NCBI RefSeq assembly: GCF_003001675.1
Contig: NZ_PVYW01000005.1
Location: 310,001 to 374,000 of the forward strand
Direction: 5' to 3'
Length of the DNA stretch: 64,000 nucleotides
Source: Cohnella sp. SGD-V74
GTDB taxonomy: Bacteria; Bacillota; Bacilli; Paenibacillales; Paenibacillaceae
The position numbers were made by a program, and so were the translations under genes. The notes under the pieces were generated by a model that ran no database searches, was not told the origin of the DNA, and saw only the letters and a program-made list of their open reading frames with translations. Below are positions 1 through 64,000 of this stretch, piece by piece (the stretch's first letter is position 1; every line of letters starts with the position of its first letter).

Positions 1-2
1 TT

Positions 3-425
3 CCGATCGCGATTCTCTGGTTCGGCATCGGCGAATGGTCGAAGACGTCGATTATCGCTTACGCGACCTTTTTCCCCGCCGTGCTGAACGTCTCGGCCGG
101 CATCAAGCAAGTGGATCCGGTGCATCTGAAAGTGGTCAGCTCGCTTGGAGCGGGCAAGTGGCGAACGTTCCGCCACGTGACGATTCATTCCGCGCTGCCT
201 CTGATCATTACCGGCATGAAAGCGGGCATCGGCATGGCGTTCGTCTCGCTCGTGGCGGCGGAAATCGTCGCGTCCAGCAACGGGCTCGGCTTTCTTATTC
301 AGGAGGGGCGGTCGCTGTTCAATACGGAGCAGGTCATCGCAGGCATGATCGCCATCGGAATGCTTGGGGCGGCATTAAACGGCCTGCTGGCCGCTCTTGA
401 AGCTTGGCTGGTTCGCTGGAAATAA
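3..425 (+). CDS. ABC importer permease (SsuC/TauC-like), 5' truncated
   Basis: This is the C-terminal part of an inner-membrane permease of the sulfonate/nitrate/taurine ABC family; the reading frame is open from base 3, so the gene starts before the window. The permease signature loop that contacts the ATPase is visible (SLGAGKWRTFRHVTIHSALP, about residues 39-58 of the fragment, EAA-type), followed by hydrophobic segments and a basic end. It lies 22 bases before a substrate-binding lipoprotein gene, as in ssu/tau-type operons. The substrate cannot be told from the sequence; sulfonate is favoured by the sulfur-related cupin two genes downstream. Confidence 0.85.
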   Translation, partial: PIAILWFGIGEWSKTSIIAYATFFPAVLNVSAGIKQVDPVHLKVVSSLGAGKWRTFRHVTIHSALPLIITGMKAGIGMAFVSLVAAEIVASSNGLGFLIQEGRSLFNTEQVIAGMIAIGMLGAALNGLLAALEAWLVRWK

Positions 426-447
426 CTCAACTCGGGAGGAATACTCT

Positions 448-1602
448 ATGAACTCATTCGAACAATCGCTCAAACCATCGTTCAAATTCGCGGCAAGCGC
501 ATTTCTGATCCTGCTTCTCGTATTTATCGCCGCATGCGGCAGCAGCTCGGGCAGCAATTCGAGCCCGGCCAAGGAGAGCGCCGGCAGCTCAGCTCCGGTC
601 AGCCCGCAAGCAAGCGCCAGCAGCCCGGAAGCGTCCGCAAGTCCGGCTGCCGCCGCTCCCGATACGACTCCCGAGACGAAGGAGCTGTCGATCGGTTCGG
701 GCCGCGACCCGCAGCTGTCGCCGCTTATCGTCATCGCGCAGGAGGAAGGCTACTTCGCGGCCGAAGGGCTTACCGTCAAGCTGGAGCTGTTCGCGTCGGG
801 AACGGACGTTACCGCCGCGCTCGCGAGCAAGAGCATCCAGTTCGGCGCCTCCGGGGACATTCCGTTCCTGATCGCCAGCGGCGCCGGAGCTCCGATCGAG
901 ACGGTGGCGCAGCAGGCCGATATTTCCGGCGTGCAGACGTTGATCGTCAACCCGGACAAGATCAAGAAGCCCGAAGATCTGAACGGCAAGAAGATCGCTT
1001 ACGTTCCCGGCACGGTGACGGAGGCGCTGTTCCTGAAAGTGGTGGAGCAGTACAAGCTCGATGCTCAATCGATCACTTCCGTGAAGTCCGGACCGGCCGA
1101 GCTGCTGCCTGCTTTCCAGAACGGCAACGTCGACGCGTTCATTATTTGGCAGCCGCTCGCGCTGAAGGGAGAAGGAGTCGGAGGAGTCAAGCTGCTGACT
1201 GCCAAACAATCGTTCGTGCCGGGACAGGAAGGACCGCAAAAGCTGATCGGCTCCTACGGCCTGCTCGGAGGACATCGCGATTTTCTCGATGCGAATCCGA
1301 ATACCGTCAAAGCCGTGCTGCGAGCGCTCGGCCAGTCGGCGGAATTCATTCGGGCGAATCCGGATCGGGCGGCCGCGCATGTCGGCAAGGCGATCGGGTT
1401 GGAGGAGGAGCTCGTGAAGCAGGTTTTGCCGCTTAACGTCTACGCATTGGACATTACGCCGGAATTGGCCGCGACGTTGGAGGAAATCTCGCAGTTTCTG
1501 CTGGACAACGGCAAGATCAAGGCGCTTCCGAATCTGCAAGAGTTCATCGACTCTTCGTATTTGCAGGAAGTCGACGGCGCGGCCGTCACTTGGACGCCTT
1601 AA
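448..1602 (+). CDS. ABC importer substrate-binding lipoprotein (SsuA/NrtA-like)
   Basis: A 384-residue extracytoplasmic binding protein of the NMT1/SsuA family for an aliphatic sulfonate-, taurine- or nitrate-type ABC importer. It has a type II signal peptide with lipobox FIAAC (Cys about residue 31), then a low-complexity Ser/Ala/Pro spacer, then the periplasmic-binding fold. I chose ATG 448 because GGGAGGA sits 7 bases upstream; an in-frame GTG/ATG further up (397) lies inside the permease gene and lacks a ribosome site. It follows the permease by 22 bases and precedes the cupin gene by 21, so the three are probably one operon. The ATPase gene must lie before the window. Confidence 0.87.
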   Translation: MNSFEQSLKPSFKFAASAFLILLLVFIAACGSSSGSNSSPAKESAGSSAPVSPQASASSPEASASPAAAAPDTTPETKELSIGSGRDPQLSPLIVIAQEEGYFAAEGLTVKLELFASGTDVTAALASKSIQFGASGDIPFLIASGAGAPIETVAQQADISGVQTLIVNPDKIKKPEDLNGKKIAYVPGTVTEALFLKVVEQYKLDAQSITSVKSGPAELLPAFQNGNVDAFIIWQPLALKGEGVGGVKLLTAKQSFVPGQEGPQKLIGSYGLLGGHRDFLDANPNTVKAVLRALGQSAEFIRANPDRAAAHVGKAIGLEEELVKQVLPLNVYALDITPELAATLEEISQFLLDNGKIKALPNLQEFIDSSYLQEVDGAAVTWTP

Positions 1603-1623
1603 GGCGAAACGGAGGGGAATCGA

Positions 1624-2157
1624 TTGGCGATCGTACTTGTAAGAGAAGCCGGAATCCGGCTGGAGGACGAACGGCAGGTTGCGGATTTTTGCCGGAGGCA
1701 GGACATCTACTACGAGCGTTGGGATGCGGACCGGTTGGCCGGTTGGGAGCGCGATCCCGGTCCTAAGCTGTCGGAGTCCGAACAAGCGCGGATTATATCC
1801 GCTTACGAAGAAGAGATCAAACGGCTGGCCGAGCGGCGCGCCTACTTGAACTGGGACGCGGTGCTCATGTCGGATGCCGCGCCGGAGCTGCTGGCGAAAT
1901 TCGGCACGCTGCACACGCACCATGAGGAAGAAGTTCGCGTTCTGGCGGATGGTGGATTCGCCTTCGTCATCCGCAACGTCAACGGGGACGGATACTTCGA
2001 GCTGCACGTCGAGGAAGGGGACGTGTTCGCGCTGCCGGCCAATCGGCCTCACGCCTTCAAGCTCGGGCCGCAGCGCAAAGCGGTCGTCGTCCGGCTGTTC
2101 TCCGGAGAGATCGGTTCGGTCATGCATCCGTTCGACGATCCTTCGTTCGAATTGTAA
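1624..2157 (+). CDS. acireductone dioxygenase-like cupin (ARD family)
   Basis: A 177-residue cupin of the acireductone dioxygenase family, which in methionine salvage oxidises the acireductone made from methylthioadenosine. The metal ligands expected for the family are all present: the HTHHEEE motif (His, His and Glu of HxHxxxE, about residues 97-103) and a later His in RPHAF. Start is TTG 1624, preceded by GGAGGGG; no ATG fits. It is the last gene of the ABC operon, which suggests recovery of sulfur from an imported compound rather than, or in addition to, classic salvage; no other mtn gene is seen. Whether its substrate is the standard acireductone is not known. Confidence 0.75.
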   Translation: MAIVLVREAGIRLEDERQVADFCRRQDIYYERWDADRLAGWERDPGPKLSESEQARIISAYEEEIKRLAERRAYLNWDAVLMSDAAPELLAKFGTLHTHHEEEVRVLADGGFAFVIRNVNGDGYFELHVEEGDVFALPANRPHAFKLGPQRKAVVVRLFSGEIGSVMHPFDDPSFEL

Positions 2158-2167
2158 GCAATGAGAG

Positions 2168-2203
2168 ACAGCCGTTCGGCGATCCGCCGCGACGGCTGTT
2201 TTC
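2168..2203 (+). terminator. rho-independent terminator after the ABC/ARD operon
   Basis: Arms ACAGCCGT (2168-2175) and ACGGCTGT (2192-2199) pair perfectly around a 16-base loop and are followed by TTTTC. It lies 10 bases after the cupin stop codon. Confidence 0.8.
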
Positions 2204-2265
2204 CCGTTCACTCGGCTTTTCTGCGCGTTATTTTGAATAGGCAGGCTTGCAGCGCCTTTTCCGCT

Positions 2266-2785
2266 CTTTTGTCGGTATCCCGTCCAATCAGGTTGGTCGT
2301 ACGCCTCCTGCGAGATCGGGCATGACCTATCTCCTCCATTTGTCGGTATCCCGACAGCTCAGAAATCTGGTTACAGCGTTTATCGATAAGCTATTCCGTT
2401 TAATCAGTTGATCATTCTCATGGCTGGATAGCGGCAAAAGGGGGCAAAAGCGGTAGGCGAGGTGCAGCGTGAACTGACCGGAAGGGATAGCGGCAAAAGG
2501 GGAGAAAAAGGCGGTAGAACAAGTATGGCGTGAACGGAATGAAGCCGACAGCGACAAGACGCAGAGAAAGAAAGGGGAGAGTTAGAACGAACTGATCGAC
2601 AGGGATATCGGTAAAAGGCGTGAAAGGGAGGTGCGATGCCGGGAATGACTGACGGAAGGGGATAGCGACAAAAGAAGCGGAAAGCGGAACGGGAAGAAGT
2701 GGACGGACTGACGGAAGGGGATAGCGACAAAAGAAGCGGAAAGCGGAACGGGAAGAAGCGGACGAACTGACGGAAGGGGATAACG
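2266..2785. repeat. degenerate repeat cluster built on GGGATAGCGACAAAAG
   Basis: The long gap between the cupin and merR genes holds no convincing gene. It carries a repeated 16-mer, GGGATA(G/C/T)CGRYAAAAG. Two copies are in minus orientation (2266-2281 and 2338-2352) and at least five in plus orientation (about 2426, 2484, 2602, 2659 and 2718). The last two copies are part of a near-perfect 59 bp tandem unit (2647-2705 and 2706-2764) with a third unit starting at 2765 and decaying. Several minus-strand open frames here are purely a product of the purine-rich repeat. Function unknown. Confidence 0.75.
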
Positions 2786-2798
2786 TGAAAGGGGATCG

Positions 2799-2851
2799 TC
2801 TCCGACAAAACGCATTCATCGTCCAGAGGACGCCGAAGACGTTTTTGCTTG
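2799..2851 (+). repeat. ~50 bp direct repeat, left copy flanking merR
   Basis: A segment beginning TCCGACAAAACGCATTCATC and ending in GACGTTTTTGCTTG is repeated about 965 bases later (3765-3817) with about four differences, so that the MerR gene sits exactly between the copies. The inner part GACGCC-GAA-GRCGT followed by T residues looks like a small terminator hairpin, more complete in the right copy. Confidence 0.75.
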
Positions 2852-2897
2852 GCGCGCCCGGTTCGGGCTTTGGCATTTGCTGCTAGAACTGATACGC

Positions 2898-2928
2898 TTG
2901 ACATTGCCGTAACGTAAAGGTGTACGAT
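2898..2928 (+). promoter_or_regulatory. merR promoter with 19 bp spacer (MerR-type)
   Basis: TTGACA (2898-2903) and TACGAT (2923-2928) are separated by 19 bases, the overlong spacing typical of promoters that MerR proteins activate by DNA distortion. The spacer contains CCGTAACGTAAAGG, similar to TipA/Mta-type operators. Autoregulation is inferred. Confidence 0.6.
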
Positions 2929-2950
2929 CAGTGTGCGAGGAGGGATCGAG

Positions 2951-3715
2951 ATGGAATATACGGTTCAGAAGCTCGGCCGGTTGGCCGGAATCAGCACGCG
3001 CACGCTCCGATACTACGACGAAATCGGACTTCTCAAGCCGGCGAGAATCAATTCGTCGGGGTATCGGATCTACGGGCAGCCGGAGGTGGATCGCCTGCAG
3101 CAAATTTTGTTCTATCGGGAGCTTGACGTCGGCCTCGAGGAGATCAAGGAGATCGTGGGCGCTCCCGAATTCGACGCCCGGAGCGCGCTGGCGAAGCACC
3201 GCGAGCAGCTTCTGGCCAAGCGGCAGCAGCTCGACGCGCTGATCGCCAACATCGATCTGACCTTAGCCCATCAAGAGGGGATGACGAACATGAGCGACCA
3301 ACAGAAATTCGAAGGCTTTAAACAGCAGCTCATCGACGATAACGAGGCCAAATACGGCGAGGAGATCCGCGCCAAATACGGCAACGAGCGAGTGAACAAA
3401 TCCAACGCGAAAATCAAAAACATGACGAAGGAACAGCACGAGGAGATCGAGCGCTTGTCGGAAGACATTCACGCGACACTCGCCCAGGCGTTCGCGACGG
3501 GAGATCCGGCGGGCGAATTGGCTCAGAAGGCTGCCGATCTGCATCGCCGCTGGCTTACTTTCTACTGGGACCAATATACGAAGGAAGCCCATGCGGGAGT
3601 AGCCCAAATGTACGTGGACGACGAACGGTTCAGAGCCTATTACGACAAGGATCAGCCGGGCATAGCGGAGTTTCTGCGGGACGCCGTACGAATCTATACG
3701 GGAATCGACGCCTAA
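2951..3715 (+). CDS. MerR family regulator with TipAS-type antibiotic-binding domain
   Basis: A 254-residue transcription factor. The N-terminal MerR winged helix is clear (YTVQKLGRLAGISTRTLRYYDEIGLLKP, about residues 2-29, described in parts: helix-turn-helix, then the RYYDEIGLL wing), followed by a dimerising coiled coil to about residue 110 and a C-terminal all-helical TipAS domain (residues about 125-254) of the kind that binds thiopeptides and other drugs in TipAL and Mta. Start ATG 2951 follows GGAGGG with good spacing. No target gene lies next to it, so it probably controls itself and distant efflux genes. The gene is monocistronic and ends in a strong terminator. Confidence 0.88.
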   Translation: MEYTVQKLGRLAGISTRTLRYYDEIGLLKPARINSSGYRIYGQPEVDRLQQILFYRELDVGLEEIKEIVGAPEFDARSALAKHREQLLAKRQQLDALIANIDLTLAHQEGMTNMSDQQKFEGFKQQLIDDNEAKYGEEIRAKYGNERVNKSNAKIKNMTKEQHEEIERLSEDIHATLAQAFATGDPAGELAQKAADLHRRWLTFYWDQYTKEAHAGVAQMYVDDERFRAYYDKDQPGIAEFLRDAVRIYTGIDA

Positions 3716-3727
3716 TCCGTCAGGGGG

Positions 3728-3753
3728 AGGCTGCCGCTGAGGCAGCCTCTTTT
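3728..3753 (+). terminator. terminator of merR
   Basis: AGGCTGCC (3728-3735), loop GCTGA, GGCAGCCT (3741-3748), then CTTTT; starts 12 bases after the merR stop. Confidence 0.85.
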
Positions 3754-3764
3754 CATCTGAATTG

Positions 3765-3817
3765 TCTCCGACAAAATGCCTTCATCGTCCAGAGGACGCC
3801 GAAGGCGTTTTTTGCTT
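3765..3817 (+). repeat. ~50 bp direct repeat, right copy flanking merR
   Basis: Second copy of the segment at 2799-2851. Its end ACGCC-GAA-GGCGT followed by seven T residues is a plausible extra terminator immediately before the next promoter. Confidence 0.75.
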
Positions 3818-3830
3818 GCGTAAAAAGGGG

Positions 3831-3890
3831 TTGACAGTCGTGTGTATTAAGGGCATAATACGCTTGTGGTGTATGAACTACTTAGTACAC
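3831..3890 (+). promoter_or_regulatory. sigma-A promoter and YtrA-type operators of the gntR-ABC operon
   Basis: TTGACA (3831-3836), 17 bp spacer, CATAAT (3854-3859). Two inverted repeats overlap it: GTATTA-6-TAATAC (3844-3849/3856-3861) across the -10 box, and GTGTA-12-TACAC (3869-3873/3886-3890) just downstream. The second closely resembles the GTGTA...TACAC type of site bound by YtrA-type GntR repressors, so autorepression is likely. Confidence 0.7.
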
Positions 3891-3918
3891 ACACTTATGG
3901 CGATTGCGAGGTAGCGGT

Positions 3919-4356
3919 ATGAGAACAGGCGGAGGCTGGGAAGAAGTCGAGTTCAACAGCCGGGAACCGGTCTATCTGCAGGTAGTTCGGCATTTCAAAG
4001 AGATGATCGTCGCCGGGAAGCTGGAGGCGGGTCAGGTGATCCCTTCGCGGAGAGAGCTGGGAACGCTGCTGAAAATCAACCCGAATACGGCGCAGAGATC
4101 TTATAAGGAGATGGAGGAACGGAAATTGATCGTAACGGAAGGAAATTCGCCAAGCCGAATCACCCAGGACGACGCCGTGCTGCGGGCGATTCGCGCGGAG
4201 CTGCTCGGGGAAGCTGTCGACGCCTTCGTCTCGGCGGTCAGGAAGGTCGACGTTCCGGTCGAAGAACTGCTTGATTTGGTGAAGAGCAAATACATAGAGG
4301 CGCTGTCCTCCAGCCCTGCCGACATCGCGGCGGAAGGGGGCGCGGAGCGGCCATGA
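3919..4356 (+). CDS. GntR family repressor, YtrA subfamily
   Basis: A 145-residue regulator with an N-terminal GntR winged helix-turn-helix (PVYLQVVRHFKEMIVAGKL then the recognition region INPNTAQRSYKEMEER, to about residue 70) and the short C-terminal helical tail of the YtrA subfamily rather than a large ligand domain. Start ATG 3919 has GCGAGG seven bases upstream. Its last four bases overlap the start of the ABC ATPase gene (ATGA), so the two are translationally coupled. In Bacillus, YtrA represses its ABC operon and is relieved by cell-wall antibiotics; the same role is inferred here. Confidence 0.88.
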   Translation: MRTGGGWEEVEFNSREPVYLQVVRHFKEMIVAGKLEAGQVIPSRRELGTLLKINPNTAQRSYKEMEERKLIVTEGNSPSRITQDDAVLRAIRAELLGEAVDAFVSAVRKVDVPVEELLDLVKSKYIEALSSSPADIAAEGGAERP

Positions 4357-5042
4357 TCGAGTTGAAAGGGGTTCGCAAGCGGTATCGCGGGCGTTACGTG
4401 CTGAACGGATTGTCTTTTACGGCGGAGAAAGGCAACATCACCTGCTTGATCGGCATGAACGGAGCGGGCAAGTCGACTGTCATGAAGGCGATCATGGGGC
4501 TCGTGCCCGTCAAGGAGGGGCAAATTCTCGTGGACGGCAAGCCGCGCGGGAGATGGATGTACGAGAAAATCAGCTTCGTTCCGGATCATCTGACGATGCC
4601 TCTGAGTATGAAGATGTCCGAGGGACTGACCTTTATGGCGGATTTCTACGCGAGCTGGAACGCGGAGCGGGCAGCCGAGCTGATGCGCTTCTTCCGGCTG
4701 GAGCCCGGCGAGAAGATCGGCAATCTGTCGAAGGGGACGGCCGCCAAATACAACCTGGTGCTCGGACTGGCTCCGAATTCCGACTACGTGCTGATGGACG
4801 AACCGTTTTCCGGAATTGACCTGTTCAGCCGGGAGATGATCGCGGACGTGTTTTCCAGCGAGCTGATCGAAGAGCGCGGCGTTCTGCTGACGACGCATGA
4901 GATCGGCGAGGTGGAGCATCTGATCGACAAAGCGGTCATTCTGCAGAACGGAAAAGCGGAGATGGAATTCGATTGCGAGACGATGCGCAGCGAAGAGGGC
5001 AAGTCGATCGTCGACGTGATGAGAGAGGTGTATTCGCGTTGA
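4353..5042 (+). CDS. ABC transporter ATP-binding protein (YtrB-like)
   Basis: A 229-residue nucleotide-binding domain. Walker A GMNGAGKST (about residues 33-41), signature LSKGTAAKYNLVLGLA (a variant of LSGGQ, as in YtrB-type proteins), Walker B YVLMDEP and H-loop TTHE are all present. It is coupled to gntR by a 4-base overlap and to the permease by a TTGA overlap. It should power the ABC-2 type permease encoded next; the substrate is unknown, with cell-wall stress defence the likely setting. Confidence 0.9.
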   Translation: MIELKGVRKRYRGRYVLNGLSFTAEKGNITCLIGMNGAGKSTVMKAIMGLVPVKEGQILVDGKPRGRWMYEKISFVPDHLTMPLSMKMSEGLTFMADFYASWNAERAAELMRFFRLEPGEKIGNLSKGTAAKYNLVLGLAPNSDYVLMDEPFSGIDLFSREMIADVFSSELIEERGVLLTTHEIGEVEHLIDKAVILQNGKAEMEFDCETMRSEEGKSIVDVMREVYSR

Positions 5043-5872
5043 GAAACTACCTGAAGCTTCTGCATATGGAAATCCATCGTTTCCGATATATCCTGTTCGT
5101 GTTGATGGGACTGACGGCGCTCGTGCAGATGTGTGCGATCGCATTCAACGCGATGGGAGAGATTAACGAAAGAAACGTCTATTTTGAGCAAACGGGCCGG
5201 GCTCCCGAGGAGTTTTTCGCTGCCATGTCGTACACCCGCGCGGTGCAGGAGACGCAATTCTGGTTTGCCGTCCCCGTCGGGCTCAGCATCGCGGTTCTCG
5301 TGATCTACGCGTTCCTGATCTGGTATCGCGATTGGTTCGGAAGAGGCACGTTCGCGTATCGGCTGCTCTCGCTTCCGTCCGAACGAAGGAACATTTATTT
5401 CGCCAAGCTGACCGCCATCTTAACGTTCGTGTTCGTCCTGGTCGGATTTCAACTGCTGCTTATGCCGATCGGAAGAGCGATCTTCGCGATGATTGCGCCG
5501 GCCGATCAACTGCAGCCATCCTATATCGCGGACGCGATTTTCGCCAACCAAGTATTCAAAATTTTGCTGCCGCGCTCATTCGCGGAATTCTTCGTCAACT
5601 ACGGCTTGGGAATCATCTCGCTGCTCGTCCTGTTCGCGTCGATTCTGCTGGAGCGAAGCTACCGCTGGCTCGGCATCGTGTACGGACTGGCGTATGCCGG
5701 CTTCTGCGCGCTGCTGATGGTTTACCCGCTGCTTGCGCTTGGCCTGAATTATTCCACGGGCTATTTCTATACCGAGGAAGCGTATGCGATTCAAATGGCG
5801 ATCGACGCGCTGATCGTCGTCGCGTCCGTCTGGCTGGGATTATATCTATTGAAGAAAAAAGTGTCGGTGTAA
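5039..5872 (+). CDS. ABC-2 type membrane permease
   Basis: A 277-residue protein with about six hydrophobic segments (for example YILFVLMGLTALVQMCAIAF and FAVPVGLSIAVLVIYAFLIW) and large loops, fitting the membrane subunit of a YtrA-controlled exporter. Start TTG 5039 overlaps the ATPase stop codon and follows GAGAGG; longer in-frame starts lie inside the ATPase gene. No family closer than ABC-2 permease is recognised. Confidence 0.78.
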   Translation: MRNYLKLLHMEIHRFRYILFVLMGLTALVQMCAIAFNAMGEINERNVYFEQTGRAPEEFFAAMSYTRAVQETQFWFAVPVGLSIAVLVIYAFLIWYRDWFGRGTFAYRLLSLPSERRNIYFAKLTAILTFVFVLVGFQLLLMPIGRAIFAMIAPADQLQPSYIADAIFANQVFKILLPRSFAEFFVNYGLGIISLLVLFASILLERSYRWLGIVYGLAYAGFCALLMVYPLLALGLNYSTGYFYTEEAYAIQMAIDALIVVASVWLGLYLLKKKVSV

Positions 5873-5890
5873 GGGAGGAGACGGCGAACG

Positions 5891-7210
5891 ATGAAACGTT
5901 ACCTTTTATCGATGGCGCTCGGCGTATTCGCGGTCTGCTCGATCGGAGCGTATTATGCGTCCGGCACGGAAGGGGATGCGCCGAGGTACAAGCTGACTAC
6001 GCTGCAAGGCGATGCCGGGGAAGCCGCCAAGATGCGGCTCAGCGGCTCCTATATCGGAGGCGTCGGATCGAAGGCGCTTGAGCTTACCGTCGATGGAACG
6101 AAATATCAATTGACGCAATCGTTTTACGAGAAGTATTTGAAGGACAACCGGTATTTGACGTCGCGTTACGAGGAAATGAAAGCATTGAAACGGGAGCATC
6201 GGGATTTTATGAGAGCGAGAAGCAATGTGGACAGCTTTTATAAGGATTCGGAGTGGCTCATCTATGCGGACATCTTCCTCTACGGCCCTAGCGGGAAATA
6301 CGATTGGCGGACGGAACTGAAGATGGACGTCTTGGAAGAGGCGACGGGGCGCGTCAACAAGATCAGAATTGCGCTGAACGTTGCGAAGCAGGTAAGCTGG
6401 CTCAGGGTGGGAGACGTTCAGCGCGTCGGTGACGAAGTGCACGTCCTGTCCCAGGTACGCTATAGAACGGGGCCAACTGCAGACGGTCCCTCCGCAGTGG
6501 AGTTCCGCGATTATATCGTCGATCTGCATACCGGCGAGCTGCTGCGCGAGGCGGTGCTCGTCTCCGAGGAGCTGGCTGTCTCCGACTCGGCGGGACCGGG
6601 AGGAGCTCTGGCGGCGCAGTCCGTGACAAGCGAGATTAGCCTTTCCGCTATTTCGAGCGAGGTACGCTCACAGCCCTCCGAGCACGTTGTGCTGGCAACG
6701 AGCAAGAGCGAGCAATTCGTAAACGAGGCCGGCAAGGAAGAGATGAAGCAAACGCGCCATTTCGCCGTTTTCTCTTACCGAACCGGCAAGCTGACGCCGC
6801 TGCCCGAGCCGTCGCCCGGCTTGAGCGCATATTCGAACATCCAGAGCGAGCTTAGCGGGGAGCTTTTCACCATTCTGTACTCCGATCGCGGAAGCCTGGC
6901 GATCGCCCGCTATAACGTCGCAACAGGGGCGCAGGAGCAGGGGGAACTGACCTTGACGGCCGAGCAGCTTGGAGGACAGTCGATCCACAGCGTGAGCTTG
7001 GCGCAAAATCGGGTGTACGTTCTGCTGACTACGGAGAGCTCTAACAAGACTCGCATTTCCGACGGAAGACAGCTTGTGGCCGTCGTGCTGGATGCCGGCA
7101 GCGGAGAGCTGCTGTACAAAGGAGAAGCCGCATACGACGGACCGGCCGAGAAAGCCGACGAGTTCCGCAAAAATCTGTGGCTGACCAACGTCAATGCCGA
7201 TCGCCTGTAA
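5891..7210 (+). CDS. secreted or membrane-anchored protein of unknown function
   Basis: A 439-residue protein I do not recognise. The N-terminus has a signal-anchor-like segment (LLSMALGVFAVCSIGAYYAS). The rest is soluble and rich in beta strands; the last 180 residues repeat a pattern of short strands ending in TGKL, TGAQ and SGEL turns that looks like a degenerate beta-propeller, as in PQQ/YVTN-type proteins. GGGAGGAG precedes the ATG. It follows the permease by 18 bases, so it is probably an extracytoplasmic partner of the YtrA-controlled exporter. Confidence 0.75.
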   Translation: MKRYLLSMALGVFAVCSIGAYYASGTEGDAPRYKLTTLQGDAGEAAKMRLSGSYIGGVGSKALELTVDGTKYQLTQSFYEKYLKDNRYLTSRYEEMKALKREHRDFMRARSNVDSFYKDSEWLIYADIFLYGPSGKYDWRTELKMDVLEEATGRVNKIRIALNVAKQVSWLRVGDVQRVGDEVHVLSQVRYRTGPTADGPSAVEFRDYIVDLHTGELLREAVLVSEELAVSDSAGPGGALAAQSVTSEISLSAISSEVRSQPSEHVVLATSKSEQFVNEAGKEEMKQTRHFAVFSYRTGKLTPLPEPSPGLSAYSNIQSELSGELFTILYSDRGSLAIARYNVATGAQEQGELTLTAEQLGGQSIHSVSLAQNRVYVLLTTESSNKTRISDGRQLVAVVLDAGSGELLYKGEAAYDGPAEKADEFRKNLWLTNVNADRL

Positions 7211-7469
7211 TCCGCACGAGGAGTTGCTTCGACAAGAGAGGATCGCGCTGCTCAGAAAGCTGGAGGAGCTCGGCTATTCGATCGCCTATTACGTACTGCG
7301 CTGCGAGGAGCTGGCCGTGGAAGCGACGCGGGCCGCGCTGCTCGCGGCGGGAGGGGACGGCGAGCTGCACGGATTGCCGGCCGAGGCGCAGAGAGAGAAA
7401 TTCGCCCGGCTGGCCATGAACTCGGCGATCGCGGTTAGACGCGACAGATTGCTGCGGCATGCGGAATAA
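7194..7469 (+). CDS. small helical protein of unknown function
   Basis: A 91-residue, charge-rich, apparently all-helical protein with no motif I recognise. It begins at ATG 7194, overlapping the end of the preceding gene by 17 bases, and runs to the terminator at 7476. Operon position suggests co-expression with the ABC genes. No strong ribosome site is seen; translation would depend on coupling. Confidence 0.55.
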   Translation: MPIACNPHEELLRQERIALLRKLEELGYSIAYYVLRCEELAVEATRAALLAAGGDGELHGLPAEAQREKFARLAMNSAIAVRRDRLLRHAE

Positions 7470-7475
7470 ACGACA

Positions 7476-7513
7476 AACGCTCTTCCTCGGAGATACGGGG
7501 AAGAGCGTTGTTT
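7476..7513. terminator. bidirectional terminator between convergent operons
   Basis: AACGCTCTTCC (7476-7486) pairs with GGAAGAGCGTT (7499-7509), with T residues on the plus side and A residues on the left, so it can end both the plus ABC operon and the minus sufR-like gene. Confidence 0.8.
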
Positions 7514-8141
7514 ACGTACGGCGAATATGGTAGACGCACTTGCGATCGCCGGACGCGAGGCAGTCCGAACGCGTCACTTCCGCGCCCAGCAGCGTCTCGA
7601 ACAGCTTCAACTCGCAGGCGCAAGCCTGATTGTACTTGTTGGCGACCTGCGAGATCGGACAATTGTACTCGGTCAGCACGTAGTCGTCGTCGGAATCCTT
7701 CTCCCAGGACGCCATGTAGCCGTTCTCGTTCTGAATGTCCGACAATGCGGCGACTTTCGCTTCAAGCTCTTTGCCGGCCATTTTCGCCTCGTACCTTTTC
7801 AGCAGAGTCGCCTTGCGGCGCTCGAAGAGAAGATTGACCATCGATTCGCCGGCTTCGTCCTCCAATTCGGTGAGCAGGTCGAGGGCGACGGCATGATATT
7901 TCTTCGGAAAATAGTCGTCCGCCCGGGCGGTCAGACGGTAGACGGCCGCAGGCCGGCCCATCGGCAGCCTGACGGTCGTCGATTCGATCAGATCGTCCCG
8001 CTCGAGATTGGAAATATGCCGCCTTACGGCCATGCCGGTAATGCCCAGCTGATCGGTCAGCTCCTTGGCGGTCAGCTCCCCCGAAGTTTTCAGCATTTGC
8101 ATAATTCTGTTGCGCGTGGACAGATCCGAATCTTCCTTCAA
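7512..8141 (-). CDS. SufR/DeoR-like transcriptional regulator with iron-sulfur-type cysteines
   Basis: A 209-residue regulator. The N-terminal winged helix (TRNRIMQMLKTSGELTAKEL, recognition helix ITGMAVRRHISNLE, wing MGRPAAVYRLT) is followed by a helical domain and a C-terminal Cys cluster (NCPIS, ACACEL, SDCLASGDRKC) matching the pattern of SufR-type Fe-S sensors, where cysteines bind a cluster. Start TTG 8141 follows GGGAGG; a longer frame to 8246 would overlap trhO and lacks a ribosome site. It follows trhO by 17 bases on the same strand and probably shares its transcript. The regulated genes are not shown by the sequence; trhO and itself are the simplest guess. Confidence 0.8.
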   Translation of the reverse strand: MKEDSDLSTRNRIMQMLKTSGELTAKELTDQLGITGMAVRRHISNLERDDLIESTTVRLPMGRPAAVYRLTARADDYFPKKYHAVALDLLTELEDEAGESMVNLLFERRKATLLKRYEAKMAGKELEAKVAALSDIQNENGYMASWEKDSDDDYVLTEYNCPISQVANKYNQACACELKLFETLLGAEVTRSDCLASGDRKCVYHIRRT

Positions 8142-8158
8142 TACGTCACCTCCCGGGA

Positions 8159-9064
8159 TTAACGGATCGATTCGGCCGCGGCCAGATCGTGCTCGGCGCA
8201 CTCTGCCGAGCAGTACCCGCTGTGCTCCTCTTCGCATTTGTCGCATACGAGGTGCTGAAGATGGCAGGTGTCGTCCGCGCAGTTAATGTAGCGATCCGTC
8301 TTCGTTCCGCAGTGATGGCACTCGCCGACCAGCGTATGCTCGTCGGTCTGATTGATGCGCACCGAGACGCGTTCGTCGAACACGTAGCAATTGCCGTCGA
8401 AGCCGCGGCCCTGCACTTCCGGATCTTGCCCGTACGTGACAATGCCGCCGTCGAGCTGGTAGACGTCGCCGAAGCCTTCGTTTTTCAGCACGGCCGTCAG
8501 CATCTCGCAGCGGATGCCTCCCGTGCAGTAAGTGAGAATCGGCTTGTCTTTGTGCTCGGTCAGATTATTGCGGATCCACTCGGGGAACTCGCGGAACGTC
8601 TTCAGATCAGGCTTGATCGCGCCCCGGAAGTGTCCAAGATCGTACTCGTAGTCGCTGCGGCCGTCAAGGATGATGACGTCGTCCTGCTGCATTTTCTCAT
8701 GAAACTGCTTCGGAGTGAGCCGCGCGCCTCCGTCGACGTTCGGATCGAGCTCCTTGTCGTAGCGCAGCGTCACGAGTTCTTTCTTGTAGCGTACGAATAT
8801 TTTCTGGAACGCGTGGCCGTCGGCCTCATCGATCTTGAACAGCAGATCGGAGAAGAGCGGATGGGCGTGCATCGCAGCCATGTAGGCGTCGGTCTGCTCC
8901 ACCGTGCCGGAGAGCGTTCCGTTGATTCCCTGATCCGCGATCAGAATTCGGCCCTTGACGCCGAGATCTTTGCAAAATTGCAGATGTTCGGCGGTGAACT
9001 CCTCGGCGTTCGGAACTTTAACGTATTTATAGAACAGCAGAATGCGGTAATCTTTTGTAGACAT
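8159..9064 (-). CDS. trhO: oxygen-dependent tRNA uridine(34) hydroxylase TrhO (YceA, rhodanese family)
   Basis: A 301-residue protein of the rhodanese-related TrhO/YceA family, which hydroxylates uridine 34 of tRNAs on the way to 5-methoxyuridine. An N-terminal acylphosphatase-like domain (YRILLFYKYV to about residue 95) precedes the rhodanese domain with catalytic Cys in YCTGGIRCEML (about residue 180). The C-terminus is Cys-rich (CHHCG, CHLQHLVCDKC, YCSAEC), as in the family, and may bind zinc. Start ATG 9064 follows AAAGGTG; a GTG three codons upstream is part of that site. It is first in the operon with the SufR-like gene, which is an uncommon pairing. Confidence 0.9.
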   Translation of the reverse strand: MSTKDYRILLFYKYVKVPNAEEFTAEHLQFCKDLGVKGRILIADQGINGTLSGTVEQTDAYMAAMHAHPLFSDLLFKIDEADGHAFQKIFVRYKKELVTLRYDKELDPNVDGGARLTPKQFHEKMQQDDVIILDGRSDYEYDLGHFRGAIKPDLKTFREFPEWIRNNLTEHKDKPILTYCTGGIRCEMLTAVLKNEGFGDVYQLDGGIVTYGQDPEVQGRGFDGNCYVFDERVSVRINQTDEHTLVGECHHCGTKTDRYINCADDTCHLQHLVCDKCEEEHSGYCSAECAEHDLAAAESIR

Positions 9065-9111
9065 CTTTAACACCTTTCCGTCGGCTATTGCAGGTAGCCG
9101 GTAATACGTTA

Positions 9112-9160
9112 ATCGTAGCCGTTCGCCCTCACATAGTCAACATAAAGGTTTATTATGTTG
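9112..9160 (-). promoter_or_regulatory. trhO promoter with upstream inverted repeat
   Basis: On the minus strand TTGACT (9140-9135), 17 bp, TACGAT (9117-9112). An inverted repeat CAACATAA-7-TTATGTTG (9138-9145/9153-9160) overlaps the -35 edge and lies just before the divergent riboswitch promoter; it is a candidate operator for the SufR-like protein. Confidence 0.5.
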
Positions 9161-9171
9161 CCAAAAACGGT

Positions 9172-9200
9172 TTGACATCCTTAGCCGATCGGCGTACTAT
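9172..9200 (+). promoter_or_regulatory. sigma-A promoter of the c-di-AMP riboswitch transcript
   Basis: TTGACA (9172-9177), 17 bp spacer, TACTAT (9195-9200), seven bases before the riboswitch. Confidence 0.8.
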
Positions 9201-9204
9201 AAAT

Positions 9205-9340
9205 ATACGCTTAATTTCCGTCCGCTTGCGGAGGGAAAACGGGGGAACCGATCATTCAGGGGCGAATCGTTCGCGCAGAACGTAGGGTACCATCTACCCG
9301 AGTCCGTCAGCTAACCTCGTCGGCAGAGATGGGTCTGAGA
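9205..9340 (+). ncRNA. c-di-AMP riboswitch (ydaO/yuaA class)
   Basis: The conserved blocks of the ydaO/yuaA aptamer occur in order: CGCTTAAT (9208), ACGGGGGAACCG (9239), GGGGCGAATCG (9259), GTAGGG with its partner CTACCCGAGTCCGTCAG, and GCTAACCTCGT (9310). The class is usually an OFF switch: c-di-AMP binding favours the terminator at 9364-9385. Such switches normally control potassium, osmolyte or cell-wall genes. Here the next gene is a cyclase-like protein, which is unusual. Exact boundaries are approximate. Confidence 0.9.
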
Positions 9341-9363
9341 ATTCGATATTTATTTTCATTTCG

Positions 9364-9385
9364 GACCCTTATTCAGGGTCTTTTT
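9364..9385 (+). terminator. expression-platform terminator of the c-di-AMP riboswitch
   Basis: GACCCT (9364-9369), loop TATTC, AGGGTC (9375-9380), TTTTT, placed between the aptamer and the ribosome site of the downstream gene. Confidence 0.8.
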
Positions 9386-9421
9386 GCGTTCTCTTAATGA
9401 CCCGAACAGGAGGTGTTAACG

Positions 9422-10069
9422 ATGCAGCAGGCGGAATCCGTCAGAACGACTTACGAAAGCTTGATGGAGCGAACGAGGCAGCTCGTGCAGCGCAAGGAGG
9501 AGACGGAGGCGTTCGTTCCGTCCGAGGAACAGTACGCCGTCCTTCACTTGACCGTCGAAGCCGACGGGCAGGAAGGCGGGGATCGCGACTTGAGCCGGGC
9601 GCAGATCGGCGTCAGGCGGTTCGTAACCGTCATCGCGCAGATCGTCTCCGGCTGGGGAGGCCAGCTGATCGAAGCGAGCCACCAGTCGTATACGGCTATC
9701 TTTCCGATGTCGGAGGCAGATGCGGTCGGACGGAGCTGTCTGTGCGGCGTGCAGATCGTGCAGGCGATCGACGCCGTCATCAATCCGTCCCTTGCGGAGG
9801 AAGGCATTCCGTTTCGCTTCCGCGGCGGCGTCGGCGTCAGCATGGGGCGCGTATACAGCTTCCATACGGGGCTGTCTCTCCCGGCGAACAGCCTGTATTA
9901 CGGCGAAGCGATGACGAGCGCGGTCGAATACGCCAACATGACGGACGGACAGGTGATCGTGGACAAAGTCGTCAAGGAGCACTTCGAGCGCTCCGGATCG
10001 GAATATCAAGTTCAATTCGTGCCGTACCGCTATCATGAATGGGTTGGTTATCGGTTTCATATCGGCTGA
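9422..10069 (+). CDS. degenerate class III nucleotidyl cyclase-like protein
   Basis: A 215-residue cytosolic protein whose pattern follows the class III adenylate/guanylate cyclase fold: beta strand AVLHLTVEAD, helix RRFVTVIAQIVSGWGGQLIE, strand AIFP, helix DAVGRSCLCGVQIVQAI, strand FRFRGGVGVSMGRV, then YYGEAMTSAVEYAN and GQVIVDKVVKEHF. The metal-binding positions look lost (no Asp in place of the FxD of the first strand; SHQS where GD is expected), so catalysis is doubtful and a nucleotide-sensing or scaffold role is possible. ATG 9422 follows AGGAGGTG. It is the only gene under the c-di-AMP riboswitch and ends at a strong terminator. Confidence 0.72.
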   Translation: MQQAESVRTTYESLMERTRQLVQRKEETEAFVPSEEQYAVLHLTVEADGQEGGDRDLSRAQIGVRRFVTVIAQIVSGWGGQLIEASHQSYTAIFPMSEADAVGRSCLCGVQIVQAIDAVINPSLAEEGIPFRFRGGVGVSMGRVYSFHTGLSLPANSLYYGEAMTSAVEYANMTDGQVIVDKVVKEHFERSGSEYQVQFVPYRYHEWVGYRFHIG

Positions 10070-10085
10070 CGGAACGCTTGGTCGG

Positions 10086-10132
10086 GCCCTCCCGGCGTCA
10101 TCGGAAGATGACGGCAGGGGGGCTTTTTTTTA
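10086..10132 (+). terminator. terminator of the riboswitch-controlled gene
   Basis: Long hairpin from GCCCTCCC (10086) around GTCATC-GGAA-GATGAC to GGGGGGC (10123), followed by seven or more T residues. Confidence 0.88.
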
Positions 10133-10207
10133 TGGATGATTTTCCTGATGCAGGGAATAATTCGCGTATACCCTAGTCGGCCAGTCTCGAGAGAGAGGGA
10201 GATTCCA

Positions 10208-10987
10208 TTGACCAAGCAGCAATCCCGGCAGCCGAAGGACGAGTCGCGCAGACGGTTTCTCAAATATTCGGGGGCGGCGATCGGCGGAGCGGTCGTCGGG
10301 GGCGTCATCGGCGGCCTTGTCGGCAGGAACCTGAACAAAGCCGGGAAGAACGAGGCCGCTCCGCCGGAATCGACGGAATCGCCCGCCGTGCAGCGGGATC
10401 AGGATTACAATCAGGCGCTGATGTTTTTCTCGCAGGAGCAGTTCCAGACAGCGGAAGCGGCGGCCGAGCGGATTTATCCGCAGGACAACAACGGTCCCGG
10501 AGCGAAGGCGCTGGGCGTCGCCTTTTTTATCGACCATCAGATGGCTGGCGCTTACGGCTTTAACGCACGGGAGTACATGTCACCTCCTTTTTACAAAGCC
10601 GAAGCTTCCCAGGGGTACCAGCTCACGTTCAAGCGGCGGGAGTTGCTGGCGCTCGGCCTGGACGCCCTTAACGAGTACAGCCAGCAGAAGCACGCCAAGA
10701 AATTCCCCAAGCTGACGCCGGAGGAGCAGGACGCGGTGCTGACGGCTTTCGAGAAGGACGAGGTCGACCTGAAGGATGTCCCGGCTTCGGCCTTTTTCGC
10801 CATGTTCCGCAATCTGGCGATCGAAGGCGTGTACGCGGACCCGCTGTACGGCGGCAACCGCAACATGGGCGGCTGGAGGATGCGCAATTACCCAGGCAAC
10901 CAGATGAGCTATACGAACGAGATCGAGAAGGAAGAGTTTATTAAAATGGAACCGCTCAGCCTGCACGATCATCTGCAAATGGGCTAA
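10208..10987 (+). CDS. gluconate 2-dehydrogenase subunit 3 family protein, Tat signal
   Basis: A 259-residue small subunit of a membrane-associated GMC flavin dehydrogenase. The N-terminus carries a twin-arginine signal (SRRRFLKYSG then a Gly/Ala/Val hydrophobic stretch), so the folded complex is exported. The body matches the subunit 3 family (YGFNAREYMSPPFY; Pfam gluconate_2-dh3 type), which helps mature and export the large flavoprotein. Start TTG 10208 follows GAGGGAG. It lies 10 bases before the flavoprotein and in one operon with tatC and tatA, which fits the Tat signal. The true sugar-acid substrate is not shown. Confidence 0.87.
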   Translation: MTKQQSRQPKDESRRRFLKYSGAAIGGAVVGGVIGGLVGRNLNKAGKNEAAPPESTESPAVQRDQDYNQALMFFSQEQFQTAEAAAERIYPQDNNGPGAKALGVAFFIDHQMAGAYGFNAREYMSPPFYKAEASQGYQLTFKRRELLALGLDALNEYSQQKHAKKFPKLTPEEQDAVLTAFEKDEVDLKDVPASAFFAMFRNLAIEGVYADPLYGGNRNMGGWRMRNYPGNQMSYTNEIEKEEFIKMEPLSLHDHLQMG

Positions 10988-10997
10988 GGGAGAATAC

Positions 10998-12722
10998 ATG
11001 ATGGCGAACAAGCTTCCTAAAGTTCCCGTCGTCATCGTCGGCATGGGCTGGGTGGGCGGCATCATCGCGGCGGAGCTGACCAAGGCGGGAATCAACGTGG
11101 TCGGCCTGGAACGGGGCAAGAGCCGCAGCACGCAGGATTATTACCACGTTCACGACGAGCTGCGCTACGCTTCCCGATACGAGCTGATGCAGGATTTGTC
11201 CAAGGAGACGGTCACCTTCCGCAACACGGAGAAAATGCGGGCGCTGCCGATGCGTTCCTACGGTTCGTTCCTGATGGGGGACGGGCTTGGCGGGGCGGGC
11301 GTGCACTGGAACGGACAGTATTATCGCTTCCTGCCGTACGACTTCGAAATTTACACGAAGACGGTGGAGCGCTACGGGAAAAACAAGATTCCGAAGGACA
11401 TGACGATTCGCGATTGGGGAATCACCTACGACGAGCTCGAGCCGTATTTCGTGAAATACGAGCAGATGTCCGGCATTTCGGGCCCGCCCGAGCTTCCCGA
11501 TCACGTGGGACACATGTCCAAGCCGTTCGCGACTCCTCCGATGAAGACGACGCCGGCGATGAAACTGTTTACGGACGCGGCGACCAAGCTTGGCTACCAC
11601 CCGTACATCATCCCGTCGGCCAACCTGTCCCAGGATTACGCCAATCCCGACGGCATCGAGCGGGCGGCCTGCCAATATTGCGGCTTCTGCGAACGGTTCG
11701 GCTGCGAATACGGCTCGAAGGCGGACCCCGTCGTCACCGTGCTCCCGGTCGCGCAGAAGAGCGGCAAGTTCGAGCTGCGGACGCATTCGAACGTGACGGA
11801 AATTTTGCACGACGGCAAGAAGGCGACGGGCGTAAAATACGTCAATACGCTGACGGGCCAGGAGTCCGTGCAGCCGGCCGACGTCGTCGTGCTGGCCGGA
11901 TACGTGTTCACCAACGTCCGCCTGCTGCTGCTGTCCAAGCTCGGCAAGCCTTACGATCCGAAGACGGAGGAGGGCTCTGTCGGCCGCAATTACGCCTATC
12001 AGGTGAACGGGGCCAGCACCTCCGTCTACTACGAGGACCGGGAATTCAATCTGGCGATGGGCGCCGGAGCGCTGGGCAGCAGCCTTGACGATTTTAACGG
12101 GGACAACTTCGATCACAGCGACTTGAAGTTTATCCACGGAGCGAACATCCGGTTTACGCAGACCGGGCTGCGCCCGATCCAATATCAGCCCGCTTCGGCC
12201 GACACGCCCAGATGGGGCCAGGCGTTCAAGCAGGAGACGATCCATAACGCCAACCGTATTCTCGGCGTTTCCGGCCAAGGGGCCAGCATGCCTTACCGGT
12301 ACCACTATTTGGACCTCGACCCGGAGTACAGGGACTCTCTCGGCTTGCCTCTCATCCGGCTGACGTTCGATTTTCTCGAGCAGGACCGCGAGCTCGTCAA
12401 GTTCATCGCGCAGAGGACGAAGGAAATCGCCGAGGGGATGGGCGCTGCGAAGACGACGATGAACGATACGATCAAGCAGTACAACATCGTGCCGTACCAA
12501 TCGACGCACAATACCGGGGGGACGATCATGGGCGACGATCCGGACACGACCGTCGTCAACAACTATTTGCAGATGTGGGACGCGGAGAACGTGTTCATCT
12601 GCGGCGCGTCCAACTTCCCGCATAACGGCGGCTACAATCCGACCGCGACCGTAGGCGCGCTTGCCTACAGAACGGCGGAGGGCATCGAGAAATATATCGG
12701 CAAGGGAGGTTCTCTCGTATGA
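10998..12722 (+). CDS. GMC family FAD oxidoreductase (gluconate 2-dehydrogenase-like large subunit)
   Basis: A 574-residue flavoprotein. The N-terminal dinucleotide fold is VVIVGMGWVGGIIAAEL with the acidic end VVGLERG (residues about 9-40); the GMC C-terminal signature is STHNTGGTIMGDDPDTTVVN to NPTATVGALAYRTAEG with the expected His and Asn active-site pair region (HNTGG; NFPHNGGYNPT). It has no signal of its own and would be carried across by the Tat-tagged small subunit. It overlaps tatC by four bases. By family it oxidises gluconate or a related sugar acid and passes electrons to a cytochrome or quinone; no cytochrome subunit gene is present here. Confidence 0.9.
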   Translation: MMANKLPKVPVVIVGMGWVGGIIAAELTKAGINVVGLERGKSRSTQDYYHVHDELRYASRYELMQDLSKETVTFRNTEKMRALPMRSYGSFLMGDGLGGAGVHWNGQYYRFLPYDFEIYTKTVERYGKNKIPKDMTIRDWGITYDELEPYFVKYEQMSGISGPPELPDHVGHMSKPFATPPMKTTPAMKLFTDAATKLGYHPYIIPSANLSQDYANPDGIERAACQYCGFCERFGCEYGSKADPVVTVLPVAQKSGKFELRTHSNVTEILHDGKKATGVKYVNTLTGQESVQPADVVVLAGYVFTNVRLLLLSKLGKPYDPKTEEGSVGRNYAYQVNGASTSVYYEDREFNLAMGAGALGSSLDDFNGDNFDHSDLKFIHGANIRFTQTGLRPIQYQPASADTPRWGQAFKQETIHNANRILGVSGQGASMPYRYHYLDLDPEYRDSLGLPLIRLTFDFLEQDRELVKFIAQRTKEIAEGMGAAKTTMNDTIKQYNIVPYQSTHNTGGTIMGDDPDTTVVNNYLQMWDAENVFICGASNFPHNGGYNPTATVGALAYRTAEGIEKYIGKGGSLV

Positions 12723-13483
12723 ACGCCGATCGGAGCCGGGAGGAGAAGGGAGGCGCCGAATCCGAGTGGGTGGCCCATCTGACGGAGCTGCGCAGGCGGC
12801 TCATCTACGTCGCGGCCTGGTTCGTCGCCTCGCTGTGCTTTGGGCTGTACGTCTCTCCCCGCGTGCTCGGCTGCGTGAAAACCCATGTCGGTTCCGTCGA
12901 GGTGGATTGGAGCGTATTTTCGCTTACGGACGGCTTGGTCGTGTACATGAAATGCGCGCTGCTCGTCGGCTTCGTGCTGACGCTCCCGGTGCTGCTCTAC
13001 CATCTATGGGCGTTCGCCCGCCCCGGGATGACCGACGCGGAAGCGAAGGGCACGCTCGTCTACGTTCCGGTATCGTTCGCGCTGTTCGTGACGGGCGCCG
13101 GCTTCGGATATACCGTCGCCGTTCCGATGATGATCCGCTTTATGATGAAGCTGAACCAAAGCATCGGCGCGGCGGAAGTGTACGGCATCCACCATTACGT
13201 CAGCTTCCTCGTCAGCTTCCTGCTGCCGATGGGCATCGCGTTCGAGATGCCGCTGGCGATGATGTTCCTGACGCGGATCGGCCTGCTGACGCCGGATAAG
13301 CTCAAGCCGGCCCGCAAGTACGCTTACGTCGGACTGGCCGTCCTCGGGTCGCTGATCTCGCCGCCGGACTTCGCCTCGCATCTGTCGGTGACGATTCCGC
13401 TGATCGCTCTGTTCGAGATCAGCTCCTTGATCGCCGTCCGCTACTATCGGAGAAAGGCGCTTATCCCTCTCGGTCAGGCGTGA
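12719..13483 (+). CDS. tatC: twin-arginine translocase subunit TatC
   Basis: A 254-residue six-helix membrane protein that recognises twin-arginine signals. Family marks are the N-terminal WVAHLTELRRRLIY, the first periplasmic loop, the FARPGMTDAEAK segment and the EMPLAMMFLTRIGLLT loop. It starts in the ATGA overlap with the GMC gene. It is a dedicated copy linked to one Tat substrate, as seen for PhoD-type systems in Bacillus. Confidence 0.95.
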   Translation: MNADRSREEKGGAESEWVAHLTELRRRLIYVAAWFVASLCFGLYVSPRVLGCVKTHVGSVEVDWSVFSLTDGLVVYMKCALLVGFVLTLPVLLYHLWAFARPGMTDAEAKGTLVYVPVSFALFVTGAGFGYTVAVPMMIRFMMKLNQSIGAAEVYGIHHYVSFLVSFLLPMGIAFEMPLAMMFLTRIGLLTPDKLKPARKYAYVGLAVLGSLISPPDFASHLSVTIPLIALFEISSLIAVRYYRRKALIPLGQA

Positions 13484-13534
13484 CATTGGAGGGAAGATCC
13501 CGGCGTCCATAGCGCGCAGGAGGGAGGTGTAGCC

Positions 13535-13735
13535 ATGTTCAACAATATCGGAGTGTCGGGCTTGATCATCATTCTGGTCATCGCCCTGATCGTGTTCGGG
13601 CCAGCCAAGCTTCCGCAGCTCGGAAGAGCTTTCGGCGATACGCTGCGCGAGTTCAGAAACTCCACGAAAGGAATCGTGGACGACGAGCTTGCGGACAAAC
13701 CGGCGGTCATCGAGATCGACAAGGCGAAAAGTTAG
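13535..13735 (+). CDS. tatA: twin-arginine translocase subunit TatA
   Basis: A 66-residue protein with one N-terminal membrane helix ([15 protein letters not shown]), the hinge [12 protein letters not shown] and the amphipathic helix [11 protein letters not shown], all typical of TatA/TatAd. AGGAGGGAGGTG precedes the ATG. It would form the pore with the adjacent TatC for export of the flavoenzyme. Confidence 0.95.
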
Positions 13736-13812
13736 AGGCTGTGAGCAAACCGCCCGGCCCACGGAGCTTCGCATTGGATGTTAAAGTGCAACCGAACAAT
13801 CATCGATGAAAC

Positions 13813-13879
13813 GGGAATGTATCTCCGAAGCGCGGCAGGCGCTGGCTTCGCTTTCCGGCAGATACATTCCCCTTTTTTT
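13813..13879 (+). terminator. terminator-like hairpin after tatA, related to a repeat element
   Basis: GGGAATGTATCT (13813-13824) pairs with AGATACATTCCC (13860-13871), followed by seven T residues. The preceding bases ACCGAACAATCATCGATG (from 13789) closely match 18069-18087 inside the MITE-like element, which has its own hairpin made of a related sequence, so this terminator may be a diverged relic of that element. Confidence 0.75.
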
Positions 13880-13914
13880 GTCCCGGTCGACCGCTGTACA
13901 GAAATCTTTCAGAT

Positions 13915-14175
13915 TTGCATAATAGAATAGATTGGGTTATTATGCCTATTGACTTCCGAGAGGTCGAACCGATTCGACAAAGCCGCCGAGCCGAATAGGC
14001 TCGAAATCGGTGAAAGGTCTTATTTGGCGAGCGAAAATCTGTAAGCCTTCTCGTATTTGTCGCCGGCGGGTCTTCAATCTGCCTCGAGCTTTACCGATGA
14101 GAGATACATAGAGCGTCGAGCTCCCGGGCCGCCGTTCTGTACTTATACTACTTCCAGTCAAAGGCAGGTTGATTC
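13915..14175 (+). promoter_or_regulatory. promoter and long structured leader of the histidine kinase operon
   Basis: TTGCAT (13915-13920), 17 bp, TATTAT (13938-13943), with an inverted repeat GCATAATA/TATTATGC (13917-13924/13938-13945) covering both boxes, suggesting repression by an unknown dimer. The roughly 225-base leader that follows has a nested fold: ACCGATT (13969) pairs with AATCGGT (about 14005), enclosing hairpin GAGCC-GAATA-GGCTC. It does not match a riboswitch class I know. Function unknown. Confidence 0.5.
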
Positions 14176-16566
14176 ATGCAGCACGTTCACGGTTCCTACG
14201 ACACCGCTCTCGTCGTTTTCTCTTACATCGTTGCGGTCGTCGCATCCTATACGGTATTGGATTTGGCGGGGCGCGTCAGCGAGTCGTCGGGCTTCAGCCG
14301 GGCCATGTGGCTGGTGTTCGGCGCGGCCGGGATGGGCATGGGCATCTGGTCGATGCATTTCGTCGGGATGATGGCTTTTAAGCTGGACGTCCCCGTAGCC
14401 TACGATCTTACGCTGGTCCTCGTCTCCGTCTTCGTGGCCATTATCGCCTCGTACGTCGCTTTATCGGTCGTCGGCAAGAATCAGCCGACGAAGGGGAACC
14501 TGCTCGGCGGAGGGCTGCTGCTGGCCGTCGGCATCTCGGCGATGCACTATATCGGGATGGCGGCCATGCTGATCGACATTACGTACGATCCGCTCATGTT
14601 CGCGCTATCGATATTGATCGCCGTCGTCGCGTCGATCGCCGCGCTGTGGCTCGCGTTTTATTTTCGCAAGGAGAGCGGCAAGGGAGAAGTGTGGAAGAAG
14701 CTGGGCAGCGGCCTCATTATGGGCGGAGCGATCGTCGGCATGCATTATACGGGCATGTTCGCCGCGAGCTTCCATATCGGCACCCGTTCGGAGATCGCCT
14801 CCGGCATGCTGCTCGATCAGAAGTGGCTCGCTTATTTTATATCGGGCGGCACCTTGTTTACCCTCGGCCTTTCGCTGCTCGGGATCTTCGTGTCGAAGCG
14901 ATTCTCGCGCAAAGATTCGGAGATCGAATTGAAGTCGCGGGAAATCTATCTGAAAAATCAGGAGCTTCAGCGGTTGAACGACCATTTGGAGGAGCTCGTC
15001 CGCGAGCGTACGGCTCAGCTGGAGAAGGCGCACGACGAAGCGATCCAGGCGAACCGGATCAAGAGCCAGTTTCTGGCCAATATGAGCCATGAGCTCAGAA
15101 CGCCGCTGAACGCCATAATCGGTTACAGCGAGATGCTCGTCGAAGAAGCGGAAGAGCTCGGCGAGCCGGCTTTCGCCGCCGATCTGGAGAAGATCAGCAA
15201 GTCGGGCAAGCATCTGCTGGCGCTGATCAACGACATTCTCGACATCTCCAAGATCGAGGCCGGGAAAATGGACGTCTATCTGGAAACGTGCGACCTCGGA
15301 AGCGTCCTCCAAGAAGTGATGTCCACGGTCAAGCCGCTGATCGAGAGCAACGGCAACCGGCTCGAGACGAAGTGGGAAGACGCCGTCATGACGACGGACG
15401 TCACGAAGCTGAGGCAAATTATGCTTAATCTGCTCAGCAACGCCGCCAAGTTCACCCGCGACGGCGCGATTCGAATCGAAGGACGTCTAATGGAGAAAAA
15501 GGGGACGAGCGGCTATTCGATTCGCGTGGCGGACTCCGGCATCGGGATGACGGACGAGCAGATCGGCAAGCTGTTCCAGCCGTTCACCCAGGCGGATTCC
15601 TCCACGACGCGCAAATACGGGGGGACGGGACTCGGGCTGACAATTACGCAGCGCTTCTGCGAACTGCTGGGCGGAGACATCTCGGTGGAGAGCCGGACCG
15701 GAGAAGGCAGCTCATTCACTTGCTGGCTCCCGCTTGGGCAGGTCGGAGAGGTTCAAGGGACGGGGCCGCAAGCGGAGAAGCCGCCGACTTCGCAGCTCGG
15801 TTCCGAATTCGCCGCAGGCGAGAAAGTCAGCATCTTGCTGATCGACGACGAACCGGTCAACCGGCAGCTGATGCGCAATTATTTGGCCGACGAAGGCTGG
15901 ACGCTGGCGTTCGCGGAGAACGGGGCGGAAGGACTGCTGATGACGAGGCAGCTGAAGCCGAAGCTGATCTGCCTGGATATTCTGATGCCGAGCATGGACG
16001 GGTGGAGCGTGCTGTCGGAATTGAAGAGCGATCCCGAACTGCGGGACATTCCCGTCGTTATCCTCTCGATGACGGACGACAAGCCGCTCGGCTACTCGCT
16101 CGGCGCTTCCGAGTTTCTGACGAAGCCCCTGGAGCGGGAACAGCTCGTCGCGGTCATCGACAAGTACTTGCCGGATACGGAGGAGCGTACCGTGCTCGTC
16201 GTCGAAGACGACGTCACGACGAGCGAGATGATGGTCAAGCTGCTCGGCAAGGACGGCTACTCCGTCGCGACGGCGGGCAACGGCAGACTTGCGCTGGAGA
16301 AGCTGGCGTTCGAGAAGCCGGGATTGATTTTGCTGGATCTGATGATGCCGGAGATGGACGGCTATCAGTTTCTGGCGGAGCTGAGGAAGAGGGAAGAATG
16401 GAGCTCCATCCCGGTCGTCGTCGTGACGGCCAAGTCGATGGCGGCGGAAGAGAGCTTGCGGCTTAACGGCTATGTCAAAGGAGTGCTGCAAAAAGGCTCG
16501 TTCGAGCCCAAGCAGCTGCTGGCGGAAGTTCGCCGATACATGAACGAGAAACGGGAGGTGAGCTAA
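14176..16566 (+). CDS. MHYT-domain hybrid sensor histidine kinase with two receivers
   Basis: A 796-residue membrane hybrid kinase. Residues 1-250 hold an MHYT sensor with its three signature motifs (MHFVGMM, MHYIGMA, MHYTGMF) in seven membrane helices; MHYT domains are proposed to sense O2, CO or NO through copper. A coiled coil leads to the HisKA domain (NMSHELRTPLNAIIGYSEML, phospho-His about 308), the HATPase domain (NLLSNAAKF, DSGIGM, GGTGLGL), and two receivers (DIPV-type: ILLIDDE with LDILMP; VLVVEDD with LDLMMP). It overlaps the next gene by one base. With the following receiver and HD-GYP genes it forms a relay ending in c-di-GMP breakdown. Confidence 0.93.
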   Translation: MQHVHGSYDTALVVFSYIVAVVASYTVLDLAGRVSESSGFSRAMWLVFGAAGMGMGIWSMHFVGMMAFKLDVPVAYDLTLVLVSVFVAIIASYVALSVVGKNQPTKGNLLGGGLLLAVGISAMHYIGMAAMLIDITYDPLMFALSILIAVVASIAALWLAFYFRKESGKGEVWKKLGSGLIMGGAIVGMHYTGMFAASFHIGTRSEIASGMLLDQKWLAYFISGGTLFTLGLSLLGIFVSKRFSRKDSEIELKSREIYLKNQELQRLNDHLEELVRERTAQLEKAHDEAIQANRIKSQFLANMSHELRTPLNAIIGYSEMLVEEAEELGEPAFAADLEKISKSGKHLLALINDILDISKIEAGKMDVYLETCDLGSVLQEVMSTVKPLIESNGNRLETKWEDAVMTTDVTKLRQIMLNLLSNAAKFTRDGAIRIEGRLMEKKGTSGYSIRVADSGIGMTDEQIGKLFQPFTQADSSTTRKYGGTGLGLTITQRFCELLGGDISVESRTGEGSSFTCWLPLGQVGEVQGTGPQAEKPPTSQLGSEFAAGEKVSILLIDDEPVNRQLMRNYLADEGWTLAFAENGAEGLLMTRQLKPKLICLDILMPSMDGWSVLSELKSDPELRDIPVVILSMTDDKPLGYSLGASEFLTKPLEREQLVAVIDKYLPDTEERTVLVVEDDVTTSEMMVKLLGKDGYSVATAGNGRLALEKLAFEKPGLILLDLMMPEMDGYQFLAELRKREEWSSIPVVVVTAKSMAAEESLRLNGYVKGVLQKGSFEPKQLLAEVRRYMNEKREVS

Positions 16567-16937
16567 TGCACACGATTCTTCTGGTGGAGGACAACGAATT
16601 GAACCGCGACATGTTATCCAGAAGGCTCGTTCGCAAAGGGTACCGCGTCTTGACGGCCGAAGACGGGCGCGAAGGAGTCGAGCTTGCGTCCTCGGCGCTT
16701 CCCGACCTCGTGCTCATGGATATGAGCCTGCCGGTCCTGGATGGCTGGGAGGCGACGCGGATGCTGAAGAGCGATCCCCGAACGCGTTCCGTTCCGGTGA
16801 TCGCGCTGACGGCCCATGCCATGTCCGGCGACGAGAAGAAAGCCTACGAGGCCGGATGCGACGACTTCGATACGAAGCCGGTCGATCTCCCGCGGCTGCT
16901 CGGCAAGATCGAAGCGGCCCTGCTCAAGACAGAATAG
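16566..16937 (+). CDS. stand-alone response regulator receiver (CheY/DivK-like)
   Basis: A 123-residue single receiver domain: acidic pair VEDNE near the start, phospho-acceptor Asp in LVLMDMSLP (about 53), Thr in ALTAH and Lys in DTKPVD. There is no output domain, so it acts by protein contact or as a phosphate shuttle between the hybrid kinase and the HD-GYP protein. It overlaps the kinase stop by one base. Confidence 0.92.
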   Translation: MHTILLVEDNELNRDMLSRRLVRKGYRVLTAEDGREGVELASSALPDLVLMDMSLPVLDGWEATRMLKSDPRTRSVPVIALTAHAMSGDEKKAYEAGCDDFDTKPVDLPRLLGKIEAALLKTE

Positions 16938-16955
16938 AATGGAGTGCGTGCGCCG

Positions 16956-18011
16956 ATGGACGCCAGCATAGACGCGAAAATATTGATCGTCGACGATCAG
17001 GAATACAACGTAAGCCTATTGGAGCGCATTTTGACCCGCGCGGGATTCCGCCGCATTCACAGCACGCTCGATCCGCACGAGGTGCAGCGCATGGTCGCCG
17101 AAGTCGAGCCCGACATCGTCCTTCTCGACTTGCACATGCCCGGCATAGACGGTTTGGAGGTGCTGAAGAGGATACGCGAGCAGGTCGGGCAAGAGAATTA
17201 CTTGCCGGTTCTCATGCTGACCGCGGACACGACGGCGGAAGTGAAGCAGCAGGGGCTTCAGGCCGGAGTCAACGATTTCCTGGCCAAGCCGTACGATCGG
17301 ACGGAGGTCGTACTGCGTATCCGCAACCTGCTTAAGACGAGGGAGCTGCACTTGCAATTGCAGCACCACAACCGGACGCTGGAGGACAAAGTCCAGGAAC
17401 GGACGATGGAGCTCAGCCAGGCCAAGCTGGAGATGATGCTGCTGCTCGGCCGGGCGGCGGAGTACCGCGACGACATGACCGGGCAGCATACGCAGAGAGT
17501 CGGCGAGCTGTCGGCCTTGATCGCCGAGCGGCTCGGCTTGCCGGAGAAGGACGTCGACCTGATCCGCAAGGCGGCTCCGCTGCACGATATCGGCAAGATC
17601 GGCATCCCGGACGAAATTTTGCTTAAGCCCGGCCGCTTCGAGCCTCAAGAATTCGAGCGGATGAAAACCCACACGACGATCGGCGCCGACATTCTCGAAG
17701 GCAGCTATTTCAATATTTTGCAGCTGGCTCGCGTTATCGCGCTGTCCCACCACGAGAAATGGGACGGCTCGGGGTATCCCCAAGGCTTGGCCGGAGAGGA
17801 AATCCCGATCGAAGCGAGAATCGTCGCTCTGGCCGACTTCTACGACGCGCTTACGCACGAGCGCCCGTACAAGAGGGCATGGACGCCGGAGGAGACGATG
17901 GAGGAGATTGCCCGCCAGCGGGGAGCCCACTTCGATCCGCAAGTCGTCGACGCCTTCGAGGCGTTGTTCCGGGAACGCGATTTTCATCAACTGATTGAAT
18001 TGTCATCCTAG
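16956..18011 (+). CDS. response regulator with HD-GYP c-di-GMP phosphodiesterase domain
   Basis: A 351-residue regulator. An N-terminal receiver (ILIVDDQE; phospho-Asp in VLLDLHMPG) is joined by a coiled coil (KVQERTMELSQAKLEMMLLL) to an HD-GYP domain with all metal motifs: HDIGKIGIPDEILLKPGRF, HHEKWDGSGYP and ALADFYDALT. HD-GYP proteins hydrolyse c-di-GMP. ATG 16956 follows GGAG; an in-frame GTG at 16944 is possible. Its TAG stop is inside a perfect 28 bp palindrome. Together with the kinase it probably ties a gas or redox signal to c-di-GMP. Confidence 0.93.
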   Translation: MDASIDAKILIVDDQEYNVSLLERILTRAGFRRIHSTLDPHEVQRMVAEVEPDIVLLDLHMPGIDGLEVLKRIREQVGQENYLPVLMLTADTTAEVKQQGLQAGVNDFLAKPYDRTEVVLRIRNLLKTRELHLQLQHHNRTLEDKVQERTMELSQAKLEMMLLLGRAAEYRDDMTGQHTQRVGELSALIAERLGLPEKDVDLIRKAAPLHDIGKIGIPDEILLKPGRFEPQEFERMKTHTTIGADILEGSYFNILQLARVIALSHHEKWDGSGYPQGLAGEEIPIEARIVALADFYDALTHERPYKRAWTPEETMEEIARQRGAHFDPQVVDAFEALFRERDFHQLIELSS

Positions 18012-18036
18012 GGCGTGTATGCATACACGCCCTAGC
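18009..18036. terminator. perfect 28 bp palindrome at the end of the HD-GYP gene
   Basis: CTAGGGCGTGTATG and its exact reverse complement CATACACGCCCTAG abut with no loop, and the TAG stop codon lies inside. No T run follows. It could be a loop-less terminator, a transcript-stabilising hairpin, or a protein or recombination site next to the MITE-like element. Confidence 0.6.
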
Positions 18037-18040
18037 ACTG

Positions 18041-18259
18041 GGGCTGTCTCATAAGTTAATAGAGCCGTACCGAACGATTATCGATGGATGCAAGGCAATG
18101 GGCATCTATCTCCTTCCGATGCTGTACGACCCTGAAATTTGGAATGGATAGACCCGTAACAGGGTCATTTCAGGATCGTATGAGGCAGTCTCCAGGAGAT
18201 AGATGCCCTTCTCTTTTATCGATAATCTTGTATGTACGTCTCTGCTTATGGGACAGTTC
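18041..18259. mobile_element. MITE-like element with terminal inverted repeats
   Basis: A non-coding ~219 bp segment bounded by GGGGCTGTCTCATAAG (18041-18056) and, inverted, CTTATGGGACAGTTCC (18245-18260), 13 of 16 matching. Inside are further nested inverted repeats: GATTATCGAT (18076) with ATCGATAATC (18218), and GGGCATCTATCTCC (18098) with GGAGATAGATGCCC (18194), plus GACCCTG/CAGGGTC in the centre. The ends resemble the GGGCTGTCTCA-type ends of several IS families, so it is probably a non-autonomous derivative. A target duplication is not obvious. Confidence 0.65.
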
Positions 18260-18334
18260 CATTTATATCTGTAAGGAAATCGCGCCTCGCGCGTCTAATA
18301 TAGGAGTAAAGCGCAAACAAGAGGGGAGGGGACC

Positions 18335-18871
18335 GTCGTCGACAATTCCGCAATCGAGCAATGGTTTCTGGCCTACGGCTCGGATGTTCATCGCTTTCTC
18401 GCGTATTACACCGGGAGGAATCAGGTCGAGGATCTGGTGCAGGACGTCTTCGTCAAGGCGCTGCAAGGAAGCCGGGATTTCCAAGGGCGGGCGAGCCCGA
18501 AAACATGGCTGTTCTCGATCGCGCGGAGGGTCGCGATCGACGCGGAGAGGAAGAGGCGGCGAAGCTTGCTGCTGCCGTCGCGGCTGTTTGGCGAACGCGA
18601 AGCTTCCGCGGCGACGCCCGAGGAGATGGCGATTCATCGCCAGGACGTTGCGGACGTATACCGCGCGGTCATGAAGCTGAAGAGATCGTACAGAGACGTG
18701 CTGCTTCTGCGCGTCATGCAGCAGCTGTCGTCGGCCGAGACGGCGGAGGTGCTCGGATGGACTTCCGCCCGGGTCGATGTAACGCTGCATCGGGCGATTC
18801 GCCAAGCGAGAAGCATTCACGAAGCGCTGGAAGGAGGCGCGGATTATGCGCAAACAACCGAACGGGGATAG
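18335..18871 (+). CDS. ECF RNA polymerase sigma factor with unclear start codon
   Basis: Sigma-70 region 2 (EQWFLAYGSDVHRFLAYY, EDLVQDVFVKAL, ASPKTWLFSIARRVAID) and region 4 (SYRDVLLLRVMQQLSSAETA then WTSARVDVTLHRAIRQ) are clear. The family similarity runs up to about 18341, just after GAGGGGAGGGG (18321-18331), yet the only codons at the right distance are GTC GTC (18335-18340) and no ATG, GTG or TTG lies in frame before GTG 18437. I give 18335 as the start from homology and the ribosome site; a 144-residue form from 18437 would lack the start of region 2. It overlaps its presumed partner by 26 bases. Confidence 0.75.
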   Translation, partial: VVDNSAIEQWFLAYGSDVHRFLAYYTGRNQVEDLVQDVFVKALQGSRDFQGRASPKTWLFSIARRVAIDAERKRRRSLLLPSRLFGEREASAATPEEMAIHRQDVADVYRAVMKLKRSYRDVLLLRVMQQLSSAETAEVLGWTSARVDVTLHRAIRQARSIHEALEGGADYAQTTERG

Positions 18872-19826
18872 TTGGATCGAGCTGCTGAAGGAGCTGCCCG
18901 CCAAGCCGCTTGATCCGACCGCCGAGCAGGAAATTTTGCGGACTTTAAGACAGGCGGGAGCATCTTCGGGAAGGGAGGTCAGGGTCAGGGGCAGGGGCAG
19001 GGGAGCGCTGCGGCTGTCGCTGCTCGCCATTGTCGCCGCTGCCGCGTTGATTGTCGTCGCGTCGTTATCGGGAATCATCGAACGGGCGGACGGAGGCAGA
19101 TGGGGCGCGGCTTTGTTCGGTTCCCGTCCCGCAGGCCACGCCGCGGAAATCAGCCCGCTGTTCGATCTGCTGGACAAGGATGGGAAAGTCGTCTATCCGG
19201 ACCGGCTGAGAGGAATCGAAGGGAAAATCGCTTTTAGCGAATATCCGGGAGGCTTCGTCGCGAATTCGGGAACGACGGTGTCCAAAGTGTTCTGGTACTT
19301 ATGGGGGGACCGGCAAAGGCTGAACGGGGCGTATCTTGTTGCCAAAGCGGTCAGCCTCGATACCGGCAAGAAGTTCGCGCTCAACGAAACGAGGCTGAAC
19401 GGTCCGATTTACGGCGCGGATGCGAATGCCGTCACGCGCTTCAACCCGTTTCCGAGTAAAGGCGCATGGCGCATCGACGTCGAGCTGGACGGGGAGCCGT
19501 ACGGTTCGATCTTCATCCGGGTGAAGGACGAATACATTCATACGGAATCTTCCAGCTTCCTTGTCTCCAAGGATGATGCGGAGACGGGCGCGACGGAGAC
19601 GTCGCTCATCGTCCAAGGGCACGATATGCCGGAGACGCTCGATGTGATCGTTCAGCCAGCGGACGTTTCCGGACAGGCGAGGAAGCTGACTTTTCTCAGG
19701 GCGCAGGAATATATTCAGGGCATGGAGCCCGTCACCCATTATTCGGGCAGCCTTGAATTCGACGCTCCCGGGAAGTGGCGAATCGAAGTGCTCGGCGAGA
19801 AAACGACGGTGGAGGTGCGGCCTTAG
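18846..19826 (+). CDS. membrane-anchored protein partnered with the ECF sigma factor (possible anti-sigma, DUF4871-like)
   Basis: A 326-residue protein with a cytoplasmic N-terminus (WIELLKELPAKPLDPTAEQE, then many Arg), one membrane helix (LSLLAIVAAAALIVVASLSG, about residues 58-77) and a large extracellular beta-rich region. Topology and the 26-base overlap with the sigma gene fit an anti-sigma factor that senses outside signals. The outer domain recalls DUF4871 proteins of Bacillus (segment FWYLWGDRQRLNGAYLVAKA), but this is a weak recollection. GAAGGAGG precedes the ATG. No zinc-type anti-sigma motif is present. Confidence 0.7.
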   Translation: MRKQPNGDSWIELLKELPAKPLDPTAEQEILRTLRQAGASSGREVRVRGRGRGALRLSLLAIVAAAALIVVASLSGIIERADGGRWGAALFGSRPAGHAAEISPLFDLLDKDGKVVYPDRLRGIEGKIAFSEYPGGFVANSGTTVSKVFWYLWGDRQRLNGAYLVAKAVSLDTGKKFALNETRLNGPIYGADANAVTRFNPFPSKGAWRIDVELDGEPYGSIFIRVKDEYIHTESSSFLVSKDDAETGATETSLIVQGHDMPETLDVIVQPADVSGQARKLTFLRAQEYIQGMEPVTHYSGSLEFDAPGKWRIEVLGEKTTVEVRP

Positions 19827-19839
19827 CCGCAACCTCCGG

Positions 19840-19885
19840 TTGACATCCGGCCTTGTCCTGAACTAAAATGTGAGTAAATACTCAC
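19840..19885 (+). promoter_or_regulatory. promoter and TetR-type operator of the interrupted ABC exporter operon
   Basis: TTGACA (19840-19845), 18 bp, TAAAAT (19864-19869), immediately followed by the perfect inverted repeat GTGAGTA-AA-TACTCAC (19870-19885) over the transcription start. The TetR gene of the same original operon (31903) now lies past the transposon; it is the obvious candidate to bind here. Confidence 0.8.
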
Positions 19886-19914
19886 TTTTATTTCAAGAGA
19901 CGGAGGTTGCGGCC

Positions 19915-20505
19915 ATGGGCATAGCCGTGCAGGTCGACCGGGTCAGCAAGAGCTACGGGAAGAAGACGGTGCTCCAAGACGTTACGCTGCAGATGCGGCA
20001 AGGGCAGATTTACGGCCTGATCGGGCCGTCGGGAGCGGGCAAGACGACGCTGGTCAAAATGCTGGTCGGCATGGAACGCGCGGATACGGGCAAGGTGAAC
20101 GTGCTGGGCGAAGCAATGCCGAATCTGAAGCTGCTGCAGGATATCGGCTACATGGCGCAGTCCGACGCTCTCTACACGGAGTTGACGGGAGAGGAAAATT
20201 TGACGTTCTTCGCCTCCTTGTTCAAGCTGGGCAAGGAAGCGAAGAGAGAGCGAATCGCGTACGCGTCCGAGCTCGTTAACCTGTCCGGAGAGCTGGGCAA
20301 GAGAGTGGCGGCCTACTCGGGAGGCATGAAGCGGAGACTGTCGCTCGCCGTCGCCTTGATTCAGAATCCGCGCCTGCTTATTCTCGACGAGCCGACGGTC
20401 GGCATCGATCCCTCGCTCAGGGTGTCAATCTGGAACGAGCTGCTGCGGTTGAAAGAGGAAGAAGGCAAGACGATCGTCGTTACGACGCACGTTTATCTAA
20501 AATAA
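19915..20505 (+). pseudogene. ABC exporter ATPase, interrupted by the transposon (5' part)
   Basis: DrrA/CcmA-type ATPase with Walker A GPSGAGKTT, signature YSGGMKRRLSLAVAL and Walker B LLILDEPTVGID. The frame leaves the family at TTHV (H-loop), where the element begins, and stops three codons later (YLK, stop at 20503). The missing 48 residues (MDEAARCDYLAMV...GGSSR) are found in frame at 30703-30850. Start ATG 19915 follows GGAGG. The truncated product keeps the H-loop His but lacks the C-terminal part, so it is probably inactive. Before insertion the operon was ATPase, permease, tetR: a TetR-controlled drug-type exporter. Confidence 0.92.
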
Positions 20506-20552
20506 ATCGCACATCATAATATTGCACATCATCATATATAAAACGTGATCAC

Positions 20553-20579
20553 AAACCTTTATGTTCAAAGGTTTTTTTG
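20553..20579 (+). terminator. terminator just inside the left end of the transposon
   Basis: AAACCTTT (20553-20560), loop ATGTTC, AAAGGTTT (20567-20574), then a T run. It would stop transcripts entering from the host exporter promoter before they reach the recombinase genes. Confidence 0.8.
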
Positions 20580-20699
20580 TTTTGTTCAGATTTTTTAATG
20601 CACAACACTATTCTTTGTGTTAACATTTAACTTCTGTGATATCTCGAAATATTAGATTTCATTATTGCACAGATTGATAGTGTTATGGAGGGGATTTGG

Positions 20700-22043
20700 A
20701 TGAACGATAAATCTCACATTGCAGAAATTATTCAATTAAAGAATGATAATATCCGTTTTGTGCTAGTCCCTGTGTGGTTAGAGTGGATGCGCAGACGCGA
20801 TGGCAATATTATCGAAAAGCAAGTTGCAGCAATTGGTTTAAAAGACGTTTCAAAGGGCATTCATACCATCCACGGTTTATCCGCTTTTATATTAGGGGAA
20901 GGCGGCAGATGGAGATCCAAAAAGTACAATACACAACGGAAGCATGTAAACAATATCATTCAGTTTTTAAACTACCTAATAAAGAACAAGAAGAGATTAA
21001 AACTTACCAAACTGTCTGACCTTACCATACAAATAGGCACTGACTTTCTATCCGACTTAAGTTTCAAAAAGCAAGAAGTACAGACAGAGGAAGGAATTGT
21101 TGAGAAGGAAATAAGCGTCAACAAGAAAACAGTATTAAGCATCGGTAGAACACTTACTTATTTCTATATATGGTTGCATAATAACGAACTACTTCCTAAT
21201 GTTGATGGAGAGTTACTGCAGGAATTCAAACGTAAAAACCATCATAACGGCGAGTATTATTATGAATCTATTTTCGATCCGATTTACCCCTCTGAAAAAG
21301 CTAGAAAGTTAGAACACTGCTTCCCTATCAAATACCTACCATTGCTTTTGGAGGTTGCCATCATTAAAACAAATCCTATCACGTTAGGATTATATCTTCA
21401 GCTATTCGGAGGATTGCGTGTTTCCGAAGTCGTCAATATTAAACGAACTCAATTTGCCAGAACCGTTAATAAGGGTGATTTCTTGTTAAACATCGAATCG
21501 AGGAACATGAGGACAGATTTGAAAGGAAGCTCTGGAGGAGGATATGCCAAGAAACAAAGAAGACAACTTATTATTCAAATCAAAGATTGGGGAGATATCC
21601 TGTATAGACAACATTTGGATCTATACAAAGAGTCAAACAACTTGTCAGATTACATCCCTAAGGGAGCCCTATTTGTAAACTCCCAAGGAAGAGCATTATC
21701 AGAACCCAGCTATCGTTATTATTTCAAAAAACTTAAACAGGAGTTTTGTGATCACTTATTTAAGCACGGAGATGCTGATGAAAAGTTGGTAGCTAATCAT
21801 CTTCGAATCATAGATTGGAATACTCATATCGGAAGAGGAACATTTACAAACATGATTACTGAACAAACCGACAACATCGCAGAAATTGCTTTTATAAGAG
21901 GCGATTCCAATCTAATGTCAAGTCTACCCTACTTGGCCAAGACGACAAGAGCAAGAGATCGAGTTGAAAGAAACATTTCAATAACTCATGAAGATTATGT
22001 GCCCAGTTTAATCAATAAACAAACTTCCCAAAGGAGGACATAA
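20700..22043 (+). CDS. tyrosine recombinase, first of three (TnpA position)
   Basis: A 447-residue site-specific recombinase. A SAM-like N-terminal core-binding domain precedes the catalytic domain: first Arg in FGGLRVSEVVNI (about residue 239), HxxR in HIGRGTFTN (about 374-377) and the likely nucleophile Tyr in SSLPYLAKT (about 412). The second-box His/Trp position appears as RGDSNLM, so the motif is divergent. Start ATG 20700 follows GGAGGGG; an ATG at 20685 lies in that site. It overlaps the next gene by one base, and all four recombination genes are tightly coupled. Codon use is AT-rich, unlike the host. Confidence 0.9.
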   Translation: MNDKSHIAEIIQLKNDNIRFVLVPVWLEWMRRRDGNIIEKQVAAIGLKDVSKGIHTIHGLSAFILGEGGRWRSKKYNTQRKHVNNIIQFLNYLIKNKKRLKLTKLSDLTIQIGTDFLSDLSFKKQEVQTEEGIVEKEISVNKKTVLSIGRTLTYFYIWLHNNELLPNVDGELLQEFKRKNHHNGEYYYESIFDPIYPSEKARKLEHCFPIKYLPLLLEVAIIKTNPITLGLYLQLFGGLRVSEVVNIKRTQFARTVNKGDFLLNIESRNMRTDLKGSSGGGYAKKQRRQLIIQIKDWGDILYRQHLDLYKESNNLSDYIPKGALFVNSQGRALSEPSYRYYFKKLKQEFCDHLFKHGDADEKLVANHLRIIDWNTHIGRGTFTNMITEQTDNIAEIAFIRGDSNLMSSLPYLAKTTRARDRVERNISITHEDYVPSLINKQTSQRRT

Positions 22044-24652
22044 TGTATTTCACGCCAGGTCAATTACGTAAGTTTTTCAAAGAAAAAGGTTATATCGTGG
22101 GAGAAAAAGCGGCATGTAGCATGATGAAGAATCACCCTCATGTCATCACGGATCCCAATATCTTGATTCCAAAAGAACATGCACAAGAGCTTGTAGAACA
22201 ATACCTATTAATCCCCGAAGGCTATATACTGGCTACTGAGGCTCTTAAAGTCTACAACATCGCGGAGAGTAAGATTAATTCATTAACGGAAGCTGGTAAA
22301 TTAAACAAATGTTTTCGTCTTCTTAATGGATTTTGGAGAGTCTATGTCGATTCCACCAAACTCGACGAACTACAAAAAGATTTCATCACTTACCAGCAAC
22401 TACACGAGCACATCCAAACCCTCGGATTCAAGACTACCTCTGAGTTTATTAGAAACGTAATGAACACTCATCCTAAGGTAATAAAAAGCGAGAATAACAA
22501 ACAAAATTTACTACACAAGGACGATGTGATAGATATTATCAATTGGATAATACCACCCGCCGGATACTTACCCGTAGACGAAGCTTGTAAACACACAGGG
22601 CTTAATAAAAACTTAATCCAAGCACTAATAAAAGACAAAGTGATCAATACATTTATCCCGAAACACGGGGTACAGAGAACATTTGTTGATCCACAACAAC
22701 TGCAAGAAGTATCAGATCGGGAAGCAAATTATTATTCAGTGCCTGATGCAGCATTATTATTAGGCACATCTCGCACCCACGTATATAAACTCATTCAAGA
22801 TGACGTTCTCAAGAACTTTAAACTCGATAAAGTAAAACAAACAAGAAAATATTTCCTTGATAAGAACGAAATTCATCAATTGCAAGTTGAATATTCAAAA
22901 AACGAAAATGAAGTTCAAAAACCGTTTAATAAAGCCAGTTTCATCAAACAATTTAGCGACGAGATATCAGATAAACCTATCACAATCGAACTCCGTTTGA
23001 ACAAGGAATTATTCTCCAAATTCACCATTCAAATTCTGAATGATTTAAATGATCGAGAAACGAGTCTACAGAACAGAAAATGGGAGTTGGGTAATACATT
23101 TGATAAAGCAATTACCCATTTGCCAAGTTTGATTCATACACTGAGCAAAGATTTCCTTGTTGCTATGATAGATGACGAACAGATTCCTTATTACGTAAAA
23201 CAAGATTTCATGAGATTTTACAAGTATGCGTGTAGAACGCAGCGCACAACCCCACACAAGGTCTATATAACAAGAAACAGAACGAAAAGCACAATAAGCG
23301 AATCCAATGAGGATGAAATATATCCACCTGCGATATACGGTCAGTTTTACACTCATGCCAAAAAGGTAGATCTCCATATTCAACATGCCATTCAACAGAG
23401 GACGTATGCTAATATGTGGCTGTTCTCGACTTTGCTACTAACCGATATGTGGAGAGCAACGGATCTATTTTACGAAATTCCGCGTATCGACATAGACATA
23501 CTGAATATTCCTGATTACTCATGGTTCAAATCAGAAAAATTGAATCAAAACCAGGTCCAGCTTGTAATAGATCAATTACGTTTATCGTTGAATTTTGCGA
23601 ATGTAGGAAAAACAGGTGCCGAATTGCTTTTTTTAATGATTCCCGAATTGGAAGAAGCCATCGCAACTGCTGCCGTCATATGCGAATTACACAGCAGGGA
23701 TGTCCCAAGCAGTAACGTGCTTCAGAAAAGCTTTCTGCTAGGCACATTCTTTGAGGGAATCACGCCTGAGAAATTAAAAACTAGTTCTTCAGGAAGAGCA
23801 GTTCATAAGAAATACTTCGCAACAGACGAATTATTAAAGCGAACCAAATTCAGCTCTCACAAACTATGTAAAAGCACCATGACATATGTTTATTTTTACG
23901 TAAGCGAAAAAGGTGAAGCCGGGGATATTGATACCCGTAATCAAGCGGAAAAGCTTCTATCGCAAGGGCGTTCACATCAGCATGGAAACTCCGTGATCCC
24001 TTATGTAGTCTTTTCAAATAAAGACGGATCCATGGATACCGTATCTATCAACTTATTCAGACGTGGTCATTTTGGATGGTTGTATAACACAATGGTTTCG
24101 CACGTTGAAAGTAGTTTATCCATTCAGCAAAGCATGGAAAAAAGAACCGATTCGATCGAAGAATTAAGAGATGAATTTTCTTTGCGCGAACTAGAAGATT
24201 GGGCGGAAGGCATACTTCAAAATAAAAAAAGCAATGAATTTGTGGTACTCCGACTCATGAAAATGTCAAGAGATGAATTAATAGAAGAGGTCGTAAAAAT
24301 CTACAAATGCGAAAAACCAAGCCGTGACGGTCTAGGTCAATGTTTCGCGTTTCCTGATTGCCACTTCACTAAACGTTCCTCATGCATTGGTTGTCCTGAG
24401 TTCATCCCTCAGTATCAATTACTCAAGGAAGCACATTCTGAATTCTTACGGCTAACAGATAGCATTAGAAACAACGTTTCTGAAGCTCTCCGATCGAGGG
24501 ACTCCATGTTTTTGTATCGTCTTTATATTGTTATTGGAGAAGCGGTAAATGCATTCGGTAGCGAGAAGGTCAATGCATATATTTCCTTAGAAACAATATC
24601 GAATGAGTGGCATGAAGTGAAACAATATCTCGAAATACCAAAGAAGGTGTAA
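22043..24652 (+). CDS. large HTH-array protein with degenerate tyrosine-recombinase-like domain (TnpB position)
   Basis: An 869-residue protein. The first ~290 residues contain about five repeated MerR/excisionase-like helix-turn-helix modules (for example YILATEALKVYNIAESKINS, YLPVDEACKHTGLNKNLIQA, YYSVPDAALLLGTSRTHVYK), suggesting contact with several DNA repeats. The C-terminal half has a faint recombinase pattern: TDMWRATDLFYEIPRIDID where the first Arg box falls, HKLCKSTMT where HxLR is expected (Arg replaced by Cys) and HQHGNSVIPYVVF where the Tyr box falls. A Cys cluster (KCEKPS, GQCFAFPDC, SCIGCPEF) follows. It is probably a structural partner of the flanking recombinases; this is inference. 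Confidence 0.72.
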   Translation: MYFTPGQLRKFFKEKGYIVGEKAACSMMKNHPHVITDPNILIPKEHAQELVEQYLLIPEGYILATEALKVYNIAESKINSLTEAGKLNKCFRLLNGFWRVYVDSTKLDELQKDFITYQQLHEHIQTLGFKTTSEFIRNVMNTHPKVIKSENNKQNLLHKDDVIDIINWIIPPAGYLPVDEACKHTGLNKNLIQALIKDKVINTFIPKHGVQRTFVDPQQLQEVSDREANYYSVPDAALLLGTSRTHVYKLIQDDVLKNFKLDKVKQTRKYFLDKNEIHQLQVEYSKNENEVQKPFNKASFIKQFSDEISDKPITIELRLNKELFSKFTIQILNDLNDRETSLQNRKWELGNTFDKAITHLPSLIHTLSKDFLVAMIDDEQIPYYVKQDFMRFYKYACRTQRTTPHKVYITRNRTKSTISESNEDEIYPPAIYGQFYTHAKKVDLHIQHAIQQRTYANMWLFSTLLLTDMWRATDLFYEIPRIDIDILNIPDYSWFKSEKLNQNQVQLVIDQLRLSLNFANVGKTGAELLFLMIPELEEAIATAAVICELHSRDVPSSNVLQKSFLLGTFFEGITPEKLKTSSSGRAVHKKYFATDELLKRTKFSSHKLCKSTMTYVYFYVSEKGEAGDIDTRNQAEKLLSQGRSHQHGNSVIPYVVFSNKDGSMDTVSINLFRRGHFGWLYNTMVSHVESSLSIQQSMEKRTDSIEELRDEFSLRELEDWAEGILQNKKSNEFVVLRLMKMSRDELIEEVVKIYKCEKPSRDGLGQCFAFPDCHFTKRSSCIGCPEFIPQYQLLKEAHSEFLRLTDSIRNNVSEALRSRDSMFLYRLYIVIGEAVNAFGSEKVNAYISLETISNEWHEVKQYLEIPKKV

Positions 24653-24657
24653 TATAT

Positions 24658-26310
24658 ATGGAGTTAAAGCAAGTGATCAATTCTAGCGGAACATTAAAAA
24701 CTATTTTGATCGAAGATGTGGTGTTCCAGTCCGATGAAATCTCTAAGTATAAAGAAATTTTTGATAGTTTAAAAGCACTAGGAATCATTGAACACGGTGA
24801 TTTTAGTGATCGACACTGGTACACTTTTGACGAGATAAAAAATGTGATTGTCCCCTTACGATTCGAACTAGATGTTTACGCTGAATTACAAATATCACTC
24901 AAATGTTTCATTGCTAGCCAACTGGCCATGTCAAAAGCATCGAGCACTGTAAAAATGACTCTAGAAAGTTTAAAAACAATCATTCTTGAAACAAACGGCT
25001 TTAAAATCGATAAACTCAACTCTTTTTTATCTCAATTGGAGATTTCATCACCTGGACAAGCATACCGATATAGTCGCCACATAATAAACTATTTGAATTT
25101 CTACCCTATAAAAAATAGAGATATCTTCTTAGAACGCTGCTACACGATTTCTCGAATAGACACAAAAAACAGAGATTTACCTGAACTAAATGATATTATC
25201 GAATTCGACAGGATCGTAAATGATTATTTTCGAAGAACACCCATAGAAGATCATTTGATGTTTAAACCCATCCAAATTTTCTGGGTTGTTACAAACATCA
25301 TCCCTTTGCGACCGTCCGAATTCACCTTACTAAAAACAAATTGTTTAGAGACCAAGAACGGAAACTATTATATTGAGGTTCCAAGAATTAAAAACGGTGA
25401 GGGCGAAGCTGTCCATTACCAAAGCATTCAAATCACTGAGGATATCTATTTCTTTATTCAAGAGTTTATCCTTCGCCAAAAGCAACTGGGTATCGAATCA
25501 GCCTATCTTTGTTCTTTGGAATTTCACGAACGTTCTTATGAACCAAGTTGGCCGCGCAAAGTTACTGATGGATCTGAATCATTTCAAGATAGAGTAACAT
25601 CCACTCAACTTCATGGTTTACTCAAAAGATTCTATAAACAAGTCGTTGAAGGCATGTACAGTGAGTACGCCTCCATGCAAATAATACCTGCTCACACTAG
25701 ACATTTTGCGATTATCAATATGTTCCTCCAAGGTTATAACATGCTTTCCATTGCAAGAATGGCTGGTCATTTAGACTTAAAAACCCAGGATAATTATTAC
25801 AGTCATGCAAAAACATTTGCACAATCGCATGTATATAATTTATTGCGTACCGGCATGGGTGAGAAAATGGGAGAAAATATCCCTAACGGTATATTTGGTT
25901 GGAGACAAAAACTTCGAGATAAGTCGGCGCGATTCATCAGGTATTCACATGAGGAACTCAATGAAAAATACCGCAAAGTAACGTATGGATACTGCAAGAG
26001 TGAAAACTTCCCTTACGATTGCGTAGAAGATTGCCGTGTTTGTCTCACTAATTTCATCTTCAAGCCAAGACTAGATGAAGAACGCCAAGCCGGAACCTGG
26101 TTAGAGAGTTACTCCAAAGAATTGAAACAAAAGATCGACACAACACTCGATTTGATGATCAGTACAAGTAAGAGCCTAAGTAAGCTATCTAACCCAATTA
26201 CCGAAACCTCTTTCTCAAACGCTTCAAGACAACTACAGCAATACATGGACCACAAATTATTAGTAGACTTAAAGATTAGTGAAGGTGATTATGATGGCAG
26301 GGAAGTCTAA
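24658..26310 (+). CDS. tyrosine recombinase, third of the trio
   Basis: A 550-residue site-specific recombinase. Catalytic motifs are well kept: Arg in IIPLRPSEFTLLKTN (about residue 217), HxxR in PAHTRHFAIINMF (about 345-348), the GH box in ARMAGHLDLKTQDNYYSHA with candidate Tyr (about 378-379). The C-terminus has a zinc-type Cys set (CKSENFPYDCVEDCRVC), similar to the one in the preceding protein, which points to a shared family feature. It starts five bases after the previous stop and overlaps the next gene by 20. Confidence 0.9.
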   Translation: MELKQVINSSGTLKTILIEDVVFQSDEISKYKEIFDSLKALGIIEHGDFSDRHWYTFDEIKNVIVPLRFELDVYAELQISLKCFIASQLAMSKASSTVKMTLESLKTIILETNGFKIDKLNSFLSQLEISSPGQAYRYSRHIINYLNFYPIKNRDIFLERCYTISRIDTKNRDLPELNDIIEFDRIVNDYFRRTPIEDHLMFKPIQIFWVVTNIIPLRPSEFTLLKTNCLETKNGNYYIEVPRIKNGEGEAVHYQSIQITEDIYFFIQEFILRQKQLGIESAYLCSLEFHERSYEPSWPRKVTDGSESFQDRVTSTQLHGLLKRFYKQVVEGMYSEYASMQIIPAHTRHFAIINMFLQGYNMLSIARMAGHLDLKTQDNYYSHAKTFAQSHVYNLLRTGMGEKMGENIPNGIFGWRQKLRDKSARFIRYSHEELNEKYRKVTYGYCKSENFPYDCVEDCRVCLTNFIFKPRLDEERQAGTWLESYSKELKQKIDTTLDLMISTSKSLSKLSNPITETSFSNASRQLQQYMDHKLLVDLKISEGDYDGREV

Positions 26311-26932
26311 TTTCACAGATGAACAGCTCATGGATTTAGCTGATGAAATCAAAGCAAAATACAAAGGTAAAGAATTAACTCCTTCCTTATTAGAACGAGA
26401 AACCGGGATCGGTCGCATGACGTGGAAGAGGCGTATTGACGATTACCTCAGAGAGTTAAACAAACCCCTGGTTCGAGATATGGGAACGAATACGGATGAT
26501 ATGATTTTATTCCCCAGTATTGAGGCCATTTTCACCAGGCACGGATATGACGTAGAGAGTCATGTCAAGTTAGTTAATGCTCTTCATGAACTAGAGTTGT
26601 TGATACAAGATCTTTATAAAGAGAAACAACAATACAAGGAACAAATGAAGAAATATGAACAAATAAAAGATTCGTTTGAAGAACAAAACAAAAAAATACA
26701 AGACTTAAAAAGTCAGAAATCACATTACGAAAACCTATACAACAAGCTCGTAGTCTCTAGTTTAGAACCCCATTTACGCAAAGAAATGGGCATATCTTCT
26801 GATATCATCAACTTCAACGAAAACAAGAAATTTTATGAAAAACTTGATTCTTTAGAAAAAAACTTTCCTAAACCAGAGGAAAGCTTTTCACAAAAAAAGA
26901 TCAAGGAATTGGAAGACGAGTACAGTTTCTAG
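26291..26932 (+). CDS. TnpC-like accessory protein with HTH and coiled coil
   Basis: A 213-residue protein with an N-terminal helix-turn-helix-like part (LTPSLLERETGIGRMTWKRR, about residues 27-46) and a long charged coiled coil from about 105 to 150 (KEKQQYKEQMKKYEQIKD and onward). In size and order it corresponds to the DNA-binding TnpC/DUF-type accessory factor at the end of Tn554-like operons, which directs orientation or efficiency of transposition. Start ATG 26291 follows GAAGGTG inside the end of the recombinase gene. Confidence 0.75.
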   Translation: MMAGKSNFTDEQLMDLADEIKAKYKGKELTPSLLERETGIGRMTWKRRIDDYLRELNKPLVRDMGTNTDDMILFPSIEAIFTRHGYDVESHVKLVNALHELELLIQDLYKEKQQYKEQMKKYEQIKDSFEEQNKKIQDLKSQKSHYENLYNKLVVSSLEPHLRKEMGISSDIINFNENKKFYEKLDSLEKNFPKPEESFSQKKIKELEDEYSF

Positions 26933-27046
26933 TATGTTAACAGCACCGATTGATCACTAAATAAACCATTCGCGCACCCTCCTCGAAGGAGAATCCCTTA
27001 GATTTCGCAAACGATGGGATAACAAAACAAGTAAAGGAGCTCTTGT

Positions 27047-27212
27047 ATGACTAAAACTGATATTTTACAGCCAGTCCTTTGATGGAATTGAAGAGATGGA
27101 AGCATACATCGAGAATCTCCGTAAAGAAATCCAAAGACTTCAACAAGAAAGAGATGCTTTTAAACAAGGAAATCTAACGTTGTACCGAGCACTAACAAAC
27201 CCTGATTTTTAA
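27047..27212 (+). pseudogene. small frameshifted coiled-coil gene in the transposon
   Basis: AAAGGAG precedes ATG 27047, which opens MTKTDIL and stops after 11 codons. In the next frame the reading continues YSQSFDGIEEMEAYIENL then a charged helix RKEIQRLQQERDAF and ends at 27212. One base change in the run TATTTTACAG would join both into a roughly 54-residue protein. An in-frame ATG at 27096 could still make a 38-residue peptide. Function unknown; a short helical DNA-binding or toxin/antitoxin-like peptide is possible but not supported. Confidence 0.5.
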
Positions 27213-27553
27213 CGCCACCCTCGGGGTCCCTTAAATCTGCGAAGTCTTCAAGTCTCATTGCTACAGACAGGGTTGTCAACTTTTTAATTAACTTGCTATT
27301 TCGTACTGCAATCAGTGAAATACCAATAGACAAAAAAGGAGCTATGGTTTATTTGCCTAGCTCCTTCCTGCTATTTCAAGAGTTTCAAGATTAGCAGGCG
27401 CGTGTTCCAGTCCGATTGTAAAGGAAAACAGATATGCTGGTTGTCCTATTCGAGTGGCTTTGAAGGCAGGTAAGCGTTGTGAGGACTGATTAAACGAACG
27501 GGCAGGATACTTCAAACCGACAACATATCTTGGGAATGAAAAGAACCGCCTTA
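27213..27553. other. non-coding stretch between recombination genes and cad cargo
   Basis: No gene is seen. The only clear element is the hairpin at 27331-27364. The AT content remains element-like until the cad genes, which have intermediate composition. Confidence 0.6.
27331..27364 (-). terminator. terminator of the cadCA operon
   Basis: Read on the minus strand: GGAGCTA (27364-27358), 13-base loop, TAGCTCC (27344-27338), then TTTTTTG. It lies about 190 bases beyond the cadA stop codon. Confidence 0.75.
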
Positions 27554-29692
27554 TCAGCGATTCTCATTCTGATTCTTTATTTTCAGGAGCCGTAGGCTAT
27601 TGAGCGTTACAAGTAATGTTGCTCCCATATCAGCTAAGATGGCTAGCCACAAAGTCAACCACCCAGGAACGATAAGCACAAGCGCAAGCAGTTTAATCCC
27701 TAAGGAAAAAGCGACGTTTTGCTTGATAATCGCCAGCGCTTTTTGGCTGAGTCGAATCGTATATGGCAGCTTGCGTAAATCGTCGGCCATTAAGGCTATG
27801 TCAGCCGTCTCTAACGCCGTATCGGTACCTGCGCCACCCATAGCGATACCGACCGTTGAGGCAGCAAGAGCAGGCGCATCATTTACTCCATCTCCAACCA
27901 TTGCCACGCTGGAATAACTCTTCCTAAGCTGCTTGATATATTCAAGCTTATCTTGCGGAAGCAGCTCGGCTTTGACTTCGGCAACACCAACATGCTTACC
28001 TATGGCATCAGCGGTTGCTTGGTTATCGCCTGTAAGCATAATGGTCTTTTGAACCCCGATTGAATGGAGCTCCTCGATAACGGCTTTGCTCGAATCGCGA
28101 ACCGCATCTGCCACAGCGATTAGGGAGATAATATCTTGATTCGTACCCAGAACCATGACCGTTTTACCTTGGGTTTGTAGTGCAAGGATATTCTCTCGCA
28201 TCGTATCCGAAACGTTGGAATGCAGCTCTTCGAACAGATTTGGACTTCCAATGTAATAGAGTTCACCCCGTACCGAAGCTTTCACCCCTTTACCAGTGAT
28301 CGACTGGAAATCGTCCACCGAAAGCGAAAGATCAGCACCCACTTGCTCCGCTTTGCGGACAATAGACGACGCTAAAGGATGCTGCGACCCTTTTTCAATA
28401 ACTGCAGCAATCGAAAGCAGTTCAAGCTCACTACGTCCACCGAAAACGGAAATGTCCGTAACTTCAGGAAATCCTTTGGTTAACGTACCGGTTTTATCAA
28501 AGGCAACTGCTGTGATTCGTCCTGCCTCTTCGAGATGAATACCGCCTTTGATGAGGACACCGTTCTTAGCCGCATTCCCTATCGCCGTCACTATGGAAAT
28601 TGGTGTTGAGATGACCAGTGCACAAGGGCAGCCGACCACAAGTAGAGATAGCCCTCGGTAAATCCAGTCGCCCCAGTCCGCCCCAAACAGTGGTGGAATG
28701 ACGGCAATACCAACGGCAATAGCCATGATTGCTGGCGTATAGTACTTTGCAAAACGGTCAACAAACGCCTGTGAAGGTGCACGTTCAGCTTGTGCTTCTT
28801 CAACTAGATGAATGATTTTCGAGATTGTCGTGTCTTCAACTCGCTTCGTTACTTTAACTTCAAGTAGTCCTTCTTCGTTTAGCGTACCAGCAAAAACTTC
28901 GTCGTCGATGGTTTTTGTGACTGGTACCGATTCTCCCGTGATAGCCGCCTGATTGATCGTGGACGTTCCCTTTACCACCATGCCGTCCATCGCTAGCTTC
29001 TGTCCGGGTTTTACGATCATGATGTCGCCCACCTGAATAGCATCCACATCCACCATGAGTTCAGTGGAGCCGCGCCGTACAAGCGCTTCTTTAGGCGCAA
29101 TGTCCATAAGCGAGCGGATGGACTGGCGAGCTTTATGCATAGAATAGCGTTCTAAGGCCTCACTGATCGCAAACAACACAACAACGATAGCGCCCTCGCT
29201 CCACTCTCCAATAGCAGCGGCTCCAATAATGGCGACCGTCATCAACGTGTTCATATCAAATTGCAGCCTGAATAAATTCTTTATTCCTTTTAGAAATAAC
29301 TCATAGCCACCGATAATAATGGCTGCGCCAAACATCAATGCTGGGATAAGGTCTTCTTCTCCATAAACCGAACTTAGAAGATATCCCGAGGCCATAAGCA
29401 ACACCGAAACGATTACGTTCCAATTCTCTTTCCACAAAGGTTCCCTTTTTTCGATAATCCGCTGCTTTTCGGGTGTAACCTTTAAGTTTTCGAATGCACC
29501 AGCCTTTTCAAGATCGTCAACTGTAGTTTGCCCAAAAACAGTAATTTTTGAAGCTCCGAAGTTAACCTGCGCATCTGCCACACCGGGTAGAGCTTTTACG
29601 TTATTTTCAAATTTGCCTGCGCAATTTGTACAAGTAAAGCCCTGTACGCGATAAACCTGCTTTTCGTTGTTATCAGTTTCAGTTTGTTGCAT
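27554..29692 (-). CDS. cadA: cadmium/zinc/lead-exporting P1B-type ATPase CadA
   Basis: A 712-residue P-type ATPase that pumps Cd, Zn or Pb out of the cell. One N-terminal heavy-metal domain ([14 protein letters not shown], about residues 14-27) precedes eight membrane helices. The transport-site motif [11 protein letters not shown], the phosphorylation site [11 protein letters not shown], the HP motif GSQHPLASS and the hinge [11 protein letters not shown] are intact. AAGGAGC precedes ATG 29692, which overlaps the cadC end by 14 bases. It is the metal-resistance passenger of the transposon and is repressed by CadC in known systems. Confidence 0.95.
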
Positions 29693-30047
29693 ATGATATC
29701 AGCTCCTTACTGTGGGTTGAAGCCAGTTGGACAAGCAGACGAACGTGTTCATCTTCTAAGGAATAAAATGCCAACTTTCCTTCCTTGCGATATTTAGCTA
29801 ATCCAAGTTGCTTCAGTGACCGAAGATGATGTGATGCAGTTGCCAATGAAGAGCCGATAATATTGGCAACATCGCAGACACATAGTTCGTCCTCCTGACA
29901 TAAAGCAAAAGCAATTTTCATTCGGGTCTCATCCGCCAATACCTTAAACATCTTGGCCATTCCCGTAATATCCTCTTGCTGAATGGCATCCTGCACTCTA
30001 CGTACTTTGGGTTCATCATAACAATAAACTTCGCAATTATCTTTCAT
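29679..30047 (-). CDS. cadC: ArsR/SmtB family metal-responsive repressor CadC
   Basis: A 122-residue dimeric repressor. It carries the metal-site cysteines of Cad[10 protein letters not shown] near the N-terminus (Cys 5 and 9) and ELCVCD in the alpha-3 region. The winged helix-turn-helix is [22 protein letters not shown] 30047 follows GGGAGG; a longer frame to 30068 has no ribosome site. Metal binding should release it from two operators upstream and switch on cadC-cadA. Confidence 0.95.
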
Positions 30048-30062
30048 ACCGGACCTCCCTAT

Positions 30063-30133
30063 AATCAAATATTCGTTTGATTATTATCAACATACCACAT
30101 CAATATTATTCAGTCAAACGTATATTTGATTGT
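30063..30133 (-). promoter_or_regulatory. cad promoter with two CadC-type operators
   Basis: On the minus strand TTGACT (30117-30112), 17 bp, TATGTT (30094-30089). Two similar inverted repeats flank it: AATCAAA-6-TTTGATT (30063-30082) at the transcript start and the related CAATCAAATATACGTTTGACTG (30112-30133, read on minus) over the -35 box. Both fit SmtB/CadC sites. Confidence 0.75.
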
Positions 30134-30469
30134 TAGGGTGTATTAAACTATCTGGGAACGTTAGTTAAATGACAACAGCGGCACTATAAGACTTTATTTA
30201 TCAAGTCTTATAGTGCCGCTGCTATTATTAATGGATCAATCTAAAACTTGTTTTTTAAAAGCTGAAGATTCTTCAATTAAAAAACCGCGCTAAATCAACG
30301 ACTCCAAACTAATACTTTATTTTCACCTAACAGTTGGGTACATAACTAATATTTTTGGACCCATCATCGTTTCTGCAAAACCTTTATATATTATCTCAAT
30401 ATCTTCAATCCACCGGGGTATTGAATCCACATTTTCTCCACCTAACAGAATAAAGTATATAAGCTAGTC
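30134..30469. other. non-coding part of the transposon with a 19 bp perfect-stem hairpin
   Basis: No gene is visible. A hairpin with arms 30176-30194 and 30203-30221 (CAGCGGCACTATAAGACTT and its exact complement, 8-base loop) is the one strong structure. It lacks a T run on either side, so it may not be a simple terminator. Confidence 0.6.
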
Positions 30470-30850
30470 ATGCCAAAAGACAGATCATTTAAATTCAATC
30501 AACACTTTAAACTGCATAAGGAACCCCTTAACATTAAAAAGAGTTTACTCACGGATGTTGTGCAATTTTATTATGTGCGTTTTTTCAATTGTGCAATTCT
30601 TGATTATGTGCAACGATTGAATTGGTGTTGCGCCTATATCCCAGAAGACTTCGTAAAACGAAACGTCCATCTTGTGCGTCGCTTATTTTTAGATATCCAC
30701 GTCATGGACGAAGCGGCCAGATGCGATTATCTCGCGATGGTTCGCGACGGGCGCATCCTTACTTCGGGAACGCCGCGCGAGCTTATGGCTCAGTACGATA
30801 CGGACAATCTGGAGAGCGTGTTTCTGGCGGCGGGAGGTTCGAGCCGATGA
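30470..30850 (+). pseudogene. chimeric frame: transposon right end fused to the ABC ATPase 3' part
   Basis: An open frame runs from ATG 30470 inside the element, through its right terminal repeat, in phase into the displaced C-terminal part of the ATPase (from HVMDEAARCDYLAMV at about 30698 to the stop at 30848). The last 48 residues include the D-loop-distal helix and SGTPRELMAQYDTDNLESVF typical of drug-exporter ATPases. The first part shows no domain. The stop overlaps the permease start (ATGA), as in the original operon. Translation of this frame is possible but unproven; its use may simply be to keep coupling to the permease. Confidence 0.75.
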
Positions 30851-31887
30851 GGACGAGAGCGCTGATCGCCAGAATCTGCCGCCAGATGATCCGGGACAAA
30901 AGGACGCTGGCGCTGCTCCTTGCCGCGCCGCTGCTTGTATTAACTCTGATGTATTATATACTGAACGGAGGAGAGGCGGACAATCCGAGAATCGGCATCG
31001 TTCAGGAGGACGCAGCCCTTGCGGGCATGCTGCAGCAGGCCGGAATCGACCCTATGCTGGTGTCCGAAGCTTCCGCCGCAACGATCGAGCGTCACAAGCT
31101 GGACGGCGTCCTGACGTTCGAAGACGGCCGCCCCGCGCTGCTGCTGGAGAACGCGGATCCGGCGCAGGCGAAAGCGCTGCGGATGAAAATCTCGCAGATC
31201 GCGGCCTTCCAAACGCTGGACGGACTCGGACTTCCGGTCTCGGCTTCTCCCGGCATCGAGACGAGCTACGTCTACGGCGGAGAAGAATCGTCCTTTTTCG
31301 ATGTGCTTAGTCCGATTCTCGTCGGGTTCTTCGTCTTCTTTTTCGTATTCCTCATCTCCGGAATCGGACTGCTGAGGGAACGCACGACCGGCACGCTGGA
31401 GCGGCTGATGTCCACGCCGATCCGCAGGGGAGAGGTGCTGACCGGCTATTTGGCCGGATACGGCATTTTCGCCGTCGTTCAGACGATCATCGTCGTCATG
31501 TACGCCGTGAATGTGCTCGACATTCCGCTGGCGGGCTCGATCTGGAACGTGCTGCTCATCAATTTGCTGGTCGCGCTCGTGGCGCTGTCGCTCGGCATTT
31601 TGCTGTCCACGTTCGCTTCGTCGGAGTTTCAGATGGTGCAGTTTATCCCGGTTGTCGTCATTCCCCAAGTGTTCTTCGCGGGCATTCTGCCGCTTGACGG
31701 CATGGCCAATTGGCTGCAAATATTAGGAAAGATCATGCCCCTGTATTACGCGGGCGACGCGCTGACCGGCGTCATGTACCGGGGTGAAGGCATCGGGGAC
31801 ATTGTGCCCAACCTGCTCTTCCTGGTTGCGTTCGCCTGCCTCTTTATCGAACTGAACATACGGGCGCTTAAGAAATATCGAAAATAA
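30847..31887 (+). CDS. ABC-2 type exporter permease (drug/sodium type)
   Basis: A 346-residue permease: an N-terminal helix (LALLLAAPLLVLTLMYYIL), a large extracellular domain (to about 145) and five further helices with the ABC-2 signature LRERTTGTLERLMSTPIRR and GILLSTFASSEFQ. It is the membrane partner of the interrupted ATPase, overlapping its stop by ATGA. After insertion it has lost its native promoter; expression would depend on the transposon right end. Confidence 0.9.
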   Translation: MRTRALIARICRQMIRDKRTLALLLAAPLLVLTLMYYILNGGEADNPRIGIVQEDAALAGMLQQAGIDPMLVSEASAATIERHKLDGVLTFEDGRPALLLENADPAQAKALRMKISQIAAFQTLDGLGLPVSASPGIETSYVYGGEESSFFDVLSPILVGFFVFFFVFLISGIGLLRERTTGTLERLMSTPIRRGEVLTGYLAGYGIFAVVQTIIVVMYAVNVLDIPLAGSIWNVLLINLLVALVALSLGILLSTFASSEFQMVQFIPVVVIPQVFFAGILPLDGMANWLQILGKIMPLYYAGDALTGVMYRGEGIGDIVPNLLFLVAFACLFIELNIRALKKYRK

Positions 31888-31902
31888 AGAAGGAATGAGA
31901 AC

Positions 31903-32562
31903 ATGTCGTCCGACAATATTCTGGATCGCATGCTGGCTTCCGCCAAGCAGTCCAAGAAGGAGACCGCCAGGCAGCAGCGCATTTTGCAGAGCGCTGTCGC
32001 GCTGTTCGCGGAGAAAGGCTACGCCAACACGTCGACGAGCGAGATCGCCAAGCACTCGGGAGTCGCCGAAGGGACGATCTTCCGCCATTACGGCACGAAG
32101 GAAAACCTGCTGCTGGCGGTGATCGTGCCTTTTCTGAAGGAGTCGCTCCCGGCGATGGCCCAGGAGGTGTTCGAGGAGGTCAATCCCGCGAAGCAAGCGG
32201 GATTCGACCATTTTCTTCGGGCGCTGTTTTTGAACCGGCTGCGGTTTTTCCGGGAGAACAAGGAGATTTTCCGCGTCGTCGTCAAAGAGTTCGTCTACCG
32301 GGACGAGCTGCGCAACGAGCTGATGGCGCATATCCAGCGCGATATCGTCGTCTACATGTTCAGGGCGATGGATTATTTCAAGGCGAAGGGTGATTTGCCC
32401 GATCTGCCCAACGAGCGGCTGCTGAAGCTGATCTTCCCGTACGTGTTCAGCCAGTTCGTCATTCGTTTCGCGCTGGCTTCCGAAGAGCCTCCGGTCAGCG
32501 ACGAGGAGGAGGCCGAGTCGGTCGTCAGGTTCGTGCTGCGGGGAATCGAAGGATACCGGTAA
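31903..32562 (+). CDS. TetR family transcriptional regulator
   Basis: A 219-residue repressor. The N-terminal DNA-binding domain is typical (ILQSAVALFAEKGYANTSTS, EIAKHSGVAEGTIFRHYGTK, about residues 26-66), and the C-terminal ligand domain is divergent. GAAGGAATG precedes the ATG, 15 bases after the permease. It most likely controls the exporter operon through GTGAGTA-AA-TACTCAC at 19870, now 12 kb away. Confidence 0.92.
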   Translation: MSSDNILDRMLASAKQSKKETARQQRILQSAVALFAEKGYANTSTSEIAKHSGVAEGTIFRHYGTKENLLLAVIVPFLKESLPAMAQEVFEEVNPAKQAGFDHFLRALFLNRLRFFRENKEIFRVVVKEFVYRDELRNELMAHIQRDIVVYMFRAMDYFKAKGDLPDLPNERLLKLIFPYVFSQFVIRFALASEEPPVSDEEEAESVVRFVLRGIEGYR

Positions 32563-32580
32563 CGGAGCGGGGAAAAGAGA

Positions 32581-32636
32581 AGGGCAGTTCAAGAGGGAAC
32601 CTGGCTGACGGGTTGTTGTCTTGAACTGCCCTTTGT
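32581..32636. terminator. bidirectional terminator after tetR
   Basis: AGGGCAGTTCAAGA (32581-32594) pairs with TCTTGAACTGCCCT (32619-32632), followed by TTTG. It separates two convergent operons. Confidence 0.85.
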
Positions 32637-32644
32637 TGCACAAA

Positions 32645-33671
32645 TCAGGAACGAGAGCGAATTTCCTGCCGCATGAACAGCAGATAGGTGGCGGCGAACG
32701 ACAGCGAGGTCTCGGCGATCAGAGCGACGATGTGCGGCCATACGAGCAGCGTGCTCTGGCCGAAGGACAGCGGCGACGAGATCGCGAGATACGCCTGCTC
32801 CTGAGTCACGAACGGATTAAGCGTGCGCACGTCCGGCAGCAGCAGCGTGGACGCCGCCTCCTGGAACAGCTGGGCGGGGGAAATCCGGGACAGCAGCGTA
32901 AGCAGGTTTTGCGCGTCCATATACCCTTGCACGTCGCTCGGATCGCTTGGCATCAGCGCGTTGCCGACCAGGTTGACGATCATGCCGTAGAACACGAGGA
33001 AGAAAATCCACACCGCGATGCCGCTGAGCGCGGAGGTGGCCGCCTGCTTGAATCTCACCGAGAACAGGAGAGACAGGTTAAGCCACAGCCCTACGTAGAC
33101 CGTCGTGATCAGCAGCATGACGATAACGCGCCCGAACTCCTCCGGAGTCGGCGGATACCCGATCGTGATCAGCCCCGTGCCCATGACGAGGAAGCCGAGC
33201 GAGAAGACGACGACGGCGATCAGCAGCAGTCCGGCGACGAACTTGGCGACGAGGAAATCGTCGCGATGCACCGGCTGCGACATGACGCGGCTCAGCGTGC
33301 CTTTGCTCCGCTCCGAATTGACCGCGTCGAAGCCGATGGCGATGCCGATCAGCGGAGCAAGGAAAGAGAGGAACGTCAGGAAGTTCGGCAGGCCGTTCGA
33401 CGATACGGTAAACATGCTCAGAAACAGGAAGTTGGCGTCACCGCCGACCGTCTGCGCTCCGTCTTTAAGCGCCGTGACGGCCGTGTACAGCGAACCGATG
33501 CAGGCCAGGGTGACGATGCCGAGCAGGATGACGAACCTCCAGCTGCGGATATGATCCCCGAACTCCTTCTGCACCATAACCCAGAACGGGCTTGTAGCGC
33601 GCGTCTCGCGTATGGCGATGAAGGGCGCATCCGTATTTCGCGATGTCTTGCCCAGCGCGCCCCGCCATTTG

Positions 33672-33688
<17 letters not shown>
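32645..33688 (-). CDS. ABC exporter permease (NosY/ABC-2 type)
   Basis: A 347-residue membrane protein with about six helices. The cytoplasmic stretch FDAVNSERSKGTLSRVMSQPVHRDDFLVAKF is the ABC-2 permease signature of the NosY-like group. GTG 33688 follows GGAGGCG and overlaps the ATPase end by 17 bases. It works with the ATPase and the exported NEW3 protein encoded just before it. Confidence 0.88.
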
Positions 33689-34685
<997 letters not shown>

Positions 34686-34687
34686 GT

Positions 34688-35845
34688 TTACCGCCTCCCG
34701 TATTTCCGGAACAGACCGTAAATGCCGGCCGCCACGACAAGGACGATCAGCACGCCGATCCAGCCCCACAGCATCGACGTTTCAACAGTGACGCGGAACA
34801 TGGCGGAAGCCGTTTTCTCCGGAGAGCTGGCGGTCAGATTGGCGACGTAATCGCCGGCCAGCGCTTTGTCGGAAGCTTTGACGGTGGCCGTGACCGGAAC
34901 GGATTGGCCTGCCGCGACGGAACGGATCGTCTTCGGCTCGAACGTCACTTCCCAGTTGGCGGGAAGCTGCCCGCTCAAGCTGACGTCGGTAATTTCGGCA
35001 GAGCCCGTATTTTTGACGACGAGCTCCAGATTGCGCGTCTTGCCGGCGGTAATGTCGGCGCTGAGCCGCTCGTCGGCCGTCGTGAGCTCAAGGCCGTACG
35101 ATCCGGTAATGGCGGCTTCCACCTGCGCCTGCGCCGATGTGCTTCCGCTTGCGGCGTGGACGACGATCGGATACGTATCGGCGGGAGCGCTCTGGGCGGG
35201 AGTGACGTCCAGGCTGATCGATTTCGAGCTGCCCGGCTCGACGTCGACGGACGTGACGTTGCTTCCGCTCACGGAGAACCGGACGTACCAGCCGGCGGGC
35301 GCTTCCGAGGTCAGCGCGTATTGCTGCTTGGAAGCGGTGCGGTTGTCGAGCGTCAGGCTGTACGTGAACTTGGAGTCCGCATGGCCTTCGCGGTTAGGCT
35401 GGTCGACGGACAGTTCGGACTTGTAGGAGCCTTGCTCCGCCACGTTCACCTTGATCGGAAGCGAGCCGAATTCGCCGGCGTTCAGCTTGAACGAATAGTC
35501 GCCTTTGTTCACTTCCAGCGGCACGGTCAGGCTCAGGCTGAGCATCTGGGACTCCCCGGGCTTCACCGAGATTTGCCGGACGCGGTTGCCGCCGGCCGTC
35601 AGCTCGTAAGTCCAGCCGAGACTCCCGGTGTCGAACGAGACGTCGGCCGTCCGGATTTCGTCGGAATCGTTGATGACGTCGATCGAATAGTTGAGCTTCT
35701 CGCCCGGCGATACCGACAAGTACGTGTACGGCGTGAACAGCTTCAGCAGCGGGGCCGCCGCGGCGAGCGACGCGCCTCCCAGCAGAGCGCCCAGCAGCAG
35801 CGTTAGGACGAGCGCTCCGGATAACGGTTTGGTCAGTTTCTTCAT
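34688..35845 (-). CDS. exported NEW3-domain protein anchored by a C-terminal helix
   Basis: A 385-residue protein with a signal peptide (LTKPLSGALVLTLLLGALLGGASLAAAA), three or four Ig-like NEW3 (NPCBM-associated) beta domains, visible as repeats of PGE/PGS(S)xxxSL strands such as VKPGESQMLSLSLTV and VEPGSSKSISLDV, and a C-terminal helix plus basic tail (WIGVLIVLVVAAGIYGLFRKYGRR). It is the first gene of the ABC operon and would sit outside the cell next to the permease. Such proteins often accompany ABC exporters; the role is unproven. Confidence 0.82.
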   Translation of the reverse strand: MKKLTKPLSGALVLTLLLGALLGGASLAAAAPLLKLFTPYTYLSVSPGEKLNYSIDVINDSDEIRTADVSFDTGSLGWTYELTAGGNRVRQISVKPGESQMLSLSLTVPLEVNKGDYSFKLNAGEFGSLPIKVNVAEQGSYKSELSVDQPNREGHADSKFTYSLTLDNRTASKQQYALTSEAPAGWYVRFSVSGSNVTSVDVEPGSSKSISLDVTPAQSAPADTYPIVVHAASGSTSAQAQVEAAITGSYGLELTTADERLSADITAGKTRNLELVVKNTGSAEITDVSLSGQLPANWEVTFEPKTIRSVAAGQSVPVTATVKASDKALAGDYVANLTASSPEKTASAMFRVTVETSMLWGWIGVLIVLVVAAGIYGLFRKYGRR

Positions 35846-36108
35846 GACAACAATTCCCCCTCGACTCCAAAAAAGTGATTTTCACCCCTACTACGCGCGA
35901 CCTCCGCGAACGGATTTAGCCGAAAGTTAAAAAATTGCTTAGAAGAAGCTTAAAGGAACATAAAAAAATGCCGGGCCGGTTTTCTCGCCGCTTTCTTTTT
36001 GATATTTTAGTGTCGAAAAGAACCTGTCTGAAGGCGGCAAAGCCGTCCCTTTCGGAATGCAATGGGCTTCCTTGGCATTGGTTCAATCTATACAGGTGCG
36101 GAGGTGCG

Positions 36109-36726
36109 ATGAACATGGGCACGATCCCTGACCGGTCGGGGCGCGAGGATCTGTTCGAGCAGTTTGCGCTCATGCGGGAAGGCTCGATGGAGGCGTTCGA
36201 CCGCTTCTATCGGCAAGCGGCCCCTTTCGTAATGGGAATCGCCGGCAAGCTGCTCGGCGGAGACCGGATGGAAACCGAAGACGTCTGCCACGATGTGCTG
36301 TTGACCGTCATTTCGCAGCCGGAGAAATATTGCCCGGAGAGGGGCTCGGTGGAAGCGTGGCTGGCGGTGCTGACGAAAAGCCGGTGTATGGACCGGCTGC
36401 GCAAGCGCCGGCGGATCGTGCTGGAGCAGCGCGAGGCGCCGTTCGAGCGACGGCTGGCTTGGGCGGGAGAGACAGCGCTTCCGGAGCAGCGCGTGCTGGC
36501 CAAAATGGAAGGGGAGGCGCTCCGGCAGGCGCTGGCCGAGCTGGACGGCGAGCAGAGGCGAACGCTGTCCGAGGTGTATTACGGCGAACGCACGCGCACG
36601 GAGCTGGCGGAAGCTTGGCGAGTTCCCGTCGGGACGGTCAAGTCGCGCGTGCGATACGGTTTGAACCATCTGCACAAGGCGATGGAGCGGCTCGGCTGGT
36701 CGAGCGGGCCGAAAGGAGGGGGCTAA
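36109..36726 (+). CDS. ECF RNA polymerase sigma factor
   Basis: A 205-residue sigma factor with region 2 (SMEAFDRFYRQAAPFVMGIA, EDVCHDVLLTVISQPEKY, GSVEAWLAVLTKSRCMDRLRKRRR) and region 4 (LDGEQRRTLSEVYYGERTRTELA, VPVGTVKSRVRYGLNHLH). GGAGG lies 4 bases before ATG 36109 and 10 before ATG 36115; either start is possible. It ends one base before the zinc-type anti-sigma gene, forming a usual pair. Confidence 0.92.
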   Translation: MNMGTIPDRSGREDLFEQFALMREGSMEAFDRFYRQAAPFVMGIAGKLLGGDRMETEDVCHDVLLTVISQPEKYCPERGSVEAWLAVLTKSRCMDRLRKRRRIVLEQREAPFERRLAWAGETALPEQRVLAKMEGEALRQALAELDGEQRRTLSEVYYGERTRTELAEAWRVPVGTVKSRVRYGLNHLHKAMERLGWSSGPKGGG

Positions 36727-36727
36727 G

Positions 36728-37540
36728 ATGATGGGCAGAGATTGCGGCATCCCGGACGAACGCTGGATCGACTACCATCTCGGCAAGCTGGGCAGAGCCT
36801 CCTCCGAAGCGCTGGAGCGGCACGCGGAGAGCTGTTCCGTCTGCCGCAGCTGCTGCAAGCGCTGGGCGGATCTGCTCGGAACGGCGGCGGAGAGTGCGGA
36901 CGAAGGCATTGGCGTTCAAGCGGTGGCAGCCGATCGCGCGGAGGAGCCGGCGGCTTCGGCGATGTACCGTTCGCTGCGGCGGCGGATGGCGGTGCGGGCT
37001 TTCTTGCGCCGGGCGAAGCGAAGACCGGGCAGGCTGGCGGCCGCTTGCGTCTGCGCGGCGCTGCTCGCGACGGCCTCGGTCGGGTTGCTCCGATACCCGG
37101 CAGCTTCCGAGCAACCGGCCGCGGCCCTCGAAGCGGAGCACTACGCGCGGATGCACGTGCCGGAAGGGGCGAGGCTGATGGAGCTCCCGGGCACCCGCGT
37201 CATCTCCGCGCCGGATATGGCCGCGTGGCCGTCGTCGCCGTCCTCGATCAAGCCGCGGCGAAGTCTGACGGTCTGGATCAACGCCGATACGGAGGAGTTG
37301 TTCGTGCTGATGGAAGGCGTGCTTGCATCCGACGCGAGCGACGTGCAGGCGTGGGCGGACAGCAGAAGCCGGCTTTCGAATCTGGGCCTGCTGGAGTTCC
37401 ACAGCGGACAGGGGCATTTGTACTCGCGCTTTCGGGAGATGGCCGCGCTGGAGGCTCTGCGCTTTACGATCGAGCCGAAGGGCGGCAGCGATCTTCCGAC
37501 AACTCCGGACAGCGCGCATGTTCGGCTGGCGAGCGAATGA
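36728..37540 (+). CDS. anti-sigma factor with zinc-finger-type N-terminus
   Basis: A 270-residue membrane protein. The cytoplasmic N-terminus has the ZAS pattern HAESCSVCRSCC (His about 32, Cys 36 and 39), which holds the ECF sigma factor. One membrane helix (LAAACVCAALLATASVGLL, about residues 95-113) leads to an extracytoplasmic domain. AAGGAGGGGG precedes the start. It should keep the adjacent sigma factor inactive until a surface signal arrives. Confidence 0.88.
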   Translation: MMGRDCGIPDERWIDYHLGKLGRASSEALERHAESCSVCRSCCKRWADLLGTAAESADEGIGVQAVAADRAEEPAASAMYRSLRRRMAVRAFLRRAKRRPGRLAAACVCAALLATASVGLLRYPAASEQPAAALEAEHYARMHVPEGARLMELPGTRVISAPDMAAWPSSPSSIKPRRSLTVWINADTEELFVLMEGVLASDASDVQAWADSRSRLSNLGLLEFHSGQGHLYSRFREMAALEALRFTIEPKGGSDLPTTPDSAHVRLASE

Positions 37541-37570
37541 GCGGCGAATCGCGGAAACGGCAATGAAGTT

Positions 37571-37604
37571 AAGGATGCATCTTCTTTCGGGGATGCGTCC
37601 TTTT
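37571..37604 (+). terminator. terminator of the sigma/anti-sigma operon
   Basis: AAGGATGCATC and GGATGCGTCCTT form the stem (37571-37601) with one G-T pair, followed by TTTTC. Confidence 0.8.
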
Positions 37605-37643
37605 CTTTCTGTCGCTGCCCGATTCGCATGCAGGAGCAAACGA

Positions 37644-37898
37644 AGGACGATGTTCTAAAGAATCGACTAACGTGTCCCCAATCGCGCTCGAACGGAGGAC
37701 GATGTTCTAAAGAATCGACTAACGTGTCCCGAATCGCGCTCAAATGGAGAGCGATGTTCTAAAGAATCGACTAACGTGCCCCCAATCGCGCTCGAACGGA
37801 GGACGATGTTCTAAAGAATCGACTAACGTGTCCCCAATCGCGCTCGAACGGAGGACGATGTTCTAAAGAATCGACTAACGTGTCCCCAATCGCGCTCC
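37644..37898. repeat. five 52 bp tandem repeats
   Basis: GATGTTCTAAAGAATCGACT recurs at 37649, 37701, 37753, 37805 and 37857, exactly 52 bases apart, inside units that also share AACGTGYCCCSAATCGCGCT. The units differ at only a few bases. There are no spacers of different sequence, so it is not a CRISPR array. Each unit carries TTCTAAAGAA, a small palindrome. No gene or known function. Confidence 0.9.
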
Positions 37899-38021
37899 TA
37901 ACCCGCTAACTCCCCGAGCAAAGCCGCATTTTCTCCAGCCGCCGCACTCAGGTCCCGCGAACTCGCCATTTACGACAGAAATGTGTCAAACGAGCTTTAA
38001 TATAAGAATAGTTCGTTACAA

Positions 38022-38064
38022 TGTGATTTATTTCACAAGATAAAATCGACCGCAGGATTATACT
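38022..38064 (+). promoter_or_regulatory. Fnr-type activated promoter of the anaerobic operon
   Basis: TGTGA-TTTATT-TCACA (38022-38037) is a perfect Fnr-class site. The -10 box TATACT (38059-38064) puts the start near 38071, so the site is centred at about -41.5, the class II activation position. There is no good -35 box, as expected for an activator-dependent promoter. Confidence 0.85.
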
Positions 38065-38095
38065 GGGATCATGAAGAGGAAAGGGATGTGATTCC

Positions 38096-38617
38096 ATGGT
38101 GAAACTACACGTCGCTATCAATAGTATCGAACCGAACGAGGAGATGCGCGAATGGTTGCTCGAATCCTCCGTCGCCCGCGCAAGACAGGAACATGAAGCG
38201 TTGAAGGAAGAGCTCAGAAGCATTTACGATCAAGCGTGCAACGTCCGCAACGACCGCGAAGAGAAGAGGCTGAACCGCGAAATCCGGCAGCTCCACGACT
38301 GCGTCAAGCTGTTCATGAAGCATTGGGCCGCGCACACCAAGTGGGAAGATTCCGAGCTGTACCCGCAAGCGGCGACCTATCTCGGAGCCGAGCCCGACCT
38401 GTTCATGCTGATGGAGCAGGAGTACGAGCTGGCCGATCAGTATTTGCGAACGTTCATGCGGACGCTGGAGAAGGCCGAATACCCGATCGGACGGGAAGAG
38501 GCGTGCAAGATGACTGCCTATCTCATCCAGGCTTACGCGGTGCTGAACAATCGTTTCCGGGAAGAAGACGAGATCATGATGGATTTGACGGACCGTTCCA
38601 ACGCTTACGGCTTCTAG
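38096..38617 (+). CDS. hemerythrin-like protein, first of two
   Basis: A 173-residue helical protein with hemerythrin HHE-type residues: EH in ARQEHEALKEEL, His in LHDCVKLFMKHWAAHTKWEDSELYP. The last iron-ligand helix has EEDEIMM in place of the usual HxxxE, so the metal site may differ. Hemerythrin domains bind O2 or NO at a di-iron centre. It is the first gene after the Fnr promoter and lies 40 bases before a second such gene. Confidence 0.78.
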   Translation: MVKLHVAINSIEPNEEMREWLLESSVARARQEHEALKEELRSIYDQACNVRNDREEKRLNREIRQLHDCVKLFMKHWAAHTKWEDSELYPQAATYLGAEPDLFMLMEQEYELADQYLRTFMRTLEKAEYPIGREEACKMTAYLIQAYAVLNNRFREEDEIMMDLTDRSNAYGF

Positions 38618-38657
38618 CCTGAGCGGACAATCCCCATTTACGAAGGGAGAGATTTCG

Positions 38658-39146
38658 ATGCCTCATGCGGTCAATTCTCCGCTGTACGCACTGTATATGA
38701 GGTACGACCAGTGGAAGGAAGAGCACGACGCGCTGTACGGCAGACTTCTCGAATTGTGCAAGCTGATGCGGTGGAACCCCGGCAACTTCGACTACCCGTT
38801 CTGGGGGACGCACCATCGCAACGTGCATGAGAAGTTCATCCCGTTCATGAACGACTGGCAAGCCCATCTGGCGAGAGAAAAGGAGATCATCTACCCGATC
38901 GCCAAGTCCGCCATCTGCGGAGGAAGAATGGGACCGGCGGCGGTGCTCGAGCAGGAGGACGTCATCGCGGGCCAGTTCTACGAAGCGTACTTGGCGGCGG
39001 TAAAGGCCGAGGAGTCGCCCGAAGATTGCCTGTCCAGGCTGCTTCAGGTGCTCATGATTATCGCCGAGCATTTCCGGGTAGAGAACGAGACGGTAGTCCC
39101 CGCGGCCGAACGCCTGCTGGAAGAAATCGAGTACATCGGATCTTAA
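38658..39146 (+). CDS. hemerythrin-like protein, second of two
   Basis: A 162-residue helical protein with fuller hemerythrin ligands than its neighbour: EEHDALYGRL, HHRNVHEKF, WQAHLAREKEIIYPIA and AEHFRVENETVVPAAE. GAAGGGAGAG precedes the ATG. It ends 22 bases before adhE. Placed between an Fnr promoter and genes for oxygen-sensitive fermentation enzymes, it is probably an O2/NO sensor or scavenger; this is inference. Confidence 0.8.
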   Translation: MPHAVNSPLYALYMRYDQWKEEHDALYGRLLELCKLMRWNPGNFDYPFWGTHHRNVHEKFIPFMNDWQAHLAREKEIIYPIAKSAICGGRMGPAAVLEQEDVIAGQFYEAYLAAVKAEESPEDCLSRLLQVLMIIAEHFRVENETVVPAAERLLEEIEYIGS

Positions 39147-39168
39147 CCAACTTAAGGAGGCAGATGCC

Positions 39169-41781
39169 ATGGCAGCCAAAGAACAAGTTCAGGAAACTTT
39201 CGTCGCCGCGCAGAAAGAAGTCAATCTGTTGACGGAGAGAGCTAGGCAAGCCCAGGAGCAATTCATGCAGCTGGATCAGGACGCCGTAGATCGGATCGTG
39301 CAGAAAATGGCGCTGGCCGGGCTCGACAAGCATATGCCGCTGGCGAAAATGGCGGTCGAGGAAACCGGGCGCGGCGTATACGAGGATAAAATCACGAAAA
39401 ACATTTTCGCCACCGAATACATTTACCACAGCATCAAAAAAGAGAAGACGGTCGGCGTCGTCGAAGACAACCCTTACGAGAACTACCGCGTCGTCGCCGA
39501 GCCGGTCGGCGTCATCGCCGGCATTACGCCGGTGACCAATCCGACGTCCACGACGATGTTCAAGGCGCTGATCGCGGCCAAGACGCGCAACCCGATCATC
39601 TTCGCCTTCCACCCGTCGGCGCAGAAATCCAGCCGCGAAGCGGCGAAGACGCTGCTCGAAGCGGCGGTGGCGGAGGGGGCTCCGGAGCACTGCATCCAAT
39701 GGATCGATCACCCGTCCGTCGAGGCGACGCAGCAGCTGATGAACCATAAGGACGTGGCGCTCGTGCTCGCGACCGGCGGCTCGGCGATGGTCAAGGCGGC
39801 GTACAGCACCGGCAAGCCGGCGCTCGGCGTCGGTCCCGGCAACGTGCCGTGCTTCATCGAGCGGACGGCGGATCTGGATCAGGCGGTCACGGACCTCATC
39901 TTGTCGAAAACGTTCGACAACGGCATGATCTGCGCCTCGGAGCAGGCGGTCATTCTCGACGAACCGATCTATGCGGCGGCCAAAAAGAAAATGATCCAGC
40001 TCGGCTGCTACTTCCTGAACAAGGAAGAGACGGAGAAAGTATCGGGACTGGTCATCAATTCCGAGAAATGCGCGGTGAACGCGGTCATCGTCGGCCAGCC
40101 GGCGGCGAAAATCGCGGAGATGGCCGGAGTCGCGGTACCTGCCGGAACGAAAATACTGGTCGCCGAATTGGCCGGAGTCGGAGACAAGTATCCGCTGTCG
40201 GCCGAGAAGCTGAGCCCCGTGCTCGCTTGCTATAAGGTCAAGAACGCCGAGCAGGGCATCGAGCGGGCCGTGCAGGTCGTCGCCTTCGGCGGCATGGGCC
40301 ACTCGTCGGTCATCCACTCGAACGATCAGGACGTCATCGCGGCATTCTCGGCTCGTCTGCAAACCGGCCGCATCATCGTGAACGCCCCTTCGACGCACGG
40401 CGCGATCGGCGACATCTACAACACGAACCTGCCGTCGCTGACGCTCGGCTGCGGCTCGTACGGCCATAATTCGACGACGTCGAACGTCACTGCGGTCAAC
40501 CTGATCAACCTGAAGCGCGTCGCTTACCGCACGCTGAATATGCAGTGGTTCAAGGTGCCGCCGAAAGTGTACTTCGAACGCGGATCGACGCAGTATTTGG
40601 AGAAAATGCCGGACATCGCGCGGGTGATGATCGTCACCGACGCTGCGATGGTCAGCCTCGGCTACGTGGAGAAAGTGGAATACTACTTGCGGAAACGGGC
40701 GACGCCGGTCGCGATCGAAGTGTTCTCGGAAGTCGAGCCAGACCCTTCGACGGATACGGTGGAGCGCGGCAGGCGGATGATGGCCCAGTTCAAGCCGGAC
40801 TGCATCATCGCCCTCGGCGGCGGCTCGCCGATGGACGCGGCGAAGGCGATGTGGCTGTTCTACGAATATCCGGAGACGAGCTTCGACTCGCTGAAGATGA
40901 AGTTCCTCGACATCCGCAAGCGGATCTACAAGTACCCGCGGCTCGGCCGCAAAGCGAAGTTCGTCGCCATTCCGACGACTTCGGGCACCGGATCGGAAGT
41001 GACGTCGTTCGCCGTCATCACCGACAAGAACAAGGGCAATACGAAATATCCGCTCGCCGATTACGAGCTGACTCCGGACGTCGCCATCATCGATCCGGAT
41101 TACGTGTACAGCCTGCCGAAGACGGCGGTCGCCGACACCGGCATGGACGTGCTGACGCACGCGATCGAGTCGTACGTGTCGGTCATGGCCAACGACTATA
41201 CGGACGGCTTGGCGCTCAAGGCGATCCAGCTCGTGTTCGAGAACCTGGAAGCCTCGTACCATAAGGCAGATCCGAGAGCGCGGGAGAAAATGCACAACGC
41301 CTCGACGATCGCGGGCATGGCGTTCGCCAACGCGTTCCTCGGCATCAACCACAGCTTGGCGCACAAGTGGGGCGGACAGTACCATACGGCGCACGGACGC
41401 ACGAACGCGATTCTGATGCCGCACGTCATCCGCTACAACGCGGAGAAGCCGTCGAAGTTCGCTTCGTTCCCGAAATACGACCACTTCGTCGCCGACAAGC
41501 GATACGCGGACATCGCCAGAGTGCTCGGATTGCCTTGCGGCACGACCGAGGAAGGCGTAGCCAGCCTGATCGACGCGATCCGCAAGCTGAACCGCTCGCT
41601 CGATATTCCGGAATCGTTCCAGGCGCTCGGCTTCGATCCGAACGATTTCGAGAGCAGAGTCGACTACTTGGCCGACCGGGCGTTCGAGGACCAATGCACG
41701 ACCGCGAACCCGCGCATGCCGCTCGTTACCGAGCTGGCCGACGTATACCGCAACGCGTTTTACGGAAAATTCGCTTTGTAG
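39169..41781 (+). CDS. adhE: bifunctional acetaldehyde-CoA/alcohol dehydrogenase AdhE
   Basis: An 870-residue cytosolic enzyme that reduces acetyl-CoA to acetaldehyde and then ethanol with NADH. The N-terminal aldehyde dehydrogenase half has the catalytic Cys in FDNGMICASEQAV (about residue 252); the C-terminal iron-dependent alcohol dehydrogenase half has GGGSPMDAAKAMWLFYE, and the metal His motifs in GMAFANAFLGINHSLAHKWG. Length fits the family. AAGGAGG precedes the ATG. With pflB and pflA it makes ethanol from pyruvate without oxygen. Confidence 0.97.
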   Translation: MAAKEQVQETFVAAQKEVNLLTERARQAQEQFMQLDQDAVDRIVQKMALAGLDKHMPLAKMAVEETGRGVYEDKITKNIFATEYIYHSIKKEKTVGVVEDNPYENYRVVAEPVGVIAGITPVTNPTSTTMFKALIAAKTRNPIIFAFHPSAQKSSREAAKTLLEAAVAEGAPEHCIQWIDHPSVEATQQLMNHKDVALVLATGGSAMVKAAYSTGKPALGVGPGNVPCFIERTADLDQAVTDLILSKTFDNGMICASEQAVILDEPIYAAAKKKMIQLGCYFLNKEETEKVSGLVINSEKCAVNAVIVGQPAAKIAEMAGVAVPAGTKILVAELAGVGDKYPLSAEKLSPVLACYKVKNAEQGIERAVQVVAFGGMGHSSVIHSNDQDVIAAFSARLQTGRIIVNAPSTHGAIGDIYNTNLPSLTLGCGSYGHNSTTSNVTAVNLINLKRVAYRTLNMQWFKVPPKVYFERGSTQYLEKMPDIARVMIVTDAAMVSLGYVEKVEYYLRKRATPVAIEVFSEVEPDPSTDTVERGRRMMAQFKPDCIIALGGGSPMDAAKAMWLFYEYPETSFDSLKMKFLDIRKRIYKYPRLGRKAKFVAIPTTSGTGSEVTSFAVITDKNKGNTKYPLADYELTPDVAIIDPDYVYSLPKTAVADTGMDVLTHAIESYVSVMANDYTDGLALKAIQLVFENLEASYHKADPRAREKMHNASTIAGMAFANAFLGINHSLAHKWGGQYHTAHGRTNAILMPHVIRYNAEKPSKFASFPKYDHFVADKRYADIARVLGLPCGTTEEGVASLIDAIRKLNRSLDIPESFQALGFDPNDFESRVDYLADRAFEDQCTTANPRMPLVTELADVYRNAFYGKFAL

Positions 41782-41855
41782 ACGTCCGACCTTCTCTCGG
41801 TGCTGAGAACCGAACTTATTAAACGCTCACTTAAATCAACTGGGAGGGAACGAAC

Positions 41856-44135
41856 ATGGCGATTACGGAAAAGGACTTGAACAGAGCGGCGGCTGCCGCC
41901 GCTCCTGCCGACGGCTGGAGAGGGTTCCGCTCCGGGCGCTGGCAAAGGCACGTCGACGTGAACGATTTTATCGGGCTAAATTTGACGCCGTACGAAGGAG
42001 ACGAATCCTTCCTGGCCGAACCGACGGATGCGACGCTCGAGCTGTGGGACGCGGTATTGGAGCTGATGAAGAAGGAGAGGCAGAACGGCGGCGTGCTCGA
42101 CATCGACACCGAGACGGTGTCCACGATCGTCTCGCACGGTCCCGCCTACATCAAGCGCGAGCTGGAGAAAATCGTCGGCCTCCAGACCGACGCTCCGCTC
42201 AAGCGGTCGATCCAGCCGTTCGGCGGCATCCGCATGGTGGACGACGCCTGCAAAGCGTACGGCTACGAGCTGCCGGAAGCGACGCGCAAGCTGTTCACCG
42301 ACATTCGCAAGACGCACAATCAGGGCGTATTCGACGCTTACACAACCGAGATGAAGCTGGCGCGGAAAGCCGGCATCATTACCGGACTGCCGGACGCGTA
42401 CGGACGCGGACGCATCATCGGAGATTACCGGAGAGTGGCGCTGTACGGCGTCGACCGGCTGATCGAAGCGAAGAAGGAGGACCTGCTGCAGCTGGAGACG
42501 GACGTCATCTCGGAAGACGTCATCCGCGCGCGGGAGGAGCTGTCCGAGCAAATCCGCAGCCTTGCCGAGCTGAAGACGATGGCCGCTTCCTACGGCTTCG
42601 ACGTCTCCCGTCCGGCGGCCAACGCCCATGAAGCGGTGCAGTGGCTGTACTTCGCTTATCTGGCGGCGATCAAGGAGCAGAACGGGGCGGCGATGAGCCT
42701 GGGCCGCGTATCCAGCTTCCTCGACGTCTACATCGAGCGGGACAAACGGGAAGGCACGCTGACCGAGGCGGAGGCGCAGGAGCTGATCGACCACCTCGTC
42801 ATGAAGCTGCGGATGGTCAAGTTCCTCCGCACGCCCGACTACAACGAGCTGTTCAGCGGCGACCCGACCTGGGTGACCGAGTCGATCGGCGGCATGGGCA
42901 ACGACGGGCGCACGAGGGTGACGCGCAACTCGTTCCGCTTCCTGCACACGCTGTACAACCTCGGGCCGGCGCCCGAACCGAACTTGACGGTGCTCTGGTC
43001 GACGCGTCTACCGGAAGGGTTCAAAAACTACTGCGCCAAAGTGTCGGTAGACACGAGCTCCATCCAGTACGAGAACGACGATCTGATGCGGCCGGAATTC
43101 GGCGATGACTACGGCATCGCATGCTGCGTGTCCGCGATGCGGATCGGCAAGCAAATGCAGTTTTTCGGAGCACGCGCCAATCTGGGCAAGACGCTCCTGT
43201 ACGCGATCAACGGCGGCAAGGACGAGAAGCTCGGCATCCAGGTCGGCCCCGCGCTCGCTCCGCTGTCGGGAGAGACGCTCGACTACGGGGAAGTGATGGA
43301 GCGCTTCGACCGCGTCATGGATTGGCTCGCCAGACTGTACATGAACACGCTGAACGTCATTCACTACATGCATGACAAATACTGCTACGAACGCATCGAG
43401 ATGGCGCTGCACGACCGCGAGATTTTGCGCACGATGGCTTGCGGCATCGCCGGGCTGTCGGTCGTCGCCGACTCGCTTAGCGCCATCAAGTACGCCAAGG
43501 TGAAGCCGATTCGCAATGAGCAGGGGCTGGCCGTCGACTTCGAGATCGAAGGCGAATATCCGCAGTACGGCAACAACGACGCGCGGGTGGACGACATCGC
43601 CGTCGCGGTGACCGAGTCGTTCATGAACAAGCTGCGCAAGCATCCGACGTACCGGAACGCGCTGCCGACGATGTCGGTGCTGACGATTACGTCGAACGTC
43701 GTCTACGGCAAGAAGACGGGCAGCACGCCGGACGGACGCAAGGCGGGAGAGCCGTTCGCTCCGGGCGCGAACCCGATGCACGGACGGGATCGCAAGGGCG
43801 CGCTCGCCTCGCTCGGCTCGGTAGCCAAGCTGCCTTACGCCAGCTGCCTCGACGGCATCTCGAACACGTTCTCGATCGTTCCGAAGGCGCTCGGCCGCGA
43901 GGCCGATACGCGGGTACGCAACCTCGTCTCGCTGCTGGACGGCTACGCCGCAAGCAAAGGGCATCACCTGAACGTCAACGTGTTCAACCGGGAGCAGCTG
44001 CTGGACGCGATGGAGCATCCGGAGAACTATCCGCAGCTGACGATCCGCGTCTCGGGCTATGCGGTCAACTTCATCAAGCTGACCCGCGAGCAGCAGCTCG
44101 ACGTGCTGAACCGCACGTTCCACGGATCGGTGTAA
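41856..44135 (+). CDS. pflB: pyruvate formate-lyase (formate C-acetyltransferase) PflB
   Basis: A 759-residue glycyl-radical enzyme that splits pyruvate with CoA into acetyl-CoA and formate. The paired catalytic cysteines are in [15 protein letters not shown] and the glycyl-radical loop near the end is [20 protein letters not shown] (Gly about 734). CTGGGAGGG precedes ATG 41856. It needs activation by PflA, encoded 52 bases downstream, and is destroyed by oxygen when active. Confidence 0.97.
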
Positions 44136-44187
44136 CAACGGGCAATCGTCGGTCGATAGACAAGCAAGAGAGAGGGAGGCGGAGAAC

Positions 44188-44949
44188 ATGATGCATACGG
44201 GGAGAATCCACTCTCTTGAAACGTTCGGGACGGTGGACGGACCGGGAATCCGGTTCGTCCTGTTCCTCCAAGGCTGCGCGCTGCAGTGCCGCTACTGCCA
44301 CAATCCGGATTCGTGGGATACGCAGGCCGGCGAGCTGCGGAGCGTGGACGATATTTTGCGGGAGATCGAGCCTTACGTCGAGTACTACCGCCGTTCCGGC
44401 GGGGGCATTACGGTGACGGGAGGCGAGCCGACGCTGCAGGCGCCGTTCGTGGACGAGCTGTTCCGGGCTTGCAAGGAAAGATGGGGGCTGCACACCGCGC
44501 TCGATTCGTCCGGCTTCTGCGAGCCGAGCCACGCCCAGGCTTTGCTGGACGCGACCGATCTCGTGCTGCTCGACCTGAAGCGCATGGACCGCGACGCGCA
44601 TCGGGAACTGACGAGCCAGCCCAACGACCGCATTCTGAGATTCGCCAAGCATCTGTCCGAGCGGGGGACGAAAATGTGGATCAGAAGAGTGCTCATTCCC
44701 GGATGGACCGACGGCTCGGACGAATTGCTGGAGCTCGGCCGCTTCATCGGCGGACTCGACGGAGTGGAGAAAGTCGAAGTGCTGCCGTATCACCGAATGG
44801 GCGTGTACAAGTGGCATCAGCTCGGCAAAGCGTATCCGCTGGAAGGCGTGATGGAGCCGGGACCCGAGGAAGTCGCGAGAGCAAACCGGCTGATCGGGCA
44901 AGGAATAGAGGAGGGCAAACGGGAACTGGCTCTCCTAGTCGCTAAGTAA
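44188..44949 (+). CDS. pflA: pyruvate formate-lyase activating enzyme PflA (radical SAM)
   Basis: A 253-residue radical SAM enzyme that installs the glycyl radical in PflB. The cluster motif CALQCRYCHNPDSW (CxxxCxxC, about residues 30-37) and the SAM-binding GGGITVTGGEP are clear. AGAGGGAGG precedes the start. It ends the anaerobic operon at a strong terminator. Confidence 0.96.
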   Translation: MMHTGRIHSLETFGTVDGPGIRFVLFLQGCALQCRYCHNPDSWDTQAGELRSVDDILREIEPYVEYYRRSGGGITVTGGEPTLQAPFVDELFRACKERWGLHTALDSSGFCEPSHAQALLDATDLVLLDLKRMDRDAHRELTSQPNDRILRFAKHLSERGTKMWIRRVLIPGWTDGSDELLELGRFIGGLDGVEKVEVLPYHRMGVYKWHQLGKAYPLEGVMEPGPEEVARANRLIGQGIEEGKRELALLVAK

Positions 44950-44952
44950 AAG

Positions 44953-45004
44953 CGCCGAAAAACCGTCGAGGCAGCGAATCGAGCCGTCCGACGGTTTTTC
45001 GGCG
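44953..45004. terminator. bidirectional terminator after pflA
   Basis: CGCCGAAAAACCGTCG (44953-44968) pairs perfectly with CGACGGTTTTTCGGCG (44989-45004). The A and T runs lie within the stem, so it can work for both converging operons. Confidence 0.8.
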
Positions 45005-45025
45005 TACTATTCGCCGCAACGGAGG

Positions 45026-45934
45026 TTATACCGTGATCACGACGTTTCCTTTTTTACGGCCTCCGTCCACATAAGCATGCGCCTCCGCCATACGTTCGAG
45101 CGGATAGCGCCGATCGATTACCGCTTTTATTTTCCCCGATTCATAGAGATCCTTGAGCAGCAGCAAATCCTCCGGAAGCTCCTTGGCGACGCCTTGTCCT
45201 TCGACTGTGATGTATTGACCGTCCTTGGCCAGCACCTTCCGGCCAGCCGACTTGGTCGTTCGTCCGACCGCGTCGAACACCACGTCATAACGTTCCTTCG
45301 TCCGGGTGAAATCTTCCCGGGTATAATCGACGACCTTATCGGCGCCGAGAGACTTCACGAGTTCCGCGTTAGCGCCGCTGCACACGGCCGTAACCTCCGC
45401 TCCGAACGCTTTGGCCAGCAGTACCGCAGACGTTCCTACAGATCCGGAGGCTCCGTAGACGAGCGCTTTCTGCCCGGCCCGAAGACGCGCTTTGCGGAAG
45501 AAGTGCAGCGCCGTCGTCCCTCCGAACGACAGAGCGACCGCTTCCTCGTAAGTCGCGTTGGCCGGCATAGGGGCGACGACTCCGGTTTCTCTTACGCAGG
45601 CGTACTCCGCGTAGGCGCCCATTTTGAACCCCGTCATCGCGAACACCGAATCCCCCGGCTTGAATCGCTTGACGTTCCGGCCGACCGCTTCGACCTCCCC
45701 CGCCAGCTCGACGCCGAGAATCGGATTTCTCGGTCTTCGCACGCCGAGAATGAGCCGCATCGGGAGCCAGAAGAGAGGCGGGCTTCTAAAGCCGCGAATG
45801 CGGCAATCTCCCGAAGTGACCGTAGTCGCGCGAACTCTGATCAGCAGCTCGTTGGGCTTGGGCGCCGGCTTGGGGGCTTCTTTAAGCTCCAGCACGTCCG
45901 GCGGTCCGTATTTTCCGCATATGATCGCTCTCAC
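45026..45934 (-). CDS. MDR superfamily oxidoreductase (quinone oxidoreductase-like)
   Basis: A 302-residue NAD(P)H-dependent medium-chain dehydrogenase/reductase of the zinc-free group: GroES-like domain with GVELAGEVEAVG and FKPGDSVFAM, then a Rossmann fold with VYGASGSVGTSAVLLAKAFGAEV. The zinc-ligand cysteines are absent. Start GTG 45934 follows AGGAGGC. It stands alone; the substrate cannot be named. Confidence 0.9.
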   Translation of the reverse strand: MRAIICGKYGPPDVLELKEAPKPAPKPNELLIRVRATTVTSGDCRIRGFRSPPLFWLPMRLILGVRRPRNPILGVELAGEVEAVGRNVKRFKPGDSVFAMTGFKMGAYAEYACVRETGVVAPMPANATYEEAVALSFGGTTALHFFRKARLRAGQKALVYGASGSVGTSAVLLAKAFGAEVTAVCSGANAELVKSLGADKVVDYTREDFTRTKERYDVVFDAVGRTTKSAGRKVLAKDGQYITVEGQGVAKELPEDLLLLKDLYESGKIKAVIDRRYPLERMAEAHAYVDGGRKKGNVVITV

Positions 45935-46045
45935 GAAACAGCCTCCTAAACGATGCTTTTGGGATCATCATACAGGGAGGGCTCCCGGTCGAACAGCTAC
46001 TTAAGTACGGTTATTCGAAGAGGCGAATTGGCGCAGGCCAGAATT

Positions 46046-46075
46046 TTGACAAGACGTTGCGATACGTGATACGTT
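46046..46075 (+). promoter_or_regulatory. promoter of the DUF1801 gene
   Basis: TTGACA (46046-46051), 18 bp, TACGTT (46070-46075). It sets transcription near 46082, which supports the GTG 46105 start over the upstream TTG 46057. Confidence 0.5.
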
Positions 46076-46104
46076 GTTTGCAAAACCGAGCATGCAAGGG
46101 AGCC

Positions 46105-46536
46105 GTGGATCGCATCGCGTACGAACTGAAAACAAAAGAAACCGACAGCAGCGTCATCGAGTTTATCGACAACGTGGATCACCCCAAAAAGCGGGAGGAC
46201 GCGTACAAGCTGCTCGATATTTTCTCCGAGGTAACCGGCTATCCGGCGAAAATGTGGGGACCGAGCATTATCGGATTCGGTTCGTACCACTACAAGTACG
46301 CCAGCGGTCATGAAGGAGATGCTCCGTTGGCCGGCTTCTCCCCGAGGAAAGCCAAGCTCAGCCTGTACTTTGCACCGGAAGAGCCGGAGCGGGAAGCTCA
46401 GCTGCAGAGGCTGGGGAAGCATACGACCGGCAAGTCGTGCGTCTACGTCAACAAGCTGGACGATATCGACATCGAGGTTTTGAAAGAGATGATCAAGCAA
46501 TCGATGGAGTTCACGAAACGCATGTACCCGGATTGA
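46105..46536 (+). CDS. DUF1801 domain protein
   Basis: A 143-residue cytosolic protein of the DUF1801/YdhG-like family: AYELKTKETDSSVIEFI, KKREDAYKLLDIF, VTGYPAKMWGPSIIGFG, YHYKYASGHEGD and FSPRKAKLSLYF are the family's standard segments. GTG 46105 matches where family members begin and has AAGGGAG close upstream, though the spacing is short. Function unknown; the fold is used in iron chaperone-like proteins. Confidence 0.85.
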   Translation: MDRIAYELKTKETDSSVIEFIDNVDHPKKREDAYKLLDIFSEVTGYPAKMWGPSIIGFGSYHYKYASGHEGDAPLAGFSPRKAKLSLYFAPEEPEREAQLQRLGKHTTGKSCVYVNKLDDIDIEVLKEMIKQSMEFTKRMYPD

Positions 46537-46545
46537 TTCCGAAAA

Positions 46546-46596
46546 AAGAGCCCGGAGGAGCATGGCGGCGAAAGCCGCCGGCTCTTCCGGGCTTTT
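46546..46596. terminator. bidirectional terminator between DUF1801 and aldolase genes
   Basis: AAAAGAGCCCGGAGGAGC and GCTCTTCCGGGCTTTT form an extended stem with an inner GGCGGC-GAAA-GCCGCC tip. Confidence 0.85.
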
Positions 46597-46600
46597 GTCT

Positions 46601-47887
46601 TTACAGCTTAAACGCGATCTCCAGGTCGCGGATTTGCTCCGGACCGATGTGCGCGATGTCTCCGAGGCAGCCGGCCGACAGGATCGCTTTGGCGCTGTAT
46701 TCGGCGACCTCGAGCCGGTCGAAGGCGTTGAGCAGGTTCTGGCCGGTGACGATGACGCAGTTGTTCTCCACGATGGCGATCGGGGTATCTTTCGTAAAAC
46801 GGGCCGCGGTGCCTTCGGTGTCGCGATAGACGGCGTCGAAGGGCAGCTTGGGCGTCTGCCGCATCAAAATGTAGCTTTCCGGAATCGTCCGCGAGTCCAA
46901 GGTGCGATCGGTCACGGCGAAAGCCATTACGTTGGGCGGATGGGCGATAATGACGCTGTCGATGTGCGGATGCAGCTCGTAGATGCGCCGGTGCAGATGA
47001 ACGGAACGGCTCGGCGTCTTGCCGGCTTCGGCCGCCCCGCCTTCGACGCGCACGAGATCTTCCGGCTCCAGGTATTTGCGATCGGCCCCGTATGGGGTGA
47101 TGACGAACGAACCGTCCGCGAGCCTGTGGGAGAAGGTGCCCTGCGTGCTCGTGAACAGGCGCTGGTCGTAGGAGCGCTTGATGAGCGTGCACATGTCCCG
47201 GCGAATGGCGAGCTCTTCCGTTCCGTACGATTCCGGGACGAACTCGCCGAGCTCCGGTTCGTCGCCGCCTTCGATGGCGCGGAATTGTTCGTCCGACAGC
47301 AGCGCCGGGGCGCCGATTCTGCGGGCGTTGATCTCCAGACGCGCGCAGAAATCGAGCGTCTCGAAGCGTTGGAACGCCTGGAACAGATCCGTTCCCCCGA
47401 CGACGACGCCATGGTTTTCGAGCATCACCGAATCGATGCCGCGCTTGAATACGGCCGCGATGTTCTCGCCCAGCTCGCGGCTGCCGGGAAGCGCGTATTC
47501 CGCCATGCCGATCTCGCCGCAAATTTGCCGCTCGTTAGGCAGCAGCCGCGTATCGGGAATGCGTCTGACGATGCTGAAGGAGACGAGAGCGGGAGGGTGC
47601 GCGTGCACGACCGCGCGCAGGTCCGGCCGCGCATCGTAGATGAGCCGGTGGAACGGAAACTCGCTCGAAGGGCGATGATGCCCGACGACCGTTCCGTCCG
47701 GCTTGACGCATACGATATCGCTTCGCGTCAGAGCGCCTTTATCGACGCCCGCCGGCGTAATCCATATTTGATTTTGTTCGTCCAGGATCGACAGATTGCC
47801 CCCGGAGGTCGTCGTCATGCCGTACCCGTATATCCGGTCCATCATAAGAAGTATTTGATCCGCGGGATGAAGCAGATCGCAGCGCAT
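46601..47887 (-). CDS. fused tandem class II aldolase/adducin-domain protein
   Basis: A 428-residue protein made of two class II aldolase domains. The first (residues 1-210) has the zinc and substrate motifs SGGNLSI, SSEFPFHRLIY, VVHAHPP and a later His in ENHGVVVGG. The second (about 220-428) is a divergent copy: TQGTFSHRL, RSVHLHRRIY, IIAHPP and ENNCVIVTGQ, where Asn-Asn-Cys replaces the last His region. Ordinary family members are ~210-230 residues and tetrameric; this is a built-in dimer. It resembles ribulose/fuculose-phosphate aldolases and MtnB dehydratases; the substrate is unknown. Confidence 0.82.
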   Translation of the reverse strand: MRCDLLHPADQILLMMDRIYGYGMTTTSGGNLSILDEQNQIWITPAGVDKGALTRSDIVCVKPDGTVVGHHRPSSEFPFHRLIYDARPDLRAVVHAHPPALVSFSIVRRIPDTRLLPNERQICGEIGMAEYALPGSRELGENIAAVFKRGIDSVMLENHGVVVGGTDLFQAFQRFETLDFCARLEINARRIGAPALLSDEQFRAIEGGDEPELGEFVPESYGTEELAIRRDMCTLIKRSYDQRLFTSTQGTFSHRLADGSFVITPYGADRKYLEPEDLVRVEGGAAEAGKTPSRSVHLHRRIYELHPHIDSVIIAHPPNVMAFAVTDRTLDSRTIPESYILMRQTPKLPFDAVYRDTEGTAARFTKDTPIAIVENNCVIVTGQNLLNAFDRLEVAEYSAKAILSAGCLGDIAHIGPEQIRDLEIAFKL

Positions 47888-47999
47888 GCCAAGCCCCTCC
47901 TTGTGTCGCGTATGTTTTCTTCCCTAATGTACCATACAATCGGATTTCCGACTGTTAAGAAAGTCATAATCCCGCGCATCGTTCGAAAATTCGCCCAAA

Positions 48000-48042
48000 T
48001 GTGAGCATCGCTACAGAAATCCGGACAAAGCGGGAATATACT
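48000..48042 (+). promoter_or_regulatory. Fnr-like promoter of the universal stress protein gene
   Basis: TGTGA-GCATCG-CTACA (48000-48015) keeps one perfect and one weaker Fnr half-site. TATACT (48037-48042) puts the start near 48049, so the site is again centred at -41.5. Confidence 0.6.
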
Positions 48043-48070
48043 AGAAGCAACACACGAGGAGGGGATCCGC

Positions 48071-48502
48071 ATGACCTACCACCACGTATTGGCCGCTTAC
48101 GATGGATCCAAGGCGTCGAACAAGGCGCTCAGCCACGCCGTCAAGCTCGTCGAGAGCCGTCCGGGCAGCAAGCTTACCGTCGCCCACGTCATCGCGAGAC
48201 CGCCGTACGCTTTCGAGGGATTCGGGATGGTGATGCCGAGCGGTTACGAGGAACGGATGAAGGAATATCAGGACGGCCTGGTTCGTCAAGCGGAGGAGGC
48301 GATTAAGGAGCTGCCTTACGCGAAAGCGGTCGTTCTCGACGGCGCGCCGTCCGCGGCCATCCTGGAGTATGCCAGGGAATACTGCTGCGATCTGATCGTC
48401 ATCGGCAACAGGGGGCTTGGACCGATCCGGGAGTGGATGCTCGGCAGCGTCAGCCACTCCGTCGTGCAGCAAGCCCAAATTCCGGTGCTGGTCGTGAAGT
48501 GA
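48071..48502 (+). CDS. universal stress protein, UspA family
   Basis: A 143-residue protein with the Usp fold and the ATP-binding motif GNRGLGPIREWMLGSVSHSV (G2xG9xGS type, about residues 110-130). GAGGAGGGG precedes the ATG. An Fnr-like promoter suggests it is made when oxygen is low, as for many Usp proteins. Confidence 0.93.
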   Translation: MTYHHVLAAYDGSKASNKALSHAVKLVESRPGSKLTVAHVIARPPYAFEGFGMVMPSGYEERMKEYQDGLVRQAEEAIKELPYAKAVVLDGAPSAAILEYAREYCCDLIVIGNRGLGPIREWMLGSVSHSVVQQAQIPVLVVK

Positions 48503-48563
48503 CGGCGCGCCATAGGAAAAAGAGTCCGTAACGAGTACGGACTCCGGGACGGGTCTGTTCGGC

Positions 48564-48935
48564 TCACAGCCAGGATCTCGGATAGTAGCAGCCGCAGCTT
48601 CTGGCCTTGTGATAGCTTTCCGTTCTGGAATCGCTTCTGTGACCGCGCTCTGGGGCTCCGCAGGATTTCTCCTTGCGGTCGTGACCTGCGCTGCGCTTGC
48701 CGCAAGACTTATGGTGCTCATGGGACTTATGCTTGTCGCAGGATTTGTGCTTGTCATGGGACTTATTCTTGTCGCAGGATTTGTGTTTGTCGTGAGACTT
48801 GTGCTTGTCGTGGGACTTATGCTTGTCGCAGGACTTGTGTTTGTCATGCGACTTGTGCTTGTCATGGGATTTGTGCTTGTCGCAGGATTTATGCTTGTCG
48901 TGGGATTTGTGCTTGTCTCGACATCCGCAACTCAT
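48564..48935 (-). CDS. DKHKS(C/H) hexapeptide-repeat protein, putative metal binder
   Basis: A 123-residue protein of extreme composition. After MSCGCR, about twelve hexapeptides DKHKSC or DKHKSH follow (residues about 7-80), in the rhythm C-H-H or C-H; then a Lys/Arg/Ser tail with further CG motifs and a C-terminal CGCYYPRSWL. Roughly half of the residues are Lys, His, Cys or Asp, suited to zinc, copper or cadmium. Start ATG 48935 follows GAGGTG; a GTG at 48944 is possible. It lies 188 bases after a zinc-type ATPase on the same strand. It could be a metal buffer or a spore-coat-like protein; I know no close family. Confidence 0.75.
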   Translation of the reverse strand: MSCGCRDKHKSHDKHKSCDKHKSHDKHKSHDKHKSCDKHKSHDKHKSHDKHKSCDKNKSHDKHKSCDKHKSHEHHKSCGKRSAGHDRKEKSCGAPERGHRSDSRTESYHKARSCGCYYPRSWL

Positions 48936-49122
48936 AGGGCTCACCTCGATTCTCCGGAGAATACTAGAGTATATGAGGGACCCGTCCGCATCGCTTGTAC
49001 CCTTGGCCGACCCGAAGAAAAATGGAGGAATGCATAGCTGCGCGATGCGGTTGAGGGCGGGGGCGGAGATGATTCGTTCCGCGGCAAAGCCGCCCGGAGG
49101 CGGCTGAGAAACTTTCGTCTAT

Positions 49123-51360
49123 CTATCTTTTTCGTTCGATCAGAATCGTGAGACTGACTAGAGTGACGAATACGGTCGCGCCCATATCGGACAGGATGGC
49201 GAACCACAGCGTAAGCCATCCGGGGAGGGTGAGCAGCAGCGCGGCCAGCTTTAACCCGAGCGAGACCGCGATGTTGAAGCGGATCGTCCGGTTGACGCGC
49301 TTGGCCGTGCGGATCGCCTCCGGCAGTTTCCCGAGATGGTCCTGCATAAGCACGACGTCGGCGGTTTCGATGGCGCTGTCCGTTCCTTTGCCCATTGCGA
49401 TGCCCAGACTCGCGGACGCGAGCGCCGGAGCGTCGTTGATGCCGTCCCCGATCATGCCCACGATCCCTTCCTCGGAGAGACGTTTGACCTTCGCGACTTT
49501 CTCCTCCGGCAGCAGATTGCCGTATGCTTCGTCTACCCCGACTGCCTTGGCGACTTTCTCCGCGGTCTTCGCATGGTCCCCGGTCAGCATGACGGCGCGC
49601 CGGATGCCTTGGCGGCGCAGGGCGGAGAGGACGGAGGCGCTCTCCTCGCGGATTTCGTCGGCGATGCCGAACAGACCCAGGACGGAGGCGCGGTCGGCGA
49701 CGAGCACGATAGTGAGTCCGTCCTGCTTGTAACTATCGATCTCCTCGCGTACAGGCGCGGGAATGTCGAAATGCTCGACGATGTTCTCGTTGCCGAGCCA
49801 GTACGTCTCGCCTTCGCATTCGGCGACGGCTCCGCGGCCGGGAACCGCCCGCGTATCGATCGCTTCCGGAATCGCCGCGCCGGCCCGTTCGACTTCTTTC
49901 ATGATCGCCTTGGCCAGAGGATGGGAGGACGTCTTCTCGATCGCACCGGCGACGGAGAGGAAGCGCTTCTGGTCATACGCGGTCATTCTCTCGACGTGCG
50001 GCTCGCCCTTGGTCAGCGTTCCCGTCTTGTCGAACGCCAGCGTATCCAGCTTGCCGAGCTGCTCGAGATGTACGCCTCCTTTAACGAGAATGCCGTTGCG
50101 GGCGCTGCGCGCGATGCCGGACAGGATGGCGATCGGGGAAGAGAGAATAAGCGCGCAAGGACAACCTACGATCAAGACGGCCAATCCCTGGTACAGACAT
50201 TTCGTCCAATCCCCGTCCAGCAGCAGCGGAGGGACGAGGACGACAAGCGCTGCAACGATCATGATGAGCGGCGTATAATATTTGGCGAAACGGTCGATGA
50301 ACAGCTCTGTCGGCGTCTTCGTCTCCTGCGCTTCCTCGACGAGGTGCAAAATGCGGGCGAGCGAGGAATCTTTGTACGCTTTGCCGATGCGTACGCGAAT
50401 GACGCCTTCGTTGTTGATGCTTCCTCCGAACACCGGATCACCTTCGGCTTTCTCCAGCGGCAGCGATTCGCCGGTAATGGCCGCCTCGTTCACCGAGCTT
50501 CTTCCGAAGACGACCGCGCCGTCCGAAGGAATCTTCTCGCCGGGCTTGACGACGACCGTATCGCCGGCCCGCAGCGCCGCGATCGGCACGATCGTCTCCA
50601 CGCCGTCATCCAGCTTGGTCGCCTGTTTCGGCGCGACGCTGAGAAGACGCTCCATGGAGCGCCGGGCTTTCTCCATGCCGAGCCCTTCGAGCAGCTCGTT
50701 GACGCCGAACAGGATGGCGACGAGCGTCGCTTCCTTCCATTCGCCGATCGAGACGGCGCCGACGAGCGCGACCGTCATCAGCGTATCGATGTTGAATTTG
50801 AGCCGGAGCAGGTTTCTGGCGCCTTTGACGAAAGTGGCATACCCGCTGAGCGCAGCGGCGATCAAATAGAACGAGACGGCGACGGAGAAGGGGACCCGTC
50901 CGTCCATGACCAGCGCGGCGACGTAGATCGCGGCCGAAACGGCCAGTTGGACGATCATCCGCTTGTTGCCGTGTGCGTGGGCATGATCGTGTTCGTGAGC
51001 ATTCGCGCGGTTATGTTCATGAGCATCGCCAGCCTCATGACCGTGGCTATGCTCGTGTCCGTGACTACGGCGATGCCCGTGCTCTTGCTCGCGGCTATGT
51101 CCATGAGAATGCGCGCCACTGTTCTCGCCGGCCATTCCGCTTGCGGATTGCGCCGCGTCAGCCGCAGCTTCGACAAGATAAGCCCGGTCGCTCTTCAGAA
51201 TCTGCCTCACGCGATCGAGCTGCACCCGTTCGTCGAGCTTAAGCTTGCCGCTTGCGAAGCTCAGCGTGGCCGACTCTCCGTGATCCAACCGCTGTATTTC
51301 CTCTTCAAGCGTCCGGGCGCAATTCCCGCACGACAGCCCTTTAACCCGGTATTCGATCAT
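49123..51360 (-). CDS. zinc/cadmium-type P1B ATPase with His-rich linker
   Basis: A 745-residue metal-exporting ATPase. An N-terminal heavy-metal domain (VKGLSCGNCARTLEEE) is followed by a His-rich linker of about 55 residues (HSHGHSREQEHGHRRSHGHE and beyond), then the core with [32 protein letters not shown] and IGDGINDAPAL. It is host-like in composition, unlike the CadA in the transposon. Start ATG 51360 follows GGGAGAGG; the long frame to 52311 is a shadow of the germination gene. The linker suggests zinc buffering or sensing. Confidence 0.93.
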   Translation of the reverse strand: MIEYRVKGLSCGNCARTLEEEIQRLDHGESATLSFASGKLKLDERVQLDRVRQILKSDRAYLVEAAADAAQSASGMAGENSGAHSHGHSREQEHGHRRSHGHEHSHGHEAGDAHEHNRANAHEHDHAHAHGNKRMIVQLAVSAAIYVAALVMDGRVPFSVAVSFYLIAAALSGYATFVKGARNLLRLKFNIDTLMTVALVGAVSIGEWKEATLVAILFGVNELLEGLGMEKARRSMERLLSVAPKQATKLDDGVETIVPIAALRAGDTVVVKPGEKIPSDGAVVFGRSSVNEAAITGESLPLEKAEGDPVFGGSINNEGVIRVRIGKAYKDSSLARILHLVEEAQETKTPTELFIDRFAKYYTPLIMIVAALVVLVPPLLLDGDWTKCLYQGLAVLIVGCPCALILSSPIAILSGIARSARNGILVKGGVHLEQLGKLDTLAFDKTGTLTKGEPHVERMTAYDQKRFLSVAGAIEKTSSHPLAKAIMKEVERAGAAIPEAIDTRAVPGRGAVAECEGETYWLGNENIVEHFDIPAPVREEIDSYKQDGLTIVLVADRASVLGLFGIADEIREESASVLSALRRQGIRRAVMLTGDHAKTAEKVAKAVGVDEAYGNLLPEEKVAKVKRLSEEGIVGMIGDGINDAPALASASLGIAMGKGTDSAIETADVVLMQDHLGKLPEAIRTAKRVNRTIRFNIAVSLGLKLAALLLTLPGWLTLWFAILSDMGATVFVTLVSLTILIERKR

Positions 51361-51389
51361 GGCGATCCTCTCCCGCTGACGAATAATAA

Positions 51390-51434
51390 ATGAATACTTG
51401 CTCATATAATAATCCAAAGCAAGAGGCAAAACAA
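51390..51434 (-). promoter_or_regulatory. promoter and ArsR/CzrA-type operator of the zinc ATPase gene
   Basis: On the minus strand TTGTTT (51434-51429), 17 bp, TATTAT (51411-51406), followed by ATGA-GCAAGTAT-TCAT (51405-51390), which resembles SmtB/CzrA operators over the start site. No ArsR gene is adjacent. Confidence 0.6.
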
Positions 51435-51452
51435 GTCGATTCGCCCGAAATT

Positions 51453-52547
51453 TCACGAACGTTTTCCGTTTTTTTTGACAATGTCCGCCAGCAGAACGGC
51501 GAGCGGAATCGCGATGCCGAACGTCATGCCGTAGTAAGGCCAAGGCTTCAGCGTGTTGAGGAAGAAGACGGCGTTCGGCTGTGCCGAGCCGGCCAGCACC
51601 AGGCCGATCAGCGACAAGGCGATCAGCAGACTGCGGTAATCGTTCAACCGGAACACGCCGGCCAGACCGTCGGCGGTGACGAACAGGAGCAAGGTGAGCC
51701 GAAAGAAAATGGTGAGATACCATAATACGCCGACGATCACTTCGAAGCGCTCGTAGAAATCGCCGTAGCTGATCGTCGTCACGACGGTGTAGCTGGGGAA
51801 GATCATATTCGCCACGAGAGCTTCTCCCAATACGCCGATCGACAGCAGGGTCATGAACAGGAACATGCTTCCGCTGACGAGGGCGCTTCCGGCGAGCAGC
51901 GATTTCCACTTTCGGATATTGTTCGCATAGGGCGCAAGGAAGAGCAGGAAAGCCGTCTCCACGTAAGGAAAGGCAAGCAGCGATATCGAAGCGTGCAACG
52001 GCGGCTTCCAGCCGTATTCGAGGATCGGCAGCAGCTGGGCCGGATTCGTGCCCGGTATGAGCGACAGGTAACCGAGGAAAAAAAGGAACAGAACGACGAA
52101 GAACAACAGTTCCGCCGCGCGTCCGATCGAGGCGATCCCGAGCTTCAGCGCGTACAGAACGGGCAGCAGCATGCCCGCCTGAATGACGATCGCCGGCGTT
52201 TCCGGGAAAAAAACGGTCGTCACGAATTCGCTTAAATCGGACAATACGAGCACGAAGATGAAAAACGGGTAACCGACAACGAATGCGAGCGTCAGCGCGC
52301 CGCCGAACCATTTTCCCAGCACCTTCTCCAAATATTCATGGAACGTCCTCCCTCGCAGCCGCTTCGCAAGCGCCGCGTACATCGGCACCAGCAGCATGTA
52401 GCCGGACAGGGCCAGAATTACGGATATCCAGGCATCCTGCTTCGCCATGGAGGCGAGCATTCCGGGAAGCAGGAGAAATGCGCTGCCCAACTGATGCAGA
52501 ATAAACCAAAGAGCAAGCTGCTTGGACGTCACCTTATGCGTCGTCAT
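51453..52547 (-). CDS. spore germination permease GerAB family, second copy
   Basis: A 364-residue membrane protein with about ten helices of the GerAB/amino-acid-permease group (HQLGSAFLLLPGMLASMAKQDAW at the start is a family mark; EYGWKPPLHASISLLAFPYVE is another). Such proteins form the nutrient-binding channel subunit of germinant receptors. It starts at ATG 52547 in a four-base overlap with the first copy. Two GerB-type subunits in one operon suggest alternative receptor forms. Confidence 0.9.
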   Translation of the reverse strand: MTTHKVTSKQLALWFILHQLGSAFLLLPGMLASMAKQDAWISVILALSGYMLLVPMYAALAKRLRGRTFHEYLEKVLGKWFGGALTLAFVVGYPFFIFVLVLSDLSEFVTTVFFPETPAIVIQAGMLLPVLYALKLGIASIGRAAELLFFVVLFLFFLGYLSLIPGTNPAQLLPILEYGWKPPLHASISLLAFPYVETAFLLFLAPYANNIRKWKSLLAGSALVSGSMFLFMTLLSIGVLGEALVANMIFPSYTVVTTISYGDFYERFEVIVGVLWYLTIFFRLTLLLFVTADGLAGVFRLNDYRSLLIALSLIGLVLAGSAQPNAVFFLNTLKPWPYYGMTFGIAIPLAVLLADIVKKNGKRS

Positions 52548-53632
52548 GGCGCACCTCCCGCGCTTCGGAATAGACGGCCGGACAGCCAGACGGCAAGCGG
52601 GAACGCCGCGCCGAACAGCAGGGCGTAGAACGGCCAGATGTTGAACAGCTCGAGCAAGGCCGTCATGTTCGGCCAGACAAGATTGGCGACGATCACGGCG
52701 ATCAGCGCGAGCGGGATCAGCAAAGCTTGGGGAGAATTCATTTGACAAGCGTGCGCCAGTCCGACGGACGACACGTGCATCAGCAGCGACAGGCGTATGA
52801 AAATCGCAATAAACCACAGAATGGTGATCAATACTTCGAATCGTTCGTAGAAATCCCCGACGCTGATCGTTCTCACGACGAAGTAGCTCGGGAACGAGAC
52901 GTTGGCGACGATCGCATCGCTGAGCGCCGCTACCGTGAACAGCGTCAACAGCAAAAAAATGCCGCCGCTGATCGCATGGCTGGCATAAACGGCCTTCCTC
53001 CAGGGCGCATAGCGAATGTATGGAAGAAAGAAGAGGAAGAGGACGCTTTCCAGGTAGGGGAAAGCCAATAACGGGAACGAGCCGCGCACGATCGGCTTCC
53101 ATCCGTATTCGAACACCGGGAGCAGATGAGCTCCGTCCAAGCTCGGGATCAAGGAGACGAACACGATGAACATCAGCGACAGCGCGATGGGAGACAGAAT
53201 TTCCACCGTTCTGCCGCATACGGCAACGCCGGCGCGGATCATATATACTACAGCGGCCATCATGAGGAAGTACGGCATTTCGACGGGCGTCTCCGGCATG
53301 AGCGAAGTGTTGATGAAGTCTCCCAAATTGCGCAAGGTCATCGTCAGGATCAGGAAAGGGCACAGCAGGCTGAACAGTCCGACAACGATTCTGCCCGCCG
53401 TTTGTCCCCACAGCGAGCCCAAATAGTCGCCGAACGACCGTTCTCCGATCCGCTTGGCGATGGCCAGGTACAAGGGGATGAGCAGCAGTTGGACGGCGAG
53501 CGCCGCGGGAACGGCCAGCCATGCGTCTTGTTTGGCCGCTGCAGCCAGCACGGACGGAAGGACGAGAAAGGAGCTTCCCAATTGATGCAGCATAAACCAG
53601 ATGGCCGCCTGTCTTCCGCTTAATTCATTCAC
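52544..53632 (-). CDS. spore germination permease GerAB family, first copy
   Basis: A 362-residue, ten-helix GerAB-type subunit, clearly paralogous to the next gene (HQLGSSFLVLPSVLAAAAKQDAW; VFEYGWKPIVRGSFPLLAFPYLE). GTG 53632 follows GAAGGGG. It should assemble with the GerA subunit encoded upstream and, if made, GerC. Confidence 0.9.
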   Translation of the reverse strand: MNELSGRQAAIWFMLHQLGSSFLVLPSVLAAAAKQDAWLAVPAALAVQLLLIPLYLAIAKRIGERSFGDYLGSLWGQTAGRIVVGLFSLLCPFLILTMTLRNLGDFINTSLMPETPVEMPYFLMMAAVVYMIRAGVAVCGRTVEILSPIALSLMFIVFVSLIPSLDGAHLLPVFEYGWKPIVRGSFPLLAFPYLESVLFLFFLPYIRYAPWRKAVYASHAISGGIFLLLTLFTVAALSDAIVANVSFPSYFVVRTISVGDFYERFEVLITILWFIAIFIRLSLLMHVSSVGLAHACQMNSPQALLIPLALIAVIVANLVWPNMTALLELFNIWPFYALLFGAAFPLAVWLSGRLFRSAGGAP

Positions 53633-53650
53633 GCGCTTAACCCCTTCTCT

Positions 53651-53881
53651 TCATGAGAGCAGCTTGGCAACCATCCGGCTCGTCGGTCCGAACAGCTGCT
53701 CCACGAACGTGAGCGGACTTGGGAGGTCGATGTCGGACAGACTCAGCGCGCCGAGCGTCAGACCGACGGCCAGCAGCGCGGCGTCGACGATAAGGTCGCG
53801 CTTCTGCTTCCTGCGGGCCAGAAAGCGGTATTCGATCAGCGAACCCGCAAGCGCGACCCCCATAATGATTGCCAGCAGCAA
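53651..53881 (-). CDS. small two-helix membrane protein of the ger operon (GerD-position/GerAX-type)
   Basis: A 76-residue protein with two membrane helices (LLLAIIMGVALAGSLI and AALLAVGLTLGALSL) around a basic loop (FLARRKQKRD). Small two-helix proteins at this place are seen in other gerA-type operons. I chose TTG 53881, 8 bases after AAGGAG; a GTG at 53890 overlaps the gerC stop but sits within that ribosome site. Confidence 0.7.
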   Translation of the reverse strand: MLLAIIMGVALAGSLIEYRFLARRKQKRDLIVDAALLAVGLTLGALSLSDIDLPSPLTFVEQLFGPTSRMVAKLLS

Positions 53882-53886
53882 CTCGC

Positions 53887-55092
53887 TCACTCCTTGTTGA
53901 CGTTGTCGAACGGATTGATGATTTTGCCGATTTTGCGAAGCTTGTAGTCCATGGAAACTTCGACTTGCATCGTCTTGAAATGCTGGTCCCATTCCGTTCT
54001 CCAACGGTGCCATTGCGAAGGATATTTCCGGTGAAAGGCTTCTCCGAAGCCGAAAATGTCGGCGCCGTACTGCCGCTGCACTTTGGCGATCGACTCGAAC
54101 AAGATTTCCTTCAATCGATCGGAGGCGGCGGCTTGCAGCTTGAGGAGCTCCGCTTCCTTGGTCAAGTCGACGTTGCATCCGATTTCCGACACGTTCGCTT
54201 CGATCGATGTTTTGACGAGAGCGTAGGGCTCTCCGCTGCGCACGGAAGGAACGATTTTTACCTTCGATTCGATCACTTCCACGTTGAACTTCCCGTCGGA
54301 ACGGGGACAATCGATAATTCCGACCGTGCTGCGGATATTGTTCGTGATATAGTTGAAGGCTTTGCTCTCGTTCTCGTCCAGCCAGCCGATCAGGCGGTCG
54401 TCCTTCATGACGCCTATGCCGACGTACTTGAATTCGGCGAACGATTTCGGACGGGAGACGTTGGCGAGAGATTTGCCCTTCTGGATGTTTCCGGTAATCG
54501 TCACGCCCGTCAATACGGGTTATACGCCTGTTTTCGTGATTTTCTGAAGAAAATCGATGATGTTGACGGCCGCGGTGGGCGCCCACGCTCGCTGGGAAAC
54601 TTTAAGGGACTTGTACAGCTCCATGGCGGGCAGAACTTCGGTCGGCGTCGTCAGCTCCAGCAAATCTTGCGCGGTCGATCCCTTGGCGATCGCGATATAG
54701 AAGTCCGGGCGAAACTCGTGATCCCTCGCGACGAAATCGACGATATCGTTGATTCCTTCCCGCGCGGCCTTCTCGTTGAACACGAGCAGGCGAAGATGGG
54801 CGACGTACATCCTTCTGGACGCCTTCGTCGTCACTCTGCGCAGCGCTTCGAAGATCGTTGCGGACCGCTGCGTGAAGGTGACGACCGGAGAGCGTTCGGC
54901 CACGCGGTTTTGCGACATCTGGGTCGGATCGACGATCTGCAGGGTGACGACGTACTGTTCGCCGACTTTGTCGATGCCCATCGCCAGCACGACGGACAGC
55001 GCGTTCAATTCCCGGCGGTTCCAGCATCCGGTCAGCAGCAGGACCAACGCCAGGCCGACCATAATCGCCCGGACGCCGTTCTTCCTGCGCAT
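53887..55092 (-). pseudogene. germinant receptor lipoprotein GerC, interrupted by one in-frame stop
   Basis: The frame starts at ATG 55092 with a lipoprotein signal (VGLALVLLLTGCWNRRELN) and runs as a typical GerC to FLQKITKTGV, then meets TAA at 54520-54522. The same frame continues at once as PVLTGVTITGN and ends at 53887 after a normal GerC C-terminal domain, about 400 residues in all. Relatives usually have a residue such as Tyr or Asp before PVxTGI, so one base (TAY to TAA) explains the break. A TTG at 54513 could restart the C-terminal 208 residues but they would lack a signal. Either a real loss of this receptor or a sequencing error. Confidence 0.88.
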
Positions 55093-56528
55093 TATCGCTT
55101 TCCCCTCGCTGAACCAGCCGACTTGGAGCTGTGATAGGGCAAGCGCAGCACGGCGTCCTTCTGCATGCCTTTGCGGAACGGCGCCATTGGGCTCATATAG
55201 GGAATGCCGAAAGATTGCAGATGGCACAGATGGATCGTCAAAATAATAAAGCCGATCGTCAGCCCGTATACGCCCATGACGGCGGCAAGTCCCATAAAGA
55301 CGAAGCGCAGGAAGCGGATCGGGACCGACATGGAGTAAGAGGGGATGACGAAGCTGGCAATGGCCGTAATGGCGACGATGATGACCATCGCCGGCGAGAC
55401 GATGCTGGCGTCGACGGCGGCCTGGCCGATGACGATCGTGCCGACGATCGACACCGCTTGCCCGATCGTGCGCGGCATGCGGATGCCCGCTTCGCGCAAA
55501 ATCTCGAAAGTCACTTCCATGAGCAGCGCTTCGAGAAAGGCCGGGAACGGAATGCCTTCGCGCTGAGCCGCCAGACTGAGCAGCAATTGCGTAGGCAGCA
55601 TGTCCTGATGAAACGTCGTCAGAGCGATGTAGACCGAAGGCGCGAGCATGCAGATGAACAGGGAGACATAGCGAAGCAGCCGTATCGCATTCGAATACAG
55701 CATCGATTGATAGTAATCTTCCGCCGATTGCATATAGTCGACGAACAGCGTCGGCGCGAGCAGGACGAATGGCGTGTTGTCGACGAATATGGCGATTCTG
55801 CCTTCGAGAATTCCGCCCGCGATGACGTCCGGCCTGTCCGTGTTGTACAGAGTGGGGAAGATGGTTTTGCCCTTGTTTTCGCGCAGCAGCTCCTCTATGT
55901 ACTCGCCCTCGAGGACGCGGTCGATGCGCACGGCGTTCAGTCTTCCGGAAATCTGTTCGACGAGCTTTTCGTTCGCCAGACCGCTGATATACATCAGGGT
56001 GACGTCCGTCTTCGTCCGCGAGCCGACTTTGAAGTTGACCATGCGAATGCGAGGATCTTTGACCCGTCTGCGAACGAGCGTCGTATTCGTGCGGAGCGTC
56101 TCCGTGAAGGAGTCCTGGGGGCCGCGAACGACCGATTGCGTCTTCGATTCCGTAATGTTGCGGTCTTCCCAGCCCGGCAGTCCGACGAACAGCCCTCGCG
56201 CCGTTCCGTCCGTCAAGACGATCAGGCAGCCGGACAGCAGCTGATCGAGCAGCTCGTCCACGGAGTCGACGAAGCCGACTTCTCCCGCGTCGATGACGCA
56301 TTGTTGCAGCACGTGCAGCGGCACTTGCTCCGCAGGAGCCCGGTCGAGCAGGGAGCCGATGACGTTGTTCTGCACGGCCTGCTTGTCGACCATGCCGTCC
56401 AAGTACAGCAGAACGAGGCGCTGGCCGCTGGCCAGCTCGAGGTCGCGGACGATCAGGTCGGGGCTGCGACCCATCAGGGACAGGATGAGTTCGAGCGTCT
56501 CTCGCATGTCTCGGCTTAAGTTGTTCAT
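55092..56528 (-). CDS. spore germination protein GerA family
   Basis: A 478-residue subunit of a nutrient germinant receptor in the spore inner membrane. The long hydrophilic N-terminus (to about 230) is followed by four to five helices; family segments include DGTARGLFVGLPGWEDRNITES, RRRVKDPRIRMVNFKVGSRTKTDV, YMQSAEDYYQSMLYSNAIRLLR and EALLMEVTFEILREAGIRMP. Start ATG 56528 follows GGGGG with 6-base spacing. It is the first gene of the operon and overlaps gerC by one base. Confidence 0.94.
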   Translation of the reverse strand: MNNLSRDMRETLELILSLMGRSPDLIVRDLELASGQRLVLLYLDGMVDKQAVQNNVIGSLLDRAPAEQVPLHVLQQCVIDAGEVGFVDSVDELLDQLLSGCLIVLTDGTARGLFVGLPGWEDRNITESKTQSVVRGPQDSFTETLRTNTTLVRRRVKDPRIRMVNFKVGSRTKTDVTLMYISGLANEKLVEQISGRLNAVRIDRVLEGEYIEELLRENKGKTIFPTLYNTDRPDVIAGGILEGRIAIFVDNTPFVLLAPTLFVDYMQSAEDYYQSMLYSNAIRLLRYVSLFICMLAPSVYIALTTFHQDMLPTQLLLSLAAQREGIPFPAFLEALLMEVTFEILREAGIRMPRTIGQAVSIVGTIVIGQAAVDASIVSPAMVIIVAITAIASFVIPSYSMSVPIRFLRFVFMGLAAVMGVYGLTIGFIILTIHLCHLQSFGIPYMSPMAPFRKGMQKDAVLRLPYHSSKSAGSARGKR

Positions 56529-56657
56529 GCTCATCCCCCTTTTTCTTCTCCTAAGTATTTCCACAAGCGAAAATCCAATTCATGGAGAAATGACCCGGCG
56601 TTCGTGATAGGATAGGGAGGATAACATTGACGAGGTGATCGCGGTGACGTCCGTACG

Positions 56658-57419
56658 ATGGATTACGGCATGATGCAGCCGATAGCGGAGGTCAGATCCC
56701 CGCACAATGACATTGCCGTCTATGAAACGACGCAATTGGACGGGGAGACGGGCAAGTTCAGATGCATGCGCTTCGCGGACGAAGACGTGCAGGGAGCAAT
56801 GGATTTGAAAAATCGGCAGCGCCTCGTACTGGGCTATCAGCAAGCGCTCGTTCGCTTGCTGGAGCGTCGCGACCCCTCGTTCCGGAGTCTGTTCGTGATC
56901 GGGCACGGCATCGGTTCGATTGCGGGGCATTTTCGCGGCAAAACGGTCAAGGTGGCGGAGATCGACGAGATGGTCGTGGAGCTGAGCAGACGCTATTTCG
57001 ATTACCGGGACGACAACGTCGCGATCGGAGACGGGCGCCGTCTGCTCGCGGAGGAGCCTGACCGGTCCCTGGATTATATCGTTCTGGACGCTTTTACGAG
57101 CAAGGGCACGCCTGCGCATTTTACGACGGAGCAGTTTTTTCGGCTTGCCGCCGATAAGCTCCGCCCGGGAGGAGCGCTCGTGATGAACGTGATGGGAAGG
57201 CCGCGGGACGACAGGCTGACGGAAGCGATCGGCACGACGCTTCGGCGGGCGTTCGCCGACGTGCGCTGTTATTCGCTCCCCGCGGAACGGAATCGGGACA
57301 GGCGGAACATGATCTTCTGCGCCAGCGACGCCGCATCCGATTTCGGGGACGCGGGGGCCGATCTCGCCGAAGTCGAGTTGGCGGAAGGGCATGTCATCCG
57401 GGACGGCTTGGCCGGGTGA
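56658..57419 (+). CDS. spermidine-synthase-like methyltransferase-fold protein
   Basis: A 253-residue Rossmann-fold protein resembling the C-terminal domain of polyamine aminopropyltransferases: FVIGHGIGSIAGHFR in the nucleotide-binding place, VAEIDEMVVELSRRYF with the acidic end of strand two, DGRRLLAE and YIVLDAF with the catalytic-type Asp. The GGG(D/E)G motif of true spermidine synthases is altered to GHGIGS. ATG 56658 lacks a good ribosome site; GAGGTGATC lies farther upstream in another frame, so the start is uncertain. Confidence 0.75.
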   Translation: MDYGMMQPIAEVRSPHNDIAVYETTQLDGETGKFRCMRFADEDVQGAMDLKNRQRLVLGYQQALVRLLERRDPSFRSLFVIGHGIGSIAGHFRGKTVKVAEIDEMVVELSRRYFDYRDDNVAIGDGRRLLAEEPDRSLDYIVLDAFTSKGTPAHFTTEQFFRLAADKLRPGGALVMNVMGRPRDDRLTEAIGTTLRRAFADVRCYSLPAERNRDRRNMIFCASDAASDFGDAGADLAEVELAEGHVIRDGLAG

Positions 57420-57547
57420 ACGTGATACATTCGCACGATTTGTGATAATTAACCACCGAATGCGCCGCGGGTCGTAGACCGCCTCTATCCGGATTGGATA
57501 CAATGTTTCCATTGTTTTCAACTTATAGAGGAATACGGGGGATGACG

Positions 57548-58690
57548 ATGGAGACGACGTCAGCAGGATGGATCAAGCAGGAGGGGGCCGTGCATGCGGC
57601 ACCGGAAGAGGTGGGGTTCGATTCGAGGCAGCTGGGCAAGCTGGACGCGCATTACGAGGAGCTGATCGGGCAGGGCTTGCTCCAGGGAGGCGGCCACTTG
57701 GTGGCGCGCAACGGCAAGATCGCGGCATGGTCGACGGCAGGACGATTAAACGGGGTGACGGGAGAAGGGGACTTGCTGCCCGATTCGATCCGGAAGCTGA
57801 GCTCGCTGACGAAGGCTTTCACGACGGTCGCCGTCGTCAAGCTGATCGAGGACGGCAAGCTGGACCTGGATCAGCCGGTCGCGGCGGTGCTCGAAGAATT
57901 CAACAACGGCACGCACCGGGATATCACGCTGTTTCACCTGCTGACGCATACTTCCGGCATCCAGCCGGTTCAGGGCTACTACAATGAGCCGTATCCGCGC
58001 GGCTGGTACGATCCCGGCAGCTCCAAGAGCTGGATCGTCCAGGCGCTGACGGGGCTGCCCGTGTGCAAGCCCGGCGAGGCCTACAACTACACGTCGACCG
58101 GTTACGCGCTGCTCGGAGAAATCGTATCCCGCGTATCCGGCGAGCCGTTCGAGGATTACGTAATGAGCCGGATCGTGCAGCCGCTCGGTCTGGAGCGCAC
58201 GTGGTTCGACGTTCCGGCGGAGCTGCGCTCTCAAGTGTGCGTCGTCGATCAATACGACGTCGACTCGCTCGACCGTCCGGCCGACTATTCGCAGGGCATT
58301 CCCCGCGCGGCCAGCGGCTTGTATTCGACGCTGTACGACTTGTGGAAATTCGGCCAGATGCTGCTGAACGGAGGCACGTTCGAAGGCCGGAGAATTCTCG
58401 GCCGCAAGTCGGTCGAGCTGCTCACGCGCAGACAGCTGTTCCAGGTGCCCGCTTATCACTGGGGCGGCCAGATCAAGGATAAGGGCCACGCACTGGGCTT
58501 CGACCTGGCGATTCACTCGGCTTCCTACGAAACCCAAGGCACCTATCAGCTGGAAGGCGCGGGACGGATCGGGCTGTTCGTCGATCCCGCGGAGAAGATG
58601 GTTGTCGTGCTGCTCGTGCCGTCGGTGCATTCCTGGGTTCCACGGTCGGTGCTCGGCACGCGGCAGATCATCTGGTCCAGCCTGATTTGA
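57548..58690 (+). CDS. beta-lactamase-family serine hydrolase
   Basis: A 380-residue enzyme of the class C beta-lactamase/DD-peptidase-like family. The catalytic motif SxxK appears as SSLTK (about residues 81-85), the second motif as YNYTSTGYALLGE (YxN) and a later HSASYETQG region near the third. There is no signal peptide, so it is probably a cytosolic esterase or amidase. RBS GGGGG favours ATG 57548 over 57542 or 57494. No function is indicated by the neighbours. Confidence 0.87.
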   Translation: METTSAGWIKQEGAVHAAPEEVGFDSRQLGKLDAHYEELIGQGLLQGGGHLVARNGKIAAWSTAGRLNGVTGEGDLLPDSIRKLSSLTKAFTTVAVVKLIEDGKLDLDQPVAAVLEEFNNGTHRDITLFHLLTHTSGIQPVQGYYNEPYPRGWYDPGSSKSWIVQALTGLPVCKPGEAYNYTSTGYALLGEIVSRVSGEPFEDYVMSRIVQPLGLERTWFDVPAELRSQVCVVDQYDVDSLDRPADYSQGIPRAASGLYSTLYDLWKFGQMLLNGGTFEGRRILGRKSVELLTRRQLFQVPAYHWGGQIKDKGHALGFDLAIHSASYETQGTYQLEGAGRIGLFVDPAEKMVVVLLVPSVHSWVPRSVLGTRQIIWSSLI

Positions 58691-58835
58691 AAATGCGGAA
58701 GCAGTTTTAGTTGTGGGAAGGGAGGGGATTCGGTTTTAGAAATGCAGCCAAACGGTTGACCGGGCGCGCCTTTCCGCCTTCGTCGTAGTGAAGCGGCAAC
58801 AAATGCGACAAACGACGAAAGGCGAGTGAGCGAAT

Positions 58836-59351
58836 ATGCGCATTGCAACGAATAGATTGATCGTGCGCCCCTTCGAACCGGCGGATTGGCCGGAAGTGCT
58901 GGGGTATGCATCGGACGAAGAGACGATGTTTTATATGCCGGAAGGGGTGTTCGACGAAGCGGCGGCCAAACGTTTCGTTCGCGACAACGAAGCCCCGGAA
59001 GCCCGCAACTTCGCGATGGAGCTGAAGGACGGCGGAAGGCTCGCGGGACATATCGTCTTCCATCCCTGGTTCGGGCATCACACCTACGAGATCGGATGGG
59101 TGACGGCGCCCGGCTTGCAGCGCCGGGGTTTTGCGACGGAAGCCGCGCGGGCCGTGCTGCGGTTCGGCTTCGAGGAGCTGCAGCTGCATCGCGTGATCGC
59201 GACGTGCCAGCCTGAGAACGCGCCGTCGAGCCGGGTCATGGAGAAGCTCGGAATGCGGCGGGAGGGCTTGTTCAAGAAGTGCATCCCGAGGGGCGGCGGC
59301 GTATGGTGGGACGAATACGTCTACGCCGTCTTGGCCGAAGAATGGAAGTAA
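58836..59351 (+). CDS. GNAT family N-acetyltransferase (RimJ/RimL-like)
   Basis: A 171-residue acetyltransferase: TNRLIVRPFEPADWPEVLGY at the start, acetyl-CoA site VTAPGLQRRGFATEAARAVL, and FEELQLHRVIATCQPENAPSSRVMEKLGM. This is the ribosomal-protein/antibiotic GNAT subgroup; the substrate is unknown. Confidence 0.92.
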   Translation: MRIATNRLIVRPFEPADWPEVLGYASDEETMFYMPEGVFDEAAAKRFVRDNEAPEARNFAMELKDGGRLAGHIVFHPWFGHHTYEIGWVTAPGLQRRGFATEAARAVLRFGFEELQLHRVIATCQPENAPSSRVMEKLGMRREGLFKKCIPRGGGVWWDEYVYAVLAEEWK

Positions 59352-59355
59352 GCTG

Positions 59356-59408
59356 AATAACGTCGGAGAGCGTCCGGATTCCCGGGATCGCTTTCCGACG
59401 TTATTGTC
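59356..59408. terminator. bidirectional terminator between GNAT and fabF-like genes
   Basis: AATAACGTCGGA (59356-59367) pairs with TCCGACGTTATT (59394-59405), followed by GTCTTTG. Confidence 0.8.
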
Positions 59409-59415
59409 TTTGCCG

Positions 59416-60657
59416 TCACGAATCGGCGTGCTTCTTGAGCGCGATGACGGCGTTATGCCCGCCGAAGCCGAACGAGTTGGAGAGGCCGACGCTCAGCTCG
59501 GCCCGCCTGGCTTCGTTCGGCACGCAGTCCAGATCGCAATCGGGATCGGGCGTCTCGTAGTTGATCGTCGGCGGGACGAGGCCGGTCGTCAGGCTCTTGA
59601 CGAGCGCGATCGCCTCGACTGCGCTGGAGGCTCCGAGCAGATGGCCGGTCATCGACTTGTTCGCGGTCACCGGCACGCGATAGGCGTGCTCCCCGAACAG
59701 CCGCTTGATCGCCAGCGTCTCCGAGCGGTCTCCGATCGGGGTGCTCGTCGCGTGGGCGCTAATGACGTCGACCTGCTCTGGCCGCAGGCCGGCTTCCGCA
59801 AGCGCCGCTCTCATCGCCCGGTAAGCCCCGTCGCCTTCGGGATGCGTCGCCACCATATGGTACGCGTCGGAGCTGGCGCCGTAGCCGAGCACTTCGGCAT
59901 AGATCCGTGCGCCGCGCTTCCTTGCGTGAGCCAACGATTCCAGAATGACGATGCCTGCTCCCTCGGCCATGACGAAGCCGTCTCTGTCCGCGTCGAACGG
60001 GCGGCTGGCCCGGGCCGGCTCGTCGTTGCGCGAGGAGAGGGCGGTCGCGTTGCCGAAGCTGGCGAGCGCGATGTCGGTTAAGGCCGCTTCCGCTCCGCCG
60101 GCGATGACGACGTCGGCGCCTCCGCCGCGGATAAGCCGGAACGCTTCGCCAATCGACGTATTGCCGATCGAGCAGGCCGTCACCGGCGACACGGTCGGGC
60201 CGAGCGCGCCGAACTTCATGCTGATCAGTGCGGCGGCCATGTTGGAGATGATCATCGGCACGAGCGTCGGGCTGATCCGCTCCGGGCCGCGGTCGCGCAG
60301 CACCGCAGCCTGGTCCAGCAGCGTCTGCAATCCGCCGACTCCGGAGCCTACGTAGACGCCGAGCCGTTCCCCGTCGATCTGCGCCGAATGCAGCCCCGCA
60401 TCCTCCCACGCTTCGCCGGCCGCGGCCATCGCGAACTGGCAGAAGCGATCCATCCGCCGCGCCTCCTTGCGCCCGAACAGCGCTTCCGCGTCGAAGCCGC
60501 TAACCGATCCCGCGATCCTGGTCTTGAACCGGGCAGTGTCGAACGCTTCTATGCGGGACACTCCGGACTCCCCGCGGGCCAACCGTTCCCAGAAGCTTTC
60601 CACCGAATTGCCCAGCGGCGAAATGACGCCCATTCCGGTAATGACGACTTGTTCCAT
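59416..60657 (-). CDS. 3-oxoacyl-[ACP] synthase, FabF/KAS-II-like
   Basis: A 413-residue condensing enzyme. Catalytic residues: Cys in VTACSIGNTSIGEA (about 165), His in SAHATSTPIGD (about 305) and His in NKSMTGHLLGASSAVEA (about 340). Primary FabF proteins usually have TACATG and HGTSTPLND here, so this copy is divergent and stands alone without other fab genes. It may be a second KAS for special fatty acids or a secondary product. It is transcribed divergently from an XRE regulator. Confidence 0.88.
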   Translation of the reverse strand: MEQVVITGMGVISPLGNSVESFWERLARGESGVSRIEAFDTARFKTRIAGSVSGFDAEALFGRKEARRMDRFCQFAMAAAGEAWEDAGLHSAQIDGERLGVYVGSGVGGLQTLLDQAAVLRDRGPERISPTLVPMIISNMAAALISMKFGALGPTVSPVTACSIGNTSIGEAFRLIRGGGADVVIAGGAEAALTDIALASFGNATALSSRNDEPARASRPFDADRDGFVMAEGAGIVILESLAHARKRGARIYAEVLGYGASSDAYHMVATHPEGDGAYRAMRAALAEAGLRPEQVDVISAHATSTPIGDRSETLAIKRLFGEHAYRVPVTANKSMTGHLLGASSAVEAIALVKSLTTGLVPPTINYETPDPDCDLDCVPNEARRAELSVGLSNSFGFGGHNAVIALKKHADS

Positions 60658-60711
60658 GCCGACTCCACTCCTTGTTCGTTACGAAGTACATCCAGCATCT
60701 CATTTCACTTA

Positions 60712-60760
60712 TCCTATTACAAGTTGTCATTTATACTAGTATAATAAATACTAGGATAGC
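60712..60760. promoter_or_regulatory. shared fabF-like/XRE promoter region with nested palindromes
   Basis: Plus-strand promoter TTACAA (60717-60722), 17 bp, TATAAT (60740-60745). Around it lie TATCCTA (about 60710) and its complement TAGGATA (about 60752), and an inner palindrome ATTTATACTAGTATAATAAAT. A dimeric regulator such as the XRE protein could bind here to set both genes. Confidence 0.55.
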
Positions 60761-60778
60761 GAATCGGGGGAATGAGCG

Positions 60779-61630
60779 ATGAATCATGAAGCGAGGCTGC
60801 TCGCTTTGTCGGCCTTCCTTAAGGCGAAACGGGCGAAGATCTCGCCGGAATCGGCGGGGTTCGGCACGGGAAGCCGCAGAAGGACGCCGGGGCTGCGCAG
60901 GGAGGAGGTCGCCCAGCTGGCGGGAGTCAGCCTGACCTGGTATACGTGGTTCGAGCAAGGAAGGGATATTCGCGTGTCGGCCTCCGTGCTGGAGTGCATC
61001 GCGTCGGCGCTGCAGCTTAGCGTGGACGAGCGCAAGTACCTGTATTCCTTGGCGATGGAATCAAGTCCCGGAACGGCGCTGAAGGAGGAACTGCCTGAGA
61101 TCAGCCCGTCGCTCAGGCGGATTTTGCAAGAGCTGACCTACTGCCCGACGATTATAACGGACAGACGCCACGCGATCGTCGGGTGGAACGAAGCCGCCGC
61201 TCACGTCTTCCTCGACTTCGAGCGGATTCCGCCCGAAGAGCGCAACATGATCCGGCTGCTGTTCGCCAGGAAGGAGCTGCGCAGGCTTGCCGTGAACTGG
61301 GAGCATTTTACGAAAGGCTTTCTGGCCATCTTCCGCGCTTATTACGGACAGTACGTCGAAGATCATTGGTACGATCGCTTTCTGGGAGAAATGAAGGCGG
61401 CCCATCCCGAATTTGAAGCGCTGTGGGAGGACAGCGAAGTCCAGTCCGCTCCGGAGGTGCTGATCGAGTTCCGGCACGCCAAAGTCGGCAAGATGCTGTT
61501 CCACCTGACGTCGCTGCAGGTTCAGGGCAGCGTCGACCTGCGATGCAGCATCTACACGCCGGCTCCGGAATCGACGACCGAAAACAAGCTGAAGCGACTG
61601 ATCGGAGGCGGAGCGACCTCGGGTGAATAG
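60779..61630 (+). CDS. XRE family regulator with MmyB-like ligand domain
   Basis: A 283-residue regulator: N-terminal helix-turn-helix (FGTGSRRRTPGLRREEVAQLAGVSLTWYTWFEQGRDI, about residues 30-66, read in parts) and a PAS-like MmyB domain (RRILQELTYCPTIITDRRHAIVGWNEAA, then NMIRLLF and WEHFTKGFLAIFRAYYG). MmyB-type proteins bind fatty-acid-like ligands, which makes control of the adjacent condensing enzyme gene attractive. GGGGG precedes the start. Confidence 0.92.
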   Translation: MNHEARLLALSAFLKAKRAKISPESAGFGTGSRRRTPGLRREEVAQLAGVSLTWYTWFEQGRDIRVSASVLECIASALQLSVDERKYLYSLAMESSPGTALKEELPEISPSLRRILQELTYCPTIITDRRHAIVGWNEAAAHVFLDFERIPPEERNMIRLLFARKELRRLAVNWEHFTKGFLAIFRAYYGQYVEDHWYDRFLGEMKAAHPEFEALWEDSEVQSAPEVLIEFRHAKVGKMLFHLTSLQVQGSVDLRCSIYTPAPESTTENKLKRLIGGGATSGE

Positions 61631-61768
61631 CATCAACTCATCCATGGATAATCAGACTGTACGACTTTGCCTCCTTACGGACATCCCAATTCTGAATCGT
61701 TGCGCATCCTCATAGGGTAGAGAAGGACAGGCGAAGCCGCCGAATCTTCCGACAGGATGGGATGCCGC

Positions 61769-63970
61769 ATGGATACGCTGCGTTTGCAAGTGACGGGAAT
61801 GACGTGCGCCGCATGCTCGGCCCGCATCGAGAAAGGGCTTGGCCGGATGGGCGGCGTTCGCAGCGCGACCGTCAACATGGCGACGGCGCAAGCGTTCGTA
61901 CAGTACGATCCAACGGTAACCGGAGAAGCGGATATCCGGCGGAAAATCGAGCAGCTCGGCTACGGCGCCGCGGAGCAAGTCGATTCCCCTCAGAAGGCGC
62001 ACGAAGCGGAAGTGCGTCTCCTCCGGGGCAAGGTGCTGGTCGCCGCTGCCGTGTCGCTCCCTCTTTTCTGGGCGATGCTTGCCCATCTTCCGTTCCTGTC
62101 GTCTTTCGTATGGATACCCGAACTGCTCTTCCAGCCTTATTTGCAATGGGGACTCGCGACGGTGCTGCAATTTTACGTCGGCTACTCCTTCTACAGAGGC
62201 GCTTACCAAGCGTTAAAGCAGAGAAGCGCCAATATGGACACGCTTGTCGTGCTGAGCACTTCCGTCGCTTACTTTTACAGCCATTACAAGCTGATGCGTT
62301 ACCCGGGGACGGTCTCTCACGACCAGCTCTATTTCGATGCGATCGCGATGATCCTGACCGTCGTTCTGCTCGGCAAGCTGCTGGAGGCCAAAGCCAAGGG
62401 GCGGGCGCTGAAGGACCTGAACGAGCTGTACGGCTTGCAGATCCGTTTCGTGCGCGTCGTGCGGGAGCAGGGTGAGGAATGGATTCCGGCAAGCGAGCTG
62501 CGCCGGGGAGAGCAGGTCGTCGTGGCGGCCGGGGAATGGATTTCGGCCGACGGGCGCATCGTTTCGGGCGCGGCCGAGATCGACGAGTCGCTGCTGACGG
62601 GAGAGAGCGTCCCCGCTCTGAGGCAGGCGGGCGACTACGCCTACAGCGGCACGCGCTGCCTGAACGGCTCCTTGCGGATTCGGGCAGAGTGCGACGCCGG
62701 GGAGACGCGGCTGTCGCGCATGATCGCGATGGTGGAGGAGGCGCAGAGTCTTAAACCGACGATCGCGCGCAAGGTGGACAGGGCGGCCGCTGTGTTCGTG
62801 CCGGTCATGGCGCTGTGCGCGGCGGCGACGTACGCAGCCTGGACCTGGGCGGGCGGCGCTTCGTCATCGGACGAGGCGATCCGGTACGCGCTGGCCGTGC
62901 TGCTCATCGCTTGCCCGTGCGCGCTTGGCCTGGCGGCGCCGGTATCGATCGTGATCGCCACGGCGCAAGCCGCCAAACGGGGCATTCTGTTCAAGCACGG
63001 GAGCGCGATGGAAACGTTGGCGAAGGCGGACCGGATTTTGTTCGACAAAACCGGCACGCTGACCGAAGGCAAACCGCGGCTGATCTCGGTGCGCTCCGTT
63101 CGTCATCCGAACGCCTATTTGCTGAAAATGGCCGCCGCCGTCGAGCGGAGTTCCGCGCATCCGCTCGCCCAGGCGATCGTCCGGGAGGCGGACCGGCTGC
63201 GCGTGCTCGTTCCAGGCGCGTCGGACGTGCGGGAAGTGCCGGGCGGAGGGGTAGAGGGGCGGGCGGAAGACCGGCTTGTCCGCATCGGCCACCCCGCGTG
63301 GACGCTGGAGGGCGAGCGCAAGCTCGAACGCCCGGCGGCGCCGAGGCACGGGGCGGCCAGACCGGGCGAGACGGTGCTGTACGCGACGATCGACGGCCGC
63401 TTCGAAGGCGCGTTCACGTTCGCCGACGCGCTCCGGGACGAGGCGCCGGAAGTCGTGCGCCGGCTGGGAGCGACGGCTTCGCTCGGCATGGTGACCGGCG
63501 ACCAGCCGGAGCCCGCGAACGCGATCGCCCGCCAAGCGGGCATCGGCGACGTCCGGGCCGCATGTTCGCCGGATCGCAAGGCGGCGATCGTCGAGGAGGC
63601 GCGCCGCGGCGGCAAAGTCGTCGCCTTCGTCGGCGACGGCAACAACGACGCAGCCGCGCTTGCCACGGCGGACGTCGGCGTCGCGATGGGCGGCGGGGCG
63701 GGAGCCGCGATGCAGACGGGCGACGTCGTGCTGACGCGCGACCGGCTGTCGGGCCTTGCGGACGCGATCTCCATCAGCAAGGCGGCGCTGCGGAACATCC
63801 GCCAAAACATCGGCTTCGCGATCGTCTACAATACGGCGGCCGCGCCGCTCGCCGCGCTCGGCTATCTCGACCCGCGGATCGCCTGCGCGGGGATGGCCGC
63901 CAGCTCGCTGCTCGTCGTCGCCAACGCGCTGCGGCTTCAGCGCTCGGCGAGCTTCGGCGGAGGCGCATGA
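61769..63970 (+). CDS. copA: copper-exporting P1B-type ATPase CopA
   Basis: A 733-residue copper(I) exporter. One heavy-metal domain (VTGMTCAACSARIEKGLGRM) precedes the core with the copper motif [37 protein letters not shown] and the helix-seven YN / helix-eight MAASS residues typical of Cu(I) pumps. The hinge reads VGDGNNDAAALA where GDGINDAPAL is nearly universal, an odd change. Start ATG 61769 has GGATGGG upstream; ATG 61757 is possible. It overlaps the next gene by ATGA. A weak CsoR-like sequence (TCCTCATAGGGTAG, about 61707) lies upstream. Confidence 0.93.
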   Translation: MDTLRLQVTGMTCAACSARIEKGLGRMGGVRSATVNMATAQAFVQYDPTVTGEADIRRKIEQLGYGAAEQVDSPQKAHEAEVRLLRGKVLVAAAVSLPLFWAMLAHLPFLSSFVWIPELLFQPYLQWGLATVLQFYVGYSFYRGAYQALKQRSANMDTLVVLSTSVAYFYSHYKLMRYPGTVSHDQLYFDAIAMILTVVLLGKLLEAKAKGRALKDLNELYGLQIRFVRVVREQGEEWIPASELRRGEQVVVAAGEWISADGRIVSGAAEIDESLLTGESVPALRQAGDYAYSGTRCLNGSLRIRAECDAGETRLSRMIAMVEEAQSLKPTIARKVDRAAAVFVPVMALCAAATYAAWTWAGGASSSDEAIRYALAVLLIACPCALGLAAPVSIVIATAQAAKRGILFKHGSAMETLAKADRILFDKTGTLTEGKPRLISVRSVRHPNAYLLKMAAAVERSSAHPLAQAIVREADRLRVLVPGASDVREVPGGGVEGRAEDRLVRIGHPAWTLEGERKLERPAAPRHGAARPGETVLYATIDGRFEGAFTFADALRDEAPEVVRRLGATASLGMVTGDQPEPANAIARQAGIGDVRAACSPDRKAAIVEEARRGGKVVAFVGDGNNDAAALATADVGVAMGGGAGAAMQTGDVVLTRDRLSGLADAISISKAALRNIRQNIGFAIVYNTAAAPLAALGYLDPRIACAGMAASSLLVVANALRLQRSASFGGGA

Positions 63971-64000
63971 TGTTCGCGCAGAGCCTGCTGCTCGCGGCCG
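63967..64000 (+). CDS. start of the next gene in the copA operon (truncated by the window)
   Basis: ATG 63967 in an ATGA overlap with copA opens MMFAQSLLLAA, a hydrophobic N-terminus. GGAGGCGC precedes it. In related genomes copA is often followed by a TauE/SafE- or UreH-like membrane protein, but 11 residues do not allow a call. Confidence 0.45.
   Translation, partial: MMFAQSLLLAA

What the first reader, a model, noticed from the sequence alone, without database searches (positions are those of the whole stretch)
9172..10132. c-di-AMP riboswitch controlling a catalytically degenerate cyclase-like protein
The ydaO/yuaA aptamer is textbook in its conserved blocks and has its own promoter and terminator. 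Its single target is not a transporter or wall enzyme but a class III cyclase-like domain without metal-binding Asp residues. This links c-di-AMP to another nucleotide-type sensor and may reveal a new effector.
Basis: partly seen in the sequence, partly recalled or inferred. Interest (0 to 1): 0.82.

Follow-up and report, generated by a model that had tools for sequence, protein, structure and literature searches.

The report
c-di-AMP switch controls dead cyclase
In a few bacteria of one genus, an RNA switch for the osmotic-stress messenger c-di-AMP controls a protein that is predicted to have the shape of a cyclic-nucleotide-making enzyme but has lost its catalytic parts, so an old enzyme fold seems to have been reused for a new, still unknown job.

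Summary
Window 9198-9340 is an Rfam c-di-AMP (ydaO/yuaA) riboswitch (78.1 bits, cut-off 38) with its own promoter, a pseudoknot/anti-terminator/terminator arrangement and one target gene, 9422-10069 (215 aa). The target matches no Pfam or NCBIfam family above cut-off. Its AlphaFold model, built from orthologues only, has the class III nucleotide cyclase fold (best Z 20.2). Both metal Asp, the transition-state Asn and Arg, and the base-contact positions are replaced in 7 of 7 orthologues: a pseudo-cyclase. It occurs in 7 of 37 genomes of its genus (Cohnella by its nearest named relative), and 7 of 7 have the riboswitch upstream. Sixteen TrhO loci without the gene lack the riboswitch too. Nearest outside relatives are two short cyclases of Pycsar-like antiphage operons (53.6 and 45.1 bits, against at most 13.9 for ordinary class III cyclases), but other Pycsar-type cyclases score no better than ordinary ones, and the genus has no PycTM effector (0 of 37). 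Most likely a repurposed, non-enzymatic binding protein made when c-di-AMP is low. Ligand and partner are unknown.

The parts
9172..9200 (+). sigma-70-type promoter, TTGACA - 17 nt - TACTAT
   Evidence: TTGACA invariant in 7 of 7 orthologous leaders
9198..9340 (+). c-di-AMP riboswitch aptamer RF00379
   Evidence: 78.1 bits, E 1.9e-16
9290..9295 (+). aptamer loop CCATCT, 5' strand of a pseudoknot
   Evidence: 42 of 42 cells paired with 9327-9332 in 7 leaders, invariant (so no covariation)
9327..9332 (+). AGATGG, 3' strand of the pseudoknot; shares two bases with the anti-terminator
9331..9337 (+). GGGTCTG, 5' strand of the anti-terminator
   Evidence: 49 of 49 cells paired with 9362-9368; one U-G to U-A change
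9362..9368 (+). CGGACCC, 3' strand of the anti-terminator and 5' arm of terminator T1
9363..9385 (+). intrinsic terminator T1 with T run
   Evidence: hairpin folds in 7 of 7 leaders, -9.9 to -12.0 kcal/mol
9422..10069 (+). pseudo-cyclase gene, 215 aa (P0001): class III cyclase homology domain without catalytic residues
10084..10131 (+). terminator closing the transcription unit
   Evidence: 42-base hairpin, -30.7 kcal/mol, then a T run

Best explanation
A c-di-AMP OFF-riboswitch drives a single gene that encodes a catalytically dead class III cyclase domain, probably derived from a short stand-alone cyclase of the Pycsar (PycC) type and kept for a non-enzymatic job. Shown by sequence or prediction: the aptamer, the mutually exclusive pseudoknot/anti-terminator and the terminator, the fold (predicted), the loss of the catalytic positions, and conservation together with the riboswitch. 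Inferred from the known class: when c-di-AMP is high (K+-replete) the aptamer closes, T1 forms and the gene is off; when c-di-AMP is low (osmotic stress, K+ shortage) the anti-terminator forms and the protein is made. Inferred and weakest: the protein dimerises as cyclase domains do, and uses its conserved surfaces (GWGGxLIE, SCxCGxQI, TGLxxP...LY, C-terminal PYRxHEWVGY) to bind a protein partner of the osmotic or envelope response rather than to make a nucleotide.
For: Riboswitch. Fold: AlphaFold from seven orthologues only, pLDDT 80.1 and pTM 0.75; Foldseek best 2w01_B E 6.0e-10; VIA-align Z 18.1-20.2 in the 50 rows shown, all cyclases. Dead active site in 7 of 7 orthologues: metal 1 = T/K/T/S/T/T/I (E/E/E/E/Q/E/Q in the other register), metal 2 = Q/Q/H/N/H/N/H, transition-state Asn = T/A/V/S/E/A/K, transition-state Arg = invariant Glu, base-contact Lys = A/A/A/T/A/T/G, base-contact Asp = invariant Leu. 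Purifying selection: dN 0.18-0.41; dS 1.14-2.97 in the 11 of 21 pairs where it could be estimated. Linkage to the riboswitch: 7 of 7 with both, 0 of 16 gene-less TrhO loci with the riboswitch. Pycsar link: A1-profile scores 53.6 and 45.1 bits for cyclases that lie beside a PycTM-type gene (PADLOC match for L017; by eye for L037), against at most 13.9 for the 600-aa class III cyclases; tree support 91/88; the solved PycC 7r65 heads the A1 profile search of the PDB (E 0.0011) and has the highest query TM-score, 0.66, of the 50 Foldseek rows shown (rank 25 by E). Not the obligate partner of an ordinary class III cyclase: G156 carries it and has no PF00211 match. Direction of the switch: B. subtilis, passages of PMC5575661.
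Against: No partner or ligand is known, and no adjacent gene is shared by all seven genomes. Pycsar origin is only suggestive: other Pycsar-type cyclases, among them the second cyclases of the same two operons (2.6 and 7.8 bits), L040, L043 and L049 (1.3-10.5 bits), score no better than ordinary ones; the tree branch is not starred and the stem is long (3.11 changes per column); grouping with ordinary cyclases is not rejected (p-AU 0.092); 7r65 is not among the 50 VIA rows shown. Only 7 of 37 species have the gene, so it is dispensable. Two of five AlphaFold models were poor (pLDDT 52.5 and 51.2).
Confidence: 0.5

Rival explanations
1. Nucleotide sensor: the degenerate pocket at the dimer interface binds a cyclic or linear nucleotide and passes the signal on, as degenerate GGDEF domains do for c-di-GMP (recalled analogy).
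For: Fold with a nucleotide site; some positions at or next to the old pocket are invariant (E84, L158, Y159, G161, E169).
Against: Metal, transition-state and base-contact positions are replaced in 7 of 7, and the stretch after strand 1 (47-55), which holds triphosphate in cyclases (recalled), varies strongly.
Confidence: 0.25
2. Regulatory partner: it forms heterodimers with an active class III cyclase of the cell and tunes it.
For: Cyclase domains dimerise; 30 of 37 genomes of the genus, including 6 of the 7 carriers, have a PF00211 match.
Against: The carrier G156 (99% complete) has no PF00211 match, yet its copy is 71% identical. A cyclase too divergent for PF00211 is not excluded.
Confidence: 0.1
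3. Remnant or regulator of antiphage defence: an orphan Pycsar cyclase kept as decoy, inhibitor or phage sensor.
For: Nearest relatives lie in Pycsar-like operons.
Against: No PycTM match in any of 37 genomes (PycTIR-type effectors were not searched); no gene near it that I recognise as defence (mostly by eye); riboswitch control by an osmotic messenger in 7 of 7.
Confidence: 0.1
4. Still an enzyme, with an unusual metal-free or relocated active site.
For: None direct; fold and purifying selection only.
Against: All six canonical catalytic or base-contact positions are replaced, the Arg by an invariant Glu.
Confidence: 0.04

Closest known systems
c-di-AMP (ydaO/yuaA) riboswitch, RF00379
   Same: Full-length aptamer well above the gathering score, with an intrinsic-terminator platform
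   Different: Target is a pseudo-cyclase; six of seven orthologous leaders carry a second terminator in tandem
Pycsar pyrimidine cyclases PycC (PADLOC PDLC02367; cyclases of L017 and L037)
   Same: Short stand-alone cyclase domain, 18% identity to each of the two in alignment A2; best profile scores outside the orthologues
   Different: No catalytic residues, no effector gene beside it, riboswitch-controlled
Class III adenylate/guanylate cyclases (PF00211; CyaB 3r5g, Cya2 2w01)
   Same: Fold, Z about 20
   Different: No metal Asp, no Asn/Arg pair; only 1 of 7 orthologues gives even a weak PF00211 match (E 0.014)

Membership tests
RF00379 c-di-AMP riboswitch | covariance-model score above the gathering cut-off | tested here: met
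   78.1 against 38 bits; 79.4-84.9 bits in the 6 other orthologous leaders
RF00379 c-di-AMP riboswitch | expression platform that the aptamer could switch | tested here: met
   pseudoknot strand and anti-terminator strand overlap by two bases; terminator hairpin in 7 of 7. In the MAFFT register T1 pairs in only 35 of 49 cells because its loop varies in length; folded one by one all 7 form it. Switching itself was not tested
[quoted passage not shown]
   needs in-line probing or ITC
class III nucleotide cyclase | cyclase homology domain fold | tested here: met
   predicted model: VIA Z 20.2 over 176 residues, rmsd 2.9, to 3r5g
class III nucleotide cyclase | two metal-binding Asp | tested here: not met
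   no Asp at either site in 7 of 7; site 1 is E (5) or Q (2) in the other register
class III nucleotide cyclase | transition-state Asn and Arg | tested here: not met
   variable residue and invariant Glu
class III nucleotide cyclase | PF00211 above cut-off | tested here: not met
   1 of 7 members at E 0.014, the other six none at E 1
Pycsar PycC | sequence closest to PycC rather than to ordinary class III cyclases | tested here: inconclusive
   two PycC-like cyclases score far above ordinary ones, but other Pycsar-type cyclases do not; tree 91/88 but p-AU 0.092 for the alternative; the PADLOC model also hits ordinary cyclases
Pycsar PycC | adjacent PycTM or PycTIR effector | tested here: not met
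   neighbours in the window are TrhO, gluconate dehydrogenase subunit 3, GMC oxidoreductase, TatC; PF18967 in 0 of 37 genomes; PycTIR not searched genome-wide
Pycsar PycC | the two conserved catalytic Asp | tested here: not met
   absent; PycC enzymes have two (passages of PMC11224242)

The most novel reading that the evidence does not exclude
A cyclase of antiphage (Pycsar) ancestry was stripped of catalysis and recruited into the c-di-AMP osmotic regulon as a signalling receptor or adaptor: a pseudo-cyclase effector made when c-di-AMP falls, controlled in most relatives by one aptamer acting on two tandem terminators through a relay of alternative pairings.
Probability: 0.26. Interest if true: 0.72.

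Novelty: new variant of a known kind. Interest (0 to 1): 0.5.

Why it matters
Reviews place the c-di-AMP riboswitch near genes for cell-wall metabolism, osmoprotectants, K+ uptake and sporulation (passages of PMC7288161 and PMC5575661). A riboswitch-linked pseudo-cyclase would add an unknown effector to the c-di-AMP regulon, give a genetic handle (regulated by a known ligand, dispensable, absent from sister species) for finding what dead class III cyclase domains do, and be a case of a probable defence enzyme turned into a housekeeping regulator.

Tried and rejected
Chance match to the riboswitch: rejected (E 1.9e-16, conserved in 7 of 7). Spurious ORF: rejected (orthologues 52-71% identical to P0001; third codon positions differ most, 111-148 against 36-81 at positions 1 and 2; dN far below dS, though dS is near saturation and gave no value for 10 of 21 pairs). 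Transposed cassette: unlikely. Six of seven copies sit beside TrhO; in G141 the neighbours are a gene of AI-2E-transporter type and a MerR-type gene, but TatC- and copper-ATPase-type genes are still within 7 kb, so a local rearrangement could explain it (these names are by eye). Presence needs 4 changes on a TrhO tree of 22 genomes; gain and loss cannot be told apart, but the shared site favours losses.

The single-sequence PDB search put 9vyg 'Adaptor protein' first (E 1.1e-4); with the seven-sequence profile it drops to E 0.062 and it is not among the 50 rows shown of either fold list, so I take it as chance (not followed up). NCBIfam gave P0001 a match at E 0.0071 to NF033743 (15.9 bits, cut-off 215), taken as chance. 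No relatives in phages or plasmids by tblastn at E 0.01, nor in viral contigs (two short peptide patterns only). The genome search with A1 on 392 genomes of the order found 3 orthologues (own genome included) plus the G054 cyclase. The one genome-contig scan found only Cohnella terricola, the same locus as G156. The A2 profile on 398 genomes of the class found many ordinary cyclases and a third cyclase beside a PycTM-type gene (L098, by eye), which the A1 profile scores at only 18.3 bits, with L109 at 17.3. The 7r65-based register puts E46 rather than T44 at metal site 1; position 46 is Gln in 2 of 7. A BFVD search gave mostly cyclase-domain or unnamed proteins of phages and giant viruses, seven at E <= 0.001, no specific lead.

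Literature: no paper of the library held both 'c-di-AMP riboswitch' and 'Cohnella'. Three held 'c-di-AMP riboswitch', 'ydaO' and 'adenylate cyclase'; in the passages I saw the last term refers to di-adenylate cyclase or to a structural comparison, not to a riboswitch target. One search (two of five terms) gave 35 papers; of the 15 listed none shows an occurrence of 'c-di-AMP riboswitch', 20 were not seen. Listings gave no paper on a riboswitch-controlled pseudo-cyclase by title; most of those papers were not opened. PMC4886424 (cyclase-like proteins; one passage) does not mention Firmicutes or Paenibacillus; PMC2447327 held none of the terms asked. Block 2010 and Nelson 2013, the papers on the target genes, are not held, so novelty of the target is not proven.

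Full report
WHAT IS THERE. The window lies in an 8.24 Mb assembly, G000, whose nearest named relative here is Cohnella terricola (71% identity for the protein; contig of the same length as in G156). At 9198-9340 (+) is a full-length RF00379 aptamer, 78.1 bits, the only Rfam match of the window above a gathering score. A TTGACA-17-TACTAT promoter overlaps its start, a terminator follows at 9363-9381, then a 215-codon gene, 9422-10069, with AGGAGG 8 nt before its ATG, and a -30.7 kcal/mol hairpin with a T run at 10084-10131. The unit is monocistronic. The upstream divergent gene is TrhO; downstream lie a gluconate dehydrogenase subunit 3 with a Tat signal, a GMC oxidoreductase and TatC.

THE SWITCH. 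In all seven orthologous leaders the loop CCATCT can pair with AGATGG just 3' of the aptamer core (42 of 42 cells), and GGGTCTG, which shares two bases with that strand, can pair with C[AG]GACCC, the 5' arm of the terminator (49 of 49 cells; one U-G to U-A change). The strands are nearly invariant, so this is conservation, not covariation. That the two pairings exclude each other suggests an OFF switch: aptamer closed, pseudoknot formed, terminator on. The ydaO riboswitch of B. subtilis is described as an OFF switch that terminates transcription when bound (passages of PMC5575661). Ligand binding here is inferred from the family.

A SECOND TERMINATOR. Six of the seven leaders carry a second hairpin (T2, -18.1 to -23.7 kcal/mol) before the gene; the window's own leader lacks it. 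In all six the 3' arm of T1 is complementary to the 5' arm of T2 (-11.6 to -13.6 kcal/mol), so one aptamer could control both terminators by a relay: when the anti-terminator takes the 5' arm of T1, the freed 3' arm can take the 5' arm of T2. In G141 both arms changed and still pair with each other (-11.6), while its T1-3' arm pairs less well with four of the five other genomes' T2-5' arms (-7.9 to -8.5; the fifth, G171, gives -11.8), and the others' T1-3' arms pair less well with its T2-5' arm (-7.5 to -8.6). Against this as proof: a duplicated terminator would give such complementarity without function, and the T1 hairpin of G141 also pairs best with itself (-14.1 against -8.4 to -11.3 with the other genomes' T1-5' arms).

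THE PROTEIN. Pfam and NCBIfam give nothing above a cut-off; one of seven orthologues touches Guanylate_cyc at E 0.014. AlphaFold, fed with the seven orthologues and no canonical cyclase, gives pLDDT 80.1 and pTM 0.75 (two of five models poor). Foldseek finds 181 PDB chains at E <= 0.001; the 50 listed are all class III cyclases. VIA-align gives Z 18.1-20.2 for its 50 rows, all cyclases. Aligned with two canonical relatives, the metal Asp pair, the Asn/Arg pair and the base-contact Lys and Asp are replaced in 7 of 7 orthologues; the Arg is an invariant Glu (the motif positions are recalled from the class III literature, the two metal Asp also from passages of PMC11224242). dN is 0.18-0.41; dS is 1.14-2.97 where it could be computed (11 of 21 pairs). 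The protein is therefore maintained, but not as a class III cyclase. Stretches rich in invariant residues are GWGGxLIE, SCxCGxQI, TGLxxP and PYRxHEWVGY.

DISTRIBUTION. Orthologues: 7 of 37 genomes of the genus, and none elsewhere among 295 genomes of the family by single-sequence search (its eighth hit, G054 at 24% identity, is a Pycsar-like cyclase) or 392 of the order by profile. The draws overlap. All seven copies follow an RF00379 riboswitch on the same strand (L009 and L011 are one locus). Twenty-two of 37 genomes have a full-length TrhO match, the 7 carriers among them. At 16 TrhO loci without the gene beside them (15 of the 30 non-carrier genomes, plus the TrhO locus of G141) no riboswitch passes the cut-off and no piece of the gene is found (about 1.5 kb each side, less at contig ends). 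In the closest relative, G260 (TrhO 92% identical), TrhO and the dehydrogenase subunit stand 168 bases apart, in G083 272, against about 1.1 kb here. Riboswitch and gene come and go together.

ANCESTRY. But the second cyclases of these same loci (2.6 and 7.8 bits) and the Pycsar-type cyclases of L040, L043 and L049 (1.3-10.5) score no better than ordinary ones, so the link is to one branch, not to Pycsar cyclases at large. A third PycTM-linked cyclase (L098, by eye) scores 18.3. PADLOC PycC models hit 5 of 5 orthologues given (of 7 in hand; best model E 3.5e-8 to 7.6e-4), but that model also hits ordinary cyclases. In the PDB the solved PycC 7r65 is the best profile match (E 0.0011) and has the highest query TM-score (0.66) of the 50 Foldseek rows, at rank 25 by E; it is not among the 50 VIA rows shown. 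In a tree of 29 domains the orthologues join the L017/L037 cyclases at 91/88 on a long branch; joining the ordinary cyclases instead is not rejected (p-AU 0.092). Pycsar ancestry is the best guess, not proven. No PF18967 (PycTM) match exists in any of 37 genomes, so there is no PycTM-type Pycsar system to serve.

PARTNERS. One simple model is a heterodimer with an active cyclase. PF00211 matches occur in 30 of 37 genomes but not in the carrier G156, so they are not required. The other seven c-di-AMP riboswitches of this genome precede a KdpD-like Usp protein plus a TrkA-type protein, a TrkH, a 3D/G5 wall protein, two NlpC/P60 proteins, a KamA-family aminomutase, and a HAD phosphatase plus mannitol-1-phosphate dehydrogenase: K+, osmolytes and wall. 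If its switch works like theirs, the pseudo-cyclase is made in the same regime, which is why I place it in the osmotic/envelope response as a binding protein. That last step is inference.

VERDICT. A real, conserved and unusual riboswitch target; the fold and dead active site are well supported by prediction and alignment, the ancestry moderately, the function only by inference.

Noticed in passing
L011 to L016, leaders upstream of the pseudo-cyclase gene: A second intrinsic terminator follows the first in 6 of 7 orthologous leaders; the 3' arm of the first can pair with the 5' arm of the second, a possible relay. Absent in the window's genome.
   Followed up: partly
L003:1501-3005: Another c-di-AMP riboswitch of this genome precedes a KamA-family aminomutase, with a leader that also looks tandem-terminated (by eye). 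A lysine-2,3-aminomutase under a Na+ plus c-di-AMP riboswitch pair is known from Dehalobacter (passages of PMC9337991).
   Followed up: partly
L004:1501-3143: A c-di-AMP riboswitch precedes a HAD phosphatase and a mannitol-1-phosphate 5-dehydrogenase gene, suggesting mannitol as an osmolyte under c-di-AMP control.
   Followed up: no
L001:257-1654: A c-di-AMP riboswitch precedes a stand-alone KdpD-like Usp-domain protein followed by a TrkA-type K+ transport protein.
   Followed up: no
L017:817-2889 and L037:1252-3449: Pycsar-like loci with two different short cyclases and one PycTM-type membrane protein gene, one of them on a Desulfosporosinus plasmid.
   Followed up: partly
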